Source: Halorubellus sp. JP-L1 (lineage in GTDB: Archaea; Halobacteriota; Halobacteria; Halobacteriales; Natrialbaceae). From it: 64,000 nucleotides of DNA. The first letter of the stretch is position 1, and each line of letters starts with the position of its first letter. The notes under the pieces are model-generated. The model ran no database searches and was not told the origin of the DNA. It saw nothing but the letters and a program-made list of their open reading frames with translations. Shown piece by piece: positions 1-64,000 of this stretch. The stretch is from the NCBI RefSeq assembly GCF_011440375.1, contig NZ_JAAOIR010000004.1:1-64000 (forward strand). The letters run 5' to 3'. The position numbers and the translations under genes were made by a program.

Positions 1-64
1 GCGCACCCGCCGAGTGAGGTTCGTCATGGGATGGCACACGACGAGCGGCGTGAAAGCGGTTTGC

Positions 65-165
65 GTCACCGACGCGTTCGCCGCCACTACCGACCGGTTG
101 CCGTCACCGACGCGTTCGCCGCCACTACCGACCGGTTGCCGTCACCGACGCGTTCGCCGCCACTA
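65..165. repeat. 38-bp tandem repeat, two full copies plus a partial third
   Basis: Exact 38-bp units start at 65 and 103, and a third copy matches for 25 bp from 141. The unit begins GTCACCGACGCGTTCGCC. There are no spacers, so this is a simple tandem duplication and not a CRISPR array. The first 278 bases contain no convincing gene. The repeat ends about 80 bp before the promoter of the aldolase gene. Confidence 0.9.
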
Positions 166-278
166 TCGACTCGACCGTCGCTGTTCGTGCCGCGGTCGCG
201 GGCTGCGGCACGGTCTCCCGCGACGCCGGACTCGCCGCGACGCGTTGGTTTTTACGCATGCGTGGGCTTTCGGACCGT

Positions 279-1091
279 ATGCAAGATGCATTCGCCAGTC
301 GCCTCCGCGGCCGCGAGTCGCTCGTCGGCGCGTGGTGCACGGTCGGGCACCCGGTCGTCGCCGAGGTGCTCGCCGCCGAACCCGTCGACTTCGTCGTCCT
401 CGACGGCGAGCACTCCGAGAACGACCTCGGGGACCTCGCGGACTGCGTGCGCGCCGTCGACGCCGCGAACCATCGCGCTCGGGAGCGCGAGGGAGCAGAC
501 GCGACACAGACTGCGACCGTCGTCCGCGCGAGCGGCCCGGACCGCGCCGAGATCAAGCGCCTCCTCGACCTCGGCCCCGACGGCGTGCTCGTCCCGCAAG
601 TAGAGTCGCTCGCGGACGCCGAGGCGGCCGCACAGGCCAGCCAGTACCCGCCCGAGGGCGTGCGGGGCGTCGCGGGCGGTCGGGCCGCCGACTACGGCCG
701 GACGCTCGGCGACTACTACGAGCGCGCGAACGACGACGTCGCGACGTTCGTCCAGGTCGAGACCACGGGCGCGCTCGACGACGCGGACGCCATCGCCGAC
801 CTCGACGGCGTCGACGCGCTGTTCGTCGGCCCCGCCGACCTCTCGGCGCGCCTCGGCGCGTTCGCCGAGTTCGACGACGCGGCGTTCGCGGACGCGGTCG
901 CGGACGTCGTCGCCGCCGCTCACGGCGCGGACGAACCGATCGCTGTCGGCACGCTCGCGACGAGCACGGCGAACGCGCCCGAGCGAAAGCACGACTGGGG
1001 GATGGACTACGTCGTCGGCGGCGTCGACGTCGCGCACCTCCGCGAGGGACTCGGCGGGTACCTGGACGCACTGGACGGAGGTGCGGACTGA
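279..1091 (+). CDS. HpcH/HpaI-type aldolase/citrate lyase family protein
   Basis: Class II metal-dependent aldolase of the HpcH/HpaI family (270 aa), cytoplasmic. These enzymes cleave or form 4-hydroxy-2-oxo acids to give pyruvate plus an aldehyde. The family pattern is clear: an early VVLDGEHSEND segment (EH pair), the loop LDLGPDGVLVPQVES, and the metal ligands in FVQVETTGALD (Glu) and LFVGPADLSARLG (Asp). The ATG at 279 is preferred over the in-frame ATG at 258 because a T-rich TATA-like box at 248-254 lies about 27 nt upstream of 279, as expected for a leaderless transcript. The stop is immediately followed by the MBL hydrolase start, so the two are an operon. The natural substrate is unknown; a general bacterial-type 2-keto-3-deoxy sugar acid aldolase role is possible. 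Confidence 0.88.
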   Translation: MQDAFASRLRGRESLVGAWCTVGHPVVAEVLAAEPVDFVVLDGEHSENDLGDLADCVRAVDAANHRAREREGADATQTATVVRASGPDRAEIKRLLDLGPDGVLVPQVESLADAEAAAQASQYPPEGVRGVAGGRAADYGRTLGDYYERANDDVATFVQVETTGALDDADAIADLDGVDALFVGPADLSARLGAFAEFDDAAFADAVADVVAAAHGADEPIAVGTLATSTANAPERKHDWGMDYVVGGVDVAHLREGLGGYLDALDGGAD

Positions 1092-2198
1092 ATGGGCGGC
1101 GAGAGGACGCGCGTCGAGCGCGTCGCGGTGACGACGCCCGAGTACGACGCACCCGAGGGCGGGAACAGCGCGTGGGTGCTCCCCGAGGACGGCGTCGTCG
1201 TCGACCCCGGCCCACCCGGCGACGTCCCCTGGGAGCAACTCACCGAGGGACTCGCCGACGCCGGACTCGCGCTCGCGGACGTCGAGCACGTCGTCCTCAC
1301 GCACTGGCACGTCGACCACGTCGGGCTCGCGCCGCGGCTCGCCGACGCCGCGGACGCGACGGTCGCCATGCACGAGCGCGACGCACCGCTCGTCGGCGAC
1401 TACGCGAGAGAGCGCGAGCGCCGCGTGGAGCGCGACGCGGCGACGCTCGCGCGCTGGGGCGTCCCCGACGAGCACGTCGCGTCGGTCCGGGGCGCGGACT
1501 CGCGGACGCCGTTCCCCGACGAGTTCCCCGTGACCGCGCTCGCCGGGGGCGACCGCGTCGGCTCGCTGTCGGTCCTCGCGACGCCGGGACACACGGCCGG
1601 ACACGCCGCATTCGTCGTCGTCGAAAGCGACGCGGATGGAGAGAGGGCCGGTAACGGCGACACCGGGCGCGCGATAGTCGGCGACGCCGCGCTCAGGACG
1701 GTCACGCCGAACGTCGGCGGCGGCGACACCCGGTTGGACGACCCGCTCGCGGCGTACCGCGGGACCCTCGACGCGCTCGCTGCGCGCGCCGACCGCGCGC
1801 TCCCCGGGCACGGGACCGCGTTCGACCTCGACGAGCGCGTCGCGGAGATCCGGACGCATCACCGCGAGCGCGCCGGGAACGTCCGCGACGCGCTCGTCGC
1901 ACTCGACGGAGACGCCGCCGACGACGCTGGAGACGACCGGTCATCCGCCGACGGCGCGACGCCCTGGGCGGTCGCGGAGGCGTGCTTCGGGGAGATGGCG
2001 GGCTATCACGTCAAGTTCGGCGCGGGCGAGGCGTTCGCGCACCTCCGCGACCTGACGGCGCTCGACATCGCGGAGTGCGTCGGGAGCGACCCGCTCCGGT
2101 ACGCACCCGCGAACGACGGCGGTGACGTCGGCGCCGACGACGGTGACGCCGACGCGGCCGCGCGGCTCGACGACGCCTGGTACGTCGACGAGAACTGA
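1092..2198 (+). CDS. MBL-fold metallo-hydrolase
   Basis: Cytoplasmic metallo-beta-lactamase-fold hydrolase (368 aa). The zinc site is visible as THWHVDHVG (HxHxDH) near residue 74, a second His in TPGHTAGHAAF, a bridging Asp in AIVGDAAL, and a C-terminal His in ALPGHG. The arrangement resembles the LACTB2/glyoxalase II-like branch. The last 110 residues form a helical substrate-cap-like region followed by an acidic tail (GGDVGADDGDADAAARL). It starts at the base after the upstream aldolase stop, so it is almost certainly co-transcribed with it and may process the same metabolite. The substrate (thioester, lactone or nucleic acid) cannot be told from sequence. Confidence 0.85.
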   Translation: MGGERTRVERVAVTTPEYDAPEGGNSAWVLPEDGVVVDPGPPGDVPWEQLTEGLADAGLALADVEHVVLTHWHVDHVGLAPRLADAADATVAMHERDAPLVGDYARERERRVERDAATLARWGVPDEHVASVRGADSRTPFPDEFPVTALAGGDRVGSLSVLATPGHTAGHAAFVVVESDADGERAGNGDTGRAIVGDAALRTVTPNVGGGDTRLDDPLAAYRGTLDALAARADRALPGHGTAFDLDERVAEIRTHHRERAGNVRDALVALDGDAADDAGDDRSSADGATPWAVAEACFGEMAGYHVKFGAGEAFAHLRDLTALDIAECVGSDPLRYAPANDGGDVGADDGDADAAARLDDAWYVDEN

Positions 2199-2250
2199 CC
2201 GCAGACGGGACGCGACTGGACCGACTGGTACGAGGCACGCTCGCCGTCGG

Positions 2251-2901
2251 TCAGGCGAACAGCTCCTCGACGAGCGTCCCGATGAGCTTGTTCTCCGCCA
2301 GCCGGAGGTGTTCCTCGAACGTTCGCCGGTCGATCCCCATGTCGTCGGCGAGCGCCTCCGTCGTGCTGTCCCGCGGGATGGCGTAGTAGCCGCCCTCCCA
2401 GGCGTTGACGACGGCTTCCTCCTGGCGCGCGGAGAGGTCGGGGACGAGCGAGTCGAGCGAGAGCAACGGTCGGTCCTGCGTGACCGTGTCCACCTCGCGC
2501 TTGGAGCGCACCGTCACCCGGAACGACTCCTGGACGTCCTGGTAGAACCGCGTGAGGTTCTCGGGGTCGAGCGTGAGGACGCGGACGACCTTCCCGCCGC
2601 TCTCGTACCGGAGCGGCGGGAGCAGCAGGCAGTCGTGGCGTTCGAGGTACTCCTCGACGTTCCCTTCCGTGAACGGGCGGAGGCACTCCTCGGTGATGAG
2701 CACCTTCTCTTCGCCGCGCGAGATGACGTCCTTCAGGCCAACGGCCGCCTCGATCTCGCTGGCGACGACGTCGTCTTCGTCCCCGCGGACGTGCAGGAGG
2801 TCGCAGTGGTCGTTGCACCAGAGTTCGATGCTCACGTCGCGTCCGGCCGTCGCGTCCTCGTACGCGACGTCGCCGCGGATGTGGAAGGTCGCCTCGTACA
2901 T
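2251..2901 (-). CDS. Bat-like HTH_10 transcriptional regulator
   Basis: Haloarchaeal regulator of the bat/HTH_10 group (216 aa). The N-terminal 150 residues form an alpha/beta sensor-like region of unknown ligand; the C-terminal 55 residues carry the family helix-turn-helix (LSARQEEAVVNAWEGGYY ... STTEALADDMGIDRRTFEEHLRLAENKL). I chose the ATG at 2901 (MYEATFHIRG) because this matches the usual start of the family; 15 further codons upstream are open but unlike it. It is divergent from the YeiH transporter, which it may control. Ligand and targets are inferred only from position. Confidence 0.8.
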   Translation of the reverse strand: MYEATFHIRGDVAYEDATAGRDVSIELWCNDHCDLLHVRGDEDDVVASEIEAAVGLKDVISRGEEKVLITEECLRPFTEGNVEEYLERHDCLLLPPLRYESGGKVVRVLTLDPENLTRFYQDVQESFRVTVRSKREVDTVTQDRPLLSLDSLVPDLSARQEEAVVNAWEGGYYAIPRDSTTEALADDMGIDRRTFEEHLRLAENKLIGTLVEELFA

Positions 2902-3005
2902 GCTCGTACTCGAACGGTCGCCCACGACGGTAAAGAACCCCACCACGTGCTGCTCTCTCTTCGCGGTGTTGGATTGCGTGGCCGGTCGACGGCGACGGGT
3001 TCGTG

Positions 3006-3137
3006 ATGAGTGCGCTGCTCATGGACGCCTTGGACTTCGCGGTCGACGAGAGCGAAGAGACCATCGACCACGTCGTCGCGACTGCGGTGCAGTTAGGCGT
3101 CTCCATCTCCTTGTGCTGGACAGATGACCGACGGTGA
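3006..3137 (+). CDS. Possible 43-aa small ORF upstream of yeiH
   Basis: ATG at 3006 opens a 43-codon frame (starts MSALLMDALDFAVDESEETI, ends CWTDDRR) that overlaps the first 14 bases of the YeiH gene in another frame. Its composition is acidic and haloarchaeal-like, and it fills the gap between the divergent regulator and transporter. No clear TATA box or ribosome-binding site is visible, so it may be chance. I do not recognise a family. Confidence 0.3.
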   Translation: MSALLMDALDFAVDESEETIDHVVATAVQLGVSISLCWTDDRR

Positions 3138-4191
3138 CGGGCGCGGGACCACCACAGACGACCCAGAGGAGAGTCTCGGTCGGTCGGTCCCTGCGGTCGC
3201 GCGCGAGTACGCGCCCGGCGTCGCCGCACTCGTCGTCTTCGCCGTCGCCGCGCGCCTCGCGAGCGACCTGGTCCCGCACGCGAGCGCGCTCGTCGTCGCC
3301 GTCGCGTTCGGCATCGTCGTCGCGAACACGGTCGGCGTCCCGGACGTCCTCGCGGCCGGCGTCCGCACGCACAAGTTCTGGCTCGCGGCCGGCATCGTCC
3401 TCATGGGCGCGCGCGTCTCGCTGTCGACGCTCGTCTCGGCCGGGCCTCAGATCGCCGTGCTCGTCGTCGGCGTCGTCGTCGCCACCGTCCTCCTCGTCGA
3501 GGGACTCTCGGCGCTCGTCTTCGACGTCCAGGCGGAACTCGGGTCGCTGCTCGCCGCGGGCGCGAGCGTCTGCGGCGTCTCCGCCGCCGTGGGCGTCGCC
3601 GGCAGCATCCGCGCCAGCGAGGACCAGCTCGCGTACGCCGCCGGCACCATCCTCCTCTTCGACGTCGTCACGCTCTTCGTCTATCCCGCGCTCGCCGGCC
3701 CGCTCGGGCTCTCCGACCGCGCGTTCGGCGTCTGGGCTGGACTCACGATGTTCTCGACGGGTCCCGTGACTGCCGCAGGGTTCGCGGTCTCGGACGTCGC
3801 GGGCCGCTGGGCGACCATCACGAAACTCACGCGGAACCTCCTCTTGGGCGTGCTCGTCGGCGCGTACTCCATCCGGTACGCGAACGCGAGCGAGTACGAC
3901 ACCGCCGGGAGCGCGTTCTCGCCGCGAGAGCTCTGGCGGACGTTCCCGAAGTTCGTCCTCGGGTTCTTCGCCGTCGTCCTCGTCGCGTCCACGCCGCTCG
4001 TCTCCGACGCCGCACGCACGCAACTCACGCACGGCTACCGCTGGCTGTTCCTGCTCGCGTTCGCCGGTCTCGGCCTCAGCGTCGAGTTCGAGGACCTCCG
4101 CTCGACGGGCCTGACGCCGATCGTACTCCTGCTCACATCGCTCCTCGTCGTCAGCGCGCTCGCGTTCGTCGCCGTCGGCGTCCTCCTCTGA
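3124..4191 (+). CDS. YeiH/UPF0324 family putative sulfate exporter
   Basis: Integral membrane protein (355 aa) of the YeiH/UPF0324 family, with a cytoplasmic acidic N-terminus followed by about ten hydrophobic segments. Family landmarks are FWLAAGIVLMGARVSL near residue 85, the small-residue stretch AAGASVCGVSAAVGVAGS near residue 145, and the GLGLSVEFEDLR segment before the last helices. YeiH proteins have been proposed to export sulfate or related anions, but transport substrate evidence is thin. It is divergent from an HTH_10 regulator (start 2901), a plausible control partner. The length is typical for the family. Confidence 0.85.
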   Translation: MTDGDGRGTTTDDPEESLGRSVPAVAREYAPGVAALVVFAVAARLASDLVPHASALVVAVAFGIVVANTVGVPDVLAAGVRTHKFWLAAGIVLMGARVSLSTLVSAGPQIAVLVVGVVVATVLLVEGLSALVFDVQAELGSLLAAGASVCGVSAAVGVAGSIRASEDQLAYAAGTILLFDVVTLFVYPALAGPLGLSDRAFGVWAGLTMFSTGPVTAAGFAVSDVAGRWATITKLTRNLLLGVLVGAYSIRYANASEYDTAGSAFSPRELWRTFPKFVLGFFAVVLVASTPLVSDAARTQLTHGYRWLFLLAFAGLGLSVEFEDLRSTGLTPIVLLLTSLLVVSALAFVAVGVLL

Positions 4192-4226
4192 CCCGGGCGG
4201 CTCCGACGAGTCGGTCGCGTTTCGCA

Positions 4227-4988
4227 CTACGCCCGTGCGACGACGAGGAGCCGTTCGGCGTCCTGGTCGAACGGGTCGCCGTCGAGCGTCCCATACGCCT
4301 CGACCCCATCGAACCCGGCGTCCGCGAGGAGTTCGGTGAGTTCGTACGCGGAGTAGAGCCGATGCGAGACGTCGAACTCGCGGACGTCGCCGTCGACGAC
4401 GAGCCGCCACGTGTTCTCCATCCACGACCAGTCGTCCGCGACAGCGTGCTCTTCGAGGACGTAGCCGTCGTCGAAGTCCTCCCACGTCCGGGCGCGGAAG
4501 TCGCTCGCGAGCGTCTCCTTCGACGCGAGGTCCATGACGAGCGTGCCGCCGGGCGCGAGCACGTCGTGGAGGTTCCGGGCGACGCGCGCGTCGTCCGCGC
4601 GGTCCTCGAAGTACCCGAAGGACGTGAACAGGTTCAGCGCGAGGTCGAACGCGCCGTCGCGGCGGAACTCGCGCATGTCGGCCTCGACGAACTCGACGGC
4701 CTCGGCGACGCCGCGGTCGGCGGCGCGCTCGCGCGCCTCCTCGACGTACGCCGCGGTCGCGTCGACGCCGGTCACGTCGAACCCACTGTCGGCGAGCGCG
4801 ACGCTGTGCCGACCCGGCCCGCAGGGCAGGTCGAGGACCGCGTCGCCGGGTGAGACGTCGACACCGGGGAGCGCGAGCACGCTATCCAGTTCGTCGCGCG
4901 CGTCCGCGAACCGCTCCGCGGGGAACATCGCGTCCCGGAACGCCTCCCAGAACCGTTCGTCCTCGTGCCACGGTCGCTCCGTTTCCAT
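4227..4988 (-). CDS. Class I SAM-dependent methyltransferase
   Basis: Cytoplasmic Rossmann-fold methyltransferase (253 aa). Motif I is AVLDLPCGPGRHSVAL near residue 55, followed by the acidic motif II position in VTGVDATAAYV, motif III-like VEADMREF and the motif IV region FDLALNLFTSFGYF. The C-terminal beta strands around WRLVVDGDVREFDVSHRLYS suggest a small-molecule methyltransferase of the Methyltransf_25/YcgJ type. The ATG at 4988 (METERPWHED) is preferred to a GTG three codons upstream. It is convergent with yeiH, with a 35-bp gap. Substrate unknown. Confidence 0.85.
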   Translation of the reverse strand: METERPWHEDERFWEAFRDAMFPAERFADARDELDSVLALPGVDVSPGDAVLDLPCGPGRHSVALADSGFDVTGVDATAAYVEEARERAADRGVAEAVEFVEADMREFRRDGAFDLALNLFTSFGYFEDRADDARVARNLHDVLAPGGTLVMDLASKETLASDFRARTWEDFDDGYVLEEHAVADDWSWMENTWRLVVDGDVREFDVSHRLYSAYELTELLADAGFDGVEAYGTLDGDPFDQDAERLLVVARA

Positions 4989-5141
4989 AGGCGACACGTC
5001 GAGGCCTTGACTTCAATGCGTGCCGATGCTGCAGTCTCGCGCTGCCGGACCGGTCTCCGTCGGTCCTGGCCGTGGCGACGCCGGAACGAGTCCGTCCATC
5101 GGGACGAGGACGTCCCCCGGGACGAGCCCGACGGACGCGAC

Positions 5142-5378
5142 TTACTCCTTCTTGTGCGTGAAGATGACCGCCTGGTCGTCGACGCTCCCGACGCAGAGGT
5201 CGAGCTGGCGGGAGAGGTTGAGGCTCGTCGGGTTCTCCTTGCAGACGACGAGGTCGTCGAACGGCTCCTCGCACGCCGGGCACGTGACCGCGACGGTGTT
5301 CTGGTAGCTCTTGATCGCCTGGTTCTCCTCTCGGCGCGTGAGCGAGGCCACGAGTTCGTCGAAGTCGACGTCGTCCAT
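5142..5378 (-). CDS. Small zinc-ribbon-like haloarchaeal protein
   Basis: A 78-residue protein with a CPACEEPFDDLVVC cysteine cluster in the middle (CxxC plus a third Cys), a third segment RQLDLCVGSVDDQAVIFTHKK, and an N-terminal helix. I recognise it as a small conserved haloarchaeal family that genome annotations sometimes label a flagella-cluster protein; that name reflects neighbourhood in other genomes and is not supported by anything here. The cysteines suggest metal binding. It ends in KKE and stands alone between the methyltransferase and hutU. Confidence 0.7.
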   Translation of the reverse strand: MDDVDFDELVASLTRREENQAIKSYQNTVAVTCPACEEPFDDLVVCKENPTSLNLSRQLDLCVGSVDDQAVIFTHKKE

Positions 5379-5575
5379 ACCACGCCTAACCGCGCCCGCC
5401 GACATAAATCCGTGCGAGAGCGAGCCACGATTCGCTCGCCGGCCGAGCGGGTAGGTCACCGTTCGCTGCGAGCGGTGGTCAACGCGCGACGGTGGCGAGC
5501 ACCCCACCCCGGTATTTGAACGACCCCGCTTGTGGTGGGTCAAAGGCAAACCGGCCGGCGGTCGAACGCCCGAGT

Positions 5576-7426
5576 ATGGCGAGCAACTCCGGCGGCGGAA
5601 ACCTGGACGTCGGCGACGTGAGCGACCAGTACCGCGAGTACGAGGGCGCACCGACCGGCACCGACATCGAGTGCGAGGGCTGGCGGCAGGAGGCTGCCCT
5701 TCGCATGCTGAACAACAACCTCGACCCGGAGGTCGCCGAGAACCCCGAGGAGCTCGTCGTCTACGGCGGCACCGGGCGCGCGGCCCGGTCGTGGGACGCG
5801 TACGACGCCATACTGGCCGAGCTGCGCGAGCTCCCGGACGACGAGACGCTGCTCGTGCAGTCCGGGAAGCCCGTCGGGCGGTTCGAGACGCACGAGCGCG
5901 CGCCACGCGTCCTCATCGCGAACTCGAACCTCGTCGGCGCGTGGGACGACTGGGAGCACTTCCACGAGCTCGAGGCCGAGGGGAAGATCATGTACGGCCA
6001 GATGACGGCGGGGTCGTGGGCGTACATCGGCACGCAGGGCATCATTCAGGGGACGTTCGAGACGCTCGCGGAGGCCGCCCGACAACACTTCCCCGACCAG
6101 GAGGGCCTGCGCGGAACCATCACCGTCACCGCCGGGCTCGGCGGAATGGGTGGTGCACAGCCGCTCGCGGTGACGATGAACCACGGCGTCTGCATCGCGG
6201 CGGAGGTCGACGAGCACCGGATCGACCGCCGCATCGAGACCGACTACTGCATGGAGAAGACCGACGACCTCGACGAGGCCATCGCGATGGCCGAAGACGC
6301 CGCCGAGAGCGGCGAACCCCTCTCCATCGGCCTTCACATGAACGCCGCGGACATGTTCGAGGGGATGCTCGAGCGCGGATTCGTCCCGGACGTCGTCACC
6401 GACCAGACGAGCGCGCACGACGAACTCGAGGGCTACTACCCGAGCGGGTACACGGTCGAGGAAGCCGACGAACTCCGGCGCGAGAACACCGAGCGGTACG
6501 TCGAGGAGAGCCTCGACACGATGGAGCGCCACGTGCAGGGCATCCTCGACATGCAGAACGAGGGCGCGGTCGCGTTCGAGTACGGGAACAACATCCGCGG
6601 GCAGGTCCAGGACCACCGCGACTTCGAGGAGGCCTTCGACTTCCCCGGGTTCGTGCCGGCGTACATCCGGCCGCTGTTCTGTCGCGGCAAGGGGCCGTTC
6701 CGCTGGGCGGCGCTCAGCGGGAACGAGAACGACATCGCGCGCACCGACGAGGCCGTGCTCGAACTGTTCCCTGGGAAGGACGACCTGGCGCGCTGGATCG
6801 ACCTCGCTCGCGAGCAGGTGTCGTTCCAGGGGCTCCCGAGCCGGGTGTGCTGGCTCGGGTACGAGACGACGCCCGTGAGCGAGACGCCGCTGGACGCGAC
6901 GCACGTCGACGAGGACGCGGAACTCACCGAGCGCGCGCTGTTCGCGCTCCGCATCAACGAGCTCGTCGCGAGCGGCGAGATCGACGCGCCGGTCGTCGTG
7001 ACGCGCGACCACCTCGACGCGGGCTCGGTCGCGAGCCCGAATCGCGAGACCGAGGCCATGAAGGACGGCACGGACGCGGTCGCGGACTGGCCGATCCTGA
7101 ACGCGCTCCTCAACACCGCGTCGGGTGCGGACATCGTGAGCGTCCACGACGGCGGCGGCGTCGGGATCGGGAACTCCCTGCACACGAACAACCACGTCGT
7201 CCTCGACGGCACGGACCTCGCCGCGGAGAAGGCCCGGCGCGTGTTCACGACCGACCCCGGGATGGGCGTGATCCGGCACGCCGACGCCGGCTACGACGAG
7301 GCGCTCGACGAAGCCGACCGGAGCGGTGTGGCGGTACCGATGCGCGACCGGCACGAGCCGCCACGCGGCTCGGAAAGCGCGAGCGGCGACGCCGCGAGCG
7401 ACGCCGCGGACGAGGAGGCAGAATGA
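5576..7426 (+). CDS. hutU: Urocanate hydratase
   Basis: Second enzyme of histidine degradation, converting urocanate to 4-imidazolone-5-propionate with tightly bound NAD+; cytoplasmic. The 616-residue product shows the conserved [12 protein letters not shown] and QSGKPVGRF blocks, the NAD-binding [13 protein letters not shown] near residue 187, the active-site Cys in [18 protein letters not shown], and the C-terminal [13 protein letters not shown] block. The last 35 residues are an acidic, alanine-rich tail beyond the usual family end, typical of halophile extensions. ATG 5576 ([13 protein letters not shown]) is the natural start. Its stop overlaps the hutI start by 4 bp (ATGA), so the two are translationally coupled. 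Confidence 0.96.
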
Positions 7427-8673
7427 GCGCTGGAAACCTCCAGACGGTCGTCCACGGCGCCGCCGAGGTCGTCGTCGGGAAGCGCGACGGCGCGTGGCCT
7501 GGCGGCGACCCCGCCGACGAACTCCTCGAGGTCCACGAGGACGCGGCGATAGCGGTCGTCGACGGCGAGGTCGCGGCGGTCGGCCCGACCGAGGACGTGC
7601 TCCGCGAGTACCCGGCGGAGAACGCTGACGAGGCGTACGACGCGAGCGGTCAGTCGGTCGTCCCGGGGTTCGTCGACCCGCACACGCACGCGGTGTTCGC
7701 TGGCGACCGGAGCGACGAGTTCGAGGCGAAGCTCCGCGGGAAGTCCTATCAGGACATCCTCGCAGAGGGTGGCGGCATCCTCCGCACCGTCCGCGCGGTC
7801 CGCGAGGCGAGCGAGAATGCGCTCGCGGCGAACCTCCGCGAGCACCTCGACGCGATGCTCGCGTACGGCACGACGACCGTCGAGGTCAAGTCCGGGTACG
7901 GGCTCGACACCGAGACCGAACTGAAGCTCCTGCGCGCGGTCGACGACGCCGCGAGCGACCATCCCATCGACGTCGTGCCGACGTTCATGGGCGCGCACGC
8001 CATCCCCGAGGGCGAGGACGCGGACGAGTACGTCGACGCCGTCGTCGACGAACAGATTCCGGCCGCGGCCGAGCAGGGCGTCGCTGAGTTCTGCGACGTC
8101 TTCTGCGAGGAGGGCGTGTTCAGCGTCGAGCAATCCCGTCGGGTCCTCGAAGCCGGCGAGGAAGCCGGACTAACGCCGAAGGTGCACGCCGAGGAACTCG
8201 CACATATTGGTGGCACGAAACTCGCTGCGGAGGTCGGTGCGGCGAGCGCGGACCACCTCCTGCACTCGACGCGGGAGGACGTCGACGCGCTCGTCGACGC
8301 GAACGTCGTCCCCGTCGTCCTCCCCGGGACCGCGTTCGGCCTCGGTGCGGACTACGCGGACGCCGAGACGATGCTCGACGCGGGCGCGCCCGTCGCCGTC
8401 GCCACGGACTTCAACCCGAACTGCCACAGTCGCTCGATGGGGTTCGCGCAGTCGCTGTGCTGCGTAGAGATGGGGATGACGCCCGCACAAGCGCTCGTCG
8501 CCGCCACCGAACACGCGGCCATGGCGCTCGACCGTCCCGCGAGGGGCCGACTCGACGAAGGCAGCCGCGCCGACATGGCTGTCGTCGACGCACCCAGTCA
8601 CGTCCACGTCCCCTACCAATTCGGCGAGAACACCGTCGACGCCGTCTTCAAGGCCGGCGACCGCGTCGTCTGA
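7423..8673 (+). CDS. hutI: Imidazolonepropionase
   Basis: Third enzyme of histidine degradation: hydrolyses 4-imidazolone-5-propionate to N-formimino-L-glutamate. A member of the amidohydrolase superfamily (416 aa). Metal ligands are visible as [14 protein letters not shown] (HxH), the His of [12 protein letters not shown], and the Asp of [12 protein letters not shown] near residue 325; the substrate-binding segment [16 protein letters not shown] is also present. ATG 7423 overlaps the hutU stop. No gene for formimidoylglutamase (hutG) or histidine ammonia-lyase (hutH) follows: the next gene, 110 bp downstream, is unrelated. Confidence 0.96.
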
Positions 8674-8782
8674 GCGAAGCGGACGGCCTGATCGTCTGGC
8701 CGAGCACAGTCGGCCAGGCGACGTGGCGCCCGTCGACGCGACCGCCGACACCTCTTTCGTCGTCGACCGAGACGACTCCGCC

Positions 8783-9103
8783 ATGAGCGACCTGTTCGAG
8801 ACGACATTCCGCGTGGCGACCGTCGAGGACGCCGAGCCGTTCCCGGAGGCGCGCAAACCCGAGCTCGTGAAGGTGCAACTGGACTTGGGGGACGAGACCC
8901 GCCAGTCTGCCGCGCAACTCGGCTACAACTACGACGTCGAGGATCTCGTCGGCCGCCAGGTGCTGTGCGCGACGTCGCTCGGGACGGTGACCATCGCGGG
9001 GTTCGAGTCCGAGGCGCTCGTCGTCGGCGTCCCAGACGACGACGGCAATCCCGTGCTCGTCGTCCCGGACGACGACGTACCGAACGGCGGCGGCTTGTAC
9101 TGA
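8783..9103 (+). CDS. CsaA-like tRNA-binding-domain protein
   Basis: A 106-residue single-domain protein with the EMAP-II/tRNA-binding OB fold as found in CsaA: FRVATVEDAEPFPEARKPELVKVQLDLG at the start (the pattern VG.I....HP.ADKL..L..D.G), then a core ending in GFESEALVVGVPDD. CsaA proteins bind tRNA-like or unfolded substrates and are described as secretion-related chaperones in bacteria; the archaeal role is unknown. ATG 8783 fits the family start. Stand-alone gene between hutI and a response regulator. Confidence 0.8.
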   Translation: MSDLFETTFRVATVEDAEPFPEARKPELVKVQLDLGDETRQSAAQLGYNYDVEDLVGRQVLCATSLGTVTIAGFESEALVVGVPDDDGNPVLVVPDDDVPNGGGLY

Positions 9104-9136
9104 GGTACGAGCTGTACTGACCGCTGACCGGATCGT

Positions 9137-9907
9137 TCAGTTCTCGCGGACGACTTCCCGGACCCGGTCGGCGAGCACGTCGAGTCCCGCGGCGTCAGTC
9201 TGCTTCCGGAGGTACTTGGTCGCGCCGTTGTTCAGCGCCTCGCTCGCCACCGCCTCGCTGCCCATGCCCGTGTAGAGGATGAACGGGACGTCGGGATCGA
9301 CGTCCCGGATCGCGCGCAGGAAGTCCAATTCGGTCATTCCCGGCATGTCGTAATCGCTGACGATACAGTCGAACGACCGGTCTCTGAGAGCCTCGACGGC
9401 GGCGGCGACGTCGGTCTCGGTGGTCACTGAGATGTCGGGGTGGTCGCGAGCGAACCGTTTCACGACGAGCGCCGCGAGGTCCTCGAAGTCCTCCACGAAC
9501 AGGACGTCGACGCGGCCGTCGGCGTGGGGTGCGGGCGCCGACCCGGTCGCGTCGGTGACGTCGTCGGCGAGCGCGACCGCCAGCCAGGCGTCGAGGCGTT
9601 TCGGGTCGACTTCGAGCGCGACCACGTCCGCGTCGCGCCTCCACGACGCGATGCCGAGCCCCTCGAGCTTCGGGAGGTGAACGTGGTAGACCGCCGCTTC
9701 CAGCGCGTCCGAGTTCCGTGTTTCGCCTGCGCGGAACGTCGTCGTGCGGAGGACGTCCACGAGCTCGTCGACGGTGGACGCCCCGTGGTGGGCAAGGTGG
9801 AAGAGCAGGCGCCGTCGCACCTCGTCTTCCAGCGCGGCGCTGAACTCGTCCGCCGTCGCCGCCTTGGTAGGCGACGGCGGCCGGTCAGTAGTCGGAGTAT
9901 CTGGCAT
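9137..9907 (-). CDS. Winged-helix (DUF7344-like) plus receiver-domain response regulator
   Basis: Two-domain cytoplasmic regulator (256 aa). Residues 20-110 form a winged-helix domain of the haloarchaeal DUF7344 type (LEDEVRRRLLFHLAHHG ... AAVYHVHLPKLEGLGI). Residues 132-254 are a receiver domain: acidic pair VLFVEDFEDLA, phospho-acceptor Asp in DCIVSDYDMPGM, the Thr of ILYTGMGSE, and the conserved Lys of YLRKQTDAAG. The domain order is reversed compared with classical bacterial regulators. No histidine kinase is encoded nearby, so its partner must lie elsewhere. Confidence 0.85.
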   Translation of the reverse strand: MPDTPTTDRPPSPTKAATADEFSAALEDEVRRRLLFHLAHHGASTVDELVDVLRTTTFRAGETRNSDALEAAVYHVHLPKLEGLGIASWRRDADVVALEVDPKRLDAWLAVALADDVTDATGSAPAPHADGRVDVLFVEDFEDLAALVVKRFARDHPDISVTTETDVAAAVEALRDRSFDCIVSDYDMPGMTELDFLRAIRDVDPDVPFILYTGMGSEAVASEALNNGATKYLRKQTDAAGLDVLADRVREVVREN

Positions 9908-10047
9908 TACGCTTCCCGGGAGGATGCGGGCAGATATCGTCGTTGTGCTGGTTTGCGGGTGCGTGCTCGCCAGTTCGTGAACAGTTGCCGACGGTCACTC
10001 TGCGATCGGGACCTGACGGGATTCGCATCGCCGAGTGCGACCGATCT

Positions 10048-10824
10048 TCACGCCTGGGTCGCGTTGTACGTCACCTCGACGGTCACGGACACCGACACCG
10101 GGCTGACGTCGATGTTGGTTCCCCCGGCGTCCGCCGCCTCCGCGAAGCGACCGTCGCTCGCGGTGCCGCCGACGCGGACGTGCCGCACGGAGTCGATACG
10201 CAGGTTCGTGCTCGACGCGACGATCGTCGCCTGCTCGCGGGCGTCCGAGACGGCGCGGTCGATGGCCGTCTCGCGCAGTTCGTCCAGTTGCTCGTCGGAC
10301 AGCACGAACTGGACGCCGAACACCTCGCTCGCGCCGTTCTCCACGGCCACGTCGACGAGTTCGCCGACGGCGCTCGTGTCGTTCGTCGTCACTTCGAACG
10401 TCTGTCTGGCGACGAACGCGCTCTGGTTCTGGCGGTCATCTGGTGCGACGCTGAAGTCGATGGTCCGCACCGAGTCGTTCGAGAGGCCGGCGTCGGCGAG
10501 CGCGTTCCGCAGGTCGCTGCTGTTGTTCGCGAGCGCCGCCGTCGCCGCGCTCGCGGAGTCGGCTCGCGCCGTCGTCGCGACCAGGATCACCGCCTGGTCC
10601 GGTTGGGCCGACACCGACCCAGTCCCGGATACCGTTATCGTCGACTCGTTCTGCTGGCTCGAGCTCTCGGCCGTCGGGGCTTCACTCGGGATTGCCGGTG
10701 ACTGGTCGCCGGTCGTGCTCGCGTCGGCGCCGAGGGCGGGCCCGGCGAGGACGCCCGCGCCGAGAACCATCGTGCCGAGAAGTATCGCTACGACCGTCGC
10801 GCCGTTCCGATGATCGAATCGCAT
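10048..10824 (-). CDS. Secreted SIMPL-domain (DUF541) protein
   Basis: Exported protein (258 aa) with an N-terminal signal sequence (VVAILLGTMVLGAGVLAGPALGA) and a SIMPL/DUF541 domain from about residue 60 (ITVSGTGSVSAQPDQAVILV ... SVSVTVEVTYNATQA). There is a Ser/Thr/Gln-rich linker and several N-glycosylation sequons (NNSS, NDTS, NATQ), consistent with an extracellular or cell-surface location. The biochemical role of the family is unsettled; homologues in bacteria are linked to oxidative stress and outer-membrane homeostasis. Monocistronic. Confidence 0.85.
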   Translation of the reverse strand: MRFDHRNGATVVAILLGTMVLGAGVLAGPALGADASTTGDQSPAIPSEAPTAESSSQQNESTITVSGTGSVSAQPDQAVILVATTARADSASAATAALANNSSDLRNALADAGLSNDSVRTIDFSVAPDDRQNQSAFVARQTFEVTTNDTSAVGELVDVAVENGASEVFGVQFVLSDEQLDELRETAIDRAVSDAREQATIVASSTNLRIDSVRHVRVGGTASDGRFAEAADAGGTNIDVSPVSVSVTVEVTYNATQA

Positions 10825-11008
10825 GCTCGTCCTTCACCGGGAACCCGCATTGTAATCGAGACGTTATCGGGTACGAACCCGGCACGTCGCGGACGAACCC
10901 GTCGGTCGCTCCCGGGTCACGGTCGGCGAGAAACCCGATGCTAGTCCGTCATCGGTGAACGTGCGAAAACGGAGCGGTCCCGTTCGACCGGGACCCGGTG
11001 GCTGCCGC

Positions 11009-11755
11009 CTACCCGCCGAGGTAGAGCCGCGAGACCTCGGGGTTGTCGAGGAGGCCGTCGGCGTCGTCGGCGTACGCGACGGTTCCCTGGTCGAGGACGT
11101 AGCCCTTGTCGCTGATCGAGAGGCCCTTGCGGGCGTTCTGTTCGACCATCAGGATCGCCGTCCCGAGGTCGTTCACCGCCATCACGTCGTCGAACACCTC
11201 GTCCGCCGTGTTCGGCGCGAGGCCCGCGGACGGCTCGTCGATGAGGAGCACGTCCGGTTCCATGACGAGCGCTCGCGCGAACGCGAGCACTTGCCGCTGG
11301 CCGCCCGAGAGCGTCTTCGCCTTCGCGGACTGCTTCTCGGTCAGTAGCGGGAACCGGTCGTAGAGTTCGTCGATCACCGGCCCGATGTCGTCGCTCCGGG
11401 CGACGCCGCCCATGCGGAGGTTCTCCTCGATCGTGAGGTTCCCGAACACGTTCTCGGTCTGGGGGACGTACCCGATCCCGGTGCGGACGATGTCCTCGGG
11501 CGCCATCCCGCCGATGTCGTCGCCGTGGTACCGGACGTGGCCCGTCCACGGCGTCAGCATCCCGAACACGGTCTTCAGGACCGTCGACTTCCCGGCGCCG
11601 TTCGGGCCGACGAGGCACGCGATCTCGTCCTCCGCGAGCGTCATCGACAGGTCGTCGAGCACCTGCACGTCCCCGTAGCCGGAGTCGACGTTCTGGACGT
11701 CCAGCACGACGTTCTCCTCGGGGTCGCGTTCGATGACGCCAGTGCTAGCGCTCAT
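11009..11755 (-). CDS. livF: Branched-chain amino acid ABC transporter, ATP-binding protein LivF
   Basis: One of two ATPases of a Liv-type importer (248 aa), on the cytoplasmic face of the membrane. Walker A is LVGPNGAGKSTVLKTVFG, the signature is LSGGQRQVLAFARAL, Walker B is VLLIDEPSAGLAP, and the switch His lies in the MVEQNA region (H replaced by Q, as is usual for LivF). It is the last gene of the five-gene minus-strand operon livK-livH-livM-livG-livF, 34 bp after livG. Substrate specificity (leucine, isoleucine, valine, or other amides/urea-like compounds) is inferred from the family only. Confidence 0.92.
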   Translation of the reverse strand: MSASTGVIERDPEENVVLDVQNVDSGYGDVQVLDDLSMTLAEDEIACLVGPNGAGKSTVLKTVFGMLTPWTGHVRYHGDDIGGMAPEDIVRTGIGYVPQTENVFGNLTIEENLRMGGVARSDDIGPVIDELYDRFPLLTEKQSAKAKTLSGGQRQVLAFARALVMEPDVLLIDEPSAGLAPNTADEVFDDVMAVNDLGTAILMVEQNARKGLSISDKGYVLDQGTVAYADDADGLLDNPEVSRLYLGG

Positions 11756-11789
11756 TCGCCGGCCCCTCCGTCCCGCAACGCATTCGTGG

Positions 11790-12605
11790 TCATTGGCCGG
11801 GGCCTCCGAGGTACGCGTCGATGACGCGGTCGTCGTTCCGGACGGCGTCCGGCGTGCCCTCTACGAGCACGCTCCCCTGGTCGAGGACGATGATCGGGTC
11901 TGCGAGGTTCATGATGAAGTCCATGTCGTGTTCGATGATGCAGAACGTCACGCCCTGCTCGTTGAGGCGCGCGATCTGGTCGCGGAGCTTGTTCGCGAGC
12001 GTCGGGTTGACGCCGGCGACGGGCTCGTCGAGCAGGAGCACCTCGGGTTCGGCGAGCATCGCGCGAGCGAGCTCGACGAGCTTCATCTGACCGCCCGAGA
12101 GGTCCGTCGCGGACTGTGCGGCGAGATGCTCGATCTCGAACTCCTCCAAGATGCGGTGGGCGTCCTCGAGGTTCTTCCGTTCCTGCTCGTGGACGTCGCC
12201 GGGGCGCGTGAACAGCGAGACGAACGACTCGCCGATCTGGTCCTGCGCGCCGACGAGCATCGCCTCGCGGACGGTCATCCCCTCGAGCTTGCGGGGGGTC
12301 TGGAACGTCCTGATGAGGCCGTGGTCGGCGACCCGATGCGGTTCCGCGTCCGTCACGTCCGCGCCGTTCACGCGCACGTGCCCGGAGTCCTCCTCGTAGA
12401 ACCCCGTGATGAGGTTGAACAGCGTGGACTTCCCGGCACCGTTCGGACCGATGAGGCCCGTGATGGTGCCCTTCTCGACCTGGAACGACGCGTCGTTCGT
12501 CGCGACCAGGCCACCGAACGTCTTCCTGAGGGTGTCGACCTCGAGGACCACGTTCTCCTTGTCGAGGTTCGGTCCGTCCCGCAGTCGCGGCTGCTGTTCA
12601 CTCAT
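11790..12605 (-). CDS. livG: Branched-chain amino acid ABC transporter, ATP-binding protein LivG
   Basis: Second ATPase of the Liv importer (271 aa). Walker A is LIGPNGAGKSTLFNLITG, the signature LSGGQMKLVELARAM, Walker B VLLLDEPVAGVNP, and the switch His is in CIIEHDMDF. I set the start at ATG 12605 (MSEQQPRLRDG); the frame is open further upstream but that region is the repetitive tail of livM read in another frame. It overlaps the livM end by 8 bp, showing translational coupling inside the operon. Confidence 0.93.
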   Translation of the reverse strand: MSEQQPRLRDGPNLDKENVVLEVDTLRKTFGGLVATNDASFQVEKGTITGLIGPNGAGKSTLFNLITGFYEEDSGHVRVNGADVTDAEPHRVADHGLIRTFQTPRKLEGMTVREAMLVGAQDQIGESFVSLFTRPGDVHEQERKNLEDAHRILEEFEIEHLAAQSATDLSGGQMKLVELARAMLAEPEVLLLDEPVAGVNPTLANKLRDQIARLNEQGVTFCIIEHDMDFIMNLADPIIVLDQGSVLVEGTPDAVRNDDRVIDAYLGGPGQ

Positions 12606-14220
12606 CGGAATCACCTCGGTGGACCGTGCCGTCGCTATCGTCCGCGTCCGCGCGGTGAGCCGTGGAGTCGGTATCGTCCGCGTCGGCGTCGTCGGCCGCC
12701 GATTCCGCGTCGGCGTCGTCGGCCGCTGACTCCGCGTCCGTGTGGTCGGCCGCCGGGTCGGCGTCGGACGTCTCTGCGACGCCGGTATCATCCTCGCCGA
12801 CGTCGCTCGCGTCCGCGTCGTGGACGGTCGAGTCGACGCCGTCGTGCGCTCGTGCCGGCTCCTCGTCGGGGCCGGGCGAGTCGTCGACCTGCGAGCCCGT
12901 GACGACGCCGCCGGCGACGTCCGCGGACCGCGCGGCGCTCGGCCAGATGAGCTCGCGCTGTGGCGGCAGCACGCCCTCGGGGCGGTACCGCATGACGAGG
13001 ATGATGACGACGCCGACGACGAGGAGGCGCGTCGACGCGAAGTTGTTCACGATCGTCGCGTACGTCGACTCGATCACGGCGAGGAACGCGGGCAGGTCGA
13101 CGGGCAGCGTCTCCGGGAGTGCGCCGCCGATGAACCGCGTCCCCTCCTGGATCGCGATGATGACGAACCCGCCGAACATCGCGCCGCGGTTCGACCCACT
13201 CCCGCCGAGGATGACCGCGATCCACACGTAGAACGTGTTGATCGGGTTCAGGTCGCCGGGACTCACGTAGAGGTTCAGGTGCGCGTAGAACACGCCCGCG
13301 AGCGCCATGATGACGCTCCCGAGGACGAACGCCTGCATCTTCAGCGCGTACGTGTCCTTCCCGAGTGCCTCCGCGAGGTCCTCGTCGCTCCGGATCGTCC
13401 GGAGGACGCGCCCCCACGGCGACTGGTGGACGCGCCGCAGGACGACGTACGTCACTGCGACGAACGCCGCGACGAGGAAGACGTTCAGCAACTGCTGCCA
13501 GAACGACTCTCCGAGCGTGAACCCGAGGATCCGCGTCGTCCAGAGACCGGGGAGTCCGACCTCGAGTGCCTGGAACCGGAGTCCCGGCATCGCCTGCGGG
13601 AACGTCCCGAGGAGCGGCCAGCCGTCGAAGAACCCGGGGATGCCCCGGAGGCCGGCGCTCCCGTTCGTCCACCCGCGCTGGTTCAGCATCACGAGCCGCA
13701 CGACCTCAGCGAGCCCGAGTGACGCGATCGCGAGGTAGTCCGCGCGCAGGCGGAGCGTCGGGATCCCGATGATCACGGCGAGCACCGCCGCGAGCGCGAG
13801 CCCGACGACGATGCCGACGAGCGGCACCGGGACGAACCCGAGGATCGGGTCCATACCGCCGGTCAGCGGCGACGAGTCCGCCGTCAACAGCGCGGTCCCG
13901 TACGCGCCGAGGCCGAAGAACGCGGCGACGGAGAAGTTGATCAGTCCCGTGTACCCCCACTGGACGTTCAGGCCGAACGACAGCAGGATGTACATCCCGA
14001 CGAGGCCGACGAGGTACATGAAGTACGTCGGGCCGAGGCCGCCGGAGACGAGCCCCCAGAGCAGGAGCGCGAGCAGTCCCGCGACGAACGCGGCGACGCC
14101 CCGCTCGGCTCCCGTCAGCGTCGACCAGTAGCCGTGTGGGTCGCTGAGAACGCCCGGCCGCTCGGTCTCGCCGGGCTCGCTTCCTTCGGTAGGCTCGCCG
14201 GTCTCGGTGGTCTCGCTCAC
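12598..14220 (-). CDS. livM: Branched-chain amino acid ABC transporter permease LivM with long acidic C-terminal tail
   Basis: Membrane subunit of the Liv importer (540 aa). After a 30-residue acidic N-terminus there are about nine to ten hydrophobic segments, with the LivM block GYTGLINFSVAAFFGLGAYG near residue 95 and the EAA-like cytoplasmic loop region around SDEDLAEALGKDTYALKMQAF. The conserved core ends near residue 430. The remaining 110 residues are a low-complexity tail rich in Asp/Ala/Ser with repeats of the type ESAADDADA, much longer than in typical LivM. The start is GTG 14220, overlapping the livH stop by 4 bp (GTGA). Confidence 0.92.
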   Translation of the reverse strand: MSETTETGEPTEGSEPGETERPGVLSDPHGYWSTLTGAERGVAAFVAGLLALLLWGLVSGGLGPTYFMYLVGLVGMYILLSFGLNVQWGYTGLINFSVAAFFGLGAYGTALLTADSSPLTGGMDPILGFVPVPLVGIVVGLALAAVLAVIIGIPTLRLRADYLAIASLGLAEVVRLVMLNQRGWTNGSAGLRGIPGFFDGWPLLGTFPQAMPGLRFQALEVGLPGLWTTRILGFTLGESFWQQLLNVFLVAAFVAVTYVVLRRVHQSPWGRVLRTIRSDEDLAEALGKDTYALKMQAFVLGSVIMALAGVFYAHLNLYVSPGDLNPINTFYVWIAVILGGSGSNRGAMFGGFVIIAIQEGTRFIGGALPETLPVDLPAFLAVIESTYATIVNNFASTRLLVVGVVIILVMRYRPEGVLPPQRELIWPSAARSADVAGGVVTGSQVDDSPGPDEEPARAHDGVDSTVHDADASDVGEDDTGVAETSDADPAADHTDAESAADDADAESAADDADADDTDSTAHRADADDSDGTVHRGDSDE

Positions 14221-15164
14221 GTCGCTGACTCACCCATTATGCCGTTCGGTCGCGCGAGCAGGACGGCGACCATGATGACGAACGCGACCGCGTTCGCGTA
14301 CTCGATACCGATCGGGATCCCCCAGTCGGTCGGGACGAACGGCGCGTACTGGCCGAAGTTCGAGAGCAGCGGCATCATCTGGTTGATCATCCCGATGAGG
14401 AACCCGCCGAGCATCGCGCCGTACACCGACCCGATGCCGCCGAGGATCACCGCCGCGAACACGACGAGGAGGATGTCGAACCCCATGCGCGGCGAGAGCT
14501 GGTTGAAGAGGCCGAGGAAGCCGCCGCCGGCGCCGGCGAGACCGGCGCCGATGATCCACGTCCAGATCTCGATGCGATTCGTGCGGATCCCGCTCACTCG
14601 TGCGAGGTCGGGGTTGTCCGCGGTCGCGCGCATCTTCCGGCCGAGGTCCGTGTACTGCAGGACGACGTGGAGTGCGGTGACGAGGATGACCGCGGAGAAC
14701 ACGATCGCGAGGTCGTGCTCGGTCAGGCGCACGCCGTACGGCAGGAACGCTTCGATCGGCCGCAGTACCTGGATCCCGTACTCCGTGAAGTCCGCGCCGA
14801 AGCCCATCCGGATGACCGACCGGTAGACGAACGCGACGCCGATGCTCGTGATCAGGAGGCCGATCGAGCCGATCTCGACGGGTTCGTAGATGATCTTGTG
14901 CGTGATCACGGCGACGAGCGCCGCGACGAGCGTCCCCGCGAGGAGCGCGACGAAGAACCCGTACGGGACGCCGAGGAGACTCCCGCCGAGCGTGCCGACG
15001 GCGCCAAACGTCACGAGCGCCGCGTACGCGCCGACGGTCATCGTGTCGCCGTGCGCGAAGTTCGCGAAGTTCGCGATCGAGTACACGAGGGAGAGCCCGA
15101 TGCTGGCGAGGACGATGATGCTACTGAAGACCAGGCCGTTCGCGACGAACTCTAGGACGGACAT
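14217..15164 (-). CDS. livH: Branched-chain amino acid ABC transporter permease LivH
   Basis: Second membrane subunit of the Liv importer (315 aa) with about eight hydrophobic segments. Family landmarks are the N-terminal LVFSSIIVLASIGLSLVYSI, NFAHGDTMTVGAYAAL near residue 40, and the cytoplasmic loop DNPDLARVSGIRTNRIE, which contacts the ATPase. It starts 12 bp after the livK stop and overlaps livM by 4 bp. The length is normal for the family. Confidence 0.93.
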   Translation of the reverse strand: MSVLEFVANGLVFSSIIVLASIGLSLVYSIANFANFAHGDTMTVGAYAALVTFGAVGTLGGSLLGVPYGFFVALLAGTLVAALVAVITHKIIYEPVEIGSIGLLITSIGVAFVYRSVIRMGFGADFTEYGIQVLRPIEAFLPYGVRLTEHDLAIVFSAVILVTALHVVLQYTDLGRKMRATADNPDLARVSGIRTNRIEIWTWIIGAGLAGAGGGFLGLFNQLSPRMGFDILLVVFAAVILGGIGSVYGAMLGGFLIGMINQMMPLLSNFGQYAPFVPTDWGIPIGIEYANAVAFVIMVAVLLARPNGIMGESAT

Positions 15165-15176
15165 CGTTCGGAGTTG

Positions 15177-16514
15177 TTACTCCGAGGAGATGGTGCCCGT
15201 CGAGACGTACTCGTGCTCCTGGACCTCGAAGATCTGGAGGAACCCGGCGGGGTCCCCGTTCTCGTCGAAGTCGATCGGGCCCGAGACGCCCTGGTAGTCG
15301 ATGTCCGACGCCGACCCGTCGTCGCCGAGGACCTCCACGGCGTCGGCGTACGTCGCGACCTCCTCGCCCTCGGGGCGCGTGACGTCGCGGACGGTGTCCT
15401 GGAGTGCGCTCGCCGTGAAGTCGCTCGCGGTGGCGATGCTGAGCGCCGCCGTGACGACGCAGTCGTACGCGTACGCGGACCACGCGGTCGGCTCGGTGTC
15501 GTACTCGTCCTGGAACCGGGAGGCGAACTGCTGGTAGTTCTCTTGGTCGATCGCCGCGCTCGGCGCGACGACCTTCATGCCGTCGAGACTGCCCTCGGGC
15601 GTGTTGTTCAGGACCTCCGGCCCCTTCACGGAGTCGGCGCCGTAGAACTGGGCCTCGTACCCGCTGGAGTACGCTTCCTGTGCCATCGTCGCGAACTCGG
15701 GCTGGTACGTGATGAACAGCCACGCGTCGGCGTCGGCGTTCGCCATCCCGGAGACGACGCTCGAGTACGACGACTGGCCCTGGTCGTGGCTCTGGTTGTA
15801 CGCGACGTCGCCGTCCCACGCCTCGGTGAAGGCGTCCGTGATGCCCTGGCCGTAGTCGTTGTTGATGTACGTGACGGCGACGGAGTCGTAGCCGTCCTCG
15901 GCGATGATCTCCGCGAGCGCGCCGGACTGGACGCGACCGGTCGGGCTCATGCGGAGCAGTCCCGGGAAGTCGGTGAGTGCGGGGCTCGTGGAGTTCTGAC
16001 TGAGCTGGACGACGTCCGTGTTCTGGATGACGGACTGGTAGATCGCGAGGCTCACGCCGGAGCCGACCGCGCCGATGACGAACGGGACTTCGTCCTGGTT
16101 CACGAGCTTCTGGGCCGCGCTCACGCCGGGCTGGGACTCGGACTGGGAGTCCTCGGTGATGATGTCGAGGTCGCGATCGCCGATGCCTGCGTCGTTCACG
16201 TCCGCGAGTGCGAGTTCGACGCCGCGCTGGTTGCGCTCCCCGAACGCGGACAGCGATCCGGTGAGGGAGTCGACCATCCCGATCTGGTAGGCGGAAGTGT
16301 CACCGCCATCTCCACCGTCGCCGCCGTCGCCGCCGTCGCCGCCATCGCCGCCATCGCCACCATCTCCACCGTCGCCGCCGTCGCCGCCGGCGTCGGTCTC
16401 GGTCTCCGTCTCGTCGGTCGTGGTGACGCAGCCCGCGAGCAGCCCGACGCTGCCGATGCCCACGCCTTTCAGTACGTCTCTGCGAATCCGTCCGCGCTTG
16501 TTATCAGGTGCCAT
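15177..16514 (-). CDS. livK: Branched-chain amino acid ABC transporter substrate-binding lipoprotein LivK
   Basis: Extracellular solute receptor of the Liv importer (445 aa). The N-terminus carries a twin-arginine signal (RIRRDVLKGVGIGSVG) and a lipobox LLAGC with the modified Cys at about residue 28. It is followed by an acidic linker and a run of about nine GGD triplets, then a periplasmic-binding-protein type 1 domain (YQIGMVDSLTGSLSAFGERN ... ). The Gly-Gly-Asp run is encoded by near-identical 9-bp repeats on the DNA (about 16305-16390). First gene of the liv operon, divergent from proline dehydrogenase; a palindrome lies 46 bp upstream of its start. Confidence 0.93.
   Translation of the reverse strand: MAPDNKRGRIRRDVLKGVGIGSVGLLAGCVTTTDETETETDAGGDGGDGGDGGDGGDGGDGGDGGDGGDGGDTSAYQIGMVDSLTGSLSAFGERNQRGVELALADVNDAGIGDRDLDIITEDSQSESQPGVSAAQKLVNQDEVPFVIGAVGSGVSLAIYQSVIQNTDVVQLSQNSTSPALTDFPGLLRMSPTGRVQSGALAEIIAEDGYDSVAVTYINNDYGQGITDAFTEAWDGDVAYNQSHDQGQSSYSSVVSGMANADADAWLFITYQPEFATMAQEAYSSGYEAQFYGADSVKGPEVLNNTPEGSLDGMKVVAPSAAIDQENYQQFASRFQDEYDTEPTAWSAYAYDCVVTAALSIATASDFTASALQDTVRDVTRPEGEEVATYADAVEVLGDDGSASDIDYQGVSGPIDFDENGDPAGFLQIFEVQEHEYVSTGTISSE
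16306..16390. repeat. 9-bp tandem repeats encoding the LivK Gly-Gly-Asp linker
   Basis: Consecutive 9-bp units of the form CCGCCGTCG or CCGCCATCG (plus strand) encode the run of Gly-Gly-Asp triplets in the LivK linker. Because the unit is a multiple of three, gain or loss of units would change linker length without breaking the frame. Confidence 0.85.
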
Positions 16515-16559
16515 AGCGGTATACAGTAGTCATTACGAACTAGAGGCCTATAGTACCGC

Positions 16560-16573
16560 CCGACCATGGTCGG
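16560..16573. promoter_or_regulatory. Candidate operator palindrome in the livK / proline dehydrogenase divergent promoter
   Basis: Perfect 14-bp palindrome CCGACCATGGTCGG, 46 bp upstream of the livK ATG and about 121 bp upstream of the proline dehydrogenase ATG. The 13-bp sequence CGACCATGGTCGG recurs upstream of the nearby HTH_10 regulator gene (18388-18400). For a leaderless livK transcript the site would lie just upstream of the BRE/TATA region, where an activator would bind. Confidence 0.55.
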
Positions 16574-16694
16574 ATCTTGTCGAAAATCGCACGGAGAAGG
16601 CCTGAGGGCTCCCTAATCGTTACTTGCTGATGTGTCCGGAACGAAACGGCTGGTCGGGTGTCCATATACCACGACCCGGGCACCGTGTTCGTGC

Positions 16695-17531
16695 ATGATC
16701 CCGCCGATAGCGAGCAACTTCGTCGCGGGGAAGACGCCCGCGACCGCGCTCGACCACGCGGCCCAGACGAACCGGGACGGCGTCGCCGTCATCCTCAACC
16801 TCCTCGGCGAGCACTACCACGACCGCGAGGACGCGGACGCGGACGCAGACGCCTACGTCGACCTCGCGTCGGACCTCGCCGCGAGCGACGTCGACGGCTG
16901 CATCTCCGTGAAACCCAGTCAAATCGGACTCGGAGTGAGCGACGCGGCGTTCGAGGAGAACCTCGCACGCATCGTCGACGAGGCGACCGACCGCGGCATC
17001 TTCGTGTGGATCGACATGGAGGACCACGAGACGACCGACGTCACGCTCGACGCGTTCGAACGGCACGCCCGCGAGACCGACGGGAACGTCGGCGTCTGCA
17101 TCCAGGCGAACCTGAAGCGCACGCGCGACGACCTCGAACGCCTCGCAGCACTCCCCGGGAAGGTCCGCCTCGTCAAGGGCGCGTACGACGAACCGAAGGA
17201 ACTCGCGTACGCGGACAAGGCGCGCGTCGACGAGGCGTACCGCGACCTCCTCGCGTACGCGTTCGAGCACTTCGACGACGGCGTCGCCGTCGGTAGCCAC
17301 GACCCCGCGATGATCGAGTACGCGAAGGAACTGCACGACGAGCACGGCACGCCCTACGAGGTCCAGATGCTCATGGGCGTCCGCGAGGACGCACAGCGCG
17401 ACCTCGCCGCCGACGGCGTCGACGTCTACCAGTACGTCCCCTACGGTGGCAAGTGGCTCCAGTACTTCTACCGCCGCATTCGCGAACGCAAGGAGAACGT
17501 CCTGTTCGCCGCGCGCGCCGTCCTGACCTGA
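16695..17531 (+). CDS. Proline dehydrogenase
   Basis: FAD-dependent oxidation of L-proline to 1-pyrroline-5-carboxylate, first step of proline catabolism (278 aa, beta/alpha barrel). Visible family features are ISVKPSQIGLG (strand with the FAD-contacting Lys), VWIDMEDHETTD, the catalytic-barrel segment VRLVKGAYDEPKE, YEVQMLMGVRED and the C-terminal substrate motif YVPYGGKWLQYFYRRIRER. It is a stand-alone ProDH, not the bifunctional PutA. ATG 16695 (MIPPIASNFVAG) fits the family start. Divergent from the liv operon, so amino-acid uptake and proline oxidation may be co-controlled. Confidence 0.92.
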   Translation: MIPPIASNFVAGKTPATALDHAAQTNRDGVAVILNLLGEHYHDREDADADADAYVDLASDLAASDVDGCISVKPSQIGLGVSDAAFEENLARIVDEATDRGIFVWIDMEDHETTDVTLDAFERHARETDGNVGVCIQANLKRTRDDLERLAALPGKVRLVKGAYDEPKELAYADKARVDEAYRDLLAYAFEHFDDGVAVGSHDPAMIEYAKELHDEHGTPYEVQMLMGVREDAQRDLAADGVDVYQYVPYGGKWLQYFYRRIRERKENVLFAARAVLT

Positions 17532-17614
17532 CCCGACTGCGACTCGGTTCGACGTCTCGGTACCCGGGACGTGCCGCCGACTCGGCCTCGCGGAGACTCG
17601 CTCTCGGGACGCCG

Positions 17615-18334
17615 TCAGTCGTCCGGGTCCAGGAGCTTCGATTCGGCCTTGCGGAGGTGCTCGAGGAGCGTGGTCTTGGAGACGTCGAGGTCGGCGGCGA
17701 GGTCGCGCGTCGAGCAGCCCCGCGGCCACTCGTAGTAGCCGGCTTCGCGCGCGTGCTCGAAGACCTTGCGCTGGGTCGGGGTGAGGGAGTCGAGCCGGCG
17801 TTCGCGCTCGCTTCGTGGACTGCCGCTGTCGGGGCCGGTGATCGCAGCGACCGAGACTTCGGCGCCGGCGTCCTCGCGGACGCGGTCGAGGGAATCCTCG
17901 ATGTTCTCGCGGTCGCCCGTGAAGCAGACCTGCCACTCCTCGCTGCCGTCCTCGATGCGGACGGGCGCGCTGTGCACGAACCCGTGCTCGAGGAGGGTCG
18001 GGCAGACCATGTCCGCGGGGTCGTACTCGAGGAAGAACTCGCGGACGACGTTCCCGGGTGCGTCGCGAGCGCGACCGAAGCGCTCCTGGAGTTCGAGGAG
18101 TTCGCCGGCGTGCTCGGACGCCTGGATCTCCTCTAAGAGCGCGTCGACCTCCGCCTGGGTCTCGCCGAACGCGGTGAACAGGCCGTTCACGGACTCGGGT
18201 GCCGTCATCGGGGTGTTGTAGATGGCGTGTGCCAGGACGCCGCCCGGTACCTTCTCGGTGCTCTCGATCGCCCAGCAGTTCGGGTGCCAGAGCGAGAGCG
18301 TGAGGCGCGTCCCGGCGTTCGCCGCTTGACTCAT
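17615..18334 (-). CDS. HTH_10 (bat-like) regulator, probable controller of the liv/proline locus
   Basis: Haloarchaeal regulator (239 aa): an N-terminal alpha/beta sensor region (TRLTLSLWHPNCWAIESTE ... ), then a C-terminal HTH_10 domain (LTPTQRKVFEHAREAGYYEW ... CSTRDLAADLDVSKTTLLEHLRKAESKLL). The ATG at 18334 (MSQAANAG) is chosen; an ATG five codons upstream is possible. It is convergent with proline dehydrogenase. A palindrome upstream of its own gene is repeated in the livK/proline dehydrogenase promoter, suggesting autoregulation and control of those genes. The effector is unknown. Confidence 0.82.
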   Translation of the reverse strand: MSQAANAGTRLTLSLWHPNCWAIESTEKVPGGVLAHAIYNTPMTAPESVNGLFTAFGETQAEVDALLEEIQASEHAGELLELQERFGRARDAPGNVVREFFLEYDPADMVCPTLLEHGFVHSAPVRIEDGSEEWQVCFTGDRENIEDSLDRVREDAGAEVSVAAITGPDSGSPRSERERRLDSLTPTQRKVFEHAREAGYYEWPRGCSTRDLAADLDVSKTTLLEHLRKAESKLLDPDD

Positions 18335-18387
18335 CCTCGTATCGTACATGCCCAGTAGATATGTGTGTAGCGGTGTGACAGGTCGGG

Positions 18388-18399
18388 CGACCATGGTCG
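18388..18399. promoter_or_regulatory. Candidate autoregulatory operator upstream of the HTH_10 gene
   Basis: The 12-bp perfect palindrome CGACCATGGTCG lies 54 bp upstream of the regulator ATG (18334). Together with the next base it shares 13 identical bases (CGACCATGGTCGG) with the site at 16560-16573 in front of livK. Position and identity suggest the regulator's own binding site; this is inference. Confidence 0.5.
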
Positions 18400-18511
18400 G
18401 CGTCCGGCAAGAACTGCCACCGTCCGCGATCGAACCGGCGACGTCTGGAACCGGCAACTACCATGGACCCCGGCACGTTCAAGACCCCCGCGGCTTGACG
18501 TTCGATGACTG

Positions 18512-19492
18512 ATGGCCGGTCCTCGCTTCGCCCGCGTCCGCTCGAACGCGTTCGCGCTCGCGCCCCTGTTCGCGAGCGTGCTCTGGGGCGGGATGTACGT
18601 CGTCTCGAAGTGGGGGTTCGCGTCGATCCCGCCCGTGACGCTCGCCGCGCTCCGCGTCGCCGTCGGCGCGGCCACGCTCCTCGCGGTCGTCGCCGTCGCG
18701 TACCCCTCGCGGGAGTTCTCGCGAGCGGACTGGCGCGGGTTCGGCGTCCTCGCCGTCTGGGTGTCCGTCACGCTCGTCACGCAGTTCCTCGGGACCGACC
18801 TGACGACCGCGAGCGAGGGCGCGCTCGTCACGGTACTCACGCCCGTCGCGACGCTCGCCCTCGGTGTGACCGTCCTCGGCGAGTCGCTCACGGCGCGCAA
18901 GACCGGCGGGATGGCGCTCGCGCTCGCCGGGACGGGCGTCGTCCTCGCGAGCCGGTACGACCTCGCGACGTTCGGCGCGGGCGCGGCCTCGGGCGTGGCA
19001 CTGCTCGTCCTGGCGAGCGCCGGGTGGGCCGCGTACACCGTCTGGGGGAAGCGCCTCGTCCGCGAGTACTCGGCGCTGGAGACCGCGACGTACTCGTCGC
19101 TCCTCGCCACGCCGCCGCTCGTCGTCGCGGCCGGGGTCGAACTCGCCGTCACCGACACCGCGCTGTCGACGATCCCGGTGACGCCCGAGACCGTCGCTGC
19201 GGTGCTCTACCTCGGCGTCGCCGCGACCGCCGTCGCCTGGTACGCGTGGTACAAGGGCGTCGAGTACGTCGACACCGGTACCGTCGCCGTGTACTTCTTC
19301 GCCCAGCCCGTCGTCGGCGCGGCACTCGGCGCCCTCTTCCTCGACGAGTCACTCGGCGTCGGGTTCGTCGTCGGCGGCGTCGTGATGGCCGTCGGAATCT
19401 ACGTCGTCAGCACCGCCCGATCACAGACCGACGCCGATGCGGACCCGAAGACGGCGTCCGCGGCCGACGTCCCCCCGGACTCGCCGGACTGA
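18512..19492 (+). CDS. DMT-superfamily EamA transporter
   Basis: Integral membrane protein (326 aa) with two tandem EamA repeats of five transmembrane segments each. Landmarks are LFASVLWGGMYVVSKWG at the start of repeat 1, GTDLTTASEGALVTVLTPV in its fourth helix, and VAWYAWYKGVEYVDTGTVAVYFFAQPV followed by LGALFLDESL in repeat 2. Such proteins export metabolites or amino acids; substrate unknown. A hydrophilic acidic tail closes the protein. ATG 18512 is in frame; a nearer upstream ATG at 18505 is in another frame. Confidence 0.88.
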   Translation: MAGPRFARVRSNAFALAPLFASVLWGGMYVVSKWGFASIPPVTLAALRVAVGAATLLAVVAVAYPSREFSRADWRGFGVLAVWVSVTLVTQFLGTDLTTASEGALVTVLTPVATLALGVTVLGESLTARKTGGMALALAGTGVVLASRYDLATFGAGAASGVALLVLASAGWAAYTVWGKRLVREYSALETATYSSLLATPPLVVAAGVELAVTDTALSTIPVTPETVAAVLYLGVAATAVAWYAWYKGVEYVDTGTVAVYFFAQPVVGAALGALFLDESLGVGFVVGGVVMAVGIYVVSTARSQTDADADPKTASAADVPPDSPD

Positions 19493-19656
19493 ACGCGCTT
19501 CGCTGAGACGACTGGCGGTCCCTACCGGAGCGATTGCCGCGCTCTGTTCGCGCTCTATCTCGTCGCCTCCCCTGTCACCAGCCGATACCCACCTAGGGCG
19601 GACTCCGTCGTCCCCCTCCGTGGTCGCGTCATCGGTGGTTCGACGAGCGGTGCTCG

Positions 19657-20274
19657 TCAGGGCTTCGACGAGACGTATCCGCCAGCCCCGGTGAGGACGA
19701 CGCCGAGCATCGCGGCACCGAACCGGAGGAGTGCGGGCTCCGCGGTGAGGTCGGGCTGGGTCGTCCGCGTCTCCATGACGTCGTAGCGCGCGATCTGCGC
19801 TCGCACTTCCTCGACGGACATGTTCCGGCCGACGGTCTCCTCGCCCACCGCGGCCTCCTCGCTCCGGTTCACGAGGTGCTGGGCGGACTCCACGCGCTCG
19901 TCCGCCGGCGGGAGCGACGCATTCGGGGGCCGTTCGACGACGACGTACGCGAGACCGCGGTACGCCGTGGCGTTGTCTAGGTCGCCGAGTTCGCCCGCCG
20001 TCGGGTACCGGAAGTCGGACGCGCCCTCGTCGGCCGCGACGGCGTACGTTCCACCGTTCTGGAGCGTCTCGACGTAGAGCGCCTTGCCGCGCTCGGAGAG
20101 CGATTCGTACTCGACGACGCGATACCCCTCCGCTTCGAGCTGGGTCTCGTTCTGGAACTCGGTGCGGTGGGTGTCGTGCTCCAGGACGGGTTGGAGCGGC
20201 GCGAACGCTGGCGCGACGAGCAAGAGTAATCCGACGGCGATCAGGACGTGCGAGCGAGTCGGTCGAGCGATCAT
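19657..20274 (-). CDS. Membrane-anchored protein of the ABC-2 exporter operon
   Basis: A 205-residue protein with a hydrophobic segment at each end (HVLIAVGLLLLVAPAFAPL near residue 10 and LLRFGAAMLGVVLTGAGGYV near residue 180) and a hydrophilic middle that is probably extracytoplasmic, with N-x-S/T sites (NATA, NASL, NRSE, NMSV). Third gene after the ATPase (21160-22140) and permease (20309-21163), 34 bp after the permease, so probably an accessory subunit. I do not recognise a named family. Confidence 0.65.
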   Translation of the reverse strand: MIARPTRSHVLIAVGLLLLVAPAFAPLQPVLEHDTHRTEFQNETQLEAEGYRVVEYESLSERGKALYVETLQNGGTYAVAADEGASDFRYPTAGELGDLDNATAYRGLAYVVVERPPNASLPPADERVESAQHLVNRSEEAAVGEETVGRNMSVEEVRAQIARYDVMETRTTQPDLTAEPALLRFGAAMLGVVLTGAGGYVSSKP

Positions 20275-20308
20275 GGCGAACACGTGGAGTGGTGCGTTGC
20301 GAGTGCGG

Positions 20309-21163
20309 TCATAGGAGGTCTGCGCGGGAGAAGCGTTGGTAGCCGAGCGCGAGCGGTACGACGATCCATGCGGCGAGGACGACGAGTGCGACCTCGTCTG
20401 CGAGGTACCACGGGAGGGCGCCGGTCGCGTCCGCGGTCCGCCGGAACACCGACGCCTGCTGTTCGGGTGGCAGGAGGAGGTTCGTCGCCTTCCGGTAGGC
20501 GACGTACGGGCTCGTGAACGTGATGGCGTTGTAGAGGTCGAGGTTCGGCTCGAACCCCAGCATCCGCGTGTGGAACCAGCGGACGATGGCTGTGATGCGG
20601 ACGCCGGGGACGACGTAGAGGAGCACGAGCAGGAAGTAGCTCCCGATGGCGGCCGTGACGGCGCGACTCCGCGTGGCGACGGCCGCCGAGACCGAGATTG
20701 CGATGCTCACGAACGCTCCCGCGTACGCGAGCGAGAGCGCGAGCAGGCCGAGGACGAGCCCGGCGAGTACGACGCCGTGCTTCGCGGCCGCGACCGTGGT
20801 CGCCGCCAGGAACGCGAAGCAGAGGCCCGCAGCGACGACGAGGAACCGGCTCGCGAGCTTCCCGAGGAAGACGTCCCGGCGCGTGTTCGGGAACGCGAGC
20901 AGGAACTTCACGCCCCCGCTCTCGCGCTCGCCGGCGATCGCCATGTACGTCGCGACGAGCGCGACGATCGGCAGGAGGAAGGCGAGCACCATCCCGAGGA
21001 CGGAAAAGAGCGCCCGGACCGTCTCCGCGGGCGAGAGCTGGTAGCCACTGAAGCCGTACGCGATGCCGGCGAACAGGAGCGCGAGCACGGTCGCGAGCGC
21101 CCAGAGCCCCCGGGAGCGACTGGTGGCCGTGAGGTCATTCGTCGCGACGTCCCCGAGGGTCAT
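20309..21163 (-). CDS. ABC-2 type transporter permease
   Basis: Membrane subunit (284 aa) with six predicted hydrophobic segments and the cytoplasmic coupling segment AIAGERESGGVKFLLAFPNTRRDVFLGKLASR, typical of the NosY/ABC-2 family. It overlaps the stop of the upstream ATPase gene by 4 bp (ATGA), so the two form one exporter. It is clearly related to the second permease at 62909-63763, which has the same coupling-helix pattern. Substrate unknown. Confidence 0.87.
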   Translation of the reverse strand: MTLGDVATNDLTATSRSRGLWALATVLALLFAGIAYGFSGYQLSPAETVRALFSVLGMVLAFLLPIVALVATYMAIAGERESGGVKFLLAFPNTRRDVFLGKLASRFLVVAAGLCFAFLAATTVAAAKHGVVLAGLVLGLLALSLAYAGAFVSIAISVSAAVATRSRAVTAAIGSYFLLVLLYVVPGVRITAIVRWFHTRMLGFEPNLDLYNAITFTSPYVAYRKATNLLLPPEQQASVFRRTADATGALPWYLADEVALVVLAAWIVVPLALGYQRFSRADLL

Positions 21164-22140
21164 CGGGACACCTCCGCCTGGGTCGTCGCGGGGTCGTCAC
21201 CGGCGTCGCTCTCTTCGGAGGCCTCGCTCTCGCCGTCGCGACCACCGTCCGTGAGTTCGCTGAACAGCGACTGGAGCGAGGCGCCCTCCGAGCGGATGTC
21301 GTCGACGCTCGTTCGGCCCGCGAGGTGCGTCACGACCTCCGCCTTCGCGCCGGGGTGCGCGCACGCCACGTCCACCGTGGTGCCCTCGACCGCGACGTCG
21401 ACGACGCCGTCGACGCGTTCGAGCGCGTTCTCGTCGGGGCGGTCGCCGCACTCGAGCGTGATGTTCGCGTGCCCGCCGAGGCCCTCCTGGAGTCCCTCGA
21501 TGGTATCGACCGCGACGAGCCGGCCGTCGTTCATCACGCCCACGCGGTCGCACACCGACTGGACCTCCGAGAGGATGTGGCTCGAAAAGAAGACGGTCGT
21601 CCCGTTCGCGGCGCGCTCGCGGACGACGTCCCGCATCTGCTGCATACCGTTCGGGTCGAGTCCCGTCGACGGTTCGTCGAGCACGAGGAGGTCCGGGTCG
21701 TCGACGAGCGCCATCGCGAACGCGAGGCGCTGCTGCATGCCCTTCGAGTAGTCGGTCGCGTACCGGTCGGCGTCCTCGGCGAGGCCGACGAGGTCGAGCA
21801 ACTCGTCGGGGTCGTCGCTCGCGTCCTTCGTTCCGATCGCCCACTCGAGGTACTCGCGACCCAGCAGGGGGTCGTCGAACCCGTAGCCCTCCGGGAGGAC
21901 GCCGACGCGCTCGCGGACTGCGAGCGGGTCGGCCTGGACGTCCGTCCCGAACACCTCGACGCGGCCCTCGGTGGGGCGGACGAAGTCGAGCATCATGTTT
22001 ATCGTCGTGGACTTCCCGGCGCCGTTCGGCCCGAGGAACCCGAACACCTCCCCCTCGGCGACGGTGAGGTCGATGCCGTCGACGGCGACCGCGTCCGCAC
22101 CGAAGCGCTTCCGTAACCCCTCAATCTCGATTGCAGCCAT
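21160..22140 (-). CDS. ABC transporter ATP-binding protein (ABC-2 exporter)
   Basis: Cytoplasmic ATPase (326 aa). Walker A is FLGPNGAGKSTTINMMLDF, the signature is YSKGMQQRLAFAMAL (SKG instead of SGG, frequent in the NatA/drug-exporter branch), and Walker B is LLVLDEPSTGLDP followed by the switch segment FFSSHILSEVQ. The last 100 residues form the usual C-terminal domain of this branch plus an acidic halophilic tail. First gene of a three-gene operon with the permease and a membrane-anchored protein. Confidence 0.9.
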   Translation of the reverse strand: MAAIEIEGLRKRFGADAVAVDGIDLTVAEGEVFGFLGPNGAGKSTTINMMLDFVRPTEGRVEVFGTDVQADPLAVRERVGVLPEGYGFDDPLLGREYLEWAIGTKDASDDPDELLDLVGLAEDADRYATDYSKGMQQRLAFAMALVDDPDLLVLDEPSTGLDPNGMQQMRDVVRERAANGTTVFFSSHILSEVQSVCDRVGVMNDGRLVAVDTIEGLQEGLGGHANITLECGDRPDENALERVDGVVDVAVEGTTVDVACAHPGAKAEVVTHLAGRTSVDDIRSEGASLQSLFSELTDGGRDGESEASEESDAGDDPATTQAEVSR

Positions 22141-22213
22141 TCACGAACACCGAACCGTCCCCCGGGTACAAGTGTCTTCCAGAAGGTACGACGCGGCTTT
22201 CACCCAACGGGTC

Positions 22214-24538
22214 TCAGTCGGCGCTCTCGCCGGGCGGGGCATCGTCGGTCGCGTCGCCGTCGTCGGTCGCGTTGCCGTCGTTGGTCGCGTCGTCTCCGTC
22301 AGTCGCTTCGACCGCGGGGTCGTGCTCGCGGAACCACTCGGTGACGGTCTCCAGGCGGTGCGTCGCGGTCTCGGGCGGCCCGTACGCGTGCGGGAGTTCG
22401 GGGTAGACGACGAGTTTCGCGTCGACGCCCTGTTTCTTGACGGCGACGTACATCTGCTCGGCCTGCGTCGGCGGACAGCGCCAGTCGTTCTCGCCCGCGG
22501 TCAACAGCAGTGGGTCCTCGATCCGGTCGACCTTCGTGACGCTCGAGAGCGAGTAGTACGACTCGGGGTCGTCCCATGGCTGGCCGAACTCGTCGTCCCA
22601 CCAGACGTGGCAGTCGTCGGTCCCGTAGCTCGAGTAGAAGTCGTAGATGCCGTGCTCGGCGGCGCCGGCGGTCGCGACGTCGGTGTACGCGAGCACGAAC
22701 GCGGTGTTGATCCCGCCCTGGCTGAACCCGGTGACGAACACGCGCTCGGGGTCGACCCACCCGCGGTCGACGAGGTGCTCGACGCCCGCTTCGACGTCCC
22801 GTGCCTCGCGCGGTCCCCAGTCGCCGCTGATGGCTTCGGCGAACTCGTGCCCGAAGCTCGTGCTCCCGCGGTAGTTGACGTTCAGGACGACGTACCCCTT
22901 CGAGGCCCAGTAGTGGTAGCGGAACTGGTACCAGGGCTGGTCGTAGACGGTCGGGCCGCCGTGGATGTCGACGACGACCGGGTAGTCGTGCGCGTCGACG
23001 TCCGCGTCGCCGGCGCGGTACGCGAACCCGTTCACGTCGACGCCGTCGTCGCTCTCGAAGGAGAGGCGCTCGCACGCGAGGTCGACCTGTTCGCGGATGG
23101 CAGCGCTCGCGTCGGTCAGTCGCGTCAGCGGCCCGCCCGTGCTCGGGTCGGCGGCGGCGCGGTCGCTCGCGACGGGTGCGGCGTCGTTCGAGGCGTCGGT
23201 CGCGTCGTCGCTCGCATCGTCGCTCGTATCGTCGAGCGCGTCGAGGTCGAGCGCGTGCACGTTCCGTTCGTCGGCGCGCGTCAGTACGAACGCCGCGGCG
23301 GAGCCGTCCGCGGCGACGTCCGCGTTCGCGAACAACGCGCTCGTCATGTCGTCGTCCGCGGCGGGGAACACGCGCTCGCGGTCGCCGGTGACGGCGTCGA
23401 CGCGGTGCAGGACCGTCTGGCCGTGGTCGCCCGTCGGCACCAAGAGCGCGTCGTCGCCCGTCCAGAACGCGCCCCACTCGGGGAGTTCGAGGTCGCCGGA
23501 GAGCACGGTCGGCGTCGCGGCCGGATCGTCGGCGCCGACGACGAGATCGGCGGTCTCGTAGTTGTTCTCCGGGTCGCCGACGGCGTACGCGAGGTGCTCG
23601 CCGTCGGGATGCCACGCCGCGATGCTTCCCGTCATCGTCCCGTCCGTGAGCACGCGGTGATCGGTGCCGTCGGGCGCGATCGTGTGGACGTCCATCGCCC
23701 ACGTGTCGTCCGCGTCCTCGCGCTGGTAGGACGCGAACGCGATCCGGTCGCCCGACCCCCAGTGGGGGTCCATCCCGTCGCCGCCGAGGGCGCTCCGGGC
23801 GCCGCTCGCGTACGCCTCGTCGAGCCGTTCGCTCTCCCGCGAGTCCGCGTCGACGACGAACAGGTACGTTCGCGCGTCGTTCGTCCACCCGAATCCGTTC
23901 GCCTTGTGCTGCGTGCGCTCGACCTCGATCGGGCCGCCGTCCTCGCGCTCCTCCAGGTACTCGGCCTGCTCCTCCGTCGGGTCGAGCGCCGCGATCACGA
24001 CGCGCTCTCCCTCCGGCCCCCAGTCGAACGCGGTCACGCCGTGCTCGCGCGTCGTCACCTGCCGCGCGTCCCCGCCCCACGCCAGATCGAAGACGAACAC
24101 CTGTCGTTCTTCCTCGCCGAACGACGGCTCCTCGTCTTCGTCGTCCTCGTCGCTGTCTGCGTCGTCGCTACTCGTCTCGTCGTCGCTGTCGGTGTCATCG
24201 CCGTCGTCCTCGTCGTCGTCGTCGGACTTCGCGTTCGCCGCGCGGAGTTCCGGGTCGGCGTCGCGCGTCGCCAGGAACGCCAGTCGCTCGCCGTCGGGCC
24301 CCCAGGACGGACTGCCGGCGTCGGACGCGCGCGTCAACCGATGCGGGTCGCGGTGGCCGTCCGCGGGCGCGACGAACAGCGACGTCAGCGACTCCTCGGC
24401 GGCGCCGTCGTACTCGGTCATCGTGAACGCGACGCGGTCGCCGGACGGCGACACCGCCACGTCCCCGACCGTCTCCTGATCGTAGTACGTCGCCGTGGCG
24501 AGTCCCTCGTCGTCGCCGCGGCCTGCTGGCTCTGTCAT
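22214..24538 (-). CDS. S9 family (prolyl oligopeptidase-like) serine peptidase
   Basis: Two-domain peptidase (774 aa): an N-terminal beta-propeller with WD40-like/TolB repeats (SPSGDRVAFTM, GPDGERLAFLAT, HPDGEHLAYAVG) and a C-terminal alpha/beta hydrolase. The catalytic triad is predicted as the Ser of VTGFSQGG (near residue 605), the Asp of AGENDWRCPP (near 683) and the His of PELPHAYGP (near 715). No signal peptide, so probably cytoplasmic, acting on small peptides. It carries an acidic insertion of about 45 residues (DDDDEDDGDDTDSD type) and an acidic C-terminal tail. ATG 24538 (MTEPAGRGDD) is preferred. Confidence 0.9.
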   Translation of the reverse strand: MTEPAGRGDDEGLATATYYDQETVGDVAVSPSGDRVAFTMTEYDGAAEESLTSLFVAPADGHRDPHRLTRASDAGSPSWGPDGERLAFLATRDADPELRAANAKSDDDDEDDGDDTDSDDETSSDDADSDEDDEDEEPSFGEEERQVFVFDLAWGGDARQVTTREHGVTAFDWGPEGERVVIAALDPTEEQAEYLEEREDGGPIEVERTQHKANGFGWTNDARTYLFVVDADSRESERLDEAYASGARSALGGDGMDPHWGSGDRIAFASYQREDADDTWAMDVHTIAPDGTDHRVLTDGTMTGSIAAWHPDGEHLAYAVGDPENNYETADLVVGADDPAATPTVLSGDLELPEWGAFWTGDDALLVPTGDHGQTVLHRVDAVTGDRERVFPAADDDMTSALFANADVAADGSAAAFVLTRADERNVHALDLDALDDTSDDASDDATDASNDAAPVASDRAAADPSTGGPLTRLTDASAAIREQVDLACERLSFESDDGVDVNGFAYRAGDADVDAHDYPVVVDIHGGPTVYDQPWYQFRYHYWASKGYVVLNVNYRGSTSFGHEFAEAISGDWGPREARDVEAGVEHLVDRGWVDPERVFVTGFSQGGINTAFVLAYTDVATAGAAEHGIYDFYSSYGTDDCHVWWDDEFGQPWDDPESYYSLSSVTKVDRIEDPLLLTAGENDWRCPPTQAEQMYVAVKKQGVDAKLVVYPELPHAYGPPETATHRLETVTEWFREHDPAVEATDGDDATNDGNATDDGDATDDAPPGESAD

Positions 24539-24623
24539 GCACCACGCAGTGCCCGCCGACGGCAAGAACGTTCTGGACGACGGGGGGCTGCCGGCGCGCA
24601 GTACGTGACCGGCGCGTGCGGTG

Positions 24624-26024
24624 CTACGTCGCGAGCGCGACGAGGTAGCCGTCGTCGGTGCCGAGGTACGCGCGGCCGTCGTCGCCGGCGACGAACTGGG
24701 TGACGTCCGCGGCGTGCTCGAACGTCCAGGTTCGCGTGCCGTCGAGGCCGTACCGGACGAGCGTCGCGCCGCGGTCGTCGCGGAGGTTCGCGGTCAGGCC
24801 GCCGGCGTGCGCGACGACGCGAGTCGCGCGAGCGTCGAGTCGCGTCCGCCACTGGCGTTCGCCGGTCGCGGCGTCGAACGCGACGAGACCGCCCCCCTCG
24901 CCCGCGTACACGACGAGATCGTCGACGATGACGGGGCCGTCCGCGACGTCCGACCCGAGTGCCCCTCGCCAGCGCTCGGTGCCCGTCGCGGCGTCGAGTG
25001 CGACGTGGAAGCCGCCGAACTCGGCGACGTGCACGAGCCCGTTCGCCTCGACGGCGTCGACGGGGACGAACGTCGAGTCCTCGGGCGTGGCCGTGTACCG
25101 CCAGCGCTCGCTCCCGTCGGTCGCGTCGTGCGCGACCACGTGCGTCGGCCCGTCGCCGACGTCGTCCTCGACGTAGATGGCGTCCCCGTACACCCTCGGG
25201 TCGTCGTAGCCGGCGAGGATCCCGCCAGGTGCCTCCCAGACCGTCTCGCCCGACGCGACGTCGACGCAGCGCGTCAGTCGGTCGGCGAACGAGAGGTACG
25301 CCCTGCCGTCGACGACTGCCCCGCCGAACGCGTCGCCGGACTCGACCGACCAGCGCTCGCGGCCGTCGGCGTCGTGCGCGAACAGCGTCTCGCCGCCGAC
25401 GTTCAGGCCATCGTCGTGCGTGCCGGCGAGCACGCCGCCCTCGGCGGTCGTCCCGACGAGCGACAGCTCCTTGCGATCCCCCGCGGAGCGCCACGCGCGC
25501 TCGCCGCCCGAGAGCTTCTCGACCCGGAAGTCCGTGCCCTCGGGCCACGTCGGCCAGCCGACCGCCGCGTACGCGCCGCCAGCGGCCGGCATGAGGTCGA
25601 CGACGTCCGCGGTCGCCGCGTACCGCCAGGGCTCCGCGCCGTCGTCCGTGCTCGCAGCGACGACGTCCCGCGCGGCCTGGTCGTCCGACGCGTCCCGCGG
25701 CCGCTCGCCGCGTTCGAACGAACCGGCGGCGGCGTAGAGGACGTCCGCGTCCGGGTCGAGCACCGGCGTCGTCGCGACCGGCGCACCGACGTCGAGCGTC
25801 CACGCCACCGCGTCGCCCGACGGCGGCGTCCGGTCGTCGCGATCGGTCGTCTCCCCGTCGTCCGTCCCCGACCCGCGGTCGTCCGTCGTCCGCGACCCGG
25901 GCGGCGTCGTCGCCGGCCGGGTCGACGGTTCGCCGTCGGTTCCCGTCGAGGTGGTCGCGGGTCCGGTCGTGCAGCCGGCGAGCACGAGGCTCGCCGTCGC
26001 GAGGAACGATCGTCTGGAGGGCAT
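24624..26024 (-). CDS. PQQ-like beta-propeller lipoprotein
   Basis: Exported protein (466 aa) with a twin-arginine/lipoprotein signal (PSRRSFLATASLVLAGC, Cys near residue 17), a Thr/Asp-rich linker, and repeats of the PQQ/YVTN-like propeller, each with a Trp-containing strand (ATGERQWRTRL, ATGTERWRGAL, ATDGSERWRY, DGRERWSVESG). Probably anchored on the outer membrane face. The propeller alone gives no function; a scaffold like BamB or a redox enzyme lacking its cofactor are possible. A second protein of the same architecture lies at 61456-62877. Confidence 0.85.
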   Translation of the reverse strand: MPSRRSFLATASLVLAGCTTGPATTSTGTDGEPSTRPATTPPGSRTTDDRGSGTDDGETTDRDDRTPPSGDAVAWTLDVGAPVATTPVLDPDADVLYAAAGSFERGERPRDASDDQAARDVVAASTDDGAEPWRYAATADVVDLMPAAGGAYAAVGWPTWPEGTDFRVEKLSGGERAWRSAGDRKELSLVGTTAEGGVLAGTHDDGLNVGGETLFAHDADGRERWSVESGDAFGGAVVDGRAYLSFADRLTRCVDVASGETVWEAPGGILAGYDDPRVYGDAIYVEDDVGDGPTHVVAHDATDGSERWRYTATPEDSTFVPVDAVEANGLVHVAEFGGFHVALDAATGTERWRGALGSDVADGPVIVDDLVVYAGEGGGLVAFDAATGERQWRTRLDARATRVVAHAGGLTANLRDDRGATLVRYGLDGTRTWTFEHAADVTQFVAGDDGRAYLGTDDGYLVALAT

Positions 26025-26454
26025 GCCGGCAACCTGCACGCCGACCGGAATAAGTCTTATACGCCCACGAGCGGGAAGTCCGCTGGACTCGTACCGGGCT
26101 CGCGGCGACCGCTCCGACGATGAGTGCGAGCGCCGCTGCCACGCCCTCTGGAGCGTCTTGGCGGTACCGGCCGGTCCCGTCGCCGACGTACGCGTGCACG
26201 CTCTGGGTGCCCCGCCACGTACACCACGGTGTCCGCAGTTCTCTCCCCGGTCGCGGTCGTCGCCACGCCACCGTTCCCCGCCGCGTCGTTTTCGCAGGCG
26301 CAGTCAGGGACCGGCGTCTGTGCGTCGGGACCGCCAGTAGCTGTCCTCGACCCAGAGAGTTGCCCAGCCCCTAGAGCCCGAAGCGGCCAGTAACGCCGGG
26401 TTCCTCCCCGGTACGCGCTTCATTGTAACTACCCGTGCCGACGAACCGTCCAGC
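26025..26454. other. 430-bp intergenic region
   Basis: Divergent gap between the beta-propeller lipoprotein and a secreted CARDB-like protein. A box AATAAGTCTTATA near 26050-26062 (read on the minus strand) is a good TATA candidate for the lipoprotein gene. The remainder is GC-rich with short open frames on both strands that look like chance; I see no RNA or repeat. Confidence 0.5.
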
Positions 26455-27396
26455 ATGCGAACCATCGTCGTTGCGGTCGTCGTGGTCGTCGCGGTCGTCG
26501 TCGCCTCCACCGGCGGCGTCTCCCAGGTCGACGAATCGTCTGAGGGGACCGTGCTCGGGAACCCACGCCTCAGCGTCGTCGCACAGAACAACTCCCTGGA
26601 GTGGGGGCAGGTGCGAGAACTCCGGATCACGGTCGCGAACGCCGGCGTACTCGTTCGTGGTGGCCCCGAACGGTTCGAGGACCGCGTCACGACGGCCCGG
26701 AACGTCCGGCTCTCCATCGCCACGGACCGCCTGCCGCCCGAACTCGACGGGCGACTGCATGCCGAGGCCGAGACCGCGCTCCTCGGCGCCGTGCCTGGTT
26801 CGTCGGCGAGAACGGTCTCCTTCTCGATCGCGGTCCCACAGAGCGTCCCGCCCGGGACGTACGAGCTCCCCGTCCGGATCGCCTACGACTACACGTCGTT
26901 CGTCAGATACGGGCCGGACGAGCCGGTGTACAACGACGCCGACAGGGAGGTCATAGAGCGCGTCACGGTCGTCGTCGAGGACCGCCCGCGCCTCGCCCTC
27001 TCGTCGGTGCAGACGACGGACGTCTCGCCCGGCGAGACCGGACAGTTCACGTTCACCGTCACGAACGAAGGAACGACCGTCGCGCAGGGCGTCGGCCTGA
27101 CGCTCAGAACGCAGGGTTCGGCCGTCGGGTTCGGGCGGTCGAGCGCCGCGCAGTCGACGACGGGCGTGTTCCTCGGCGACCTCGAACCGGGCGAGTCCCA
27201 GACCGTCACGGTGACGGCGAGCGCCGCGTCCGCGACGAACCCCGGTCGCTACCTCGTCGAGATGACCGCGAGATACACCGAGCGCGGCGGGTTCCAGCGC
27301 GTCCAGCGCGACTTGCGAGCCGGGATTCGCGTGACGGTCGACAACCGGACCGTGGCGGGATCGGCGGTGTCGCGCAGACCGCTGTGGGCCGCCTGA
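26455..27396 (+). CDS. Secreted COG1361/CARDB-like cell-surface protein
   Basis: Exported protein (313 aa): hydrophobic signal sequence (RTIVVAVVVVVAVVVASTGG), then two immunoglobulin-like domains. The first runs to about residue 170 (NPRLSVVAQNNSLEWGQVRELRITVANAG), the second about 175-305 (RLALSSVQTTDVSPGETGQFTFTVTNEGT ... LEPGESQTVTV), both with the CARDB/NPCBM-associated pattern seen in archaeal COG1361 S-layer-domain proteins. It lacks the C-terminal membrane helix that many relatives have, so it may be released or held by partners. Next upstream of the S-layer gene. Confidence 0.75.
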   Translation: MRTIVVAVVVVVAVVVASTGGVSQVDESSEGTVLGNPRLSVVAQNNSLEWGQVRELRITVANAGVLVRGGPERFEDRVTTARNVRLSIATDRLPPELDGRLHAEAETALLGAVPGSSARTVSFSIAVPQSVPPGTYELPVRIAYDYTSFVRYGPDEPVYNDADREVIERVTVVVEDRPRLALSSVQTTDVSPGETGQFTFTVTNEGTTVAQGVGLTLRTQGSAVGFGRSSAAQSTTGVFLGDLEPGESQTVTVTASAASATNPGRYLVEMTARYTERGGFQRVQRDLRAGIRVTVDNRTVAGSAVSRRPLWAA

Positions 27397-27782
27397 GCGC
27401 GCCGAGCCCGTGGCGAGGTCAGTCCGGTGCGACGCGACTGGCGCCGAATCCCAGTATGCATCCGCTTGCCGATGCGGGCGTCGACGCCGGAGCGGAGAAG
27501 CGTAAAAACCGCTCGTTACTGGGTCTATGAACCAACTTTGAATGAACGAAGTGGCGGCGCGCGGCGTCCACATCGGTCGGCGATTCCGTTTCACTGGGGC
27601 GGGTGAAAACCCTCGATTTACTGTCGCCTCCCGTCTGCCTATCGGTCGCCAACCTTCACAAACCGGTGATATCCCGTGTTTTCGGTCAACCACACACGCC
27701 CCTATGGGGGTAAGCGACCGGGCACTGACGGATTGTCTTGGACTTCTAATTTCCCGAGTTCAGGGCTCTACAGGCAATCTGG

Positions 27783-27791
27783 CCTTATGAA
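27783..27791 (+). promoter_or_regulatory. Candidate TATA box of the S-layer transcript
   Basis: CCTTATGAA lies about 24-28 nt upstream of the ATG at 27811, the spacing expected between a haloarchaeal box A and a transcription start. This would give a leader of about 130 nt before the S-layer ATG. An alternative box (TTCTAATTT) lies near 27747. Confidence 0.4.
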
Positions 27792-27810
27792 TTGTCGTCT
27801 GGACATAACA

Positions 27811-27891
27811 ATGGATGCTCGAAACAAACCACCTGCTACGCAGACGGAGGTGAGACGTAACTACGAAAAACACCCGATAGAACACCGTTGA
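27811..27891 (+). CDS. Possible 26-codon leader ORF of the S-layer gene
   Basis: ATG 27811 to TGA 27891 encodes 26 residues (begins MDARNKPPATQTEVRRNY). It sits where a leaderless transcript from the CCTTATGAA box would begin. Its basic composition is unlike haloarchaeal proteins, so if translated it is more likely a regulatory leader peptide than a functional protein. Confidence 0.3.
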   Translation: MDARNKPPATQTEVRRNYEKHPIEHR

Positions 27892-27897
27892 AACGAC

Positions 27898-27954
27898 ATG
27901 ACAGAAAATGTCCAGAAATTAACATGGGCGAAACAACTCGAAAATGACAACTAA
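27898..27954 (+). CDS. Possible 18-codon upstream ORF overlapping the S-layer start
   Basis: ATG 27898 to TAA 27954 encodes MTENVQKLTWAKQLENDN. It ends 11 nt inside the S-layer gene (ATG 27944), the geometry of translational coupling by termination and re-initiation. No Shine-Dalgarno sequence precedes either start directly. Confidence 0.35.
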   Translation: MTENVQKLTWAKQLENDN

Positions 27955-30625
27955 TACCACTCTATCGTTGCGGAAAATCGGCGTAATCACGATGGTGATT
28001 CTCATGGTCGCCGCGCCCGCAGTCGCGGGCATCGCGTTCGGTTTGAACGTCCAGCGTGGCGGGGACGCCGGACAGTTCAACCCGGGCGTCGGCGGCCCGG
28101 ACGACGTACAGATATCGACAGAAAAACCGGTCGTCTTCCAGGGCGAAGAGGACATCAACTTCCTCGGTGAGGACGGCACGCCCATCGACGCGGCGCAGCT
28201 GACCGGCGTCTCCGGTGATGCCGAAGGCATCCCGCTCGAGGAACCGATACCGCAGGACCAGGAACGCGGCCAGTACACTCTCACCGGATCCGGTGACGCC
28301 GCCGGCGTCGTCGTCCAGACGCCGCGGGTCACCGAACTCGAAGTCATGAACGAGCGCGGCGTGGACGTCGAAGGATCCACGGTCCAGGAGGACGAGACGC
28401 TCCTCGTACGCGCCGAATGGAACTTCCAGCAGGCCGAGGACCTCGAACTCGTCATCCGCGACTCGAGAGGCGACGAGATCACTGGCGAAGTACTCGCCGA
28501 CTCCGGTGCGCTCTCCGAGCAACAAGTGAGCGCACTGACCGGCCCGTACGCCCAGAACACCGATCTGGTGACGAACCCCGGCCAGCGCGGCACTGGCACC
28601 GGTATCGTCTACCTCCAGGGACTTGGCCAGCTCGAGGACAGCAACTTCAACGTCAGTCCGACCAACGCCACGGAGGGTAACGCCACGGAGGGTAACGCCA
28701 CGGAGGCCATCGTCACCTCGCTCGACGCGACCTACTGGGCGCTCGACGTCAGCGGCGTCGACGTCAGCGAACTCTCCATCACCGTCGAGGGTTGGGACAA
28801 CCTCGACTTCGGCCCGGCTAGCCAGTCGTCGAGCCTCAGCGTCCAGACCGAGGACGACGTGAACCTCGACCTCCAGGACGAAGCCGTCACTCGTGGCGAG
28901 AACGTCCGGTACGAGGTCCGCGGATCCACCGCTGGCGCGACCCACTACGTCGTCATCGAGGACAGCGAGTTCCGCAACGAGCAGGTCACCGCTGACGTGT
29001 TCCGAGACGTCCAGGACGTCGTCGACAAGGGCACGTTCGACACGAACAACGACAGCGAAGCCGACTTCGCGTGGGCACAGATCGAGATCGACGAGGACAC
29101 CGGCATCGGCGTCGGACAGATCGACACGTCGTTCCTCGACGACGCCTCGGTCAGCATCGACCTCTTCCAGGCCGATCGCTCGCTCGAAGACATCGCAGCG
29201 AACCTCGGGAACACCGAGGACGACCAGACGCTCGACGTCGACCAGGGCGACCTGACGTTCGACAACCCGCCTGGCATCTACGTCGCCGGTAGCGACGTCG
29301 ACGTGAGCGGCACCGCCGCACTCGGCGTGGACGACGTCGTCCTCTACGCTCGCGACCAGGGCGACTGGGAGCTCCTCGACATCAACGAGGACGGCACGCT
29401 CGACGCGGGAGACACCCTCAGCGTCGACTCGACCGGCGAGTGGGATCGCGACGACGTCGTGCTCTCGGAGGCCAGCGACATCTTCTCGATCCCCGGCCGG
29501 TATCGTATCGGCGTGGTCGAGGCGCAGGACGTGATCTCGAACGGCGAGATCCAGACGACGCTCTCGACCTCGGACTTCTCCAGCGCGACGAGCTCGCAGA
29601 CGTCGCTCGTCGTGCAGGAGCCCGGACTCGACGAAGCGCGGACGTTCCAGGCGATCAACGCACAGATCGCGACTGAGGACGGGACCGTCGACGTGATCGG
29701 TACTGCACCGGGTCTCGACTCGGTGATCGCCGTGATGATCGACTCGCGCGGTCGCGTCGCGACCGAGCGCATCACGGTCGACGAGGACGACACGTTCGAC
29801 GAGGACGACATCCCGCTGACCACGATGGACGGACGGGAGCTCAACGAGGGCGAGATCCGCGCGTTCGTCATCGGTCTCGGCCGCGACGGCGTCGCCGGTG
29901 ACGGCGTGCTGCCCGGCCAGCCTGACGCGGAACTCTCCTCGCTCGAGAACTACGTCCAAGGCTTCGGGACCGGACTGACGCAGGAACAGGTCGTCGCGCG
30001 CATCAACGACGAAACCACGAACGAGGTCGCGAGCGACGACCTCTCCATCGAGGAGACCTTCCGGTACACGGACGGCGCGACGTCGATCGAGTCGGTCGGA
30101 CCCGCCGGTAACGTCGAGCAGGGCGAGGTCCAGGACGTCTCCGTCGGCGACCAGATGGTGGTCGCCGGTCTGACGAACCGCAAGCCGGACGACAACTCCA
30201 TCTCCGTCGAGGTCATCGATGGCCCGAGTGCGAACGAGTTCGAGACGAACTCGACCGACGAGTGGGGTCTGGACGGCCGCTGGACCGCCTCGCTCGCCAC
30301 TGACGGCGTGGAGCCCGGCACCTACACGGTCGAGGTCGACGACGGCGACAACACCGACACTGTCCAGGTCGAGATCCTTCCCGCCGACGACGGCGGGAAC
30401 GAGACGCCGACGGATGACAACGAGACTACCACCGAAGCGGAAGAAACCACCACTGAAGCAGAAGAGACCACGACCGAACTGAACGAGACGACGACCGAAG
30501 CGAACGCGTCCGCGATGGCGACCGGCGAGACGCCCGCACGGAGCGGGATGTCGGCGTTCGTCGTCCTCGGACTCGCCCCCGCGATGCTGGTCTTCGCGCT
30601 CGTTCGGCGTCGCCAGAGTCGCTGA
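27944..30625 (+). CDS. csg: S-layer glycoprotein
   Basis: Main cell-envelope protein (893 aa, strongly acidic). An N-terminal signal (RKIGVITMVILMVAAPAVAG) is followed by successive Ig-like domains (for example DDVNLDLQDEAVTRGENVRYEV; PPGIYVAGSDVDVSGTAALG) and a C-terminal domain ending in TYTVEVDDGDNTDTVQVEI. A Thr/Glu-rich, probably O-glycosylated linker (ETTTEAEETTTEAEETTTE) leads to a single hydrophobic helix and RRRQSR. N-glycosylation sequons cluster as NATEGNATEGNATE near residue 240. The order matches the Haloferax/Halobacterium glycoprotein, but the PGF motif before the C-terminal helix is not visible (TPARSGMSAFVV instead). Confidence 0.92.
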   Translation: MTTNTTLSLRKIGVITMVILMVAAPAVAGIAFGLNVQRGGDAGQFNPGVGGPDDVQISTEKPVVFQGEEDINFLGEDGTPIDAAQLTGVSGDAEGIPLEEPIPQDQERGQYTLTGSGDAAGVVVQTPRVTELEVMNERGVDVEGSTVQEDETLLVRAEWNFQQAEDLELVIRDSRGDEITGEVLADSGALSEQQVSALTGPYAQNTDLVTNPGQRGTGTGIVYLQGLGQLEDSNFNVSPTNATEGNATEGNATEAIVTSLDATYWALDVSGVDVSELSITVEGWDNLDFGPASQSSSLSVQTEDDVNLDLQDEAVTRGENVRYEVRGSTAGATHYVVIEDSEFRNEQVTADVFRDVQDVVDKGTFDTNNDSEADFAWAQIEIDEDTGIGVGQIDTSFLDDASVSIDLFQADRSLEDIAANLGNTEDDQTLDVDQGDLTFDNPPGIYVAGSDVDVSGTAALGVDDVVLYARDQGDWELLDINEDGTLDAGDTLSVDSTGEWDRDDVVLSEASDIFSIPGRYRIGVVEAQDVISNGEIQTTLSTSDFSSATSSQTSLVVQEPGLDEARTFQAINAQIATEDGTVDVIGTAPGLDSVIAVMIDSRGRVATERITVDEDDTFDEDDIPLTTMDGRELNEGEIRAFVIGLGRDGVAGDGVLPGQPDAELSSLENYVQGFGTGLTQEQVVARINDETTNEVASDDLSIEETFRYTDGATSIESVGPAGNVEQGEVQDVSVGDQMVVAGLTNRKPDDNSISVEVIDGPSANEFETNSTDEWGLDGRWTASLATDGVEPGTYTVEVDDGDNTDTVQVEILPADDGGNETPTDDNETTTEAEETTTEAEETTTELNETTTEANASAMATGETPARSGMSAFVVLGLAPAMLVFALVRRRQSR

Positions 30626-30739
30626 ACTACCGGAGCTAAGGCTTCCGGCTTTCGCGGTTCTTTCTTCGCCGCCGTCGATCCGACACGCCGGCGACCGCAT
30701 CGGACGCAACGGTGAACGCGCCAGCGGTCCGTGACGTAC

Positions 30740-31765
30740 TCACGAACCGGGCGACGGCAGGTCGTCGTCGACGACCTCGTACACGCGAGTGCGACTCGAC
30801 CCGCTGGCGACGAGGAGGTCGTACTGCTGCATCTTCGAGAGGTACGACCGGATCGTCCGCTCGGTCTTCGGGTCGTCGACGCGCTCGCAGTACGCGTCGT
30901 AGATGCCGCCCGGACTCACCGGCCCGCGCTCGCGGACGACCTCGAACACTGCGACCTGGTCGGGCGTAAGGTTCTCGACGTCCGCCTGCCGGATCTCGGT
31001 TTCGGCGGTCGGGACGGCGTCCTCGAGGACGGCGTCCGTTATCTCGTCCTCGTCCTCGCGCTCCGCGGCGCGCGCCGCACTCCGGAGGATGCCGATGGCG
31101 AGGCGCGCGTCTCCCGCGGCCGCGTCCGCGATGCGCTCCAGTTGCGCGCGGTCGACGACGCCGCGCTCCAGGCCGTTGTCGACGCGGGACTGGAGGATGG
31201 CGACGAGCTGGTCCGCGCCGTACGTGTCCATCCGGACGTGCTCGCTCGACTGGAGGCGACTCCGCAAACGGTTCCCTTCGTGCGCGTACAGGTCGCGTTC
31301 GCGGTTCGCGACCACGACGACCGCGTACTGCGGGAGGCCGTGGAGGTCGTAGATGACGTCCGGCGCCTCCAGCTGGTCGGCCTCGTCGAGCACCACGACC
31401 GCCTGCTGGTCGGCGCGCTCGATGCGGTCGATGAGCTCGTCCGTCGGCGTCGACTGTCGGTGGACGTCGACGGTCCGTCCGACCGCTTCCAGCACGCGAT
31501 AGAGCGCCCGATAGCGCGTGTAGTTCCGCCAGCAGTTCACGTACACCGTCTCGACGTCCAGCGTCGCCTCGCGGAGCTTCCCGGCGACGAACCGCGTCAG
31601 GCACGTCTTCCCCGCGCCAGACGGCCCGGTGACGACGGCCGTGTCCGCGGTCTGCCCGCGCGTCACGGGGTCGAGCACCGAGGAGAGGTGGTTCACCTCG
31701 CCGTCGCGATGCACGACCTCGCTCGGCACGAAGTCGGTCCGCAGCACGCGCGCGTCCCGGATCAC
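30740..31765 (-). CDS. Orc1/Cdc6 family replication initiator-like AAA+ ATPase
   Basis: AAA+ protein (341 aa) of the archaeal Orc1/Cdc6 family, which binds origin recognition boxes and loads the MCM helicase. Walker A is VTGPSGAGKTCLTRFVAG near residue 45, Walker B VVVLDEADQLE, sensor 1 in AVVVVANRERDLY, and the C-terminal winged helix includes TPDQVAVFEVVRERGPVSPGGIYDAYCE. The product is shorter than the main haloarchaeal Orc proteins. The start is GTG 31765. I could not find recognisable origin boxes around it, so it may be an accessory Orc rather than an origin-linked one. Confidence 0.88.
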   Translation of the reverse strand: MIRDARVLRTDFVPSEVVHRDGEVNHLSSVLDPVTRGQTADTAVVTGPSGAGKTCLTRFVAGKLREATLDVETVYVNCWRNYTRYRALYRVLEAVGRTVDVHRQSTPTDELIDRIERADQQAVVVLDEADQLEAPDVIYDLHGLPQYAVVVVANRERDLYAHEGNRLRSRLQSSEHVRMDTYGADQLVAILQSRVDNGLERGVVDRAQLERIADAAAGDARLAIGILRSAARAAEREDEDEITDAVLEDAVPTAETEIRQADVENLTPDQVAVFEVVRERGPVSPGGIYDAYCERVDDPKTERTIRSYLSKMQQYDLLVASGSSRTRVYEVVDDDLPSPGS

Positions 31766-31810
31766 GGCCGGGGCTTCGGCGTGCCGTCACGTAATTCTTC
31801 CCACCGACAG

Positions 31811-31855
31811 CGGCCGTCGTCTGCACGGCCGTCGTTTGCACGGCCGTCGTCCGTC
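31811..31855. repeat. 15-bp repeats upstream of the Orc1/Cdc6 gene
   Basis: Three near-identical consecutive 15-bp units of the type CGGCCGTCGTCTGCA occur 45-90 bp upstream of the Orc1/Cdc6 start. They do not resemble haloarchaeal origin recognition boxes (no T-run plus G-run arrangement), but repeated sites next to an orc gene could bind its product. Confidence 0.6.
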
Positions 31856-31885
31856 CCGCTGTCCTCACCGTTTCGGCCCGGGGCG

Positions 31886-32290
31886 TTACGACGACCGCGT
31901 CGCCACGGTGGCTGTCGACCGTGACGATTCCACCGCGTCATCGGCGGACGCGCTGGTGTGGGCCGCATCGACGACGACGCGATACCGGGGGAGAGCGGGG
32001 TCGTACTCGCGGAGCGTCCCGCGGTAGCGTTCGACCGCCCGCGCCGCTCGCCGCGCGGTCTCGCGGGACGCGAACCGCAATCCGCGAGCGGGCACCGGTT
32101 CCTCCATCCGCCGGGCACCCACGACGCGGTACGCTCCGTTCGCGTCCGCGAGCGACTCGATGGTCGCCCGCGCGTCGGCGAGGGGGGTCGTCGAGGTCGC
32201 GTCGGCGAGGGGGGTCGTCGAGGTCGCGTCGGCGGCCGTCGACTCGTGGACCGATGGTCCGTCGGTCGAGGGTCGGGCGTGCTCGCTCAT
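31886..32290 (-). CDS. Conserved hypothetical protein, paralogue of the upstream gene
   Basis: A 134-residue soluble acidic protein. Residues 40-110 (ARATIESLADANGAYRVVGA ... VERYRGTLREYDPALPRYRVVV) align with residues 20-90 of the neighbouring product (32287-32760), including an almost identical YRRALREHDPALPEY-type segment, so the genes arose by duplication. The N-terminal 35 residues contain a doubled nine-residue element (DATSTTPLA) encoded by an exact 27-bp tandem repeat. ATG 32290 overlaps the upstream stop by 4 bp: a two-gene operon. Function unknown; the iron-box-like promoter suggests an iron-responsive role. Confidence 0.7.
   Translation of the reverse strand: MSEHARPSTDGPSVHESTAADATSTTPLADATSTTPLADARATIESLADANGAYRVVGARRMEEPVPARGLRFASRETARRAARAVERYRGTLREYDPALPRYRVVVDAAHTSASADDAVESSRSTATVATRSS
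32174..32227. repeat. 27-bp exact tandem duplication within a coding region
   Basis: Two exact copies of a 27-bp unit (32174-32200 and 32201-32227) duplicate nine codons in the N-terminal region of the 134-aa paralogue, keeping the frame. Confidence 0.9.
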
Positions 32291-32760
32291 AGCTTGCTCT
32301 GGAGCTGGCGCGTGACGAGTTCGTCGTCGAGCAGTTCGTCGGGCCCGGTGAGGTGAACGAGCGGGGCGTTCTCGACGCGGAGCCACTCGTCGCGGCGGTC
32401 GCCGGTGAGGGTGACGGTCTGTCTGGCGCGCGGGACGCCGTTCGTCCGGCGTTCGCGAGTGGACTCGCGGACGGTCGCCACCTCTATCGGGTTCGAGTCG
32501 GTTTCGCCGACGACGAGGTCGTACTCGGGGAGTGCGGGGTCGTGCTCGCGGAGCGCGCGGCGATAGCGGGCGGCGGCGTCTCGCGCTCGCTCGGCGGCCT
32601 CGTAGTCGTCGAAGGCGAAGCCGGTGACGGGGTCGGGGCGGACGCCCGTCTCCTTCCCGACGACGACGAACTCGCCGGCGGGCGTGGCGAGGTCCTCGAC
32701 GAGTACGCGGGCGTCGGTCAGGGCGTCTCCGGGGTCGGCGACTGGGTCTGACGCGGCCAT
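32287..32760 (-). CDS. Conserved hypothetical protein, first gene of an iron-box-controlled pair
   Basis: A 157-residue soluble protein. Residues 20-90 form the domain shared with the downstream paralogue (ARVLVEDLATPAGEFVVVGK ... YRRALREHDPALPEYDLVVG); the C-terminal 60 residues (RQTVTLTGDRRDEWLRVENAPLVHL ... DELVTRQLQSKL) are unique to this copy. ATG 32760 is preferred to a GTG five codons upstream because the latter lies inside a palindrome. No catalytic motif is seen. Two TTTAGG/CCTAAA palindromes surround its promoter, pointing to control by a DtxR-family metalloregulator. Confidence 0.72.
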   Translation of the reverse strand: MAASDPVADPGDALTDARVLVEDLATPAGEFVVVGKETGVRPDPVTGFAFDDYEAAERARDAAARYRRALREHDPALPEYDLVVGETDSNPIEVATVRESTRERRTNGVPRARQTVTLTGDRRDEWLRVENAPLVHLTGPDELLDDELVTRQLQSKL

Positions 32761-32764
32761 GGGG

Positions 32765-32780
32765 TTTAGGCTCACCTAAA
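32765..32780. promoter_or_regulatory. Iron-box-like palindrome 1
   Basis: TTTAGGCTCACCTAAA is a 6+6 bp perfect inverted repeat with a 4-bp centre, 5-20 bp upstream of the ATG at 32760, i.e. over the likely transcription start. It matches the TTAGG...CCTAA form bound by DtxR/IdeR-type iron-dependent repressors, including the haloarchaeal Idr/SirR proteins. Confidence 0.75.
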
Positions 32781-32800
32781 CACAGTAGAGTCTTTCGGAA

Positions 32801-32816
32801 TTTAGGCGGGCCTAAA
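32801..32816. promoter_or_regulatory. Iron-box-like palindrome 2
   Basis: TTTAGGCGGGCCTAAA is a second 6+6 bp inverted repeat, 36 bp (centre to centre) from the first. The two flank the position expected for the TATA box of the paralogous-pair operon, an arrangement suited to repression. Confidence 0.75.
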
Positions 32817-33079
32817 TGACGCTGCCGATGACAGTGGGTGGCTGAAGCGCCAGGACTGGGACGACGAAGATCGCGTCGACGTCTACGGCGAGGGAAGACG
32901 AGCGTCCAGTGCGTCGACTACAAGCGTCGGGCGTTCCTGCCGCTGGCGGACCGCTTCGACCGACCCCTCTGACCTCAAACGGACGACGCGATACCGGCCA
33001 GCGTCGGATGCTGGCCGGTTCTGGTCGCGGTTACCCCGGAGGCTTTTTGCTATTCGGCCCTTTTTGTCCGATATATCTG
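32817..33079. other. Divergent promoter region of the paralogous pair and the squalene/phytoene synthase
   Basis: The gap between genes (32761-33079, 319 bp) holds the two iron boxes at its left end. At its right end a T-rich box (TTTTTGCTATTC, 33044-33055) lies about 28 nt before the ATG at 33080, a leaderless-type promoter for the synthase. No gene is seen between them. Confidence 0.55.
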
Positions 33080-34147
33080 ATGAGCGGGCGCGAGTGTTAC
33101 CGTGGTGATGTCGACGAGGCGTGGTGTCACGAGGCTGTCCAGGGCGTGTCGCGGACGTTCGCCCTGACAGTCGACGTACTCGAGGAACCGATGTCGACGC
33201 ACATCTGTCTCGGGTACCTCCTGTGTCGCGTTGCGGACACCGTGGAGGACGCAGGACACCTCCCGCCAGGTGAACAGGCGACGCTCCTCCGAACGTACCG
33301 GGACGCGGTGGACCCCGACGCGACCACCACCATCGAGTCGTTCCGCGAGGACGTCGACGAGTACGTGCCCGCCGCCGACGGTCGGAGCGACGACTGGGAG
33401 GTCGTCGCGGAGTCGCCGACGGTGCTCGCGACGTTCGAGGCGCTCCCCGACGACGTCCGTCGCGCGGTCGTCGGGCCGGTCGTCGAGATGGTCGACGGGA
33501 TGGCGTCGTTCGTCGAACGACACAGTCACACGGGCGGGTTGCGGATCGACGACGCGGCAGAGCTCGAGGAGTACTGTCACTACGCGGCCGGGACGGTCGG
33601 CGAGCTCGTGACGAATCTCCTGACGCGGACGGACGTCGACCAGGAGCAGGCCCGCCGCATGCAGGGGACCGCCGAGGAGTTCGGCCAGTTGCTCCAGTTG
33701 ACGAACGTCTCGAAGGACGTCTACGACGACTACGTCGAGGAGAACAACGTCTACCTGCCCGACGAGTGGCTGCAGGCGGAGGGCGTCCCGCAAGAGGAGG
33801 TCGTCGACCCCGAGCATCGCGGCGCGGCGGCACGGGTCGTCGAGCGCACCGCGAATCACGCGCGCGGGTTCCTCGACGACGCGCAGACGTACCTCGAGTC
33901 GATGCCGCTCGTACACGGGAACACGCTGGAGGCGTGGAGCGTCCCGTTCCTGCTCGCGGTCGGCACGCTCCGCGAACTCGGCGCGCGCCCCGAGGACGCA
34001 CTCACCGAGCGCGGCGTGAAGATCTCTCGCGAGGAGGTGTTTGCGGTCACGCACGCCGCGTCGACGACGGGCCGCGAGGCGCTCGCGGACCTCCGCGAGA
34101 CGATCGCGCACGAGCCCTACGAGGGCGTCGAATCCAGCGTGGACTGA
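33080..34147 (+). CDS. Squalene/phytoene synthase family protein (squalene synthase-like)
   Basis: Head-to-head prenyl condensing enzyme (355 aa) making squalene from farnesyl diphosphate or phytoene from geranylgeranyl diphosphate. Aspartate-rich motif 1 is CRVADTVEDAGH near residue 55; motif 2 is TNVSKDVYDDYVEENNVYLP near residue 215. The early segment VSRTFALTVDVLEEPMSTHICLGYLLCR resembles bacterial and archaeal squalene synthases more than CrtB, so squalene is my preferred product; squalene and its derivatives are abundant haloarchaeal lipids. ATG 33080 follows a TATA-like box by about 28 nt. Confidence 0.85.
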   Translation: MSGRECYRGDVDEAWCHEAVQGVSRTFALTVDVLEEPMSTHICLGYLLCRVADTVEDAGHLPPGEQATLLRTYRDAVDPDATTTIESFREDVDEYVPAADGRSDDWEVVAESPTVLATFEALPDDVRRAVVGPVVEMVDGMASFVERHSHTGGLRIDDAAELEEYCHYAAGTVGELVTNLLTRTDVDQEQARRMQGTAEEFGQLLQLTNVSKDVYDDYVEENNVYLPDEWLQAEGVPQEEVVDPEHRGAAARVVERTANHARGFLDDAQTYLESMPLVHGNTLEAWSVPFLLAVGTLRELGARPEDALTERGVKISREEVFAVTHAASTTGREALADLRETIAHEPYEGVESSVD

Positions 34148-34308
34148 CCCGCTCGCAGGCGTCTCTGTCGTAGTCCGCTCGGTCGTAGTCCGCTCGGTCC
34201 TTAGCGGCTCTGCCGCTGCGCCCCGTCGCTCGTCGTTCTCTCGTTCGCCGTCGTCCGAACAGTCGGTGGGTCGCCTCGTCCCCGTCCGAATTCGGCAGGA
34301 CCCACACG

Positions 34309-35803
<1,495 letters not shown>

Positions 35804-35848
35804 CCGCTCTCAGGCGCTCTCGGAGGTCGCGGTCGCGACGCGAGCACG

Positions 35849-35886
35849 TTCCCGGAAGTTTCCGGAAACGACACGCCTCGCGTTAA
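35849..35886 (+). promoter_or_regulatory. Double palindrome and box A of the RecA-like gene (site A)
   Basis: TTCCCGGAA (35849-35857) and TTTCCGGAAA (35859-35868) are two adjacent palindromes about one helical turn apart, followed by ACACGCC and a weak box A (GTTAA, 35882-35886) 29 nt before the ATG at 35912. Thirty of 39 bases from 35849, including both palindromes, recur at 38115 with the same 43-nt distance to an ATG. Position upstream of box A suits an activator. Confidence 0.7.
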
Positions 35887-35911
35887 CTGATACGCGGTCG
35901 TCCCTCCGCGT

Positions 35912-36949
35912 ATGCCAGCGCCGATGCACTCGAACGCGACGGATCGATCCGACCGCCCAGACCGCCCCGAGCGCGGCGCCGACCGGAACCGGCGCGCGCT
36001 CGCCACCGACGACCACGCGCCCGATCCCGTGCTGCCGTCGCTCGACGACGGCGTCACGCTCTTGAACGTCGACGGTCGCGGCGTCCCCGTCCTCCAGTCG
36101 CTCGCGCTCGACCACCTCCTCACCGAACCCGGGCCAGCGTACTGGGTCGACACCGCCGGGTGCGCGCGCACCACGACGCTCGCTCGCGTCGCGCCGTCCT
36201 GGCGGCTCCTCGAACGCATCCAGGTGGCTCGCGGCTTCACGCCCCACCAGCATCACGCCGCCGTCGCGGACGTCCCGGACGCGATCGCCGAAACCACCGC
36301 CGCCGCAGCAGGCAGCGCCGCCGACGGCGCGGACGCTACTGACGGCGCGGACGCCACGGCGAGCGACGCACGCGACCCCGCGCTCCTCGTCGCACCCGTC
36401 GTCGACGGCCGCTACCGCGACGCCGACGACCTCCCGCACGAGCACGCGACGCAGCTCCTCGCGCGAACGCTCGCCAGGCTCCGCCGGTACGCCGACGCCT
36501 ACGACGCCCCCGTCCTCCTCACGCGCACCGGCGGCGGTGGTGCCAGCGACGGGACCGACGACGCGGACGCGTTCGCCAGCGTGGTCGACCGCGCCGCCGA
36601 CCACCACCTCCGCTGCGAGCGCACGCCGCAGGGCCCGCGGTTCGTCGGCGACGACGACGTCGAGACGCTCGTCTACCCCCAGCCCGACGGAACGCTCCAG
36701 ACCACGCTCGCCTACTGGCGCACCGTCCTCGACCGGCGGGCGAGCGCCGCCGGCGTCGACGTCGACGGCCCGACGCCGACCGCGAACGCGGGCGGGAGCG
36801 GGACCGCACCGCGCGGGTCGTCCTCGCTCGGGTCGGCCACCGCGTCGCCCGACCGGTTCGGCGACGCCGACGGCGTCCTCGCCAGCGGCGGACGCGGCCA
36901 CGGCGCGGCACACGAACGCGCGCTCTCCCCGTGGCGAGGCACTCGCTGA
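35912..36949 (+). CDS. RecA/RadA-like protein without a P-loop, PolB2 cassette
   Basis: Soluble protein (345 aa). Residues 46-120 follow the RadA/RadB core order (LLNVDGRGVPVLQSLALDHLL, then AYWVDTAGCARTTTLARVAP, then LERIQVARGFTPHQHHAAV), but the Walker A position reads GRGVPVLQS, so the P-loop is lost. A later strand (LLVAPVVDGRYRDADD, near residue 150) stands where Walker B would be, followed by the helix TQLLARTLARLRRYADAYDAPVLLTRTG. The C-terminal 100 residues are disordered and Gly/Ser/Ala-rich. It shares its promoter element with the PolB2 operon downstream, so it is probably its partner, perhaps like bacterial ImuA. The fold is inferred by eye. Confidence 0.65.
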   Translation: MPAPMHSNATDRSDRPDRPERGADRNRRALATDDHAPDPVLPSLDDGVTLLNVDGRGVPVLQSLALDHLLTEPGPAYWVDTAGCARTTTLARVAPSWRLLERIQVARGFTPHQHHAAVADVPDAIAETTAAAAGSAADGADATDGADATASDARDPALLVAPVVDGRYRDADDLPHEHATQLLARTLARLRRYADAYDAPVLLTRTGGGGASDGTDDADAFASVVDRAADHHLRCERTPQGPRFVGDDDVETLVYPQPDGTLQTTLAYWRTVLDRRASAAGVDVDGPTPTANAGGSGTAPRGSSSLGSATASPDRFGDADGVLASGGRGHGAAHERALSPWRGTR

Positions 36950-37047
36950 ACGCGCCCGGTCGAAGGACATCTCGGGGACGGACCGGCGACTCGCTCGACG
37001 CCCGATCCGAAATCCACCGTCGAAACCATCGCCACGCAGTGCTGTGA

Positions 37048-37055
37048 CTTTAACA
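37048..37055 (+). promoter_or_regulatory. TATA box of the nucleotidyltransferase gene
   Basis: CTTTAACA lies 23-30 nt before the ATG at 37078. No TTCCGGAA palindrome is present here, so this gene pair has its own promoter, unlike the genes on either side of it. Confidence 0.55.
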
Positions 37056-37077
37056 CGAAGCCGACGCAAGTCGTGGC

Positions 37078-37680
37078 ATGGGCGGCGTCACGCTCCGCGA
37101 CGGCGAACTCGTGGTCGAGCGACCGCCGAACGAACTCGACGAACTCGCCATCGCGTTCTCGCGGACTCTCTCCCGACTCGGAATCCGACACGCGTTCGTC
37201 GCCGGCTACCTCGCGATCCTCACCGGCCGTGCTCGCGCGACCGACGACATCGACGTGTTCGTCGAGCCGCTCTCGGCGGACGAGGTCGACGAACTCGTCG
37301 CGGTACTCGAGTCAGAGGGATACTGGGGGCCGGCGATGCCGCTCGACGAGATGCACGGGAACCTCGACGCCGGGACGAACATCTGGGTCGCCCCCGAGGG
37401 CCAGATGACGCCGCACCTGGAGGTGAAGTTCCCCGTCGACGAGTTCGACCGCGCGTCGCTCGACCACGCGATCACCGCGCACGTCGGGGACGCGACGATC
37501 CCGGTCGGCCCCCTCGAACTCCAGATCGCGTACAAGCTCCACCTCGGCGCGCAGAAGGACTTCGAGGACGCCGCGCACCTCTACGTGCTGTTCCGGGAAA
37601 GCCTTAGGACGACGCACCTCGAAACGTGGGTCGAGAAGCTCGGGGTGACCGACGAGTATGAGCGACTCCAGTCGATCTGA
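37078..37680 (+). CDS. Nucleotidyltransferase-fold protein (AbiEii/DUF6036-like)
   Basis: Soluble 200-residue protein with the minimal nucleotidyltransferase pattern: RHAFVAGYLAILTGRARATDDIDVFVEPL (G-x-x-A ... R-x-T-x-DID) near residues 38-65, an acidic strand HLEVKFPVD, and the C-terminal helix KLHLGAQKDFEDAAHLYVLF, which matches the K...RD..D element of AbiEii/DUF1814-type transferases. Such proteins act as toxin or antitoxin partners in type IV-like systems. The downstream gene overlaps it by 23 bp and encodes a small protein that could be the partner. It has its own TATA box. Confidence 0.7.
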   Translation: MGGVTLRDGELVVERPPNELDELAIAFSRTLSRLGIRHAFVAGYLAILTGRARATDDIDVFVEPLSADEVDELVAVLESEGYWGPAMPLDEMHGNLDAGTNIWVAPEGQMTPHLEVKFPVDEFDRASLDHAITAHVGDATIPVGPLELQIAYKLHLGAQKDFEDAAHLYVLFRESLRTTHLETWVEKLGVTDEYERLQSI

Positions 37681-37957
37681 CGCGCTCGACGCTAAGCACC
37701 GCGCGAACCGAGCGGCGCGACTGGAGGGCGTCAAGCGCTGGGTCGCGTACATCCGAGAGCAGCCGGCGGCGGTCTGGGGCGAGGAGCAGAACCGCGTCGT
37801 GAACGCGCAACTGGAGAGCGCGCGAGCGACGGACGTCTCGCCGGAGCACGAGCGGCGCGTGACCGCATTCGGCGAGGCGATGACCGCGGACGCGGACGAC
37901 GGGGACGCCGACGACGGGGACGCAGCCGATGTGGACGCCGACGACGTGGCGGAGTGA
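37658..37957 (+). CDS. Small hypothetical protein coupled to the nucleotidyltransferase
   Basis: A 99-residue protein: a basic-helical N-terminal half (RANRAARLEGVKRWVAYIRE ... VWGEEQNRVVNAQLESAR) and an acidic Ala/Asp tail. It starts 23 bp inside the preceding gene, so translation is coupled. I recognise no named family; size, overlap and pairing with a nucleotidyltransferase suggest a toxin-antitoxin-like module, but nothing in this protein proves it. Confidence 0.65.
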   Translation: MSDSSRSDALDAKHRANRAARLEGVKRWVAYIREQPAAVWGEEQNRVVNAQLESARATDVSPEHERRVTAFGEAMTADADDGDADDGDAADVDADDVAE

Positions 37958-38114
37958 CGCGGTGTCGGCCGTCGCCACCGAATCTCCCTGCTATCTCTAC
38001 CACTCCAGTAGCGAGCGACGCACGTCAGGGGGACGACCGAGTTCACGACGAATTCCGGAAACCGCAAACCGAACGATACGAGGCAGCTACCGGCTCGTCT
38101 CGCCACATCGAGCG

Positions 38115-38152
38115 TTCCCGGAAATTTCCGGAAATCACACGCCCTCGGTTAC
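38115..38152 (+). promoter_or_regulatory. Double palindrome and box A of the PolB2 operon (site B)
   Basis: TTCCCGGAA (38115-38123) and TTTCCGGAAA (38125-38134), then ACACGCC and a weak box A (GTTAC, 38148-38152) 29 nt before the ATG at 38178. Base for base it parallels site A at 35849-35886. A further single TTCCGGAA lies upstream at 38053-38060. Confidence 0.7.
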
Positions 38153-38177
38153 GTGCGTGGTGGCCGTTCACTCGCGT

Positions 38178-38270
38178 ATGCAGGACTCGTCTCGACTCGG
38201 TGATTGGACGTGCTCGACCGCGAACCGTACGCATCGAGGGATGCGCTCGCCGCGAGGAGGTGGTGCGTGA
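38178..38270 (+). CDS. 30-codon leader ORF of the PolB2 operon
   Basis: ATG 38178 to TGA 38270 encodes 30 residues (begins MQDSSRLGDWTCSTANRTHR, ends RGGGA). The ATG sits at the same distance from the double palindrome and box A as the start of the RecA-like gene, so it is very probably the first codon of the transcript. Its stop overlaps the next ATG (TGATG) and its last codons contain the Shine-Dalgarno sequence GGAGGT of that gene. It may exist to deliver ribosomes to the operon. Confidence 0.5.
   Translation: MQDSSRLGDWTCSTANRTHRGMRSPRGGGA
38257..38262 (+). promoter_or_regulatory. Shine-Dalgarno sequence deciding the start at 38270
   Basis: GGAGGT lies 7 nt before the ATG at 38270, inside the leader ORF. 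A strong SD is unusual among the mostly leaderless genes of this window and supports translation of 38270-38833 as an internal gene of the operon. Confidence 0.7.
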
Positions 38271-38833
38271 TGGGGCGGACGAACCCGACGTACCGCGACG
38301 CGCTGTCGGCGACCGAGAGTCGCTGGCAGCCCTACCGGCGGGCGCTCCGGCGCGTCGACCGGGAGCGATTCGATCGATTGTTCGCGTACGCTCGCGAGCA
38401 CGCGGACGCGGCCGGGACGCGGAACCACCGGAATCCGCTGGTCGCGGCGCTCGTGGGGATCGCGCTCGAGCAGGAGCGCCGGCACGACGACGCCGAGAGC
38501 GAGCGCGAGGGGCTGGCGGACGAGCTCGCGGCGGTCGCGGACCGACTGGACCGCATCGACGGCCACCGCGACCGGTCGGATGACCGATTGGACCGCATCG
38601 ACGGCCGGCTCGACCGGTTCGAGGACCGGCTGGACGAACTGGAGGCGACGGTGGACGCGGCCGCGCTTGACTACCACCTCGCGGAGTCGACGTTCGACGC
38701 GCACCTCGGGGACGCAGCCCTCGGAGACGAGTTACCGCCGGGACCGGCGACGTTCGACCGCGACCGCGAGCGGCCACCCGGTGACGCGGACGACGTGGAC
38801 GCGGACGCGGACGACGGCGAGGGGGTGGAGTAG
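38270..38833 (+). CDS. Helical DUF protein of the PolB2 operon
   Basis: Soluble 187-residue protein. The N-terminal 75 residues form a helical domain (MGRTNPTYRDALSATESRWQ ... RRALRRVDRERFDRLFAYAREHADAAG ... NPLVAALVGIALEQERRHDD), a family I have seen only as hypothetical in haloarchaea. Residues 80-130 are a heptad-like coiled coil with repeats of DRLDRIDG, and the C-terminus is an acidic tail. It is preceded by a good SD and followed after 2 bp by the polymerase start, so it is likely a polymerase accessory or oligomerisation factor. Function is inferred from context only. Confidence 0.72.
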   Translation: MGRTNPTYRDALSATESRWQPYRRALRRVDRERFDRLFAYAREHADAAGTRNHRNPLVAALVGIALEQERRHDDAESEREGLADELAAVADRLDRIDGHRDRSDDRLDRIDGRLDRFEDRLDELEATVDAAALDYHLAESTFDAHLGDAALGDELPPGPATFDRDRERPPGDADDVDADADDGEGVE

Positions 38834-38835
38834 TC

Positions 38836-41253
38836 GTGGCGTTCGTCGTGGACTTCCTCGACGACGGCCGCGTGCGGTCGTGGACGCTCGACGCCGACGG
38901 CGGGGCGACGGCGACGACGCGCGCGTACGCGCCGCGGTTCTACGTGGGCGTCCGCGGGCGTCGCGACGGCCAGGGACGACTGCGCGAGGGTGCGGACGAC
39001 CGCGGGACGTTCCTCGACTTGCGCGCGCACTACGAGGCGCACCCGGACGTGCTCGGGACGACGTTCGTCCACAAGCGCACGTACTTCGGGCGGCCGCCCG
39101 AGCGCGTGCTGGCGGTGGACGCGACGCACGTCGACCGCGTCCGGTCGCTCGCCCGGCAGTCCCACGAGGTCGCGCCGACCGGCGACTTCGCGTGCTTCGA
39201 CGTCGACCTGTCGCCGGGGTTCCGGTACCACCTGGACGCGCTCGGCGACGCGGGCGGGCGCGTCGCCGGCGGAATCTCCGACTCCAGCGACGCCACCGAC
39301 GCTCCGGCGCCGGCGGACCCGACGCCCGCCCGCGACCCGGTGACGCTCGAGATATCGGTCCCCGAGGGAGAGCGCGGGAACGACGCGCACGAGGCGCTCG
39401 TCGTCGACAGCGTCGCGTCGACGACGCGACGAGCAGACGGAACCGCGAGCGGCGGTTCCGTCGGCGGCGAGCGCGTCGCGGGCGACCCGGCCGCGGTCGC
39501 GTCGGCGGTCGAGTCCCGCGTCGCCGCGGCGGACCCGGACGTGCTCGTGCTCGACACCGCGACGCTCGTCCCACGGCTCGCGGCCGCGAGCGAGCGCCCG
39601 GCGAGCGAGTACGCGCTCGGCCGTCGCCCGGGCTACCGCGAGCTCGCGGGCGAGTCGACGTACACGAGCTACGGCCGGGTCGGGCACTCGCCAGCGAGGT
39701 ACGCGATCCCCGGACGGGCGATCGTGGACCGCGCGAACACGTTCTTCCTGAACGAGACGAGCATGGCGGGCGTCCTCGACCTCGTCGGGCGCTCGCACAA
39801 GCCCCTCCAGGAGGCGGCGTGGGCGAGCATCGGGAACGTCCTCACCGCGATCCAGATCCGGGAGGCGCGCTCGCGGGACGTGCTCGTGCCGTGGCACGCG
39901 TGGCGTCACGAGTCGTTCGGGTCGCTGCGGACGCTTCACGACGCTGACCGCGGCGGCCTCACGCTCTCCCCCGCGGTCGGCCGGCACCGGGACGTGCACG
40001 AGTTGGACTTCGCGAGCCTCTACCCGAACGTCATCTGCACGCGGAACGTCTCCCCGGACACCGTCCGGTGCGCGTGCCACCGCGAGCGCGAGGACGTCCC
40101 CGGGCTCGGGTACGCGATCTGCGACGACGACGGCTACCTGCCGGACGTCCTCCGGCCGCTCGTCGACGACCGCCGCGACGTCAAGGCAGCCATCGCCGCC
40201 GAGCGCGCGAGCGACGACCCGGACCGCGAACGCATCGCGGAACTCGAGGGTCGGTCGAGTGCCATCAAGTGGATCCTCGTCTCCTGCTTCGGCTACCAGG
40301 GGTTCTCGAACGCGAAGTTCGGCCGCATCGAGTGCCACGAGGCCATCAACGCCTATGCCAGGGAGATCCTCCTGTCCGCGAAGGAGCGCCTCGAGGCGGG
40401 CGGATGGCGCGTCCTCCACGGCATCGTCGACAGCCTCTGGGTGACGCCCGCACCGGACGTCCCCGACGACGACCGCGAGCCGCTGGACGCGCTCGCGAGC
40501 GAGATTACGGACGCCGCCGGCATCCGCCTGGAGCACGAGGCCGCGTACGACTGGGTGGCGTTCTGTCCGCTCGCCCACGAGGACGGCACCTCGACCGCGG
40601 ACGCGTCGACGTCGGCCGTCAGCGGCGCGCTCACGAAGTACGTCGCGAAGCGCGCGGACGCGCCCGACGAGGTCCCGGCGGACGACGACTGCACCGCAGA
40701 CGAGGCGGCGCCTGGAGGCGCCGCCGATGCGACCACCTTCGGCGAGGCGTTCAAACTTCGCGGGATCGCCGCGCGCCGCCGGAACACGCCCGCGTTCGTC
40801 GCGGCCGTCCAGCGCGACTGCCTGCGCGTTCTCGACGCCACCGACGACCCCGACGCCGTCTGCGAGCGCGCTCGCGAAGCCGTCGACCGTCTCCGCCGCG
40901 GCGACGTCGACCCGGACCGCCTCGTCGCGCGCCGCCGCACCAGCCAGCCAGCCGACGCCTACGACCGCTACACGGACGCGACCGCCGCGCTCGACCGCGC
41001 CCGCGACCGCGGCGTCCCCGCAGGTCCCGGCCGCGACGTCCGGTACGTCGTCGTCGACGGCGACAGGGACACTCGCGAGCGCGTCCGCCTCGCCAGCGAA
41101 CCCGTCGACCGGTACGACGCCGACCACTACGCCACCCAGGTCGTGCGCGCCGTTGCCGACGTCCTCGGGCCGCTCGACTGGAGCAGAGACGACGTCCGCG
41201 ACGCCATCCACGGCCACGAGAACGCGAGCATCCGGGGGTTCTCGGCGAAGTGA
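38836..41253 (+). CDS. polB2: PolB2-type family B DNA polymerase
   Basis: Family B polymerase of the archaeal PolB2 group (805 aa). Motif A is ELDFASLYPNVI with Asp about residue 391; motif B is IKWILVSCFGYQGF with Lys about 478; motif C is HGIVDSLWV in place of YGDTDS, keeping only the second Asp (about 532). The exonuclease region is degenerate (FACFDVDLSPGF). PolB2 enzymes were first predicted to be inactive, but crenarchaeal members have been reported to act in damage tolerance. GTG 38836 starts 2 bp after the upstream stop; operon with the leader ORF and helical DUF gene. It lies downstream of the same double palindrome as the RecA-like gene. Confidence 0.85.
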   Translation: MAFVVDFLDDGRVRSWTLDADGGATATTRAYAPRFYVGVRGRRDGQGRLREGADDRGTFLDLRAHYEAHPDVLGTTFVHKRTYFGRPPERVLAVDATHVDRVRSLARQSHEVAPTGDFACFDVDLSPGFRYHLDALGDAGGRVAGGISDSSDATDAPAPADPTPARDPVTLEISVPEGERGNDAHEALVVDSVASTTRRADGTASGGSVGGERVAGDPAAVASAVESRVAAADPDVLVLDTATLVPRLAAASERPASEYALGRRPGYRELAGESTYTSYGRVGHSPARYAIPGRAIVDRANTFFLNETSMAGVLDLVGRSHKPLQEAAWASIGNVLTAIQIREARSRDVLVPWHAWRHESFGSLRTLHDADRGGLTLSPAVGRHRDVHELDFASLYPNVICTRNVSPDTVRCACHREREDVPGLGYAICDDDGYLPDVLRPLVDDRRDVKAAIAAERASDDPDRERIAELEGRSSAIKWILVSCFGYQGFSNAKFGRIECHEAINAYAREILLSAKERLEAGGWRVLHGIVDSLWVTPAPDVPDDDREPLDALASEITDAAGIRLEHEAAYDWVAFCPLAHEDGTSTADASTSAVSGALTKYVAKRADAPDEVPADDDCTADEAAPGGAADATTFGEAFKLRGIAARRRNTPAFVAAVQRDCLRVLDATDDPDAVCERAREAVDRLRRGDVDPDRLVARRRTSQPADAYDRYTDATAALDRARDRGVPAGPGRDVRYVVVDGDRDTRERVRLASEPVDRYDADHYATQVVRAVADVLGPLDWSRDDVRDAIHGHENASIRGFSAK

Positions 41254-41465
41254 CCTCGAAACGAACAGTCGGGTGGCTCCAGCGAGTCACTATCCGACGC
41301 GAGGAACCGGTCGGCGAGACGGTTCGTGAAGCGGTCGAGCACCTGTTTCCGGACGCGACTCGACGGCGGCGACGAACGCACGCCCTGGTCGGTTCGGGTC
41401 CGCCCGTTTCCAGTGGCGTCGCAATCCGAGCGATTATTCGAGTTCGGCTCGAAGTCGACCGCAAC

Positions 41466-42581
41466 GTGTTATTCGACTCGACGTCGCTCGGCGAGCTGAC
41501 ATTGGACAATCGCGTTGGCCTGGCGCCGATGACGCGGGTGAGTGCGACGGACGACGGGCGAGCAACCGACAGGATGGCCCAGTACTACGCGAAGTTCGCC
41601 ACGGGTGGGTTCTCGTTCCTCGTGACCGAAGGCGTCTACACCGACGACGCCTACAGCAAGGGCTACCTGAACCAGCCCGGGCTCGTCACGGACGGCCACG
41701 TCGACGGGTGGACGCAGGTCACCGACGCCGTACACGACGAGGGTGGGGCGATCTTCGCGCAATTGATGCACAGCGGCGCCCAGAACCAGGGGATTCCACG
41801 GGACGCCGACCGGGAGACCATCGCGCCGTCCGCGGTCCAGCCCGAGGGCGAGAAGAACCCCGCCTACGGTGGCGACGGCCCGTATCCCGAGCCGAAGGAA
41901 GCCACCAGGGACGACCTCGACACTGCGCGCGAGGGGTTCGTCACGGCGGCGACGAACGCCGCCGACGCCGGGTTCGATGGCGTCGAACTGCACGCCGCGA
42001 ACGGCTACCTCCTCAACGAGTTCCTCTCGACGAAGATGAACCGGCGTGACGACGAGTACGGCGGTGCGCCGGACGCTCGCGTGCGGTATCCGGCCGAAGT
42101 CATCGAGGCAGTCGCCGATGCGACCCCAGACGACTTCGTCGTTGGCGTCCGGGTCTCGCAGTCGATGGTGACCGACTACGGCTACGAGTGGCCCGAGGGC
42201 GAAGCGGCAGCGGCCGTGTTCTTCGAGACGCTCTCGAGTGCTGGGGCGGATTACGTCCACACGACCGAACGCTACGCCACGGAACCGACGTTCGGGGACG
42301 ACGGCCCGTCGCTGGCGGAAGCCGCCGTCGAGTACGTCACCGACGACACGGTCGTCATCGCCAACGGCAACCTGGGCACGCCCGAGGCAGCACGCCAAGT
42401 CCTCGAGGACGGAGCAGACCTCCTGACGCTCGGGACGAGCGCACTCGCGAACCCGGACTGGCCAACGCGAGTCGCAGCCGGCGAAGAACTCGCAGAACTC
42501 GACCGGACCGCGATGCTGGAACCGGAGGCAACGATCGGCGACGACGAACTCTCGGTCCACGAATCCCCCGTCGACGACTGA
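41466..42581 (+). CDS. NADH:flavin oxidoreductase, Old Yellow Enzyme family
   Basis: FMN-dependent ene-reductase-type TIM barrel (371 aa). Family features are NRVGLAPMTRVSA at the N-terminus, AQLMHSGAQNQG (FMN and substrate contacts), VELHAANGYLLNEFLS near residue 170 (the HxxHGYL-type block), RVSQSMVTDYG, and the FMN phosphate loop VVIANGNLGTPEAA ... LLTLGTSALANPDW. Starts at GTG 41466; there is no suitable ATG, and the open frame upstream overlaps polB2 in another frame. There is no 4Fe-4S/Rossmann extension, so it is the short form. Physiological substrate unknown. Confidence 0.9.
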   Translation: MLFDSTSLGELTLDNRVGLAPMTRVSATDDGRATDRMAQYYAKFATGGFSFLVTEGVYTDDAYSKGYLNQPGLVTDGHVDGWTQVTDAVHDEGGAIFAQLMHSGAQNQGIPRDADRETIAPSAVQPEGEKNPAYGGDGPYPEPKEATRDDLDTAREGFVTAATNAADAGFDGVELHAANGYLLNEFLSTKMNRRDDEYGGAPDARVRYPAEVIEAVADATPDDFVVGVRVSQSMVTDYGYEWPEGEAAAAVFFETLSSAGADYVHTTERYATEPTFGDDGPSLAEAAVEYVTDDTVVIANGNLGTPEAARQVLEDGADLLTLGTSALANPDWPTRVAAGEELAELDRTAMLEPEATIGDDELSVHESPVDD

Positions 42582-42652
42582 GTCCCCGACGAAGCGTGTC
42601 CGGTGCCGACGACGAGGCAGACGAGTTCAGTGTTCCACCCTCGCTACTCGGA

Positions 42653-43603
42653 CTATTGGTGGCGGTGTCTCGGATGGTCGAGAGTGTGTTGGGTCCGTTT
42701 CGAAGTCGCGGTCTCGTTCTCGGTCGCGGTCTCGTTCTCGTCCGTGGTCCCGTTCTCACCGATTGCCGCGCCGTCGCTGGCGTTCCGGTCGACGGTGAGT
42801 GCGGCGATGAGCGGGGCGGCGTCCTGGACGCCCTGCGGTTCGAGGAACCCGAAGGCGACCGCGGTGTACGCGGTGCCGCCGTCGAGCGAGACGTTCCGCT
42901 GGAGGACGAGTTCGCCGAGGCCCGCGGCGTCGGCGGGCGCGACGGTCAGCGTGTAGTTCCCAGCGGGGACGGTCGTGTAGTTGCTCGCGGTCCGGAACGT
43001 GACGTTCTCGCCGACGGTCTCGTTCGCCGGCTCGAGGGTGACGGTGACGGCGGGCCCGTCGGAGATCGCGTGCAGGAACCGGACGGAGGCGTTCTCCTCG
43101 TCGGGTGCGTCGGCGTCGTCCTCGAGGAGCGCCGGCGCGTACGTGGTGGTGTTGTTCTCGGCGACGCTCGCGGTCCCGAGGACGGTGTACGTCGTGTTCT
43201 CGTCGAGCGCGACGTCCTCGTCGTAGACGACTTCGTCGGTCTCGTTGATGCGGACCTCGACGGTCGCGTTCCCCGGGTCGACGGCCCGGTACTCGGTGAC
43301 GCCGACGAAGGAGACGTTCGTCGCGACGGGTTCGCCGTCGACGACGACGTCGATCGGCGGGAGGAGCGACGAGACGTGGAGGACGCGCACGGCAGTCCCG
43401 TTGTCGGTGTGGTTCGGTGCGGCGTTCGCCACGCCGGCGGTGGGGTTCGCGTTCGCGACGTCGTCGCCGGCGTGGACGTCGGTCGCGGACGAGGGGGCGT
43501 CTGTCTGCTGTACGGTCGCGCTCGCCGCGAAGCCGCCGGCGCCGAGGACGACGACGGCGGCGAGTGCGAGTGCGAGGACGGTTCGGTGCGGGTCGCTTGT
43601 CAT
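42653..43603 (-). CDS. Secreted DUF4397-domain protein
   Basis: Cell-surface or secreted protein (316 aa): signal peptide (VLALALAAVVVLGAGGFAASA), then two DUF4397 domains, residues about 70-170 (VRVLHVSSLLPPIDVVVDGE) and about 175-285 (VRFLHAISDGPAVTVTLEPANE ... AVAFGFLEP). About fifteen N-x-S/T sequons suggest heavy N-glycosylation. The C-terminus (ENETATENETATSK) is a short version of the repeat that is hugely expanded in the paralogue at 47903-49654. There is no C-terminal anchor. Function of DUF4397 is unknown. Confidence 0.85.
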   Translation of the reverse strand: MTSDPHRTVLALALAAVVVLGAGGFAASATVQQTDAPSSATDVHAGDDVANANPTAGVANAAPNHTDNGTAVRVLHVSSLLPPIDVVVDGEPVATNVSFVGVTEYRAVDPGNATVEVRINETDEVVYDEDVALDENTTYTVLGTASVAENNTTTYAPALLEDDADAPDEENASVRFLHAISDGPAVTVTLEPANETVGENVTFRTASNYTTVPAGNYTLTVAPADAAGLGELVLQRNVSLDGGTAYTAVAFGFLEPQGVQDAAPLIAALTVDRNASDGAAIGENGTTDENETATENETATSKRTQHTLDHPRHRHQ

Positions 43604-43920
43604 GCGAGTGTTGCTGATACGTGCCGGGAGAAAAGGCCGGTAGACCGTCCATCGAGTAGCGTCCGCGTTCGAACATTTCGCGGACGCGTGACGAACGATA
43701 CGGTCGCGTTACGCGACCCCTCGACGCGAGGAGTCGGGAGTGCGTCGTCGCGCCGACGGAGGCCGGAACGAGCCGGTACGACTCGCTTACGTCGAGTCGA
43801 GCAGCGCGGCGACATCGAACCGAGCAGCGCGTCGTCGTCGACGAAACCCGAGCGGGAGTCCTCGGGCGTCCCGGCGACACCGGCAGAAGACACTTGACGG
43901 AGACGGTCGCGTACTCGCGT
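43604..43920. other. 317-bp divergent intergenic region
   Basis: Lies between the DUF4397 gene (minus) and a lipoprotein gene (plus). Contains a perfect hairpin GGTCGCG-TTA-CGCGACC at 43702-43718. Otherwise GC-rich with no gene that I can support. Confidence 0.55.
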
Positions 43921-44535
43921 ATGCCCTCCAGACGCGCGGTACTCCGAGCGACCGGTGCGGTCACTGCGGCGAGCGCGGCCATGGCGAGCGCGGGCTGTCT
44001 GTCCGGCCCACTCGGTTCGACCCCCGTCGAGCCGACCACGACGACGGCAGCGAGCGACACGACGGAACCGTCGGGGCCGGTGCGCGGCGAGGCCGACGAG
44101 ATCGCGGTCGAGGAAACGATCGCGGCGGAGAAGTACGAGTACGTCGCGAGCAACGACACGGTGCGGTACCCGGCGGCGAAGTCCGGGGGCGAGGTCGTCG
44201 AGTACGGCCACCAGCCGTTCGAGGAGTGGACCGAGGTCGAGGGTGCGAGCGTCGCTGCGCGCGACGTCCTCTCGAGACTGGAGCGCGCATTGTCCTCGTC
44301 CGACGGCGTCGGGGCCGGGATCCGTCGATTCGACGGCGGCGAGTTCGGCGTCTCCGTCGACGTGGAGACCGTCCTCGACAGGGACGGCGAGGTCGTCTCC
44401 GAGCCGGCAGTCGAGTTCCCGGCCGTCGTCGACGCGACCCCTCGGGGTGCGCGAGCGACCGTGCACTTCGCGGGCCGGACGGGCACCCACGAGTACCCCG
44501 TCTACGTGTCGGCCGTGACGCTCCGGTACGACTGA
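43921..44535 (+). CDS. Hypothetical twin-arginine lipoprotein
   Basis: A 204-residue exported protein with a twin-arginine signal and lipobox (SRRAVLRATGAVTAASA ... ASAGC, Cys near residue 25), a Thr/Ser-rich linker, and a C-terminal domain of about 150 residues (EIAVEETIAAEKYEYVASND ... THEYPVYVSAVTLRYD) that looks beta-rich. I do not recognise the domain. ATG 43921 (MPSRRAV) fits the signal. Monocistronic. Confidence 0.7.
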   Translation: MPSRRAVLRATGAVTAASAAMASAGCLSGPLGSTPVEPTTTTAASDTTEPSGPVRGEADEIAVEETIAAEKYEYVASNDTVRYPAAKSGGEVVEYGHQPFEEWTEVEGASVAARDVLSRLERALSSSDGVGAGIRRFDGGEFGVSVDVETVLDRDGEVVSEPAVEFPAVVDATPRGARATVHFAGRTGTHEYPVYVSAVTLRYD

Positions 44536-44990
44536 CCGGGCGACGGAATCGATCGTCGCAGCCGTTCGCGTTCGCGGCCGACGACGCTACCAATCCTCGG
44601 TCGCCGAATTCGCGACTCCAGCGACGCGTCGCAACGCGTCAGCGCGCCATGAACGGACAGTAAAACCCGCGAATACCGTTCTCGGGCCGTGACGTATTTG
44701 TCCCTCGCTTTCCAACGAGGCGTTGGTGGGTTGGGTGGTGGACGCGACCGCCAGGGCGGCGGTGGACCTTTCGAATCGGTGGATGCAGGACGGCACTTTG
44801 GCCATGAACTTCCGAAGCGTGGCGGGAGGGATTCGACGAACGCGGACGGGCGGCGGTCCACTGCCGAAGCGGATTCTGACTGCGCTCCGCCTCGATAGCG
44901 ACGACGACCCGATAACGATGACGCCTCGATAGCGACGACGACCCGATTGCGAACGTTCCGGACGCTGAACGACGGCGATAGGCGGGGCCG
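44536..44990. other. 455-bp intergenic region with a 26-bp direct repeat
   Basis: Convergent gap between the lipoprotein and helicase genes. Two exact 26-bp copies (44888-44913 and 44922-44947, beginning CGCCTCGATAGCGACGACG) are separated by 8 bp. Short open frames exist on both strands but none has recognisable content. Confidence 0.65.
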
Positions 44991-47438
44991 TCACCGCCGG
45001 GAACGCATGCGGTCGTCGCGCTCCAGTCGGTCGCGGAGCGCGGCGTAGACGCTGGCGCAACTGCACTCGGGGGTCCGGTTCGGGCCGACCGTCGAGAGCG
45101 TCGCCCAGTCCCCGACGAGCACGAGGCGCTTCCGGGCGCGCGTGAGCGCGACGTTCAGCCGCCGCGGTCCCTCGTCGGGGACCTCCAGGAACCCGCTCCG
45201 TGCGGCGTCGTTGCTGCGGACGAACGAGACGACGACGGCCTCGCGCTCCCCGCCCTGGAACGAGTCGACGGTGTCGACCGTCGTCCGCCCGACGCCCTCG
45301 ATGTCCGCGTCGCCCAGAAGCGAACAGAGGAGATCGACCTGTCCGCGGTACGTCGCGATCACGCCCACGTCCTCCGGGGCGACGCCGTGCTCGACGAGGC
45401 GACGGACCTCCTCGACCACGACCTCGGCCTCCGCGGGGTTGGCGTAGGAGTGCTCGCCCGCGGCCTGCCGATCGCCGCCGCGGACGTCGACGCCGACCAG
45501 CGGGTCGAGGCCGTCGATCGTTCGATCGCGGACTGCCGCGGCCGTCTCCAGGTCGCCGTCGTAGAACGCCTCGTTCGGGAACTCGGCGATCGCCTCGTGC
45601 ATCCGGTACTGGCGGCCCAGGAGGACGGAGACGTCGTCGCCGTACCTGTCGAGGAGCGACTCGAACAGCGACGTTCGCGTGCGACCCCCCTCGCCGTCGC
45701 TCTCGGGGTCGAGAGCACCGTTCGCGCCCTCGCGGGTGGCGTACGGCGGAAGCTGGCGGTGGTCGCCGGCGAGCACGAGTTTCTCCGCGCGGTCGAGCGC
45801 GATCGCGGTCGCGGCGCGACTCGCCTGCGTCGCCTCGTCGACGACCGCGACGTCGAACGCGTCCGCGTCGAACGTCGCCGCGCCGCTGGTCGTCGCCGCG
45901 ACCACGTCGGCGGTCGCGACGGACGCGGTCGCGTAGTGGCGGTCGACGACGTCGTTCGTCGAGTTCCGGCCGACGCGCGCGACGCGCAGCGCGCGGTCGT
46001 CGTCGGCGTCCCGGTCGCCGTTGTCGGGTTCGCCGTCGGCGCCGGCGGCGAACGCGTGCAGCGTCTCCGGCTCGGGGTCGGCGAGCGTGCTGTCGCCGAC
46101 GAGGAGGTTGTCGACCGCCTGGTTCGAGTGCGCGGCGACGAGCACGGACTGGCCGTGGGACGCCGCGTGCAGGACGAACGCGGTGAGCGCCCGCGTCTTC
46201 CCCGTCCCAGGCGGCCCGTGGATGCAGACGACGTCTTCGGCGTCGACAGCCCACTTGAGCGCCCGCCGCTGGTACGCGTTCAATTCGAGCGGGACGCTCG
46301 GCGTCGACAGCGGGTCCGCGGCGAAGTGAACCGGGCGACTGCCGGCGAGGAGGCCGCGCTTCGCGTCGTCGGCTACGACCCGCTCTATCGCCTCGGTCCG
46401 TCGCTCGTACGGCACGGGATTCGACAGTGGTGCGAGCCAGAACTCGCGGTCGCGGTCCGAGAGGCGGTCCTCGACGACGCCGAGCGCGAGGTCGCAGGAC
46501 TGCGCGGGCTTGACGGTCAGCACGGGCCCGTCGACGCGCGTCGCCCGAACCGCGAACGGGAACGCCTCGTCGTCGCCGTCGAGCGCGTGCGCGAGGAAGA
46601 CGCTGTTCGGGTACACGTCCCTCATCCCGTCGCCGTCGCGTCCCCTGGCTGGGTCGCGTCCGCCGTCGTCACCGCCTTCGGCGAGCTGGAGCCGGAACTC
46701 GCCGAGGTCGTCAGGTCGGTTCGCGCGTCCGAGCGAGACGAACGGCCCGGTCGCGACGCCGTCCGCGACGAGCGCCTCCACGCCGGCCTCGCGGAGATGC
46801 GCGCGGTTCGCCGCTCGCTCCGCCTCGCGTTCGGACGCGACGAACCCCAGCAGGTCCTCGACGACGTCCTCGACGGCCGTCTCGTCGAGCGCCGTCGTCG
46901 GCTCGACGGTCGACGGCGGCAGTTCGACGGCCGACTCGTCAGCTTCCGCTGGCGCGCCGGAATCGTTCGGGCGCTCGCTCTCGCGCTCGTAGTCGTCTTG
47001 CTCGACGGCCGCCTCCGCGTCGCGTTCGTCTGGGTGCCAGCGGCGGAGCCGGTCGCCGATCGTGGTCGCGGCGGCGGTGTCGACGCCGACGAAGCGGACG
47101 GTGCCGTCGATGCCGAACCCCTCGTCGTACCACCCGAACTGGTCGGCGTCGGGCCGCCAGAGCACGTACTCGTCCGTGACGGCGTCGCCGTCGGCGTCGT
47201 GCAGTGGAACCGCGTACCCGTCGTGTTCCGCGGTCGTCTCTCGTACCGTCTCGGCCGCGTGGTCGAGCGCCGTCCGGAGGACGGTCGTCGAGATGCTCCC
47301 CCCGAAGCGGGATTGGTCGCCCGGTCGGTCGGCCGACCGGTACAGCGACGCACTCCCGACGCTCCAGTCGCTCGACAGGTCGCCGATGCTCGTCGCCGCC
47401 GACGCCCCGTCGTCGCCGTTCGCGCCCGACCGCTCCAT
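44991..47438 (-). CDS. UPF1/DNA2-like superfamily 1 helicase
   Basis: SF1B nucleic-acid helicase of the IGHMBP2/UPF1/DNA2 group (815 aa). Motif I is IHGPPGTGKTRALTAFV near residue 410, motif II VAVVDEATQAS, motif III LVLAGDHRQLPP, motif IV LLGRQYRMHEAIAEFPN, motif V TVDSFQGGEREAVVVSFVR and motif VI RRLNVALTRARKRLVLVGD. The N-terminal 380 residues include an acidic linker and an OB/stalk-like region. An acidic insertion (GADGEPDNGDRDADDD) follows motif Ia. ATG 47438 is preferred to a TTG seven codons upstream. It may act on RNA or DNA; context gives no clue. Confidence 0.9.
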   Translation of the reverse strand: MERSGANGDDGASAATSIGDLSSDWSVGSASLYRSADRPGDQSRFGGSISTTVLRTALDHAAETVRETTAEHDGYAVPLHDADGDAVTDEYVLWRPDADQFGWYDEGFGIDGTVRFVGVDTAAATTIGDRLRRWHPDERDAEAAVEQDDYERESERPNDSGAPAEADESAVELPPSTVEPTTALDETAVEDVVEDLLGFVASEREAERAANRAHLREAGVEALVADGVATGPFVSLGRANRPDDLGEFRLQLAEGGDDGGRDPARGRDGDGMRDVYPNSVFLAHALDGDDEAFPFAVRATRVDGPVLTVKPAQSCDLALGVVEDRLSDRDREFWLAPLSNPVPYERRTEAIERVVADDAKRGLLAGSRPVHFAADPLSTPSVPLELNAYQRRALKWAVDAEDVVCIHGPPGTGKTRALTAFVLHAASHGQSVLVAAHSNQAVDNLLVGDSTLADPEPETLHAFAAGADGEPDNGDRDADDDRALRVARVGRNSTNDVVDRHYATASVATADVVAATTSGAATFDADAFDVAVVDEATQASRAATAIALDRAEKLVLAGDHRQLPPYATREGANGALDPESDGEGGRTRTSLFESLLDRYGDDVSVLLGRQYRMHEAIAEFPNEAFYDGDLETAAAVRDRTIDGLDPLVGVDVRGGDRQAAGEHSYANPAEAEVVVEEVRRLVEHGVAPEDVGVIATYRGQVDLLCSLLGDADIEGVGRTTVDTVDSFQGGEREAVVVSFVRSNDAARSGFLEVPDEGPRRLNVALTRARKRLVLVGDWATLSTVGPNRTPECSCASVYAALRDRLERDDRMRSRR

Positions 47439-47902
47439 CGTGTGTCTGGAAGACGCCAACTGAGAGACTTAGCCCCTGCGTTCCCGACTGGCCACGGTCA
47501 CCCGCGACGAGCGTCCTCGGTGACGAGCGTCCTCGGTGACGAGCGTCCTCGGTGGGAGACCCTCAGTATTTGGTTCTACGAGTTGACTAGTGCCGGCGCT
47601 CGTCCATGCGTTCCCGACCAGTTCGTCCGTGAACGGTTGCGAAACCAGCCACGTACCGACCAGTACGGTACGTTCACCAATATTCACGCACCGACGGCCC
47701 CTTCGTAACGTCGCTGTACGGCCGATAGACGGGGGTTTCCCCGACCCGGTCGGCAGACACATAACGATACTGTCAGGGTGTGGTTACACGACAGATTCGA
47801 GACTACAATGGGCGTCTGGCCCCGCGTAAAATCCGTACAGCGCTGTTACTGCGATGTAACGTCGTACGTGTATTTGACGGAGTCTGACGGACGTTCACAC
47901 TG
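47439..47902. other. 464-bp divergent intergenic region with repeats
   Basis: Between the helicase and DUF4397 genes. Contains three exact 16-bp tandem units (47506-47553), a 7-bp inverted repeat CGTACCG-N7-CGGTACG (47652-47672), and a GTTAC-N6-GTAAC inverted repeat (47845-47860) near the DUF4397 promoter. The right half is less GC-rich. No gene recognised. Confidence 0.6.
47506..47553. repeat. 16-bp tandem repeat, three exact copies
   Basis: GACGAGCGTCCTCGGT is repeated exactly three times at 47506, 47522 and 47538, about 70 bp upstream of the helicase start. Confidence 0.92.
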
Positions 47903-49654
47903 ATGCAAGACGACAGACTGCTCGCAATAGTAGCACTTGCGGTCACGGCGACACTCATCGGGGGTGCCGTCGCGGCCGGAACAATGGTACAGGTCGGGGC
48001 AACAGACAGCAGCGAGGAAGCACTGCAGGGACCGGCGCAGCTGCGGACGGTGCACGCCGCGCCGGGCGTCGGTGAGGTCGACGTCCTCGTCGACGGCCAA
48101 GAGGTAACGAGTAACCTCTCGTACACGGAGGCGTCGCCGTACCAGTCCATCGAGGCGGGTTCGGTGAACGTCACCGTGCTCGAGAGTGCAAGCGGTGACG
48201 TGCTCTTCGAGGACTCGATCCAGCTCGCGGAGGACACGCGGTACTCGGTCCTCGGCGCGCTCGCTGTCGACGACAACGGAACCACGGCCTTCGAGCCGTC
48301 GGTCGTCACCGACGACTACGAGGTCCCGCAGATGGAGGACTCGACGGTGCGGTTCGTGCACACCGTCCCTGATCTCGACGCGGTCGACGTGAGCGTCGTC
48401 GGCCCGGAGGGCAACGAGACGACGGTCGCGGAGAACGTCTCCTTCGGTGAAGCGGGTGCGTACGTCACCCTGCCCGAGGGCGACTACACGGTCCAGGTCC
48501 GGAACGCGGCCGGGAACGAGACCGACAACGCGACCGACGGCGTGACCACGACGACGGAAGCGGAAGCCGGTGAGGAGACGACGACCGCCGCGGAGAACGA
48601 GACGGAAGCCGAGGCTGGCGAGGAGACGACGACTGCCGCGGAGAACGAGACGGAAGCCGAGGCTGGTGAAGAGACGACGACTGCCGCGGAGAACGAGACG
48701 GAAGCCGAGGCTGGTGAAGAGACGACGACCGCCGCGGAGAACGAGACGGAAGCCGAGGCTGGCGAAGAGACGACGACCGCCGCGGAGAACGAGACGGAAG
48801 CCGAGGCTGGCGAAGAGACGACGACCGAGGCAGAAGCCGGTGAGGAGACGACGACCGAGACGGAGCCGACCGAGCCAGGCGATGCTGAAGCGGCTGACGG
48901 CGAGGTCATCCTCGAGATGAACGTCACGCTCGAGGGCGGTACGGTGTACTCCGCCGTCGGCCTCGGGTTCGCGAACGCGAGCGCGACCGACCTCGGTGGC
49001 GCGACCGAGGGCGAAGCCGGTAACGAGACCGAGAACGAGACTGAGACGGAAGCCGGCGAGGAGACGACGACCGAGGCAGAAGCCGGTGAAGAGACGACCA
49101 CGGAAGCCGGTGAGGAGACGACGACTGCCGCGGAGAACGAGACGGAAGCCGAAGCGGGCGAGGAGACGACGACCGCAGCAGAAGACGAGGCGGAGACCGA
49201 GGCAGCGAACGAGACGGAGACGGAAGCCGGTGAAGAGACCACGACTGCCGCGGCGGAAGAGACGACGACGGAGGCGGGCAACGAGACGGAAACCGACGGC
49301 GAGGACGTGACGAACGGACCGATGATGGATACGTCCGCGCAGGTCGTCCTGATCGAGGACGCACAGCGGCCACAGGTCTCGATGCCCGGCGAAGACGGTG
49401 AAGAGACGACCACCGCAAGTGACGAGAACGAGACCGAGACGGCCACCGCAGGTGACGAGAACGAGACCGAGACCGTCGCCGTCGGTGGCGAGAACGAGAC
49501 CGAGACGGCCACCGCAGGTGGCGGCAACCAGACCGAGACCGCGGCGAACACGAGCGTCAGCGTCCAGGGAGCCGCCCCTGCTGACGCGTTCGCCGTCGCA
49601 CCCGCCGACGCCGAGCGGTTCGCAGTGACCGCGCCGGCGGTGCGCGCGCCCTGA
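47903..49654 (+). CDS. Secreted DUF4397 protein interrupted by Glu/Thr-rich N-glycosylation repeats
   Basis: Exported acidic protein (583 aa) with a signal peptide (LLAIVALAVTATLIGGAVAAG), one intact DUF4397 domain (about 45-140), and a second one that starts near 145 (VRFVHTVPDLDAVDVSVVG) but is split after YTVQVRNAAG by about 115 residues of repeats. It resumes with GEVILEMNVTLEGGTVYSAVGLGF near 330. The repeat unit is about 16 residues (ETTTAAENETEAEAGE; five copies in block 1), each with an NET sequon. A second repeat block spans about 370-475. About two dozen N-x-S/T sites in all. No membrane anchor is visible. Confidence 0.88.
   Translation: MQDDRLLAIVALAVTATLIGGAVAAGTMVQVGATDSSEEALQGPAQLRTVHAAPGVGEVDVLVDGQEVTSNLSYTEASPYQSIEAGSVNVTVLESASGDVLFEDSIQLAEDTRYSVLGALAVDDNGTTAFEPSVVTDDYEVPQMEDSTVRFVHTVPDLDAVDVSVVGPEGNETTVAENVSFGEAGAYVTLPEGDYTVQVRNAAGNETDNATDGVTTTTEAEAGEETTTAAENETEAEAGEETTTAAENETEAEAGEETTTAAENETEAEAGEETTTAAENETEAEAGEETTTAAENETEAEAGEETTTEAEAGEETTTETEPTEPGDAEAADGEVILEMNVTLEGGTVYSAVGLGFANASATDLGGATEGEAGNETENETETEAGEETTTEAEAGEETTTEAGEETTTAAENETEAEAGEETTTAAEDEAETEAANETETEAGEETTTAAAEETTTEAGNETETDGEDVTNGPMMDTSAQVVLIEDAQRPQVSMPGEDGEETTTASDENETETATAGDENETETVAVGGENETETATAGGGNQTETAANTSVSVQGAAPADAFAVAPADAERFAVTAPAVRAP
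48552..48870. repeat. 48-bp coding repeats, block 1
   Basis: Five tandem copies of a 48-bp unit (encoding ETTTAAENETEAEAGE) with only silent or near-silent differences such as GGC/GGT and ACC/ACT, plus partial units. The near-identity of DNA suggests recent expansion by slippage or unequal recombination, always in frame. Confidence 0.88.
49040..49320. repeat. Degenerate coding repeats, block 2
   Basis: A second, less regular array of the same Glu/Thr/NET repeat family within the DUF4397 gene, separated from block 1 by the continuation of the interrupted domain. Confidence 0.75.
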
Positions 49655-49720
49655 CCGCGCTGCGGTCCGGGCGAGACTCGGTGCAACGACGCTAAGGCGT
49701 CCCGGCCCGACGCCGCAGAC

Positions 49721-50521
49721 GTGACAGTGTTGCTCTGCGGCGTCGGTGCGGACACCGGGAACGTCAGGCCGGTGCCGCGCGTCGACGACGCCGGCCGCTT
49801 CGAGTACGTCCCGATACCCGAGAAGGGCGCGACCGCCGAGACGGCGACGTACGGGTCGCTCCCCGCTCGCACGACCGACGGGACGCTCGCGGACGGCATC
49901 GACGCGATCCGACCGGGGAGCGACGGCGACTGGACGTCGAACGCGGACGCCGTCGCCGCCCGGGCCGTCCATCGCGACCCGAACTTCGACGCGCTCACGT
50001 ACGGCGAGCACCGGCCGGCGTACGTCGCTCGCTTGCGCGAGCTCGATCCCGGCGACGTCATCGCGTTCTACGGCGGATTCCGGGGGCCCGACTCCGACGT
50101 CAAGCACCGGTACCTGTTCGGGTACCTCACGGTCGCCGCTGACCCCGTCGTGCTCACGCCCGAGATGGACGACGAGGCGATCGCGGCGGCGCTCGACGAG
50201 CACCCCGAGAACGCGCACGCCAAGCGGTTCGCTGGACACGGCAGTCTCTACTATCACGACCCCGCGTTCGTCGACAATCCGGAGCCCGTCGTCGTCGTTC
50301 CCGGACGCGAACCCGGGGGCGTCCTCGACCGCGCGGTCCGGTTGAGCGACGAACGCGTCGGCCCGAACTACTACATGGCCGACGCCGTCGAGAGCGTCCT
50401 CCGGCCCGAGCGCGGCGGCGCCCGCGGCACGCACCTCGGCGGATTCAAACCTGCCGTCGAATGCGACGTCACCCCGGAAGCGTTCCGCTCGTTCGTCGCG
50501 GACGCGACCGATCGTCCGTAG
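49721..50521 (+). CDS. Nmad3-like putative nucleotide-modification-associated protein
   Basis: Soluble 266-residue protein matching the nucleotide modification associated domain 3 pattern as I recall it: VLLCGVGADTGNVRPVPRVDDAGRFEYVPIPE at the start, then YGEHRPAYVARLRELDPGDVIAFYGGFRG, RYLFGYLTVAADPVV and a terminal KPAVECDVTPEAFRSFVA. The domain was described in operons linked to modified bases in DNA. The start is GTG 49721; no ATG is available. No DNA-modifying enzyme or restriction gene is nearby, so a base-modification role here is only an inference from the family. Confidence 0.7.
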   Translation: MTVLLCGVGADTGNVRPVPRVDDAGRFEYVPIPEKGATAETATYGSLPARTTDGTLADGIDAIRPGSDGDWTSNADAVAARAVHRDPNFDALTYGEHRPAYVARLRELDPGDVIAFYGGFRGPDSDVKHRYLFGYLTVAADPVVLTPEMDDEAIAAALDEHPENAHAKRFAGHGSLYYHDPAFVDNPEPVVVVPGREPGGVLDRAVRLSDERVGPNYYMADAVESVLRPERGGARGTHLGGFKPAVECDVTPEAFRSFVADATDRP

Positions 50522-51231
50522 CAGTCCGAGACCGACTCCGTTCGAGGAAGTCGCTATCTGTGCCCGGTTCGAGCGGCGAGAAGCCGAGAGGACGTGTCGA
50601 GCGACGGCCGCTCCCGGCGAACCGTCGTTCGACTGTCGTCCGAGGGGACGGTGGACCGCGCGTCGCGTTCCCCCGTCTGCCGGTGGCGCTCCCGAGACGT
50701 CCGGCGGGTCGGCATGGTGCAGTCCGCGGTCGGTCCGTCGTCCCCACGCGAGAGTAGGGTCGGGACGGGTGTAGAACGAGGGGGTCGTTCCAACGAGGTG
50801 AGAACGCCGCCGGGGCCGTCGCTCGCTCCCGCCGACGCGGCGACGGCACGCTGCGGTGGCGGTAGCGGCGTCGCTCGCGACTCGAGTGCTCGACGCTGGG
50901 GTGCAGTGGGGTGGGGTCCGCGTCGGCGCGAGGCCGACGCGGGCGTAGATGGCTTCGAAAGAGGGTGGGGATTGGGGGTGGGGTGGGTGAGGCGTCGACG
51001 GGGTGGAGTCGACGCCTCGGCAGGCGTGGCACTCCGACCGGTTCGGGACTGGAGTGGGGTGCCAGTCCAGCGAACACGGGCGACTCGGAGTACCGGATTG
51101 ACATTGCGCGCGAAGGGTCAAAAGTGACTCGCCTGTTCGAATACCGAACCAATCATCGATCCGACCGGAACCGCCGAGTCAGCCGGTCGTGTCGAGTAAG
51201 CACTACGGTGTACGGGTCCGTAGACGCACGT
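50522..51231. other. 710-bp non-coding region with hairpins and G-runs
   Basis: No gene is supportable on either strand. The right half holds three perfect inverted repeats: CCGCGTCGGC...GCCGACGCGG (50918-50942), AGGCGTCGAC...GTCGACGCCT (50990-51017) and GGACTGG...CCAGTCC (51046-51068). Between them runs such as GGGTGGGGATTGGGGGTGGG could form quadruplex structures. This may be a structured non-coding RNA or a long regulatory region for the HxlR gene. No known archaeal RNA (RNase P, 7S, tRNA) was recognised. Confidence 0.5.
51203..51223 (+). promoter_or_regulatory. Inverted repeat at the HxlR promoter
   Basis: CTACGG-N9-CCGTAG spans the box A position 9-29 nt before the ATG at 51232. A repressor bound here would block transcription; autoregulation by the HxlR protein is the simplest guess. 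Confidence 0.45.
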
Positions 51232-51603
51232 ATGAGCGAGGAGTCGGGCGAGCGGCTTGCGGTCGGGTGCGCTGGCGAAGACTGGTGCCCGATCACGACG
51301 ACTGCAGCGCTCGTCGGACGGAAGTGGCATCCAGTCATCCTCCATCGCCTGATGGATGGCGGCCCGGCGGGGTTCAACGAACTGGAGGCGCGCGTCGACG
51401 GCATCTCCAGCAAGGTGCTCTCGGAGAGCCTCGACGACCTCGAGGCGAACGACCTCGTGGTTCGCGAGACCGTGAGCGAGACGCCCGTGCGCGTCCAGTA
51501 CTCGCTGACGGAGACGGGTGCGTCACTCGACGGGGTCGTGTACGCGATGCGCGACTGGGGAACCGAGCACCTCGTCGAACCCGATTCCGGGGACGGGGAC
51601 TGA
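51232..51603 (+). CDS. HxlR-family transcriptional regulator
   Basis: A 123-residue winged-helix regulator. The HxlR pattern is complete: CPITTTAALVGRKWHPVILHRLMDGG, FNELEARVDGISSKVLSESLDDLEANDLVVRE, and QYSLTETGASLDGVVYAMRDWG. Cysteines at the N-terminus (GCAGEDWC) could sense oxidants or electrophiles, as in some relatives. It probably binds as a dimer to the inverted repeat overlapping its own promoter. It is convergent with the deaminase gene. Confidence 0.9.
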   Translation: MSEESGERLAVGCAGEDWCPITTTAALVGRKWHPVILHRLMDGGPAGFNELEARVDGISSKVLSESLDDLEANDLVVRETVSETPVRVQYSLTETGASLDGVVYAMRDWGTEHLVEPDSGDGD

Positions 51604-51660
51604 CCGCTCGCCCGCTGTTCGGCCGAACCGTCGGCGCGTTGCGCATCGACCTCGTCGTGT

Positions 51661-52119
51661 CTACCAGTCGAACGATTCGTGGACCGCTCGGCCCGGCTCG
51701 TTCAGGACGGGGCCGTGAACGTCGGTGCGGTCGCCGAGGACGGCCGCGGCCCGGACCGGCGAGTTCTCGCCCGTGAACGCGCCGATCTCGTCGCCGCCGA
51801 CGCTGTAGACGACGCGCGCGAACCCGGCGCTCCGCATGCCGCCGGCGCACATCGGACACGGTTCCGTGCTCGTGTACATCACCGTCTCCGCGCGCTCCGC
51901 GGCGTCCATCTCGCGGCACGCGCGGTACGCGAGGTGTAGCTCGGGGTGGCGACGGACGTCGTCCTCGGTGACGACGCGGTTCGATTCGGACATCACGACC
52001 TCGTCGTCCCGCACGAGCACGCTCCCGAACGGGTTGTCCCCGCGCGCCGCCGCCTCCCGCGCCAGGTCGAGTGCGGTACGCACGTGCCGCTCGTGATCGA
52101 AGTCGTCGAGGGCTCCCAT
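51661..52119 (-). CDS. Nucleoside/nucleobase deaminase (CDA fold)
   Basis: Zinc-dependent deaminase (152 aa) of the guanine/cytosine deaminase family. The zinc site is HPELHLAYRA (HPE in place of the usual HAE; Glu is the proton shuttle) near residue 60 and TEPCPMCAGGM near residue 87. The N-terminal block AREAAARGDNPFGSVLVRDDEVV is typical of guanine deaminase-like enzymes. Substrate could be guanine, cytosine or a pteridine. ATG 52119 (MGALDDFDHERH) is the natural start. Confidence 0.87.
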   Translation of the reverse strand: MGALDDFDHERHVRTALDLAREAAARGDNPFGSVLVRDDEVVMSESNRVVTEDDVRRHPELHLAYRACREMDAAERAETVMYTSTEPCPMCAGGMRSAGFARVVYSVGGDEIGAFTGENSPVRAAAVLGDRTDVHGPVLNEPGRAVHESFDW

Positions 52120-52229
52120 ACAGGGGACTGGTGGAGCTGGCGAGAAAAGCGTGTCCGCCCCGCGGCGTCCGGCACCGCACTGCTGCCCGGGGGGAAGGTT
52201 CTTGTCGCTCTCGGACGAGGACTCGGCCG

Positions 52230-52508
52230 ATGGACGTCGACGCACTCGTCTCGCTGCTGGCCGCGCTCTCGCTCGGCGTCTTCGGCGTCGGCGTCGGCGT
52301 GGTCCAGACGTGGCGCGCGATCGTCGACGACCAGGACTCCCTCTACGTCGGTCGCTTCCGGCACGTCTTCGCCGCACTCGACCTAGAAGGGAACGACGCG
52401 GCGAGACGCGTCCTCTGGCTCTTCTGTGGCCCCCTGTGTGCGCTCTTCGGTCTCGGCTACCTCGCCGCAGTCGTCCTCTACCTGTTCCCGTCGTTGTCGC
52501 CGCTCTGA
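52230..52508 (+). CDS. Small two-helix membrane protein
   Basis: A 92-residue protein with two hydrophobic segments (LVSLLAALSLGVFGVGVGVV near residue 7 and PLCALFGLGYLAAVVLYLF near residue 68) around a hydrophilic loop (QTWRAIVDDQDSLYVGRFRHVFAAL). ATG 52230 is set by the first segment. I do not recognise a family. Its 3' end faces the universal stress protein gene. Confidence 0.65.
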   Translation: MDVDALVSLLAALSLGVFGVGVGVVQTWRAIVDDQDSLYVGRFRHVFAALDLEGNDAARRVLWLFCGPLCALFGLGYLAAVVLYLFPSLSPL

Positions 52509-52523
52509 GTGCCGTGGCGGACT

Positions 52524-53420
52524 TCAGTCCCGGTCGCCGTTCCGGGCGTTCACGGCTAGCACGGGCCGGTCGGCGTGCCGGACGACGCGCTCGGTCGTGC
52601 TCCCGAGCAGGTACCGATCCAGTCCCGTGCGGCCCGTCGTCCCCATCGCGAGGAGGTCGGCGTCGTGCTCGCTCGCGTACTCGAGGAGCTCGTGGCCGGG
52701 GGACCCCTTCAGGATCGCCGTCTCGGCGTTCAGACCGGCGTCGCTCGCTCGTTCGGCGACGGCCTCGGTCGCCTCCTCGCCCGCGATCTCGAACCGCTCG
52801 AGGAGGTCCGCCGGCGGCGTCGTCTCGGCGGACGCCGCGAGCGACCCGACGTCGACGACGTTCACTGCGTGCACGGTCGCGTCGCCGACGGTGGCGAACG
52901 CGAGCGCGTGCCCGACCGCCGCGTTCGCCGCGTCGCTCCCGTCCGTCGGGACGACGACGTCGTCGTACTCGGCGAGCGCGCGCGCCGACTCGCCCTCCCG
53001 CACCGTCAACACCGGGACGTCGATGCGCCGAAGCACGCGCTCGGTCACGCTCCCGGCGACGTACCGGTCCACGCCCGTCCGACCGTGGGTCCCCATCGCG
53101 ACCAGGTCCGCGTCGACCTCGTCGACGTACCCGAGGATGGACTCCATCGTCCGTCCGTCGACCACTGCCGTCTCCACGCGGTCGACGTCCGCGAGGACGT
53201 CCTCGGCGTCGGCGATCGCTGCCGTCGCCTTCGACCGGAGTTCCTCGCGCCGCTCGTCGTCGAGGCCGCCCCGCTCGAAGACGCTCGACGCTGCCTCTTC
53301 GTCGACGACCGACACGACGTGCACCGTCGCGTCGAACGCCACAGCCACCTCGCTGGCGTGCGACGCCGCCAGTCGCGCGTACTCGCTCCCGTCCGTCGGC
53401 ACCACGATGGTATCGTACAT
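52524..53420 (-). CDS. Tandem universal stress protein (two UspA domains)
   Basis: Cytoplasmic protein (298 aa) with two UspA domains, residues 1-150 (MYDTIVVPTDGSEYARLAAS ... MGTHGRTGVDRYVAGSVTERVLR) and 155-298 (YDDVVVPTDGSDAANAAVGH ... MGTTGRTGLDRYLLGSTTERVVR). Both keep the ATP-binding G-x2-G-x9-G-(S/T) pattern, so both halves should bind ATP. Fused Usp proteins are thought to act as intramolecular dimers in stress adaptation. ATG 53420 is chosen because the domain starts there. Confidence 0.92.
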   Translation of the reverse strand: MYDTIVVPTDGSEYARLAASHASEVAVAFDATVHVVSVVDEEAASSVFERGGLDDERREELRSKATAAIADAEDVLADVDRVETAVVDGRTMESILGYVDEVDADLVAMGTHGRTGVDRYVAGSVTERVLRRIDVPVLTVREGESARALAEYDDVVVPTDGSDAANAAVGHALAFATVGDATVHAVNVVDVGSLAASAETTPPADLLERFEIAGEEATEAVAERASDAGLNAETAILKGSPGHELLEYASEHDADLLAMGTTGRTGLDRYLLGSTTERVVRHADRPVLAVNARNGDRD

Positions 53421-53520
53421 GTTCGTACGTACACGTTCGACTGCCATCGGTCATAATTCAGGGGGCGATACTCACCGCGTGGGAACGACCGCGACCGCGG
53501 TCGGCGAATCCCGACGCGAT

Positions 53521-53560
53521 CGGCCAGTCGCGACCGCGATCGGCCAGTCGCGACCGCGGT
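53521..53560. repeat. 20-bp tandem repeat, two exact copies
   Basis: CGGCCAGTCGCGACCGCGAT occurs at 53521 and again at 53541 (last base differs), with a degenerate third copy just upstream at about 53502. It lies in the promoter gap between the stress protein and the gene at 53625. Confidence 0.85.
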
Positions 53561-53624
53561 CTTCGAACCACGACCGGGACCGACGAACCCTTGACGGGCC
53601 GGTCCAGATGACGAACGCTACACG

Positions 53625-54875
53625 ATGGCCGACACTCCCCCGCCGACGCCGGACGCCACGCACGAGCGCGTCTTCGAGCGAATCTGGACGCAGCTTCCCG
53701 AGCAGCAGAACCGGACCTCGTCGTCGTGGTGGTTCTTCATCCTGTTCCCGGAGGGCGACGCCGGCTACGGCCCCCGGCAGCTGATGTTCTCGATCGCGGC
53801 GCGCGTCGGCGACCGCATCCGCGTGAACGACGTCTGGCTCCCCGGCATGGACCTCGACCGCGAGATAGTCGACGGCGTCGACGAGTTCGACGCCATCTCC
53901 GTCGGGTGGGACGGCGACGACGAACGCGTCGACGAACGGATCGTGAACCAGCCCGCTCGCGCGACGCTCTCGCGGGACGGCTCCATCGAGGCGTGGACGG
54001 AGACCGCCGACGGCGAGCGCCGCGGGAGCGAGATCTCCGCGTCCGAGGACCGGCCGCTCGGGCTCGACGCCGAGTTCGTCGGGGAGAAGGGCGCGGTCGA
54101 GTTCGAAGCGTGGGGGGACCTGGATTCGCCGACGACCGCCCCAGTGCAGTCGATGGCGATGGACACCCCCGCCGGTGGCGTCGACGTCGTCGCCTTCCGA
54201 CAGATGCGCTTCGAGGGTGAGTTCGACCTGCCCGCGGGCCGCGAGCAACTCGAGGGCGCGTGCTACTTCCAGCGCGTCTGCTTCAACGTCCCGCTGTTCC
54301 CCTGGAAGTGGATCTGGGCGGTGTTCCCCGACGGCGGCGCGTTCTCCGCCATGATCCCCTTCGTCGGTCCGCACGTCCTCCGCGAGGGGTACGGGTTCTA
54401 CGACTCGGAGACCCTGGAGCGAGCGAGCATCCCCGTGCGTCCGTCCGCGTTCTGGAGTCCCGGCGACGGCGGCGACGTCGTCGAGTTCGACGACGTCACC
54501 ATCGAACCCGTCCTCGACGGCCCGACGGTCGCCGCCGACGGTACCGGCGACGTCGACCACGCGGCAGCCGGCTCGACTGCGACCGATCCCGCCGCGGTCG
54601 ACTCCACCGCGTCCGACGCCCACCCCGACTTCGCCGTTGAGGCGACCACCGACGACGGCGAGTTCGTCGAGTTCCGCGCCGAGACGTACGGCCACGCCCG
54701 CAACCACGTCGACCGACCGATACTTGGCGGCCGCCTCGAATCGCACTGGTCGTACAACGAGTACATGTTCCAGATGACCGACCTCGACGGCCGCGTCGGC
54801 GACTCGCACCTCTCCGCGGAGACCGTCGGCGACGCCTACGGCACCCTCGAGTACAGCACCGGCCTCGGGCTCTGA
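53625..54875 (+). CDS. Conserved hypothetical protein, possibly lipocalin-like
   Basis: Soluble 416-residue protein without signal peptide. Aromatic beta-rich segments (SSSWWFFILFPEGDAGYGPRQ; ACYFQRVCFNVPLFPWKWIW; RLESHWSYNEYMFQMTDLDG) and a twofold appearance recall the two-domain lipocalin fold of CrtC/AttH and tocopherol cyclase-like proteins, which bind hydrophobic compounds. This is a weak resemblance judged by eye. A low-complexity Ala/Thr/Asp segment (about 305-330) separates the last strands. Function unknown. Confidence 0.6.
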   Translation: MADTPPPTPDATHERVFERIWTQLPEQQNRTSSSWWFFILFPEGDAGYGPRQLMFSIAARVGDRIRVNDVWLPGMDLDREIVDGVDEFDAISVGWDGDDERVDERIVNQPARATLSRDGSIEAWTETADGERRGSEISASEDRPLGLDAEFVGEKGAVEFEAWGDLDSPTTAPVQSMAMDTPAGGVDVVAFRQMRFEGEFDLPAGREQLEGACYFQRVCFNVPLFPWKWIWAVFPDGGAFSAMIPFVGPHVLREGYGFYDSETLERASIPVRPSAFWSPGDGGDVVEFDDVTIEPVLDGPTVAADGTGDVDHAAAGSTATDPAAVDSTASDAHPDFAVEATTDDGEFVEFRAETYGHARNHVDRPILGGRLESHWSYNEYMFQMTDLDGRVGDSHLSAETVGDAYGTLEYSTGLGL

Positions 54876-55109
54876 GACGCCCTCGGTAGAGTACGGTGAC
54901 GCGCCAGGCGACGGACTTTTACGACCCCGTCGCGGACGCTTATTCGAAGCGGGAGGTTGGAGACGTAGGATACCTTCAACCTGCGGCTTCACTTGTACGG
55001 AGAACACCGCACGCAGCCCGTGGCTCGCCGAACGAGTCCTCTATCGTCGTCTCCCGCCCCAGCGTCGCGGACCGCACGACCTATCCTCGTGGAGGACCCC
55101 CCTCCAGTC

Positions 55110-55832
55110 GTGACTACGTGGCCGCCCGCGGAGCCGACTGACGCTTCGACGGTCGCCGACCACCGCGACGAACTCGTCGCCGCGGTCCGCGACCACGCCG
55201 GACAGCTCGCCTACCAGCTCGCGATCCTCGAGGGCGGGGACTACGGCGACTGGTCGACGACGACGGAGAACGGCGAGTGGACGGTGAAGTACGAGGGCGG
55301 CGACCTCGACTACCTCAAGTTCGCGCCGAGTCGCGGCGACGACGTCTACGTCGTCTCCACGAAGCGCGACCCCGAACCCGAACCGCTCGCCACCGCACTC
55401 CGGGACTACCCCGAGTTCGTCGACGCGTTCGACGCGTACGTCGACTCGATCTCGGGCGTCCTCGACGACGTCTCCACGGCGTTCCCCGCCGTCGCGTCCA
55501 CGGACGGCGTCGTCGCGGAACGCGACCGCGTCCTCGACGCGATACGGGACGTCTGCGACCGCATGGCCGCGGAACTCCGCCGATACGAGGGCGGCGACTA
55601 CGGGACGTTCACCGCGCGCGTCGACGGGACGCGCTGGGAGCTCAAGTGGGACGAGGACGGCGCGGCCTACCTCCGCGTCAACGGCTCCAACGGCGTCTAC
55701 GTCCTCTCCCAGTACTCGCCGCCCTCGGCCGAGGACATCCGCGAGTACGCGCCGCGCTTCTCGGGGTTCGTCGACGCGTACAACGACGAGGTCGACGCGC
55801 TCGAGTCCGATCTCGCGACCGTCGACCTGTAG
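55110..55832 (+). CDS. Hypothetical protein with two copies of one domain
   Basis: A 240-residue acidic soluble protein made of two homologous halves. First: LAYQLAILEGGDYGDWSTTTENGEWTVKYEGG ... PEFVDAFDAYVDSI; second: AAELRRYEGGDYGTFTARVDGTRWELKWDEDG ... RFSGFVDAYNDEVDAL. Both share EGGDYG, a W-x(V/L)K(Y/W) strand and FVDA at the end. I do not know the family. The start is uncertain: no ATG fits, so GTG 55110 is used; GTG 55089 and TTG 54993 are in frame. Stand-alone gene. Confidence 0.62.
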   Translation: MTTWPPAEPTDASTVADHRDELVAAVRDHAGQLAYQLAILEGGDYGDWSTTTENGEWTVKYEGGDLDYLKFAPSRGDDVYVVSTKRDPEPEPLATALRDYPEFVDAFDAYVDSISGVLDDVSTAFPAVASTDGVVAERDRVLDAIRDVCDRMAAELRRYEGGDYGTFTARVDGTRWELKWDEDGAAYLRVNGSNGVYVLSQYSPPSAEDIREYAPRFSGFVDAYNDEVDALESDLATVDL

Positions 55833-55914
55833 CGGCCGCGCCGCAGCGACGCTCTTCTGGCTCTGCGGGCGGGGATCCGTCCGCGACGGACAGTCGCACT
55901 GACACGACGTTGCT

Positions 55915-56718
55915 TCAGGCGAGCGCGTCCGCGATTCGATCCAAGTGCTCCATGCCGACGACCGCGACGACGCCGCCCGTCCGTCGGTGCGCGTCGACGT
56001 TCGCCGCCATCGTTGCCTCGCGCGTCTCGTCGAGCAGCACGTCCGCCTCCGGGCGTTCGAGCGCGCCGAGCAGCGATCGACTCCGCGAGATCTGCGCGCC
56101 CTCGTCCGCCGCCTGCGCGCTCGGGTCGGCGCCGGGCGACACGTCGTGGTCGACGCCGCCGCCGTGCCGGTGGTCGTCGTCGCGGCCGAAGCGTACGGCG
56201 AGCGCGCTGCGCGTCACGTTCCAGGCTCCTTTCGCCGCGCGACGGACGGTCGCGAGCGACGCGTCCCGCGACCGCGCGAGACGCGCGAACCGGACGCCGA
56301 ACCGCCAGCCGACGGAGTCGACGCCGGCGACCGTCGCGTCCGGTGCGGCCGCAATCGCGGCCGTCATCTCGTCCGTGCCCGCGGGGGACGTCCCACCGTC
56401 GGTCGCCGGCACCGTCCCGTGCTCGTCCGGCGTCACGTCGTCGTACCGTCCGTCGACGTCGACGGCCACGGCATCGGCCTCGTGCTCGTAGTGCGGGACC
56501 GCCAGCCGCGGGAGTTCGAGCGCGACCACGTCCGGGTCGAACGCGTCCGCGACGGCCCGCACGCGGTGCGCGCTCGCCGGATGGTCGTGAACGACCCCGA
56601 CCACGATCGCCGGCGCCCGGTCGTCCGTCGCGGGCACGGCGCGCCACCGTTCGTCGTCCAGTCGCGGATCCACCCCGTCGCTCAATCGCTCGACCGCAGT
56701 TGCGAGACTGTTCGCCAT
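55915..56718 (-). CDS. Short TraB/TIKI-like protein
   Basis: Soluble 267-residue protein related to the TraB/PrgY/TIKI superfamily: the first GxxH-type block AIVVGVVHDHPASAHRVRAV, then DVVALELPRLAVPHYEHEAD, and a closing block GGVVAVVGMEHLDRIADAL with the second conserved His. In the family these His and Glu residues are proposed to bind metal for peptidase activity. Typical archaeal TraB proteins carry a C-terminal membrane domain; it is missing here. ATG 56718 is set by comparison. An acidic, His-rich loop sits near residue 185. Confidence 0.7.
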   Translation of the reverse strand: MANSLATAVERLSDGVDPRLDDERWRAVPATDDRAPAIVVGVVHDHPASAHRVRAVADAFDPDVVALELPRLAVPHYEHEADAVAVDVDGRYDDVTPDEHGTVPATDGGTSPAGTDEMTAAIAAAPDATVAGVDSVGWRFGVRFARLARSRDASLATVRRAAKGAWNVTRSALAVRFGRDDDHRHGGGVDHDVSPGADPSAQAADEGAQISRSRSLLGALERPEADVLLDETREATMAANVDAHRRTGGVVAVVGMEHLDRIADALA

Positions 56719-57024
56719 CGATGCTATCTGGCGCTCGTAACGGACGGGGACAGTTAAGCCTTCGCTAGCCGCCGATATGCGCCCTATAACCGCACACGGA
56801 TTATCTGACGAATGTCGCAGGCACAAGTCGTCTAGTGCGATTTTACGGACGCCACGAATCGGTCGGAGGAGTCCGTTTCAGCGAGTGGCGGTGGAGACCG
56901 GTAAGAGCGCGCTACGTCGGCGAACCGGGCGCGGGTGGGGCAGGCCGCCGATCGGGGTAGGAGTGCGTTACGCCTGCCAGTCGTCGCCCGAGTGGTCGCC
57001 GTCTCGGTCTGCTGGGTCGTCGGC
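56719..57024. other. 306-bp intergenic region
   Basis: Contains the promoter of the TraB-like gene (AT-rich stretch 56750-56810 read on the minus strand) and the 3' flank of msrA. No gene or repeat seen. Confidence 0.5.
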
Positions 57025-57654
57025 TCAGACCGCGCGGTCGTCGCGCACCGTGCGGTCGCCGAGCGCGCCGAGTTCGGGGACGTCTCGTCCCGCGAGCACC
57101 GCGTTCAGTTTCGCGGCGGCGGGCGACTCGCGGACGTCGGCGCGGTCGTAGCCCGCGTCGTCGAACGCGTCGGTCGCCCAGCGCTTCCCGCGCAAGTTGA
57201 ACTTCTGGTGGTAGGGTTCCGCGACCGCGAACGACTCGAGGGGTTCGACGCGCGTCTCGACCTGCGGGACCGCGAGCGCGTCGAGTGCGCGCTCGACGGT
57301 CGCTCGTTCCTCGTCGGACTCGTAGAAGAGGACGTGGTGGTACTGGCGCTTCGCGGGCTGGCGCGTCGGGTCGTGCTCGGCGACGGCCGTCTCGACGAGC
57401 GCCTCGAACGTCGTCTCTGCGGGGTCGTAGTCGACCTGCACGACCTCGCTGTGGTCGCCGATCCGCTCGTAGGTCGGGTCGGGGTCGGTGCCGCCCGCGT
57501 ACCCGGTGCGCGTCCGCACCACGCCCGGGAGCGCGCCGAAGGCAGCGTCCGGCCCCCAGAAGCACCCGAGCGCGGCGGTGAACGACCGCGTCTCGTCCGG
57601 CGCCGGTGCCCTGTCGTCGTACGCCCGCACGTCCGCCGTAGTCCATCTGCTCAC
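57025..57654 (-). CDS. msrA: Peptide-methionine (S)-S-oxide reductase
   Basis: Repairs methionine-S-sulfoxide in proteins; cytoplasmic (209 aa). The catalytic Cys is in AALGCFWGPDAAF near residue 28. Family blocks TRTGYAGGTDPDPTYERIGDHSEVVQVDYDP and AKRQYHHVLFY follow. The usual YHQ(K)Y is YHQKFN here. The C-terminal resolving-cysteine region is absent, so recycling must use an external thiol. Starts at GTG 57654; the only nearby ATG is in another frame. Confidence 0.9.
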   Translation of the reverse strand: MSRWTTADVRAYDDRAPAPDETRSFTAALGCFWGPDAAFGALPGVVRTRTGYAGGTDPDPTYERIGDHSEVVQVDYDPAETTFEALVETAVAEHDPTRQPAKRQYHHVLFYESDEERATVERALDALAVPQVETRVEPLESFAVAEPYHQKFNLRGKRWATDAFDDAGYDRADVRESPAAAKLNAVLAGRDVPELGALGDRTVRDDRAV

Positions 57655-57689
57655 GTCGCCCGGTAGGGGTCGCGGACGCAAGAACGCTC

Positions 57690-57747
57690 GGACGCGCGAC
57701 TGCCGACGTGCATCCGCCGGACGCGCGACTGCCGACGTGCATCCGCC
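57690..57747. repeat. 29-bp tandem repeat, two exact copies
   Basis: A 29-bp unit beginning GGACGCGCGACTGCCGACG occurs at 57690-57718 and 57719-57747, with the start of a third copy after it. It lies between the divergent msrA and rtcB genes. Confidence 0.92.
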
Positions 57748-57856
57748 GGTCGCGCGACCGCTGGGACGTGCCGCGGAACCGTGGCGAGCGCGTGCCAGTG
57801 GCTCGCAGTCTCGCGACACGTTCATGGGGTCGACGCCGAAAGTGACGGCGAGAACG

Positions 57857-59347
57857 ATGCCGATTCCAATCGAGGGCGAGCACACGACCGCTCGCGTGCT
57901 GGTCGACGACGAGTCGCTGCTCGAGGCGAACTGCCGCGAGCAGATCCAGGAGCTCGTGGACCACCCGGCGTTCACGGAGCCGGTGCGGGTGATGCCGGAC
58001 ACGCACTGGGGCGCTGGTGCGCCCGTCGGGTTCACGATGCCGCTCGGCGAGCGCATCGTGCCGAACGTCGTCGGCGTGGACGTCGGGTGCGGGATGGCCG
58101 CGGCGAACCTCGGGAACGACCTGCCGCTCGCGGACGCCGAGCGGGAGCGCCGCGTCCGCGACGCCGTCCCGATGGGACGCGACGTCCGCGAGTACGACGA
58201 CGCCGTGCATCTCGTCGACGATTTCCCGTTCGACCGCGCGAACGACGTCTTCGAGTCCTTCGACGCCGCGTACGCCGAGCGGTTCGGCGAGCGCGTCGAC
58301 CCGCTCGAGTTCGAATTCGACGGCTACGACGCCGACTACTTCGACGCCCTGTGCGATCGCGTCCTGGCACCGAAGGCGCAGGGCATGGGGTACGTCATCC
58401 GCGGCGTCGGCACCCTCGGCGGCGGCAACCACTTCGTCGAGTTCGCGCAGGGTCGCGAATCGGCCGAGTACTGGCTCGTCGTCCACTCCGGGTCGCGGTA
58501 CCTCGGGCTCGCCGTCGCGGAGTACTGGCAGGCGAAGGCCACCGACCGCCGGAATCACGCCAGCATCCGGACCGCGATCCCGGACGACCTCGCGCCGTAC
58601 GTGAAGTTCGACCCCCAGACGGTGTCGGACGAGGACCTCTACGAGTGGGTGACGGGCGGGAAGGGCGAGTCCCACATCAGGAAAGGGAAGGTGCGTGCGG
58701 AGTTCGACGGGAAGGCGATCGAGGAGACGTTCGACCGCCTCGCGACGCTCCGCCCCGGCATCGACGACGAGGACGACGAGTCCGCGGGCGGCGACGCTCC
58801 TGCAGCGGGCCGCAACGAGGACCTGGACTACCTCGAGGGCCGGGAAGCGCACGGGTACTTCGTCGACATGCTGTTCGCCCAGCAGTACGCGCGGTGGAAC
58901 CGCGAGGTGATGGTCGACGCGATCTGCGACGCCCTCGGTGTCGACCCCGTCGAGCGATTCCAGTCCGTCCACAACTACGTCGACTTCCGCGACCTCACGA
59001 TACGGAAGGGCGCGACGCCCGCTCGCGACGACCAGCGTCTCGTCGTCCCGTTCAACATGGCCGACGGCTCGGTCATCGCGAGCGGGAAGGGCAACGACGA
59101 GTACCACCAGACGGCGCCCCACGGCGCCGGGCGCGTGATGGGACGTGGCGACGCGTTCGACCGGCTCTCGATGGCCGAGTTCGAGGCCGCGATGGACGGC
59201 GTCTACTCCGAATCGGTCGTCGAGGGCGTCGTCGACGAGGCGCCGATGGCGTACAAGGACGCCGACCGCATCCTCGGCGCGCTCGAGCCGACCGCCGAAG
59301 TCGAGGAGCGACTCGACGTCGTTCACAACCTCAAGGCGAAGGAGTGA
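57857..59347 (+). CDS. rtcB: RtcB family RNA ligase
   Basis: GTP- and Mn-dependent ligase that joins RNA 2',3'-cyclic phosphate (or 3'-phosphate) to 5'-OH ends, used in tRNA splicing and RNA repair (496 aa). Metal and guanylylation residues are all present: Cys in VGVDVGCGMAA, His in GTLGGGNHFVE, His in VVHSGSRYLG, His in QSVHNYVDF, and the guanylylated His in QTAPHGAGR. The C-terminal EAPMAYKD block is also typical. An acidic insertion (IDDEDDESAGGDAP) sits near residue 310. The start is ATG 57857 (MPIPIEGEHTT); ATG 57824 is an alternative. Confidence 0.92.
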   Translation: MPIPIEGEHTTARVLVDDESLLEANCREQIQELVDHPAFTEPVRVMPDTHWGAGAPVGFTMPLGERIVPNVVGVDVGCGMAAANLGNDLPLADAERERRVRDAVPMGRDVREYDDAVHLVDDFPFDRANDVFESFDAAYAERFGERVDPLEFEFDGYDADYFDALCDRVLAPKAQGMGYVIRGVGTLGGGNHFVEFAQGRESAEYWLVVHSGSRYLGLAVAEYWQAKATDRRNHASIRTAIPDDLAPYVKFDPQTVSDEDLYEWVTGGKGESHIRKGKVRAEFDGKAIEETFDRLATLRPGIDDEDDESAGGDAPAAGRNEDLDYLEGREAHGYFVDMLFAQQYARWNREVMVDAICDALGVDPVERFQSVHNYVDFRDLTIRKGATPARDDQRLVVPFNMADGSVIASGKGNDEYHQTAPHGAGRVMGRGDAFDRLSMAEFEAAMDGVYSESVVEGVVDEAPMAYKDADRILGALEPTAEVEERLDVVHNLKAKE

Positions 59348-59416
59348 GAGCGGTGCCACCCGGCCGGCGACGTCGCCTGGGGCGAGGGCGACGAGAGCGC
59401 GAGACTCGCTGGACGT

Positions 59417-59866
59417 TCAGACCGCCGGTGGATTCCGGACGATCACGACGGGAACCGGGGACTTCCGCATCACCGCCCCGGCGGTCTCGCCCGGGAGAAT
59501 CTCGACGAAACGAGTGCGTCCGTGCAACCCTATCGCGACGAGTCCGACGTCGAACGTGTCGATGGCGTCGAGGATCTCTGTGGTGACGCGACCGATACCG
59601 ACCGCAGTATCGATTTCGGCGCCGTGTGCGTCCGCGATAGCTCGGGCGTCGTCGAACAGGTCCCTGGCGTGGTCCTCGCGGTCGTCCAGCCAGTCCTCCC
59701 ACTCGCCGGGGTGGTCGCCCCAGCCCTCCGAGGCGGTCTCGTCGTGCTGTTGGTCGATGACGTAGAGGACCACTGCGGTAGAGTCCGGGAACTCGGTCGC
59801 GGTCCATTCGAGCGCGCGACGCGAGAGCGGAGAGCCGTCGAAGGGGACGAGGACGCGTTCGGGCAT
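59417..59866 (-). CDS. Single-domain universal stress protein
   Basis: UspA protein (149 aa), cytoplasmic. The N-terminal strand is RVLVPFDGSPLSRRALEW; the C-terminal ATP-binding loop is GLHGRTRFVEILPGETAGAV, which fits G-x2-G-x9-G-(S/T) (ending GE-T), so nucleotide binding is likely but slightly altered. Convergent with rtcB with a 69-bp gap. Confidence 0.88.
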   Translation of the reverse strand: MPERVLVPFDGSPLSRRALEWTATEFPDSTAVVLYVIDQQHDETASEGWGDHPGEWEDWLDDREDHARDLFDDARAIADAHGAEIDTAVGIGRVTTEILDAIDTFDVGLVAIGLHGRTRFVEILPGETAGAVMRKSPVPVVIVRNPPAV

Positions 59867-60091
59867 ACGCGGCGAGTTGGGTCGCTCGACGAATTGGTAT
59901 GACCTCCGTTATCGCGACCGTCTCCGTTATCGCGACCGAGACCCAGGACGAACTCGCTCGAGGCGACGACGAGTGTTGTCCGTGCCGTGGGGGTGTATGC
60001 ACGCGTTATCCGAGAGGCGTGCTTCGATTCTGCGACGGACCGTCGACGAGCCCCGATCGGTGGGACGTCATCCCATGCTGCCTTCGTTCGC

Positions 60092-61207
60092 TCACTCGCC
60101 CTCGGGCGATCGCCACCGGACGGTTAGCGTCCGCTCGCGTTCGTCGCCGTCGCTCCGCGTTCGCTCGACGACTTCGACCTCGTCAGTGGTCGTCCCGAGC
60201 GGTCGCGCCTTCCGGAGTGTCCCCTCCAATTCGGTGACTTGAACGCCATTCTCGACCCGGTGGATAGTCTCGCTCGCGCCCGCGGTCGGCGTCACGTCCT
60301 CCTCGAACCCCGTCAGGTCGGCTCGGAAGTCCCGGAGGTAGCTCGCCAGTTCGGCGCGGTCGAGCGAGCGCTCGGTCTTCGCGTCCGGCTTCGGCGTGGC
60401 TGCGCCGCGGCCGACGCCGCCGGGTTCGCCCGTCGAGTGGTCGCCGACGACGGCGTTCAGGACGGCACCGAGGAGGAGCACGAGCCCCGAGAAGTACAGC
60501 CACGTCACGACGACGAGCACGCCGCCGAAGAAGCTCGCCGACCCGCCGCCCGTGAACGCCAGGTACACCTGGAAGAGCGACTGGAGCGCCGCCCAGCCGA
60601 CCGCGGCGAACACCGTTCCGGGGAGCACGTCCCGCCACCCGAGGTCGGCGTCCGGGAAGCGATAGTACATCGGGAAGAACGCAACCACCAGTCCCGCGAC
60701 GAGCACGAGCGGCGTGACGTACTCGAGGGCCGGGAGCAGGTCGGCGACCCGCGAGAGGAGCGCGTTCGCGCCGACCGTGGCGACGATGGAGACGACGAGC
60801 GAGACGAACACGACGAGCCCGTCGATGACCTGGTCGACGAACGAGTTCTGCTCCTCGGTCTCGTAGATCTCCGAGAACGCGGTGTCGAGGCCGCGGAATA
60901 TCTTCAGCGTCCCCCAGAGGAGGACCAGGAGGCCGACGACCGACGCGCCCGTGGCAGTGGCGTCCGCGCCGAAGATCTGGACGACGACGTCCGCGATCGG
61001 TCCCGGGAGCGATCGCGCTGCGGCGGCCCGCAGTCGCTCTTCGAGACCGTCGACGAACGACGCGACGATCAGCACGAGGATCAGGAGGGGTGCGAGGGAG
61101 ACGAACGCGTTGTACGCGATGCCCGCGGCCATGAACGTGACGTTCTTCTCGGAGAACTCGGTGAAGACTCGCTTTCCCGTCTCGACTGGCGAAGTGGATC
61201 CGGCCAT
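60092..61207 (-). CDS. YihY/BrkB family membrane protein
   Basis: Integral membrane protein (371 aa) with six hydrophobic segments in the YihY/BrkB arrangement: KNVTFMAAGIAYNAFVSLAPLLIL at the N-terminus, GLLVLLWGTLKIFRGLDTAFSEIYE, and GGVLVVVTWLYFSGLVLLLGAVLNA near residue 260. The name RNase BN once given to this family is a mistake; the function is unsettled (transport or envelope roles). The last 100 residues are cytoplasmic, charged and not conserved. ATG 61207 (MAGSTSPVET). Confidence 0.88.
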   Translation of the reverse strand: MAGSTSPVETGKRVFTEFSEKNVTFMAAGIAYNAFVSLAPLLILVLIVASFVDGLEERLRAAAARSLPGPIADVVVQIFGADATATGASVVGLLVLLWGTLKIFRGLDTAFSEIYETEEQNSFVDQVIDGLVVFVSLVVSIVATVGANALLSRVADLLPALEYVTPLVLVAGLVVAFFPMYYRFPDADLGWRDVLPGTVFAAVGWAALQSLFQVYLAFTGGGSASFFGGVLVVVTWLYFSGLVLLLGAVLNAVVGDHSTGEPGGVGRGAATPKPDAKTERSLDRAELASYLRDFRADLTGFEEDVTPTAGASETIHRVENGVQVTELEGTLRKARPLGTTTDEVEVVERTRSDGDERERTLTVRWRSPEGE

Positions 61208-61455
61208 GGTTCGCGTACGGCGACCGCGCCAAAGGCCGTTGACTGCGCAAATGCAGACGACGACCCGACGCGTCGACGCCGGCTCCCGATTCCGGTCTCG
61301 CCGGAACGACCGCTGCGAACGCCACGCCGCCGGCCGCGACCGGGACTCGCGCTGCACTCCTCGCGTTCGCGGGCGAGGCGTCGGACTGCTTGTGGACTCG
61401 CCCGTTCGAAGAGGTAACTATATGTAATCGCGATGTAGATTCGGAGACCACATCA

Positions 61456-62877
61456 ATGCAGGACGGTTCCAGCAGACGGCGGTTGCTCGAGGTGGGGGCA
61501 CTCGGGGCGCTCGCCGGACTCGGCGGCTGCCTCCGTCTCACCAGCGACGACGGTACTACCGCCGACGGCGCGACGGACTCCGGTTCGGCGACGACCGCGC
61601 CGGCAGCGACCGACCGCTCGACCGAGGGGGACGGCGAATCAGACGGCACGGAGACGGCGGACGAAACCGAGTCCGACCCGTCGACCCGAGAGATCAGCGG
61701 GCCGGCGTCGGTCGACCACACGTTCGTCGACCCGCAGAACGGGATGGCTCAGCCGGATGCGAGCGCGCCGGCGACCGCCCCGATCGTCGACTGGGAGCAC
61801 GCCATCGACGGCGGCCTGAACACGCGGATCTTCAGCGGCCCGCTCGTCACGGCGGACGCGCTCGTCGTCTCGTCGTACCGGGACGTCGTCGCGTACGAAC
61901 GCGGTGGTGGCGGCGTGCGCTGGCGGCTCTCCGAGTCCGCGATCGACGACTACCGGACGACGACGCGACCGAACCACCGCGAGGGAGCCGTCGTCCTCGT
62001 CGGTTCGAACGACCGCACCCGCGAGTGGGAGCTCGTCGCGTTAGAGAGCGCGGACGGGACGAAGCGCTGGTCGGTGACGCTACCCGTCGCCGAGGAGGAA
62101 CAGCCACGCGCGAGCCTCGTCGACGGGAGTCGAGCGGTCGTCGTGACCGGCTCGATGAACGACGCGTCCACGCAGTACTCGGACCTGCTCGTCGTCGACC
62201 TCGACGCGCAGTCCGTGACGTACGAGGCCAGGCTGGCGGACGCCCAGCTCAACCCGGAGGACCTCGCGCTCGACGGCGACACGCTCCTCGTCACGACCGA
62301 CGAGGCCGCGTCGGGCGTGGACAACGTCGTCGCGTTCGACCTCGCGGAGCGGGAGCGACGCTGGTCGAAGCGCCTCCCGATCGGCGAGAGCATCCCCGTC
62401 CTCGGCGACGACGACGTCTACCTCGCCACGGAGAGCGACACGCGAACCGCCGCCGTCCGCGCACTCGCTCGAAGCGACGGATCGGAGACGTGGACGTTCG
62501 ACCTCCAGAGCGCACCCCGGACGGGGGTCACCGTCGCCCACGGTCGGGTCTACGCCGTCACCAACAACAAACTGTACGCCGTCGATGCGACCGACGGCAC
62601 GCCGACGTGGTCGTACGCGCCGACGGAGGGCCCCCGCATCCACGGCGGGTCGAGCCAGCTCCCGGTCGCGACGAGCGAGCACCTCCTCCTCGGGAGTAAC
62701 TTCGGCGAGGACGGTACCGGCGCCGTCCGCGCGGTCACGGTCGCGGACGGCGAACTCGCGTGGCGCGTCGACCTCCCCCACGTCGAAGTGTATAGCCCGT
62801 TCGTCGTCGACGACCACCTCTACGCGTTCGGTCGCGACCGCGAGGACGGCACCGGCGGCGTCTACGCGCTCCACTGA
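61456..62877 (+). CDS. PQQ-like beta-propeller lipoprotein (second copy)
   Basis: Exported protein (473 aa) with a twin-arginine signal and lipobox (SSRRRLLEVGALGALAGLGGC, Cys near residue 25), a Thr/Asp/Glu linker of about 60 residues, then propeller repeats with Trp strands (GGGGVRWRLSESA, SADGTKRWSVTL, LAERERRWSKRL, SDGSETWTFDL, TDGTPTWSYAP, VADGELAWRVDL). Architecture as for 24624-26024. The ABC-2 exporter downstream is convergent, so no operon link is seen. Function not predictable. Confidence 0.85.
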   Translation: MQDGSSRRRLLEVGALGALAGLGGCLRLTSDDGTTADGATDSGSATTAPAATDRSTEGDGESDGTETADETESDPSTREISGPASVDHTFVDPQNGMAQPDASAPATAPIVDWEHAIDGGLNTRIFSGPLVTADALVVSSYRDVVAYERGGGGVRWRLSESAIDDYRTTTRPNHREGAVVLVGSNDRTREWELVALESADGTKRWSVTLPVAEEEQPRASLVDGSRAVVVTGSMNDASTQYSDLLVVDLDAQSVTYEARLADAQLNPEDLALDGDTLLVTTDEAASGVDNVVAFDLAERERRWSKRLPIGESIPVLGDDDVYLATESDTRTAAVRALARSDGSETWTFDLQSAPRTGVTVAHGRVYAVTNNKLYAVDATDGTPTWSYAPTEGPRIHGGSSQLPVATSEHLLLGSNFGEDGTGAVRAVTVADGELAWRVDLPHVEVYSPFVVDDHLYAFGRDREDGTGGVYALH

Positions 62878-62908
62878 CGCCGCTCCGGCCATGCGATGGG
62901 CCGCGTCG

Positions 62909-63763
62909 TCACCCGAGTTCTGCGACGCGGAACCGCGCGTAACTCAGGCCGAGCGCGACCGTGCCCCACGCCGTCATGACGAGGTAGTTGTACCAGTTCT
63001 CGCTGTAGAGCTCTTCGCCGTTGCCCGCGTAATTCCGCGTGACGCGCGGGTACTCGCCCGTTCCGACCACGCCGTCGTACACGGGCTCGAGCCCGGAGAG
63101 GTACGCCGTCGTCGGGGAGGCCATCTGGATGTACCCCAGCGTGTCGTCGGCGACGGTCGTCCCGAGCAGGTCGGCGATCGTCGTGACGACCGCGCTCAGG
63201 CTCACGACGGGGAGGAACCCGAGCCAGAACGGCCCGAGGAGGAAGTACGCGCCGATGACGCCGAACATCGCGCGCGACCGTCGGCTCGCGACCGTCGAGC
63301 ACGCGACGAAGATCGCGGTCATCGACGCGACGAACAGCGACGAGACGGCGGCGAACGTGAGGAACCGCATCACGTCCACGCTCCCGTCGTACAACCCGAG
63401 CCCGATCAGGAGTGCGGCGACCGTCGACAGGAGGACGGCACCGATGGCGACCGCGGTCCGGGAGACGTACTTCCCGAACACGTACTCGGCGCGCGTGTTC
63501 GGGAGGCCGAGCGCGTGCTTGATCGACCCGCGCTCGCGGTCGCCGGCGACGGCGAGGTACGTGAGCGGGACGAGGATGAGCGGGAAGACGAGGAAGAAGA
63601 AGAACGACACGTCGAACAGCGCGCGGAACGCGTCGTCGTGGAACTCCGCGACCGAGTACGTGATGAGGGAGACGAACGCGGTGAGGACGGCGACGACGCC
63701 GATGACGACGTACGACCGCCGCGTGTTCTTGAAGTCGTCCCGGAGGATGGTGGTGAACGTCAC
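62909..63763 (-). CDS. ABC-2 type transporter permease (second system)
   Basis: Membrane subunit (284 aa), six hydrophobic segments. The cytoplasmic segment AVAGDRERGSIKHALGLPNTRAEYVFGKYVSR is homologous to the coupling segment of the permease at 20309-21163. The start is GTG 63763, overlapping the ATPase stop by 4 bp (GTGA), so the two genes are coupled. Substrate unknown. Confidence 0.87.
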   Translation of the reverse strand: MTFTTILRDDFKNTRRSYVVIGVVAVLTAFVSLITYSVAEFHDDAFRALFDVSFFFFLVFPLILVPLTYLAVAGDRERGSIKHALGLPNTRAEYVFGKYVSRTAVAIGAVLLSTVAALLIGLGLYDGSVDVMRFLTFAAVSSLFVASMTAIFVACSTVASRRSRAMFGVIGAYFLLGPFWLGFLPVVSLSAVVTTIADLLGTTVADDTLGYIQMASPTTAYLSGLEPVYDGVVGTGEYPRVTRNYAGNGEELYSENWYNYLVMTAWGTVALGLSYARFRVAELG

Positions 63764-64000
63764 GCGGACTCACCTCCGTCGGCCGCCGCCACTTGCTCTC
63801 GTTCGCTCCCGGCGTCCCCTGCCGTCTCTCGCGCGGCCGCAGGTGCGTCGCTCGTGAATTCGTCGAACAGCGCCTCCAGCGACGCCTCCTCGATGCCGAC
63901 GTCGCGGACGGTCGCGCGCTCGTCGACGTGCCGGAGGACGCGCATCTTCGCCGTCGCATCGCTGACTTCGACGTCGACCCTGCGGTCGTCGACGGTCACC
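63760..64000 (-). CDS. ABC transporter ATP-binding protein, C-terminal part (cut by window end)
   Basis: Only the last 79 residues are in the window. They match the C-terminal domain of the ATPase at 21160-22140 (VDDRRVDVEVSDATAKMRVLRHVDERATVRDVGIEEASLEALFDEFTS compares with its DDIRSEGASLQSLFSELT end) and finish in an acidic tail. The Walker motifs must lie beyond base 64000. It is coupled to the permease at 62909-63763. Confidence 0.75.
   Translation of the reverse strand, partial: VTVDDRRVDVEVSDATAKMRVLRHVDERATVRDVGIEEASLEALFDEFTSDAPAAARETAGDAGSEREQVAAADGGESA

Follow-up and report, generated by a model that had tools for sequence, protein, structure and literature searches.

The window, i.e., the whole stretch of 64,000 nucleotides analysed from Halorubellus sp. 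JP-L1, carries on its plus strand the genes iRadA (35912-36949), PPB2 (38270-38833) and PolB2 (38836-41253). To the features of the original prediction we add a nucleotidyltransferase (NTase)-like gene, a 99-aa ORF and, on the minus strand, an orc/cdc6 gene (30749-31765). The features are as follows:

30749-31765, minus strand: orc/cdc6-family gene (AAA+ with Cdc6 lid), candidate regulator; by alignment 60% identical (E 1e-131) to its cdc6 counterparts at related PolB2 loci, with Pfam Cdc6_lid and AAA in relatives
35849-35868, plus strand: double-dyad core, mutasome box of the iRadA promoter, TTCCCGGAAGTTTCCGGAAA; same position before iRadA elsewhere in haloarchaea
35869-35892, plus strand: conserved CGACACGCC block and weak TATA-like stretch TTAACTGATA, from the box towards the start codon; sequence and promoter alignment, putative promoter role
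35912-36949, plus strand: iRadA, predicted RadA/Rad51 fold without Walker A; kept in 66/81 related loci
37078-37680, plus strand: NTase-like gene inside the cassette; weak AbiEii match, E 0.0019
37658-37957, plus strand: 99-aa ORF overlapping the 3' end of the NTase-like gene; among the loci examined conserved in L007 only
38052-38061, plus strand: possible distal dyad ATTCCGGAAA, one mismatch, 73 bp above the proximal dyad; sequence, with a parallel in L007
38115-38134, plus strand: double-dyad core, second mutasome box, PPB2-PolB2 promoter, TTCCCGGAAATTTCCGGAAA; sequence match, whole-genome pattern search and iRadA matrix
38270-38833, plus strand: PPB2 (partner of PolB2, arCOG07300) with MGRT N-terminal arm; alignment, MGRT motif as in PMC11791011
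38836-41253, plus strand: PolB2 DNA polymerase, motif A DFASLYP, motif C HGIVDS; NCBIfam match and motif alignment

The nearest relative, Halorubellus salinus GX3 (L007; same genus), has the same layout and a PolB2 identity of 78%. Between the mutasome genes and orc/cdc6 there is an ORF (34337-35803) that looks ThiC-like by eye, and no Rfam matches were found at 30000-42000.

Identity of the three proteins

The iRadA protein contains no lysine, and the Walker A motif GK[ST] is consequently absent. Since a sequence search of the PDB gave no match, a fold search was needed: the AlphaFold2 model (pLDDT 72, pTM 0.71, core mostly 80-97) matched RadA, Rad51 and DMC1 structures in Foldseek with probability 1.00, E 1e-9 and TMt up to 0.65. 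Judged from this model, iRadA is a RadA/Rad51-fold protein lacking the ATPase motif Walker A. The earlier reading of 35912-36949 as a RadA/RadB-like protein with a destroyed Walker A is thus borne out, and the RadA/RecA fold is present in the predicted structure. None of iRadA, the NTase-like protein and the 99-aa ORF was assigned to a Pfam family.

The PolB2 protein matched NCBIfam PRK05761.1-4 with E 2e-286, above the family cut-off, and is by sequence a PolB2-group family B polymerase. When aligned to Deep Vent polymerase the family B YIDTD reads GIVDS, i.e., Ile replaces the first catalytic Asp in motif C and DTD has become IVD. Motif A stays DFxSLYP, and IVD is present in 76/81 of the PolB2 sequences collected, such that the degenerate motif C (HGIVDS) noticed earlier in a family B polymerase is the norm in this group. 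For PPB2, an upstream in-frame start was dropped and the start set at 38270; the N-terminus then reads MGRTNPTYRD and the protein aligns with short proteins preceding PolB2 throughout haloarchaea. An MGRT arm distinguishes PPB2 (PMC11791011). From this arm and the alignment, the small helical protein, originally listed as a helical/coiled-coil DUF protein, is identified as PPB2, arCOG07300.

An operon that combines PolB2 with arCOG07300 and decayed homologues of RadA, with haloarchaea and arORC2 neighbours included, was described by Makarova et al. 2014 (PMC4104785), and PolB2, iRadA and PPB2 were modelled as a 1:1:3 heteropentamer and compared with Pol V by Timinskas et al. 2025 (PMC11791011). 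A Haloferax review also places polB2 near a radA-like gene (PMC7776575). Because the operon was described in 2014 and modelled in 2025, the protein part of our finding is not new: the mutasome reading of the cassette agrees with the published PolB2, iRadA and PPB2 system, while the suggestion that the system is new does not stand. The window shares with the published PolB2 mutasome (PMC11791011, PMC4104785) the three protein families, the order iRadA-PPB2-PolB2, the MGRT arm, the IVD motif C, the inactive RadA and a nearby orc/cdc6 gene, but differs in that its operon is split by the NTase-like gene and the small ORF, with one copy of the box for each half.

Conservation of the gene set in haloarchaea

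Co-occurrence was analysed in 81 PolB2 loci, i.e., the window and 80 loci retrieved for the similarity of their PolB2, with neighbours considered within about 7 kb. In agreement with the expectation that the genes co-occur in other haloarchaea, iRadA was near PolB2 in 66/81 loci and PPB2 in 67/81. The common orders were cdc6-iRadA-PPB2-PolB2 (n=33) and iRadA-PPB2-PolB2 (n=26). The remainder were mostly PolB2 without both partners nearby, or contig ends; PolB2 stood alone in 14/81 loci, some of these at contig ends. Among 242 genomes of the class Halobacteria, iRadA was present in 144. With respect to iRadA and the cdc6 subfamily, 77 of the 242 genomes have both, 37 iRadA only, 10 cdc6 only and 118 neither (Fisher p 1e-23, phylogeny not corrected for).

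A promoter box shared by the mutasome genes

A shared promoter element, marginal in the original prediction, is the most informative part of the finding. It is located at 35849-35868 and 38115-38134, and these two copies are unique in the whole genome. Specifically, TTCCCGGAAnTTTCCGGAAA is present at 35849 and 38115, while a mean of 0.01 matches is expected per 64 kb, and in a shuffle test of the shared element no shuffle reached the observed number. A pattern search of the whole 3.76-Mb genome gave two copies of the core dyad TTTCCGGAAA, both at the iRadA and PPB2-PolB2 promoters. In the sister genome (4.1 Mb) all four TTTCCGGAAA copies are at the same two promoters, with cdc6 30 kb away; exact dyads lie 74 bp above both boxes of this sister locus (L007). 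The first dyad agrees between the two boxes within each Halorubellus species, TTCCC in one and TTTCC in the other (window 35849-35886 and 38115-38152; L007 4242 and 6292), suggesting that the two promoters evolve in concert.

Across haloarchaea the box before iRadA reads TTyCnnGAAAnnCGGAArCGaCACGCC-n3-sTTAT. The related box in iRadA promoters of other haloarchaea, TTyCCnGAAAnGCGGAArCGmCACGCCGCGGCTTATC, is usually situated about 61 bp before the start, and PolB2 carries its own box where it forms a separate transcription unit. A scoring matrix was built from six non-redundant iRadA boxes and no PolB2 promoters, with a background of 2.4 million positions. This matrix placed 38/39 held-out solitary PolB2 promoters, and likewise both window promoters, above the 99.99th percentile, and the polB2 promoter on pNRC200 of Halobacterium NRC-1 also scored high. 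Searching 242 genomes with exact 15-mer cores gave 51 sites of at least 24 bits, and 47 of these are before iRadA, PolB2 or cdc6. Many other exact 15-mer matches lie inside coding DNA with low scores and were treated as chance. In many loci dyads are repeated 70-95 bp further upstream.

In pairwise comparison the identity of the box core is 0.77-0.87 (0.82 for iRadA against PolB2 promoters) and that of the flanks mostly 0.24-0.36, which argues that the box is under constraint and does not reflect simple shared ancestry. Mere inherited promoter similarity was rejected, as identity declines towards background in the flanks while iRadA and PolB2 promoters have the box in common. The box was absent from the main texts of PMC11791011 and PMC4104785, and no report of it was found in the main texts of the open-access articles searched. 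The apparent novelty is in the conserved box common to the cassette promoters and not in the proteins.

The Orc/Cdc6 link

The window orc/cdc6 gene belongs to a subfamily with dyad promoters, for which Pfam assigns AAA and Cdc6 lid domains in relatives; a winged helix would be expected from the family. For 25 cdc6/orc genes of this subfamily, in 25 loci, a dyad with no more than one mismatch starts 53-64 bp ahead of the gene, and frequently another dyad lies 80-95 bp above it. Downstream of the cdc6 dyads the sequence is ACCCGGTCAC-TTTTTAT instead of GACACGCC. Most cdc6 promoters have the dyad and lack the CACGCC block, and 1/30 passes the iRadA matrix; the full box is present before cdc6 in L178 and L085. 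No dyad was found in the promoter of the window's own cdc6 gene (30749-31765). Among 68 genomes with a close iRadA, 14 have no close cdc6 match, and several of these 14 keep an intact box. One plasmid cdc6 gene (L165) has an intact dyad promoter, but its reading frame appears to be frameshifted.

Orc1-2 of Sulfolobus regulates the damage response, binding its own promoter and acting on this and further promoters (PMC9738581), and dpo2 (PolB2) is damage-inducible in Sulfolobales (PMC7390963). The situation described here may resemble the Orc1-2 regulon, with an Orc1/Cdc6-family protein tied to damage-response genes and to its own promoter. The Sulfolobus site is, however, ANTTTC while the haloarchaeal one is the TTTCCGGAAA dyad, and a regulator role is only presumed for the haloarchaeal protein. 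By analogy with Orc1-2, the Orc/Cdc6 paralogue is the leading candidate regulator of what we infer to be a dedicated regulon, which probably is damage-inducible. The UV-B motif of Halobacterium radA1, TTTCACTTTCA (PMC2556686), is likewise haloarchaeal and situated some 50 bp ahead of the start codon in UV-induced genes, but has another sequence and other genes (radA1, top6B, vng17, vng280), and it is absent from both window promoters. That TTTCCGGAAA is unlike both the ANTTTC site and TTTCACTTTCA counts against the proposed Orc/Cdc6 switch, as do the window cdc6 promoter with no dyad, the lack of the CACGCC block in most cdc6 promoters and the 14 iRadA genomes with no close cdc6.

The inserted genes in Halorubellus

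Among the loci examined the NTase-like gene is present in the cassette in Halorubellus only. Its AlphaFold model, built from two sequences, is poor (pLDDT 38), and the protein is therefore named from the weak AbiEii match (E 0.0019) and sequence pattern alone. Profile searches gave no family match for the 99-aa ORF (37658-37957). Together the two overlapping genes (37078-37957) may form a toxin-antitoxin-like pair, and another NTase-like ORF was seen by eye between cdc6 and iRadA in L034. Insertion of the NTase-like module would have split the operon in Halorubellus, where a separate copy of the box precedes PPB2-PolB2, and the second box would hold both halves of the split cassette under the same control.

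Discussion

Among mutagenic polymerases, PolB2 is the main one studied in Sulfolobus. Observed here are the identity of the genes, the predicted fold of iRadA, the co-occurrence and a conserved box ahead of almost all separate mutasome transcription units examined in haloarchaea. We consider it likely, from sequence and from analogy with Sulfolobus, that the window contains a haloarchaeal PolB2 translesion mutasome locus in which the box is the operator and an Orc/Cdc6-family protein the switch. Following the published modelling, iRadA, PPB2 and PolB2 would assemble into a complex for the extension of mismatched or damaged primer ends, with PPB2 bridging PolB2 and iRadA through the MGRT arm. 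Damage would induce the mutasome genes, as suggested by Sulfolobus. Activation would take place through the box, a putative operator just upstream of the weak TATA, and the Orc/Cdc6-family protein, which has the same dyad in its own promoter in most close relatives, would switch the mutasome on. A more far-reaching version, which we regard as plausible but put forward tentatively, is a LexA-like logic without LexA: the Orc/Cdc6 paralogue would sense replication stress, bind the box at its own and the mutasome promoters and confine mutagenic synthesis to damage, and some transposons would have captured the box.

The strongest competing explanation of the box is that another, unlinked regulator binds it and that cdc6 is one more target or a hitchhiking neighbour. 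Retention of the box in some genomes without a close cdc6, the box variant in cdc6 promoters and the window cdc6 without a box are all in keeping with this, but the cdc6 subfamily is tightly linked to and co-occurs with iRadA, and Sulfolobus Orc1-2 provides a precedent; on balance we find an unlinked regulator possible yet somewhat doubtful. It is unlikely that the locus is a plain, known PolB2 mutasome operon in which the box, as a conserved core promoter in a BRE/TATA context, has no regulator dedicated to it. The system has indeed been published, and the box abuts a TATA-like stretch and stops close to the start codon, but a general core element would be common, whereas this box is about 30 bp long and gene-specific, its high-scoring copies in 242 genomes are almost only at mutasome genes, and dyads recur 70-95 bp further upstream in many loci.

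The GGAAAC half-sites resemble archaeal origin recognition boxes (ORBs), and many related loci are on megaplasmids with cdc6 adjoining, as would be expected if the dyads were ORBs and the locus is, or was, a replication origin of the neighbouring Orc/Cdc6. We give this minor alternative little weight: polB2 and iRadA promoters that are kilobases away from cdc6 also carry the box on its own, each gene family keeping it at a similar short spacing from the start codon, and the distance to cdc6 in the sister genome is 30 kb. Finally, a convergent ImuA-ImuB-DnaE2-like cassette unique to haloarchaea, as originally proposed, would account for a RecA-fold partner beside an error-prone polymerase, and a RecA-family partner is what the cassette has in common with ImuA-ImuB-DnaE2 and E. 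coli Pol V. The polymerase families and adaptor of those systems are, however, unrelated to the cassette, in which profile searches revealed no Y-family ImuB and no C-family DnaE2 but a family B polymerase and a small helical protein. With a decayed RadA/Rad51 partner, PPB2 in place of Y-family ImuB and a polymerase of family B, there is no need to invoke convergence. Moreover, the three families, already described, are present also in Sulfolobales, other archaea and bacteria, and the MGRT PPB2 and the PRK05761.1-4 match of PolB2 refute this cassette as a new system, which makes the proposal hardly credible.

Returning to the box as operator with an Orc/Cdc6-family switch, the open-access full texts searched gave no account of PolB2 control in haloarchaea and no haloarchaeal damage-induction data. 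A short, nearly system-specific box together with a linked candidate regulator makes haloarchaeal PolB2 control directly testable in tractable species, i.e., Halobacterium NRC-1, with the box before the pNRC200 polB2, and Haloferax volcanii, with polB2 near a radA-like gene. If true, this suggests that the use of an Orc1/Cdc6 paralogue as a damage regulator would extend beyond Crenarchaeota.

Boxes at other genes

The box or its core was also observed upstream of transposase genes in L203, L211 and L230, which have the same element, and in L184, L237 and L232. The transposases behind it are DUF772, DDE_Tnp_1 and two transposase-like proteins without a Pfam match; the insertion elements may have captured a damage-type promoter. 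In L202 (677-1402, minus strand) a full box directly follows the cdc6 stop codon and precedes a gene for a 242-aa protein with a WDIETTGFGW motif, which has no Pfam match and by look is 3'-5' exonuclease-like.
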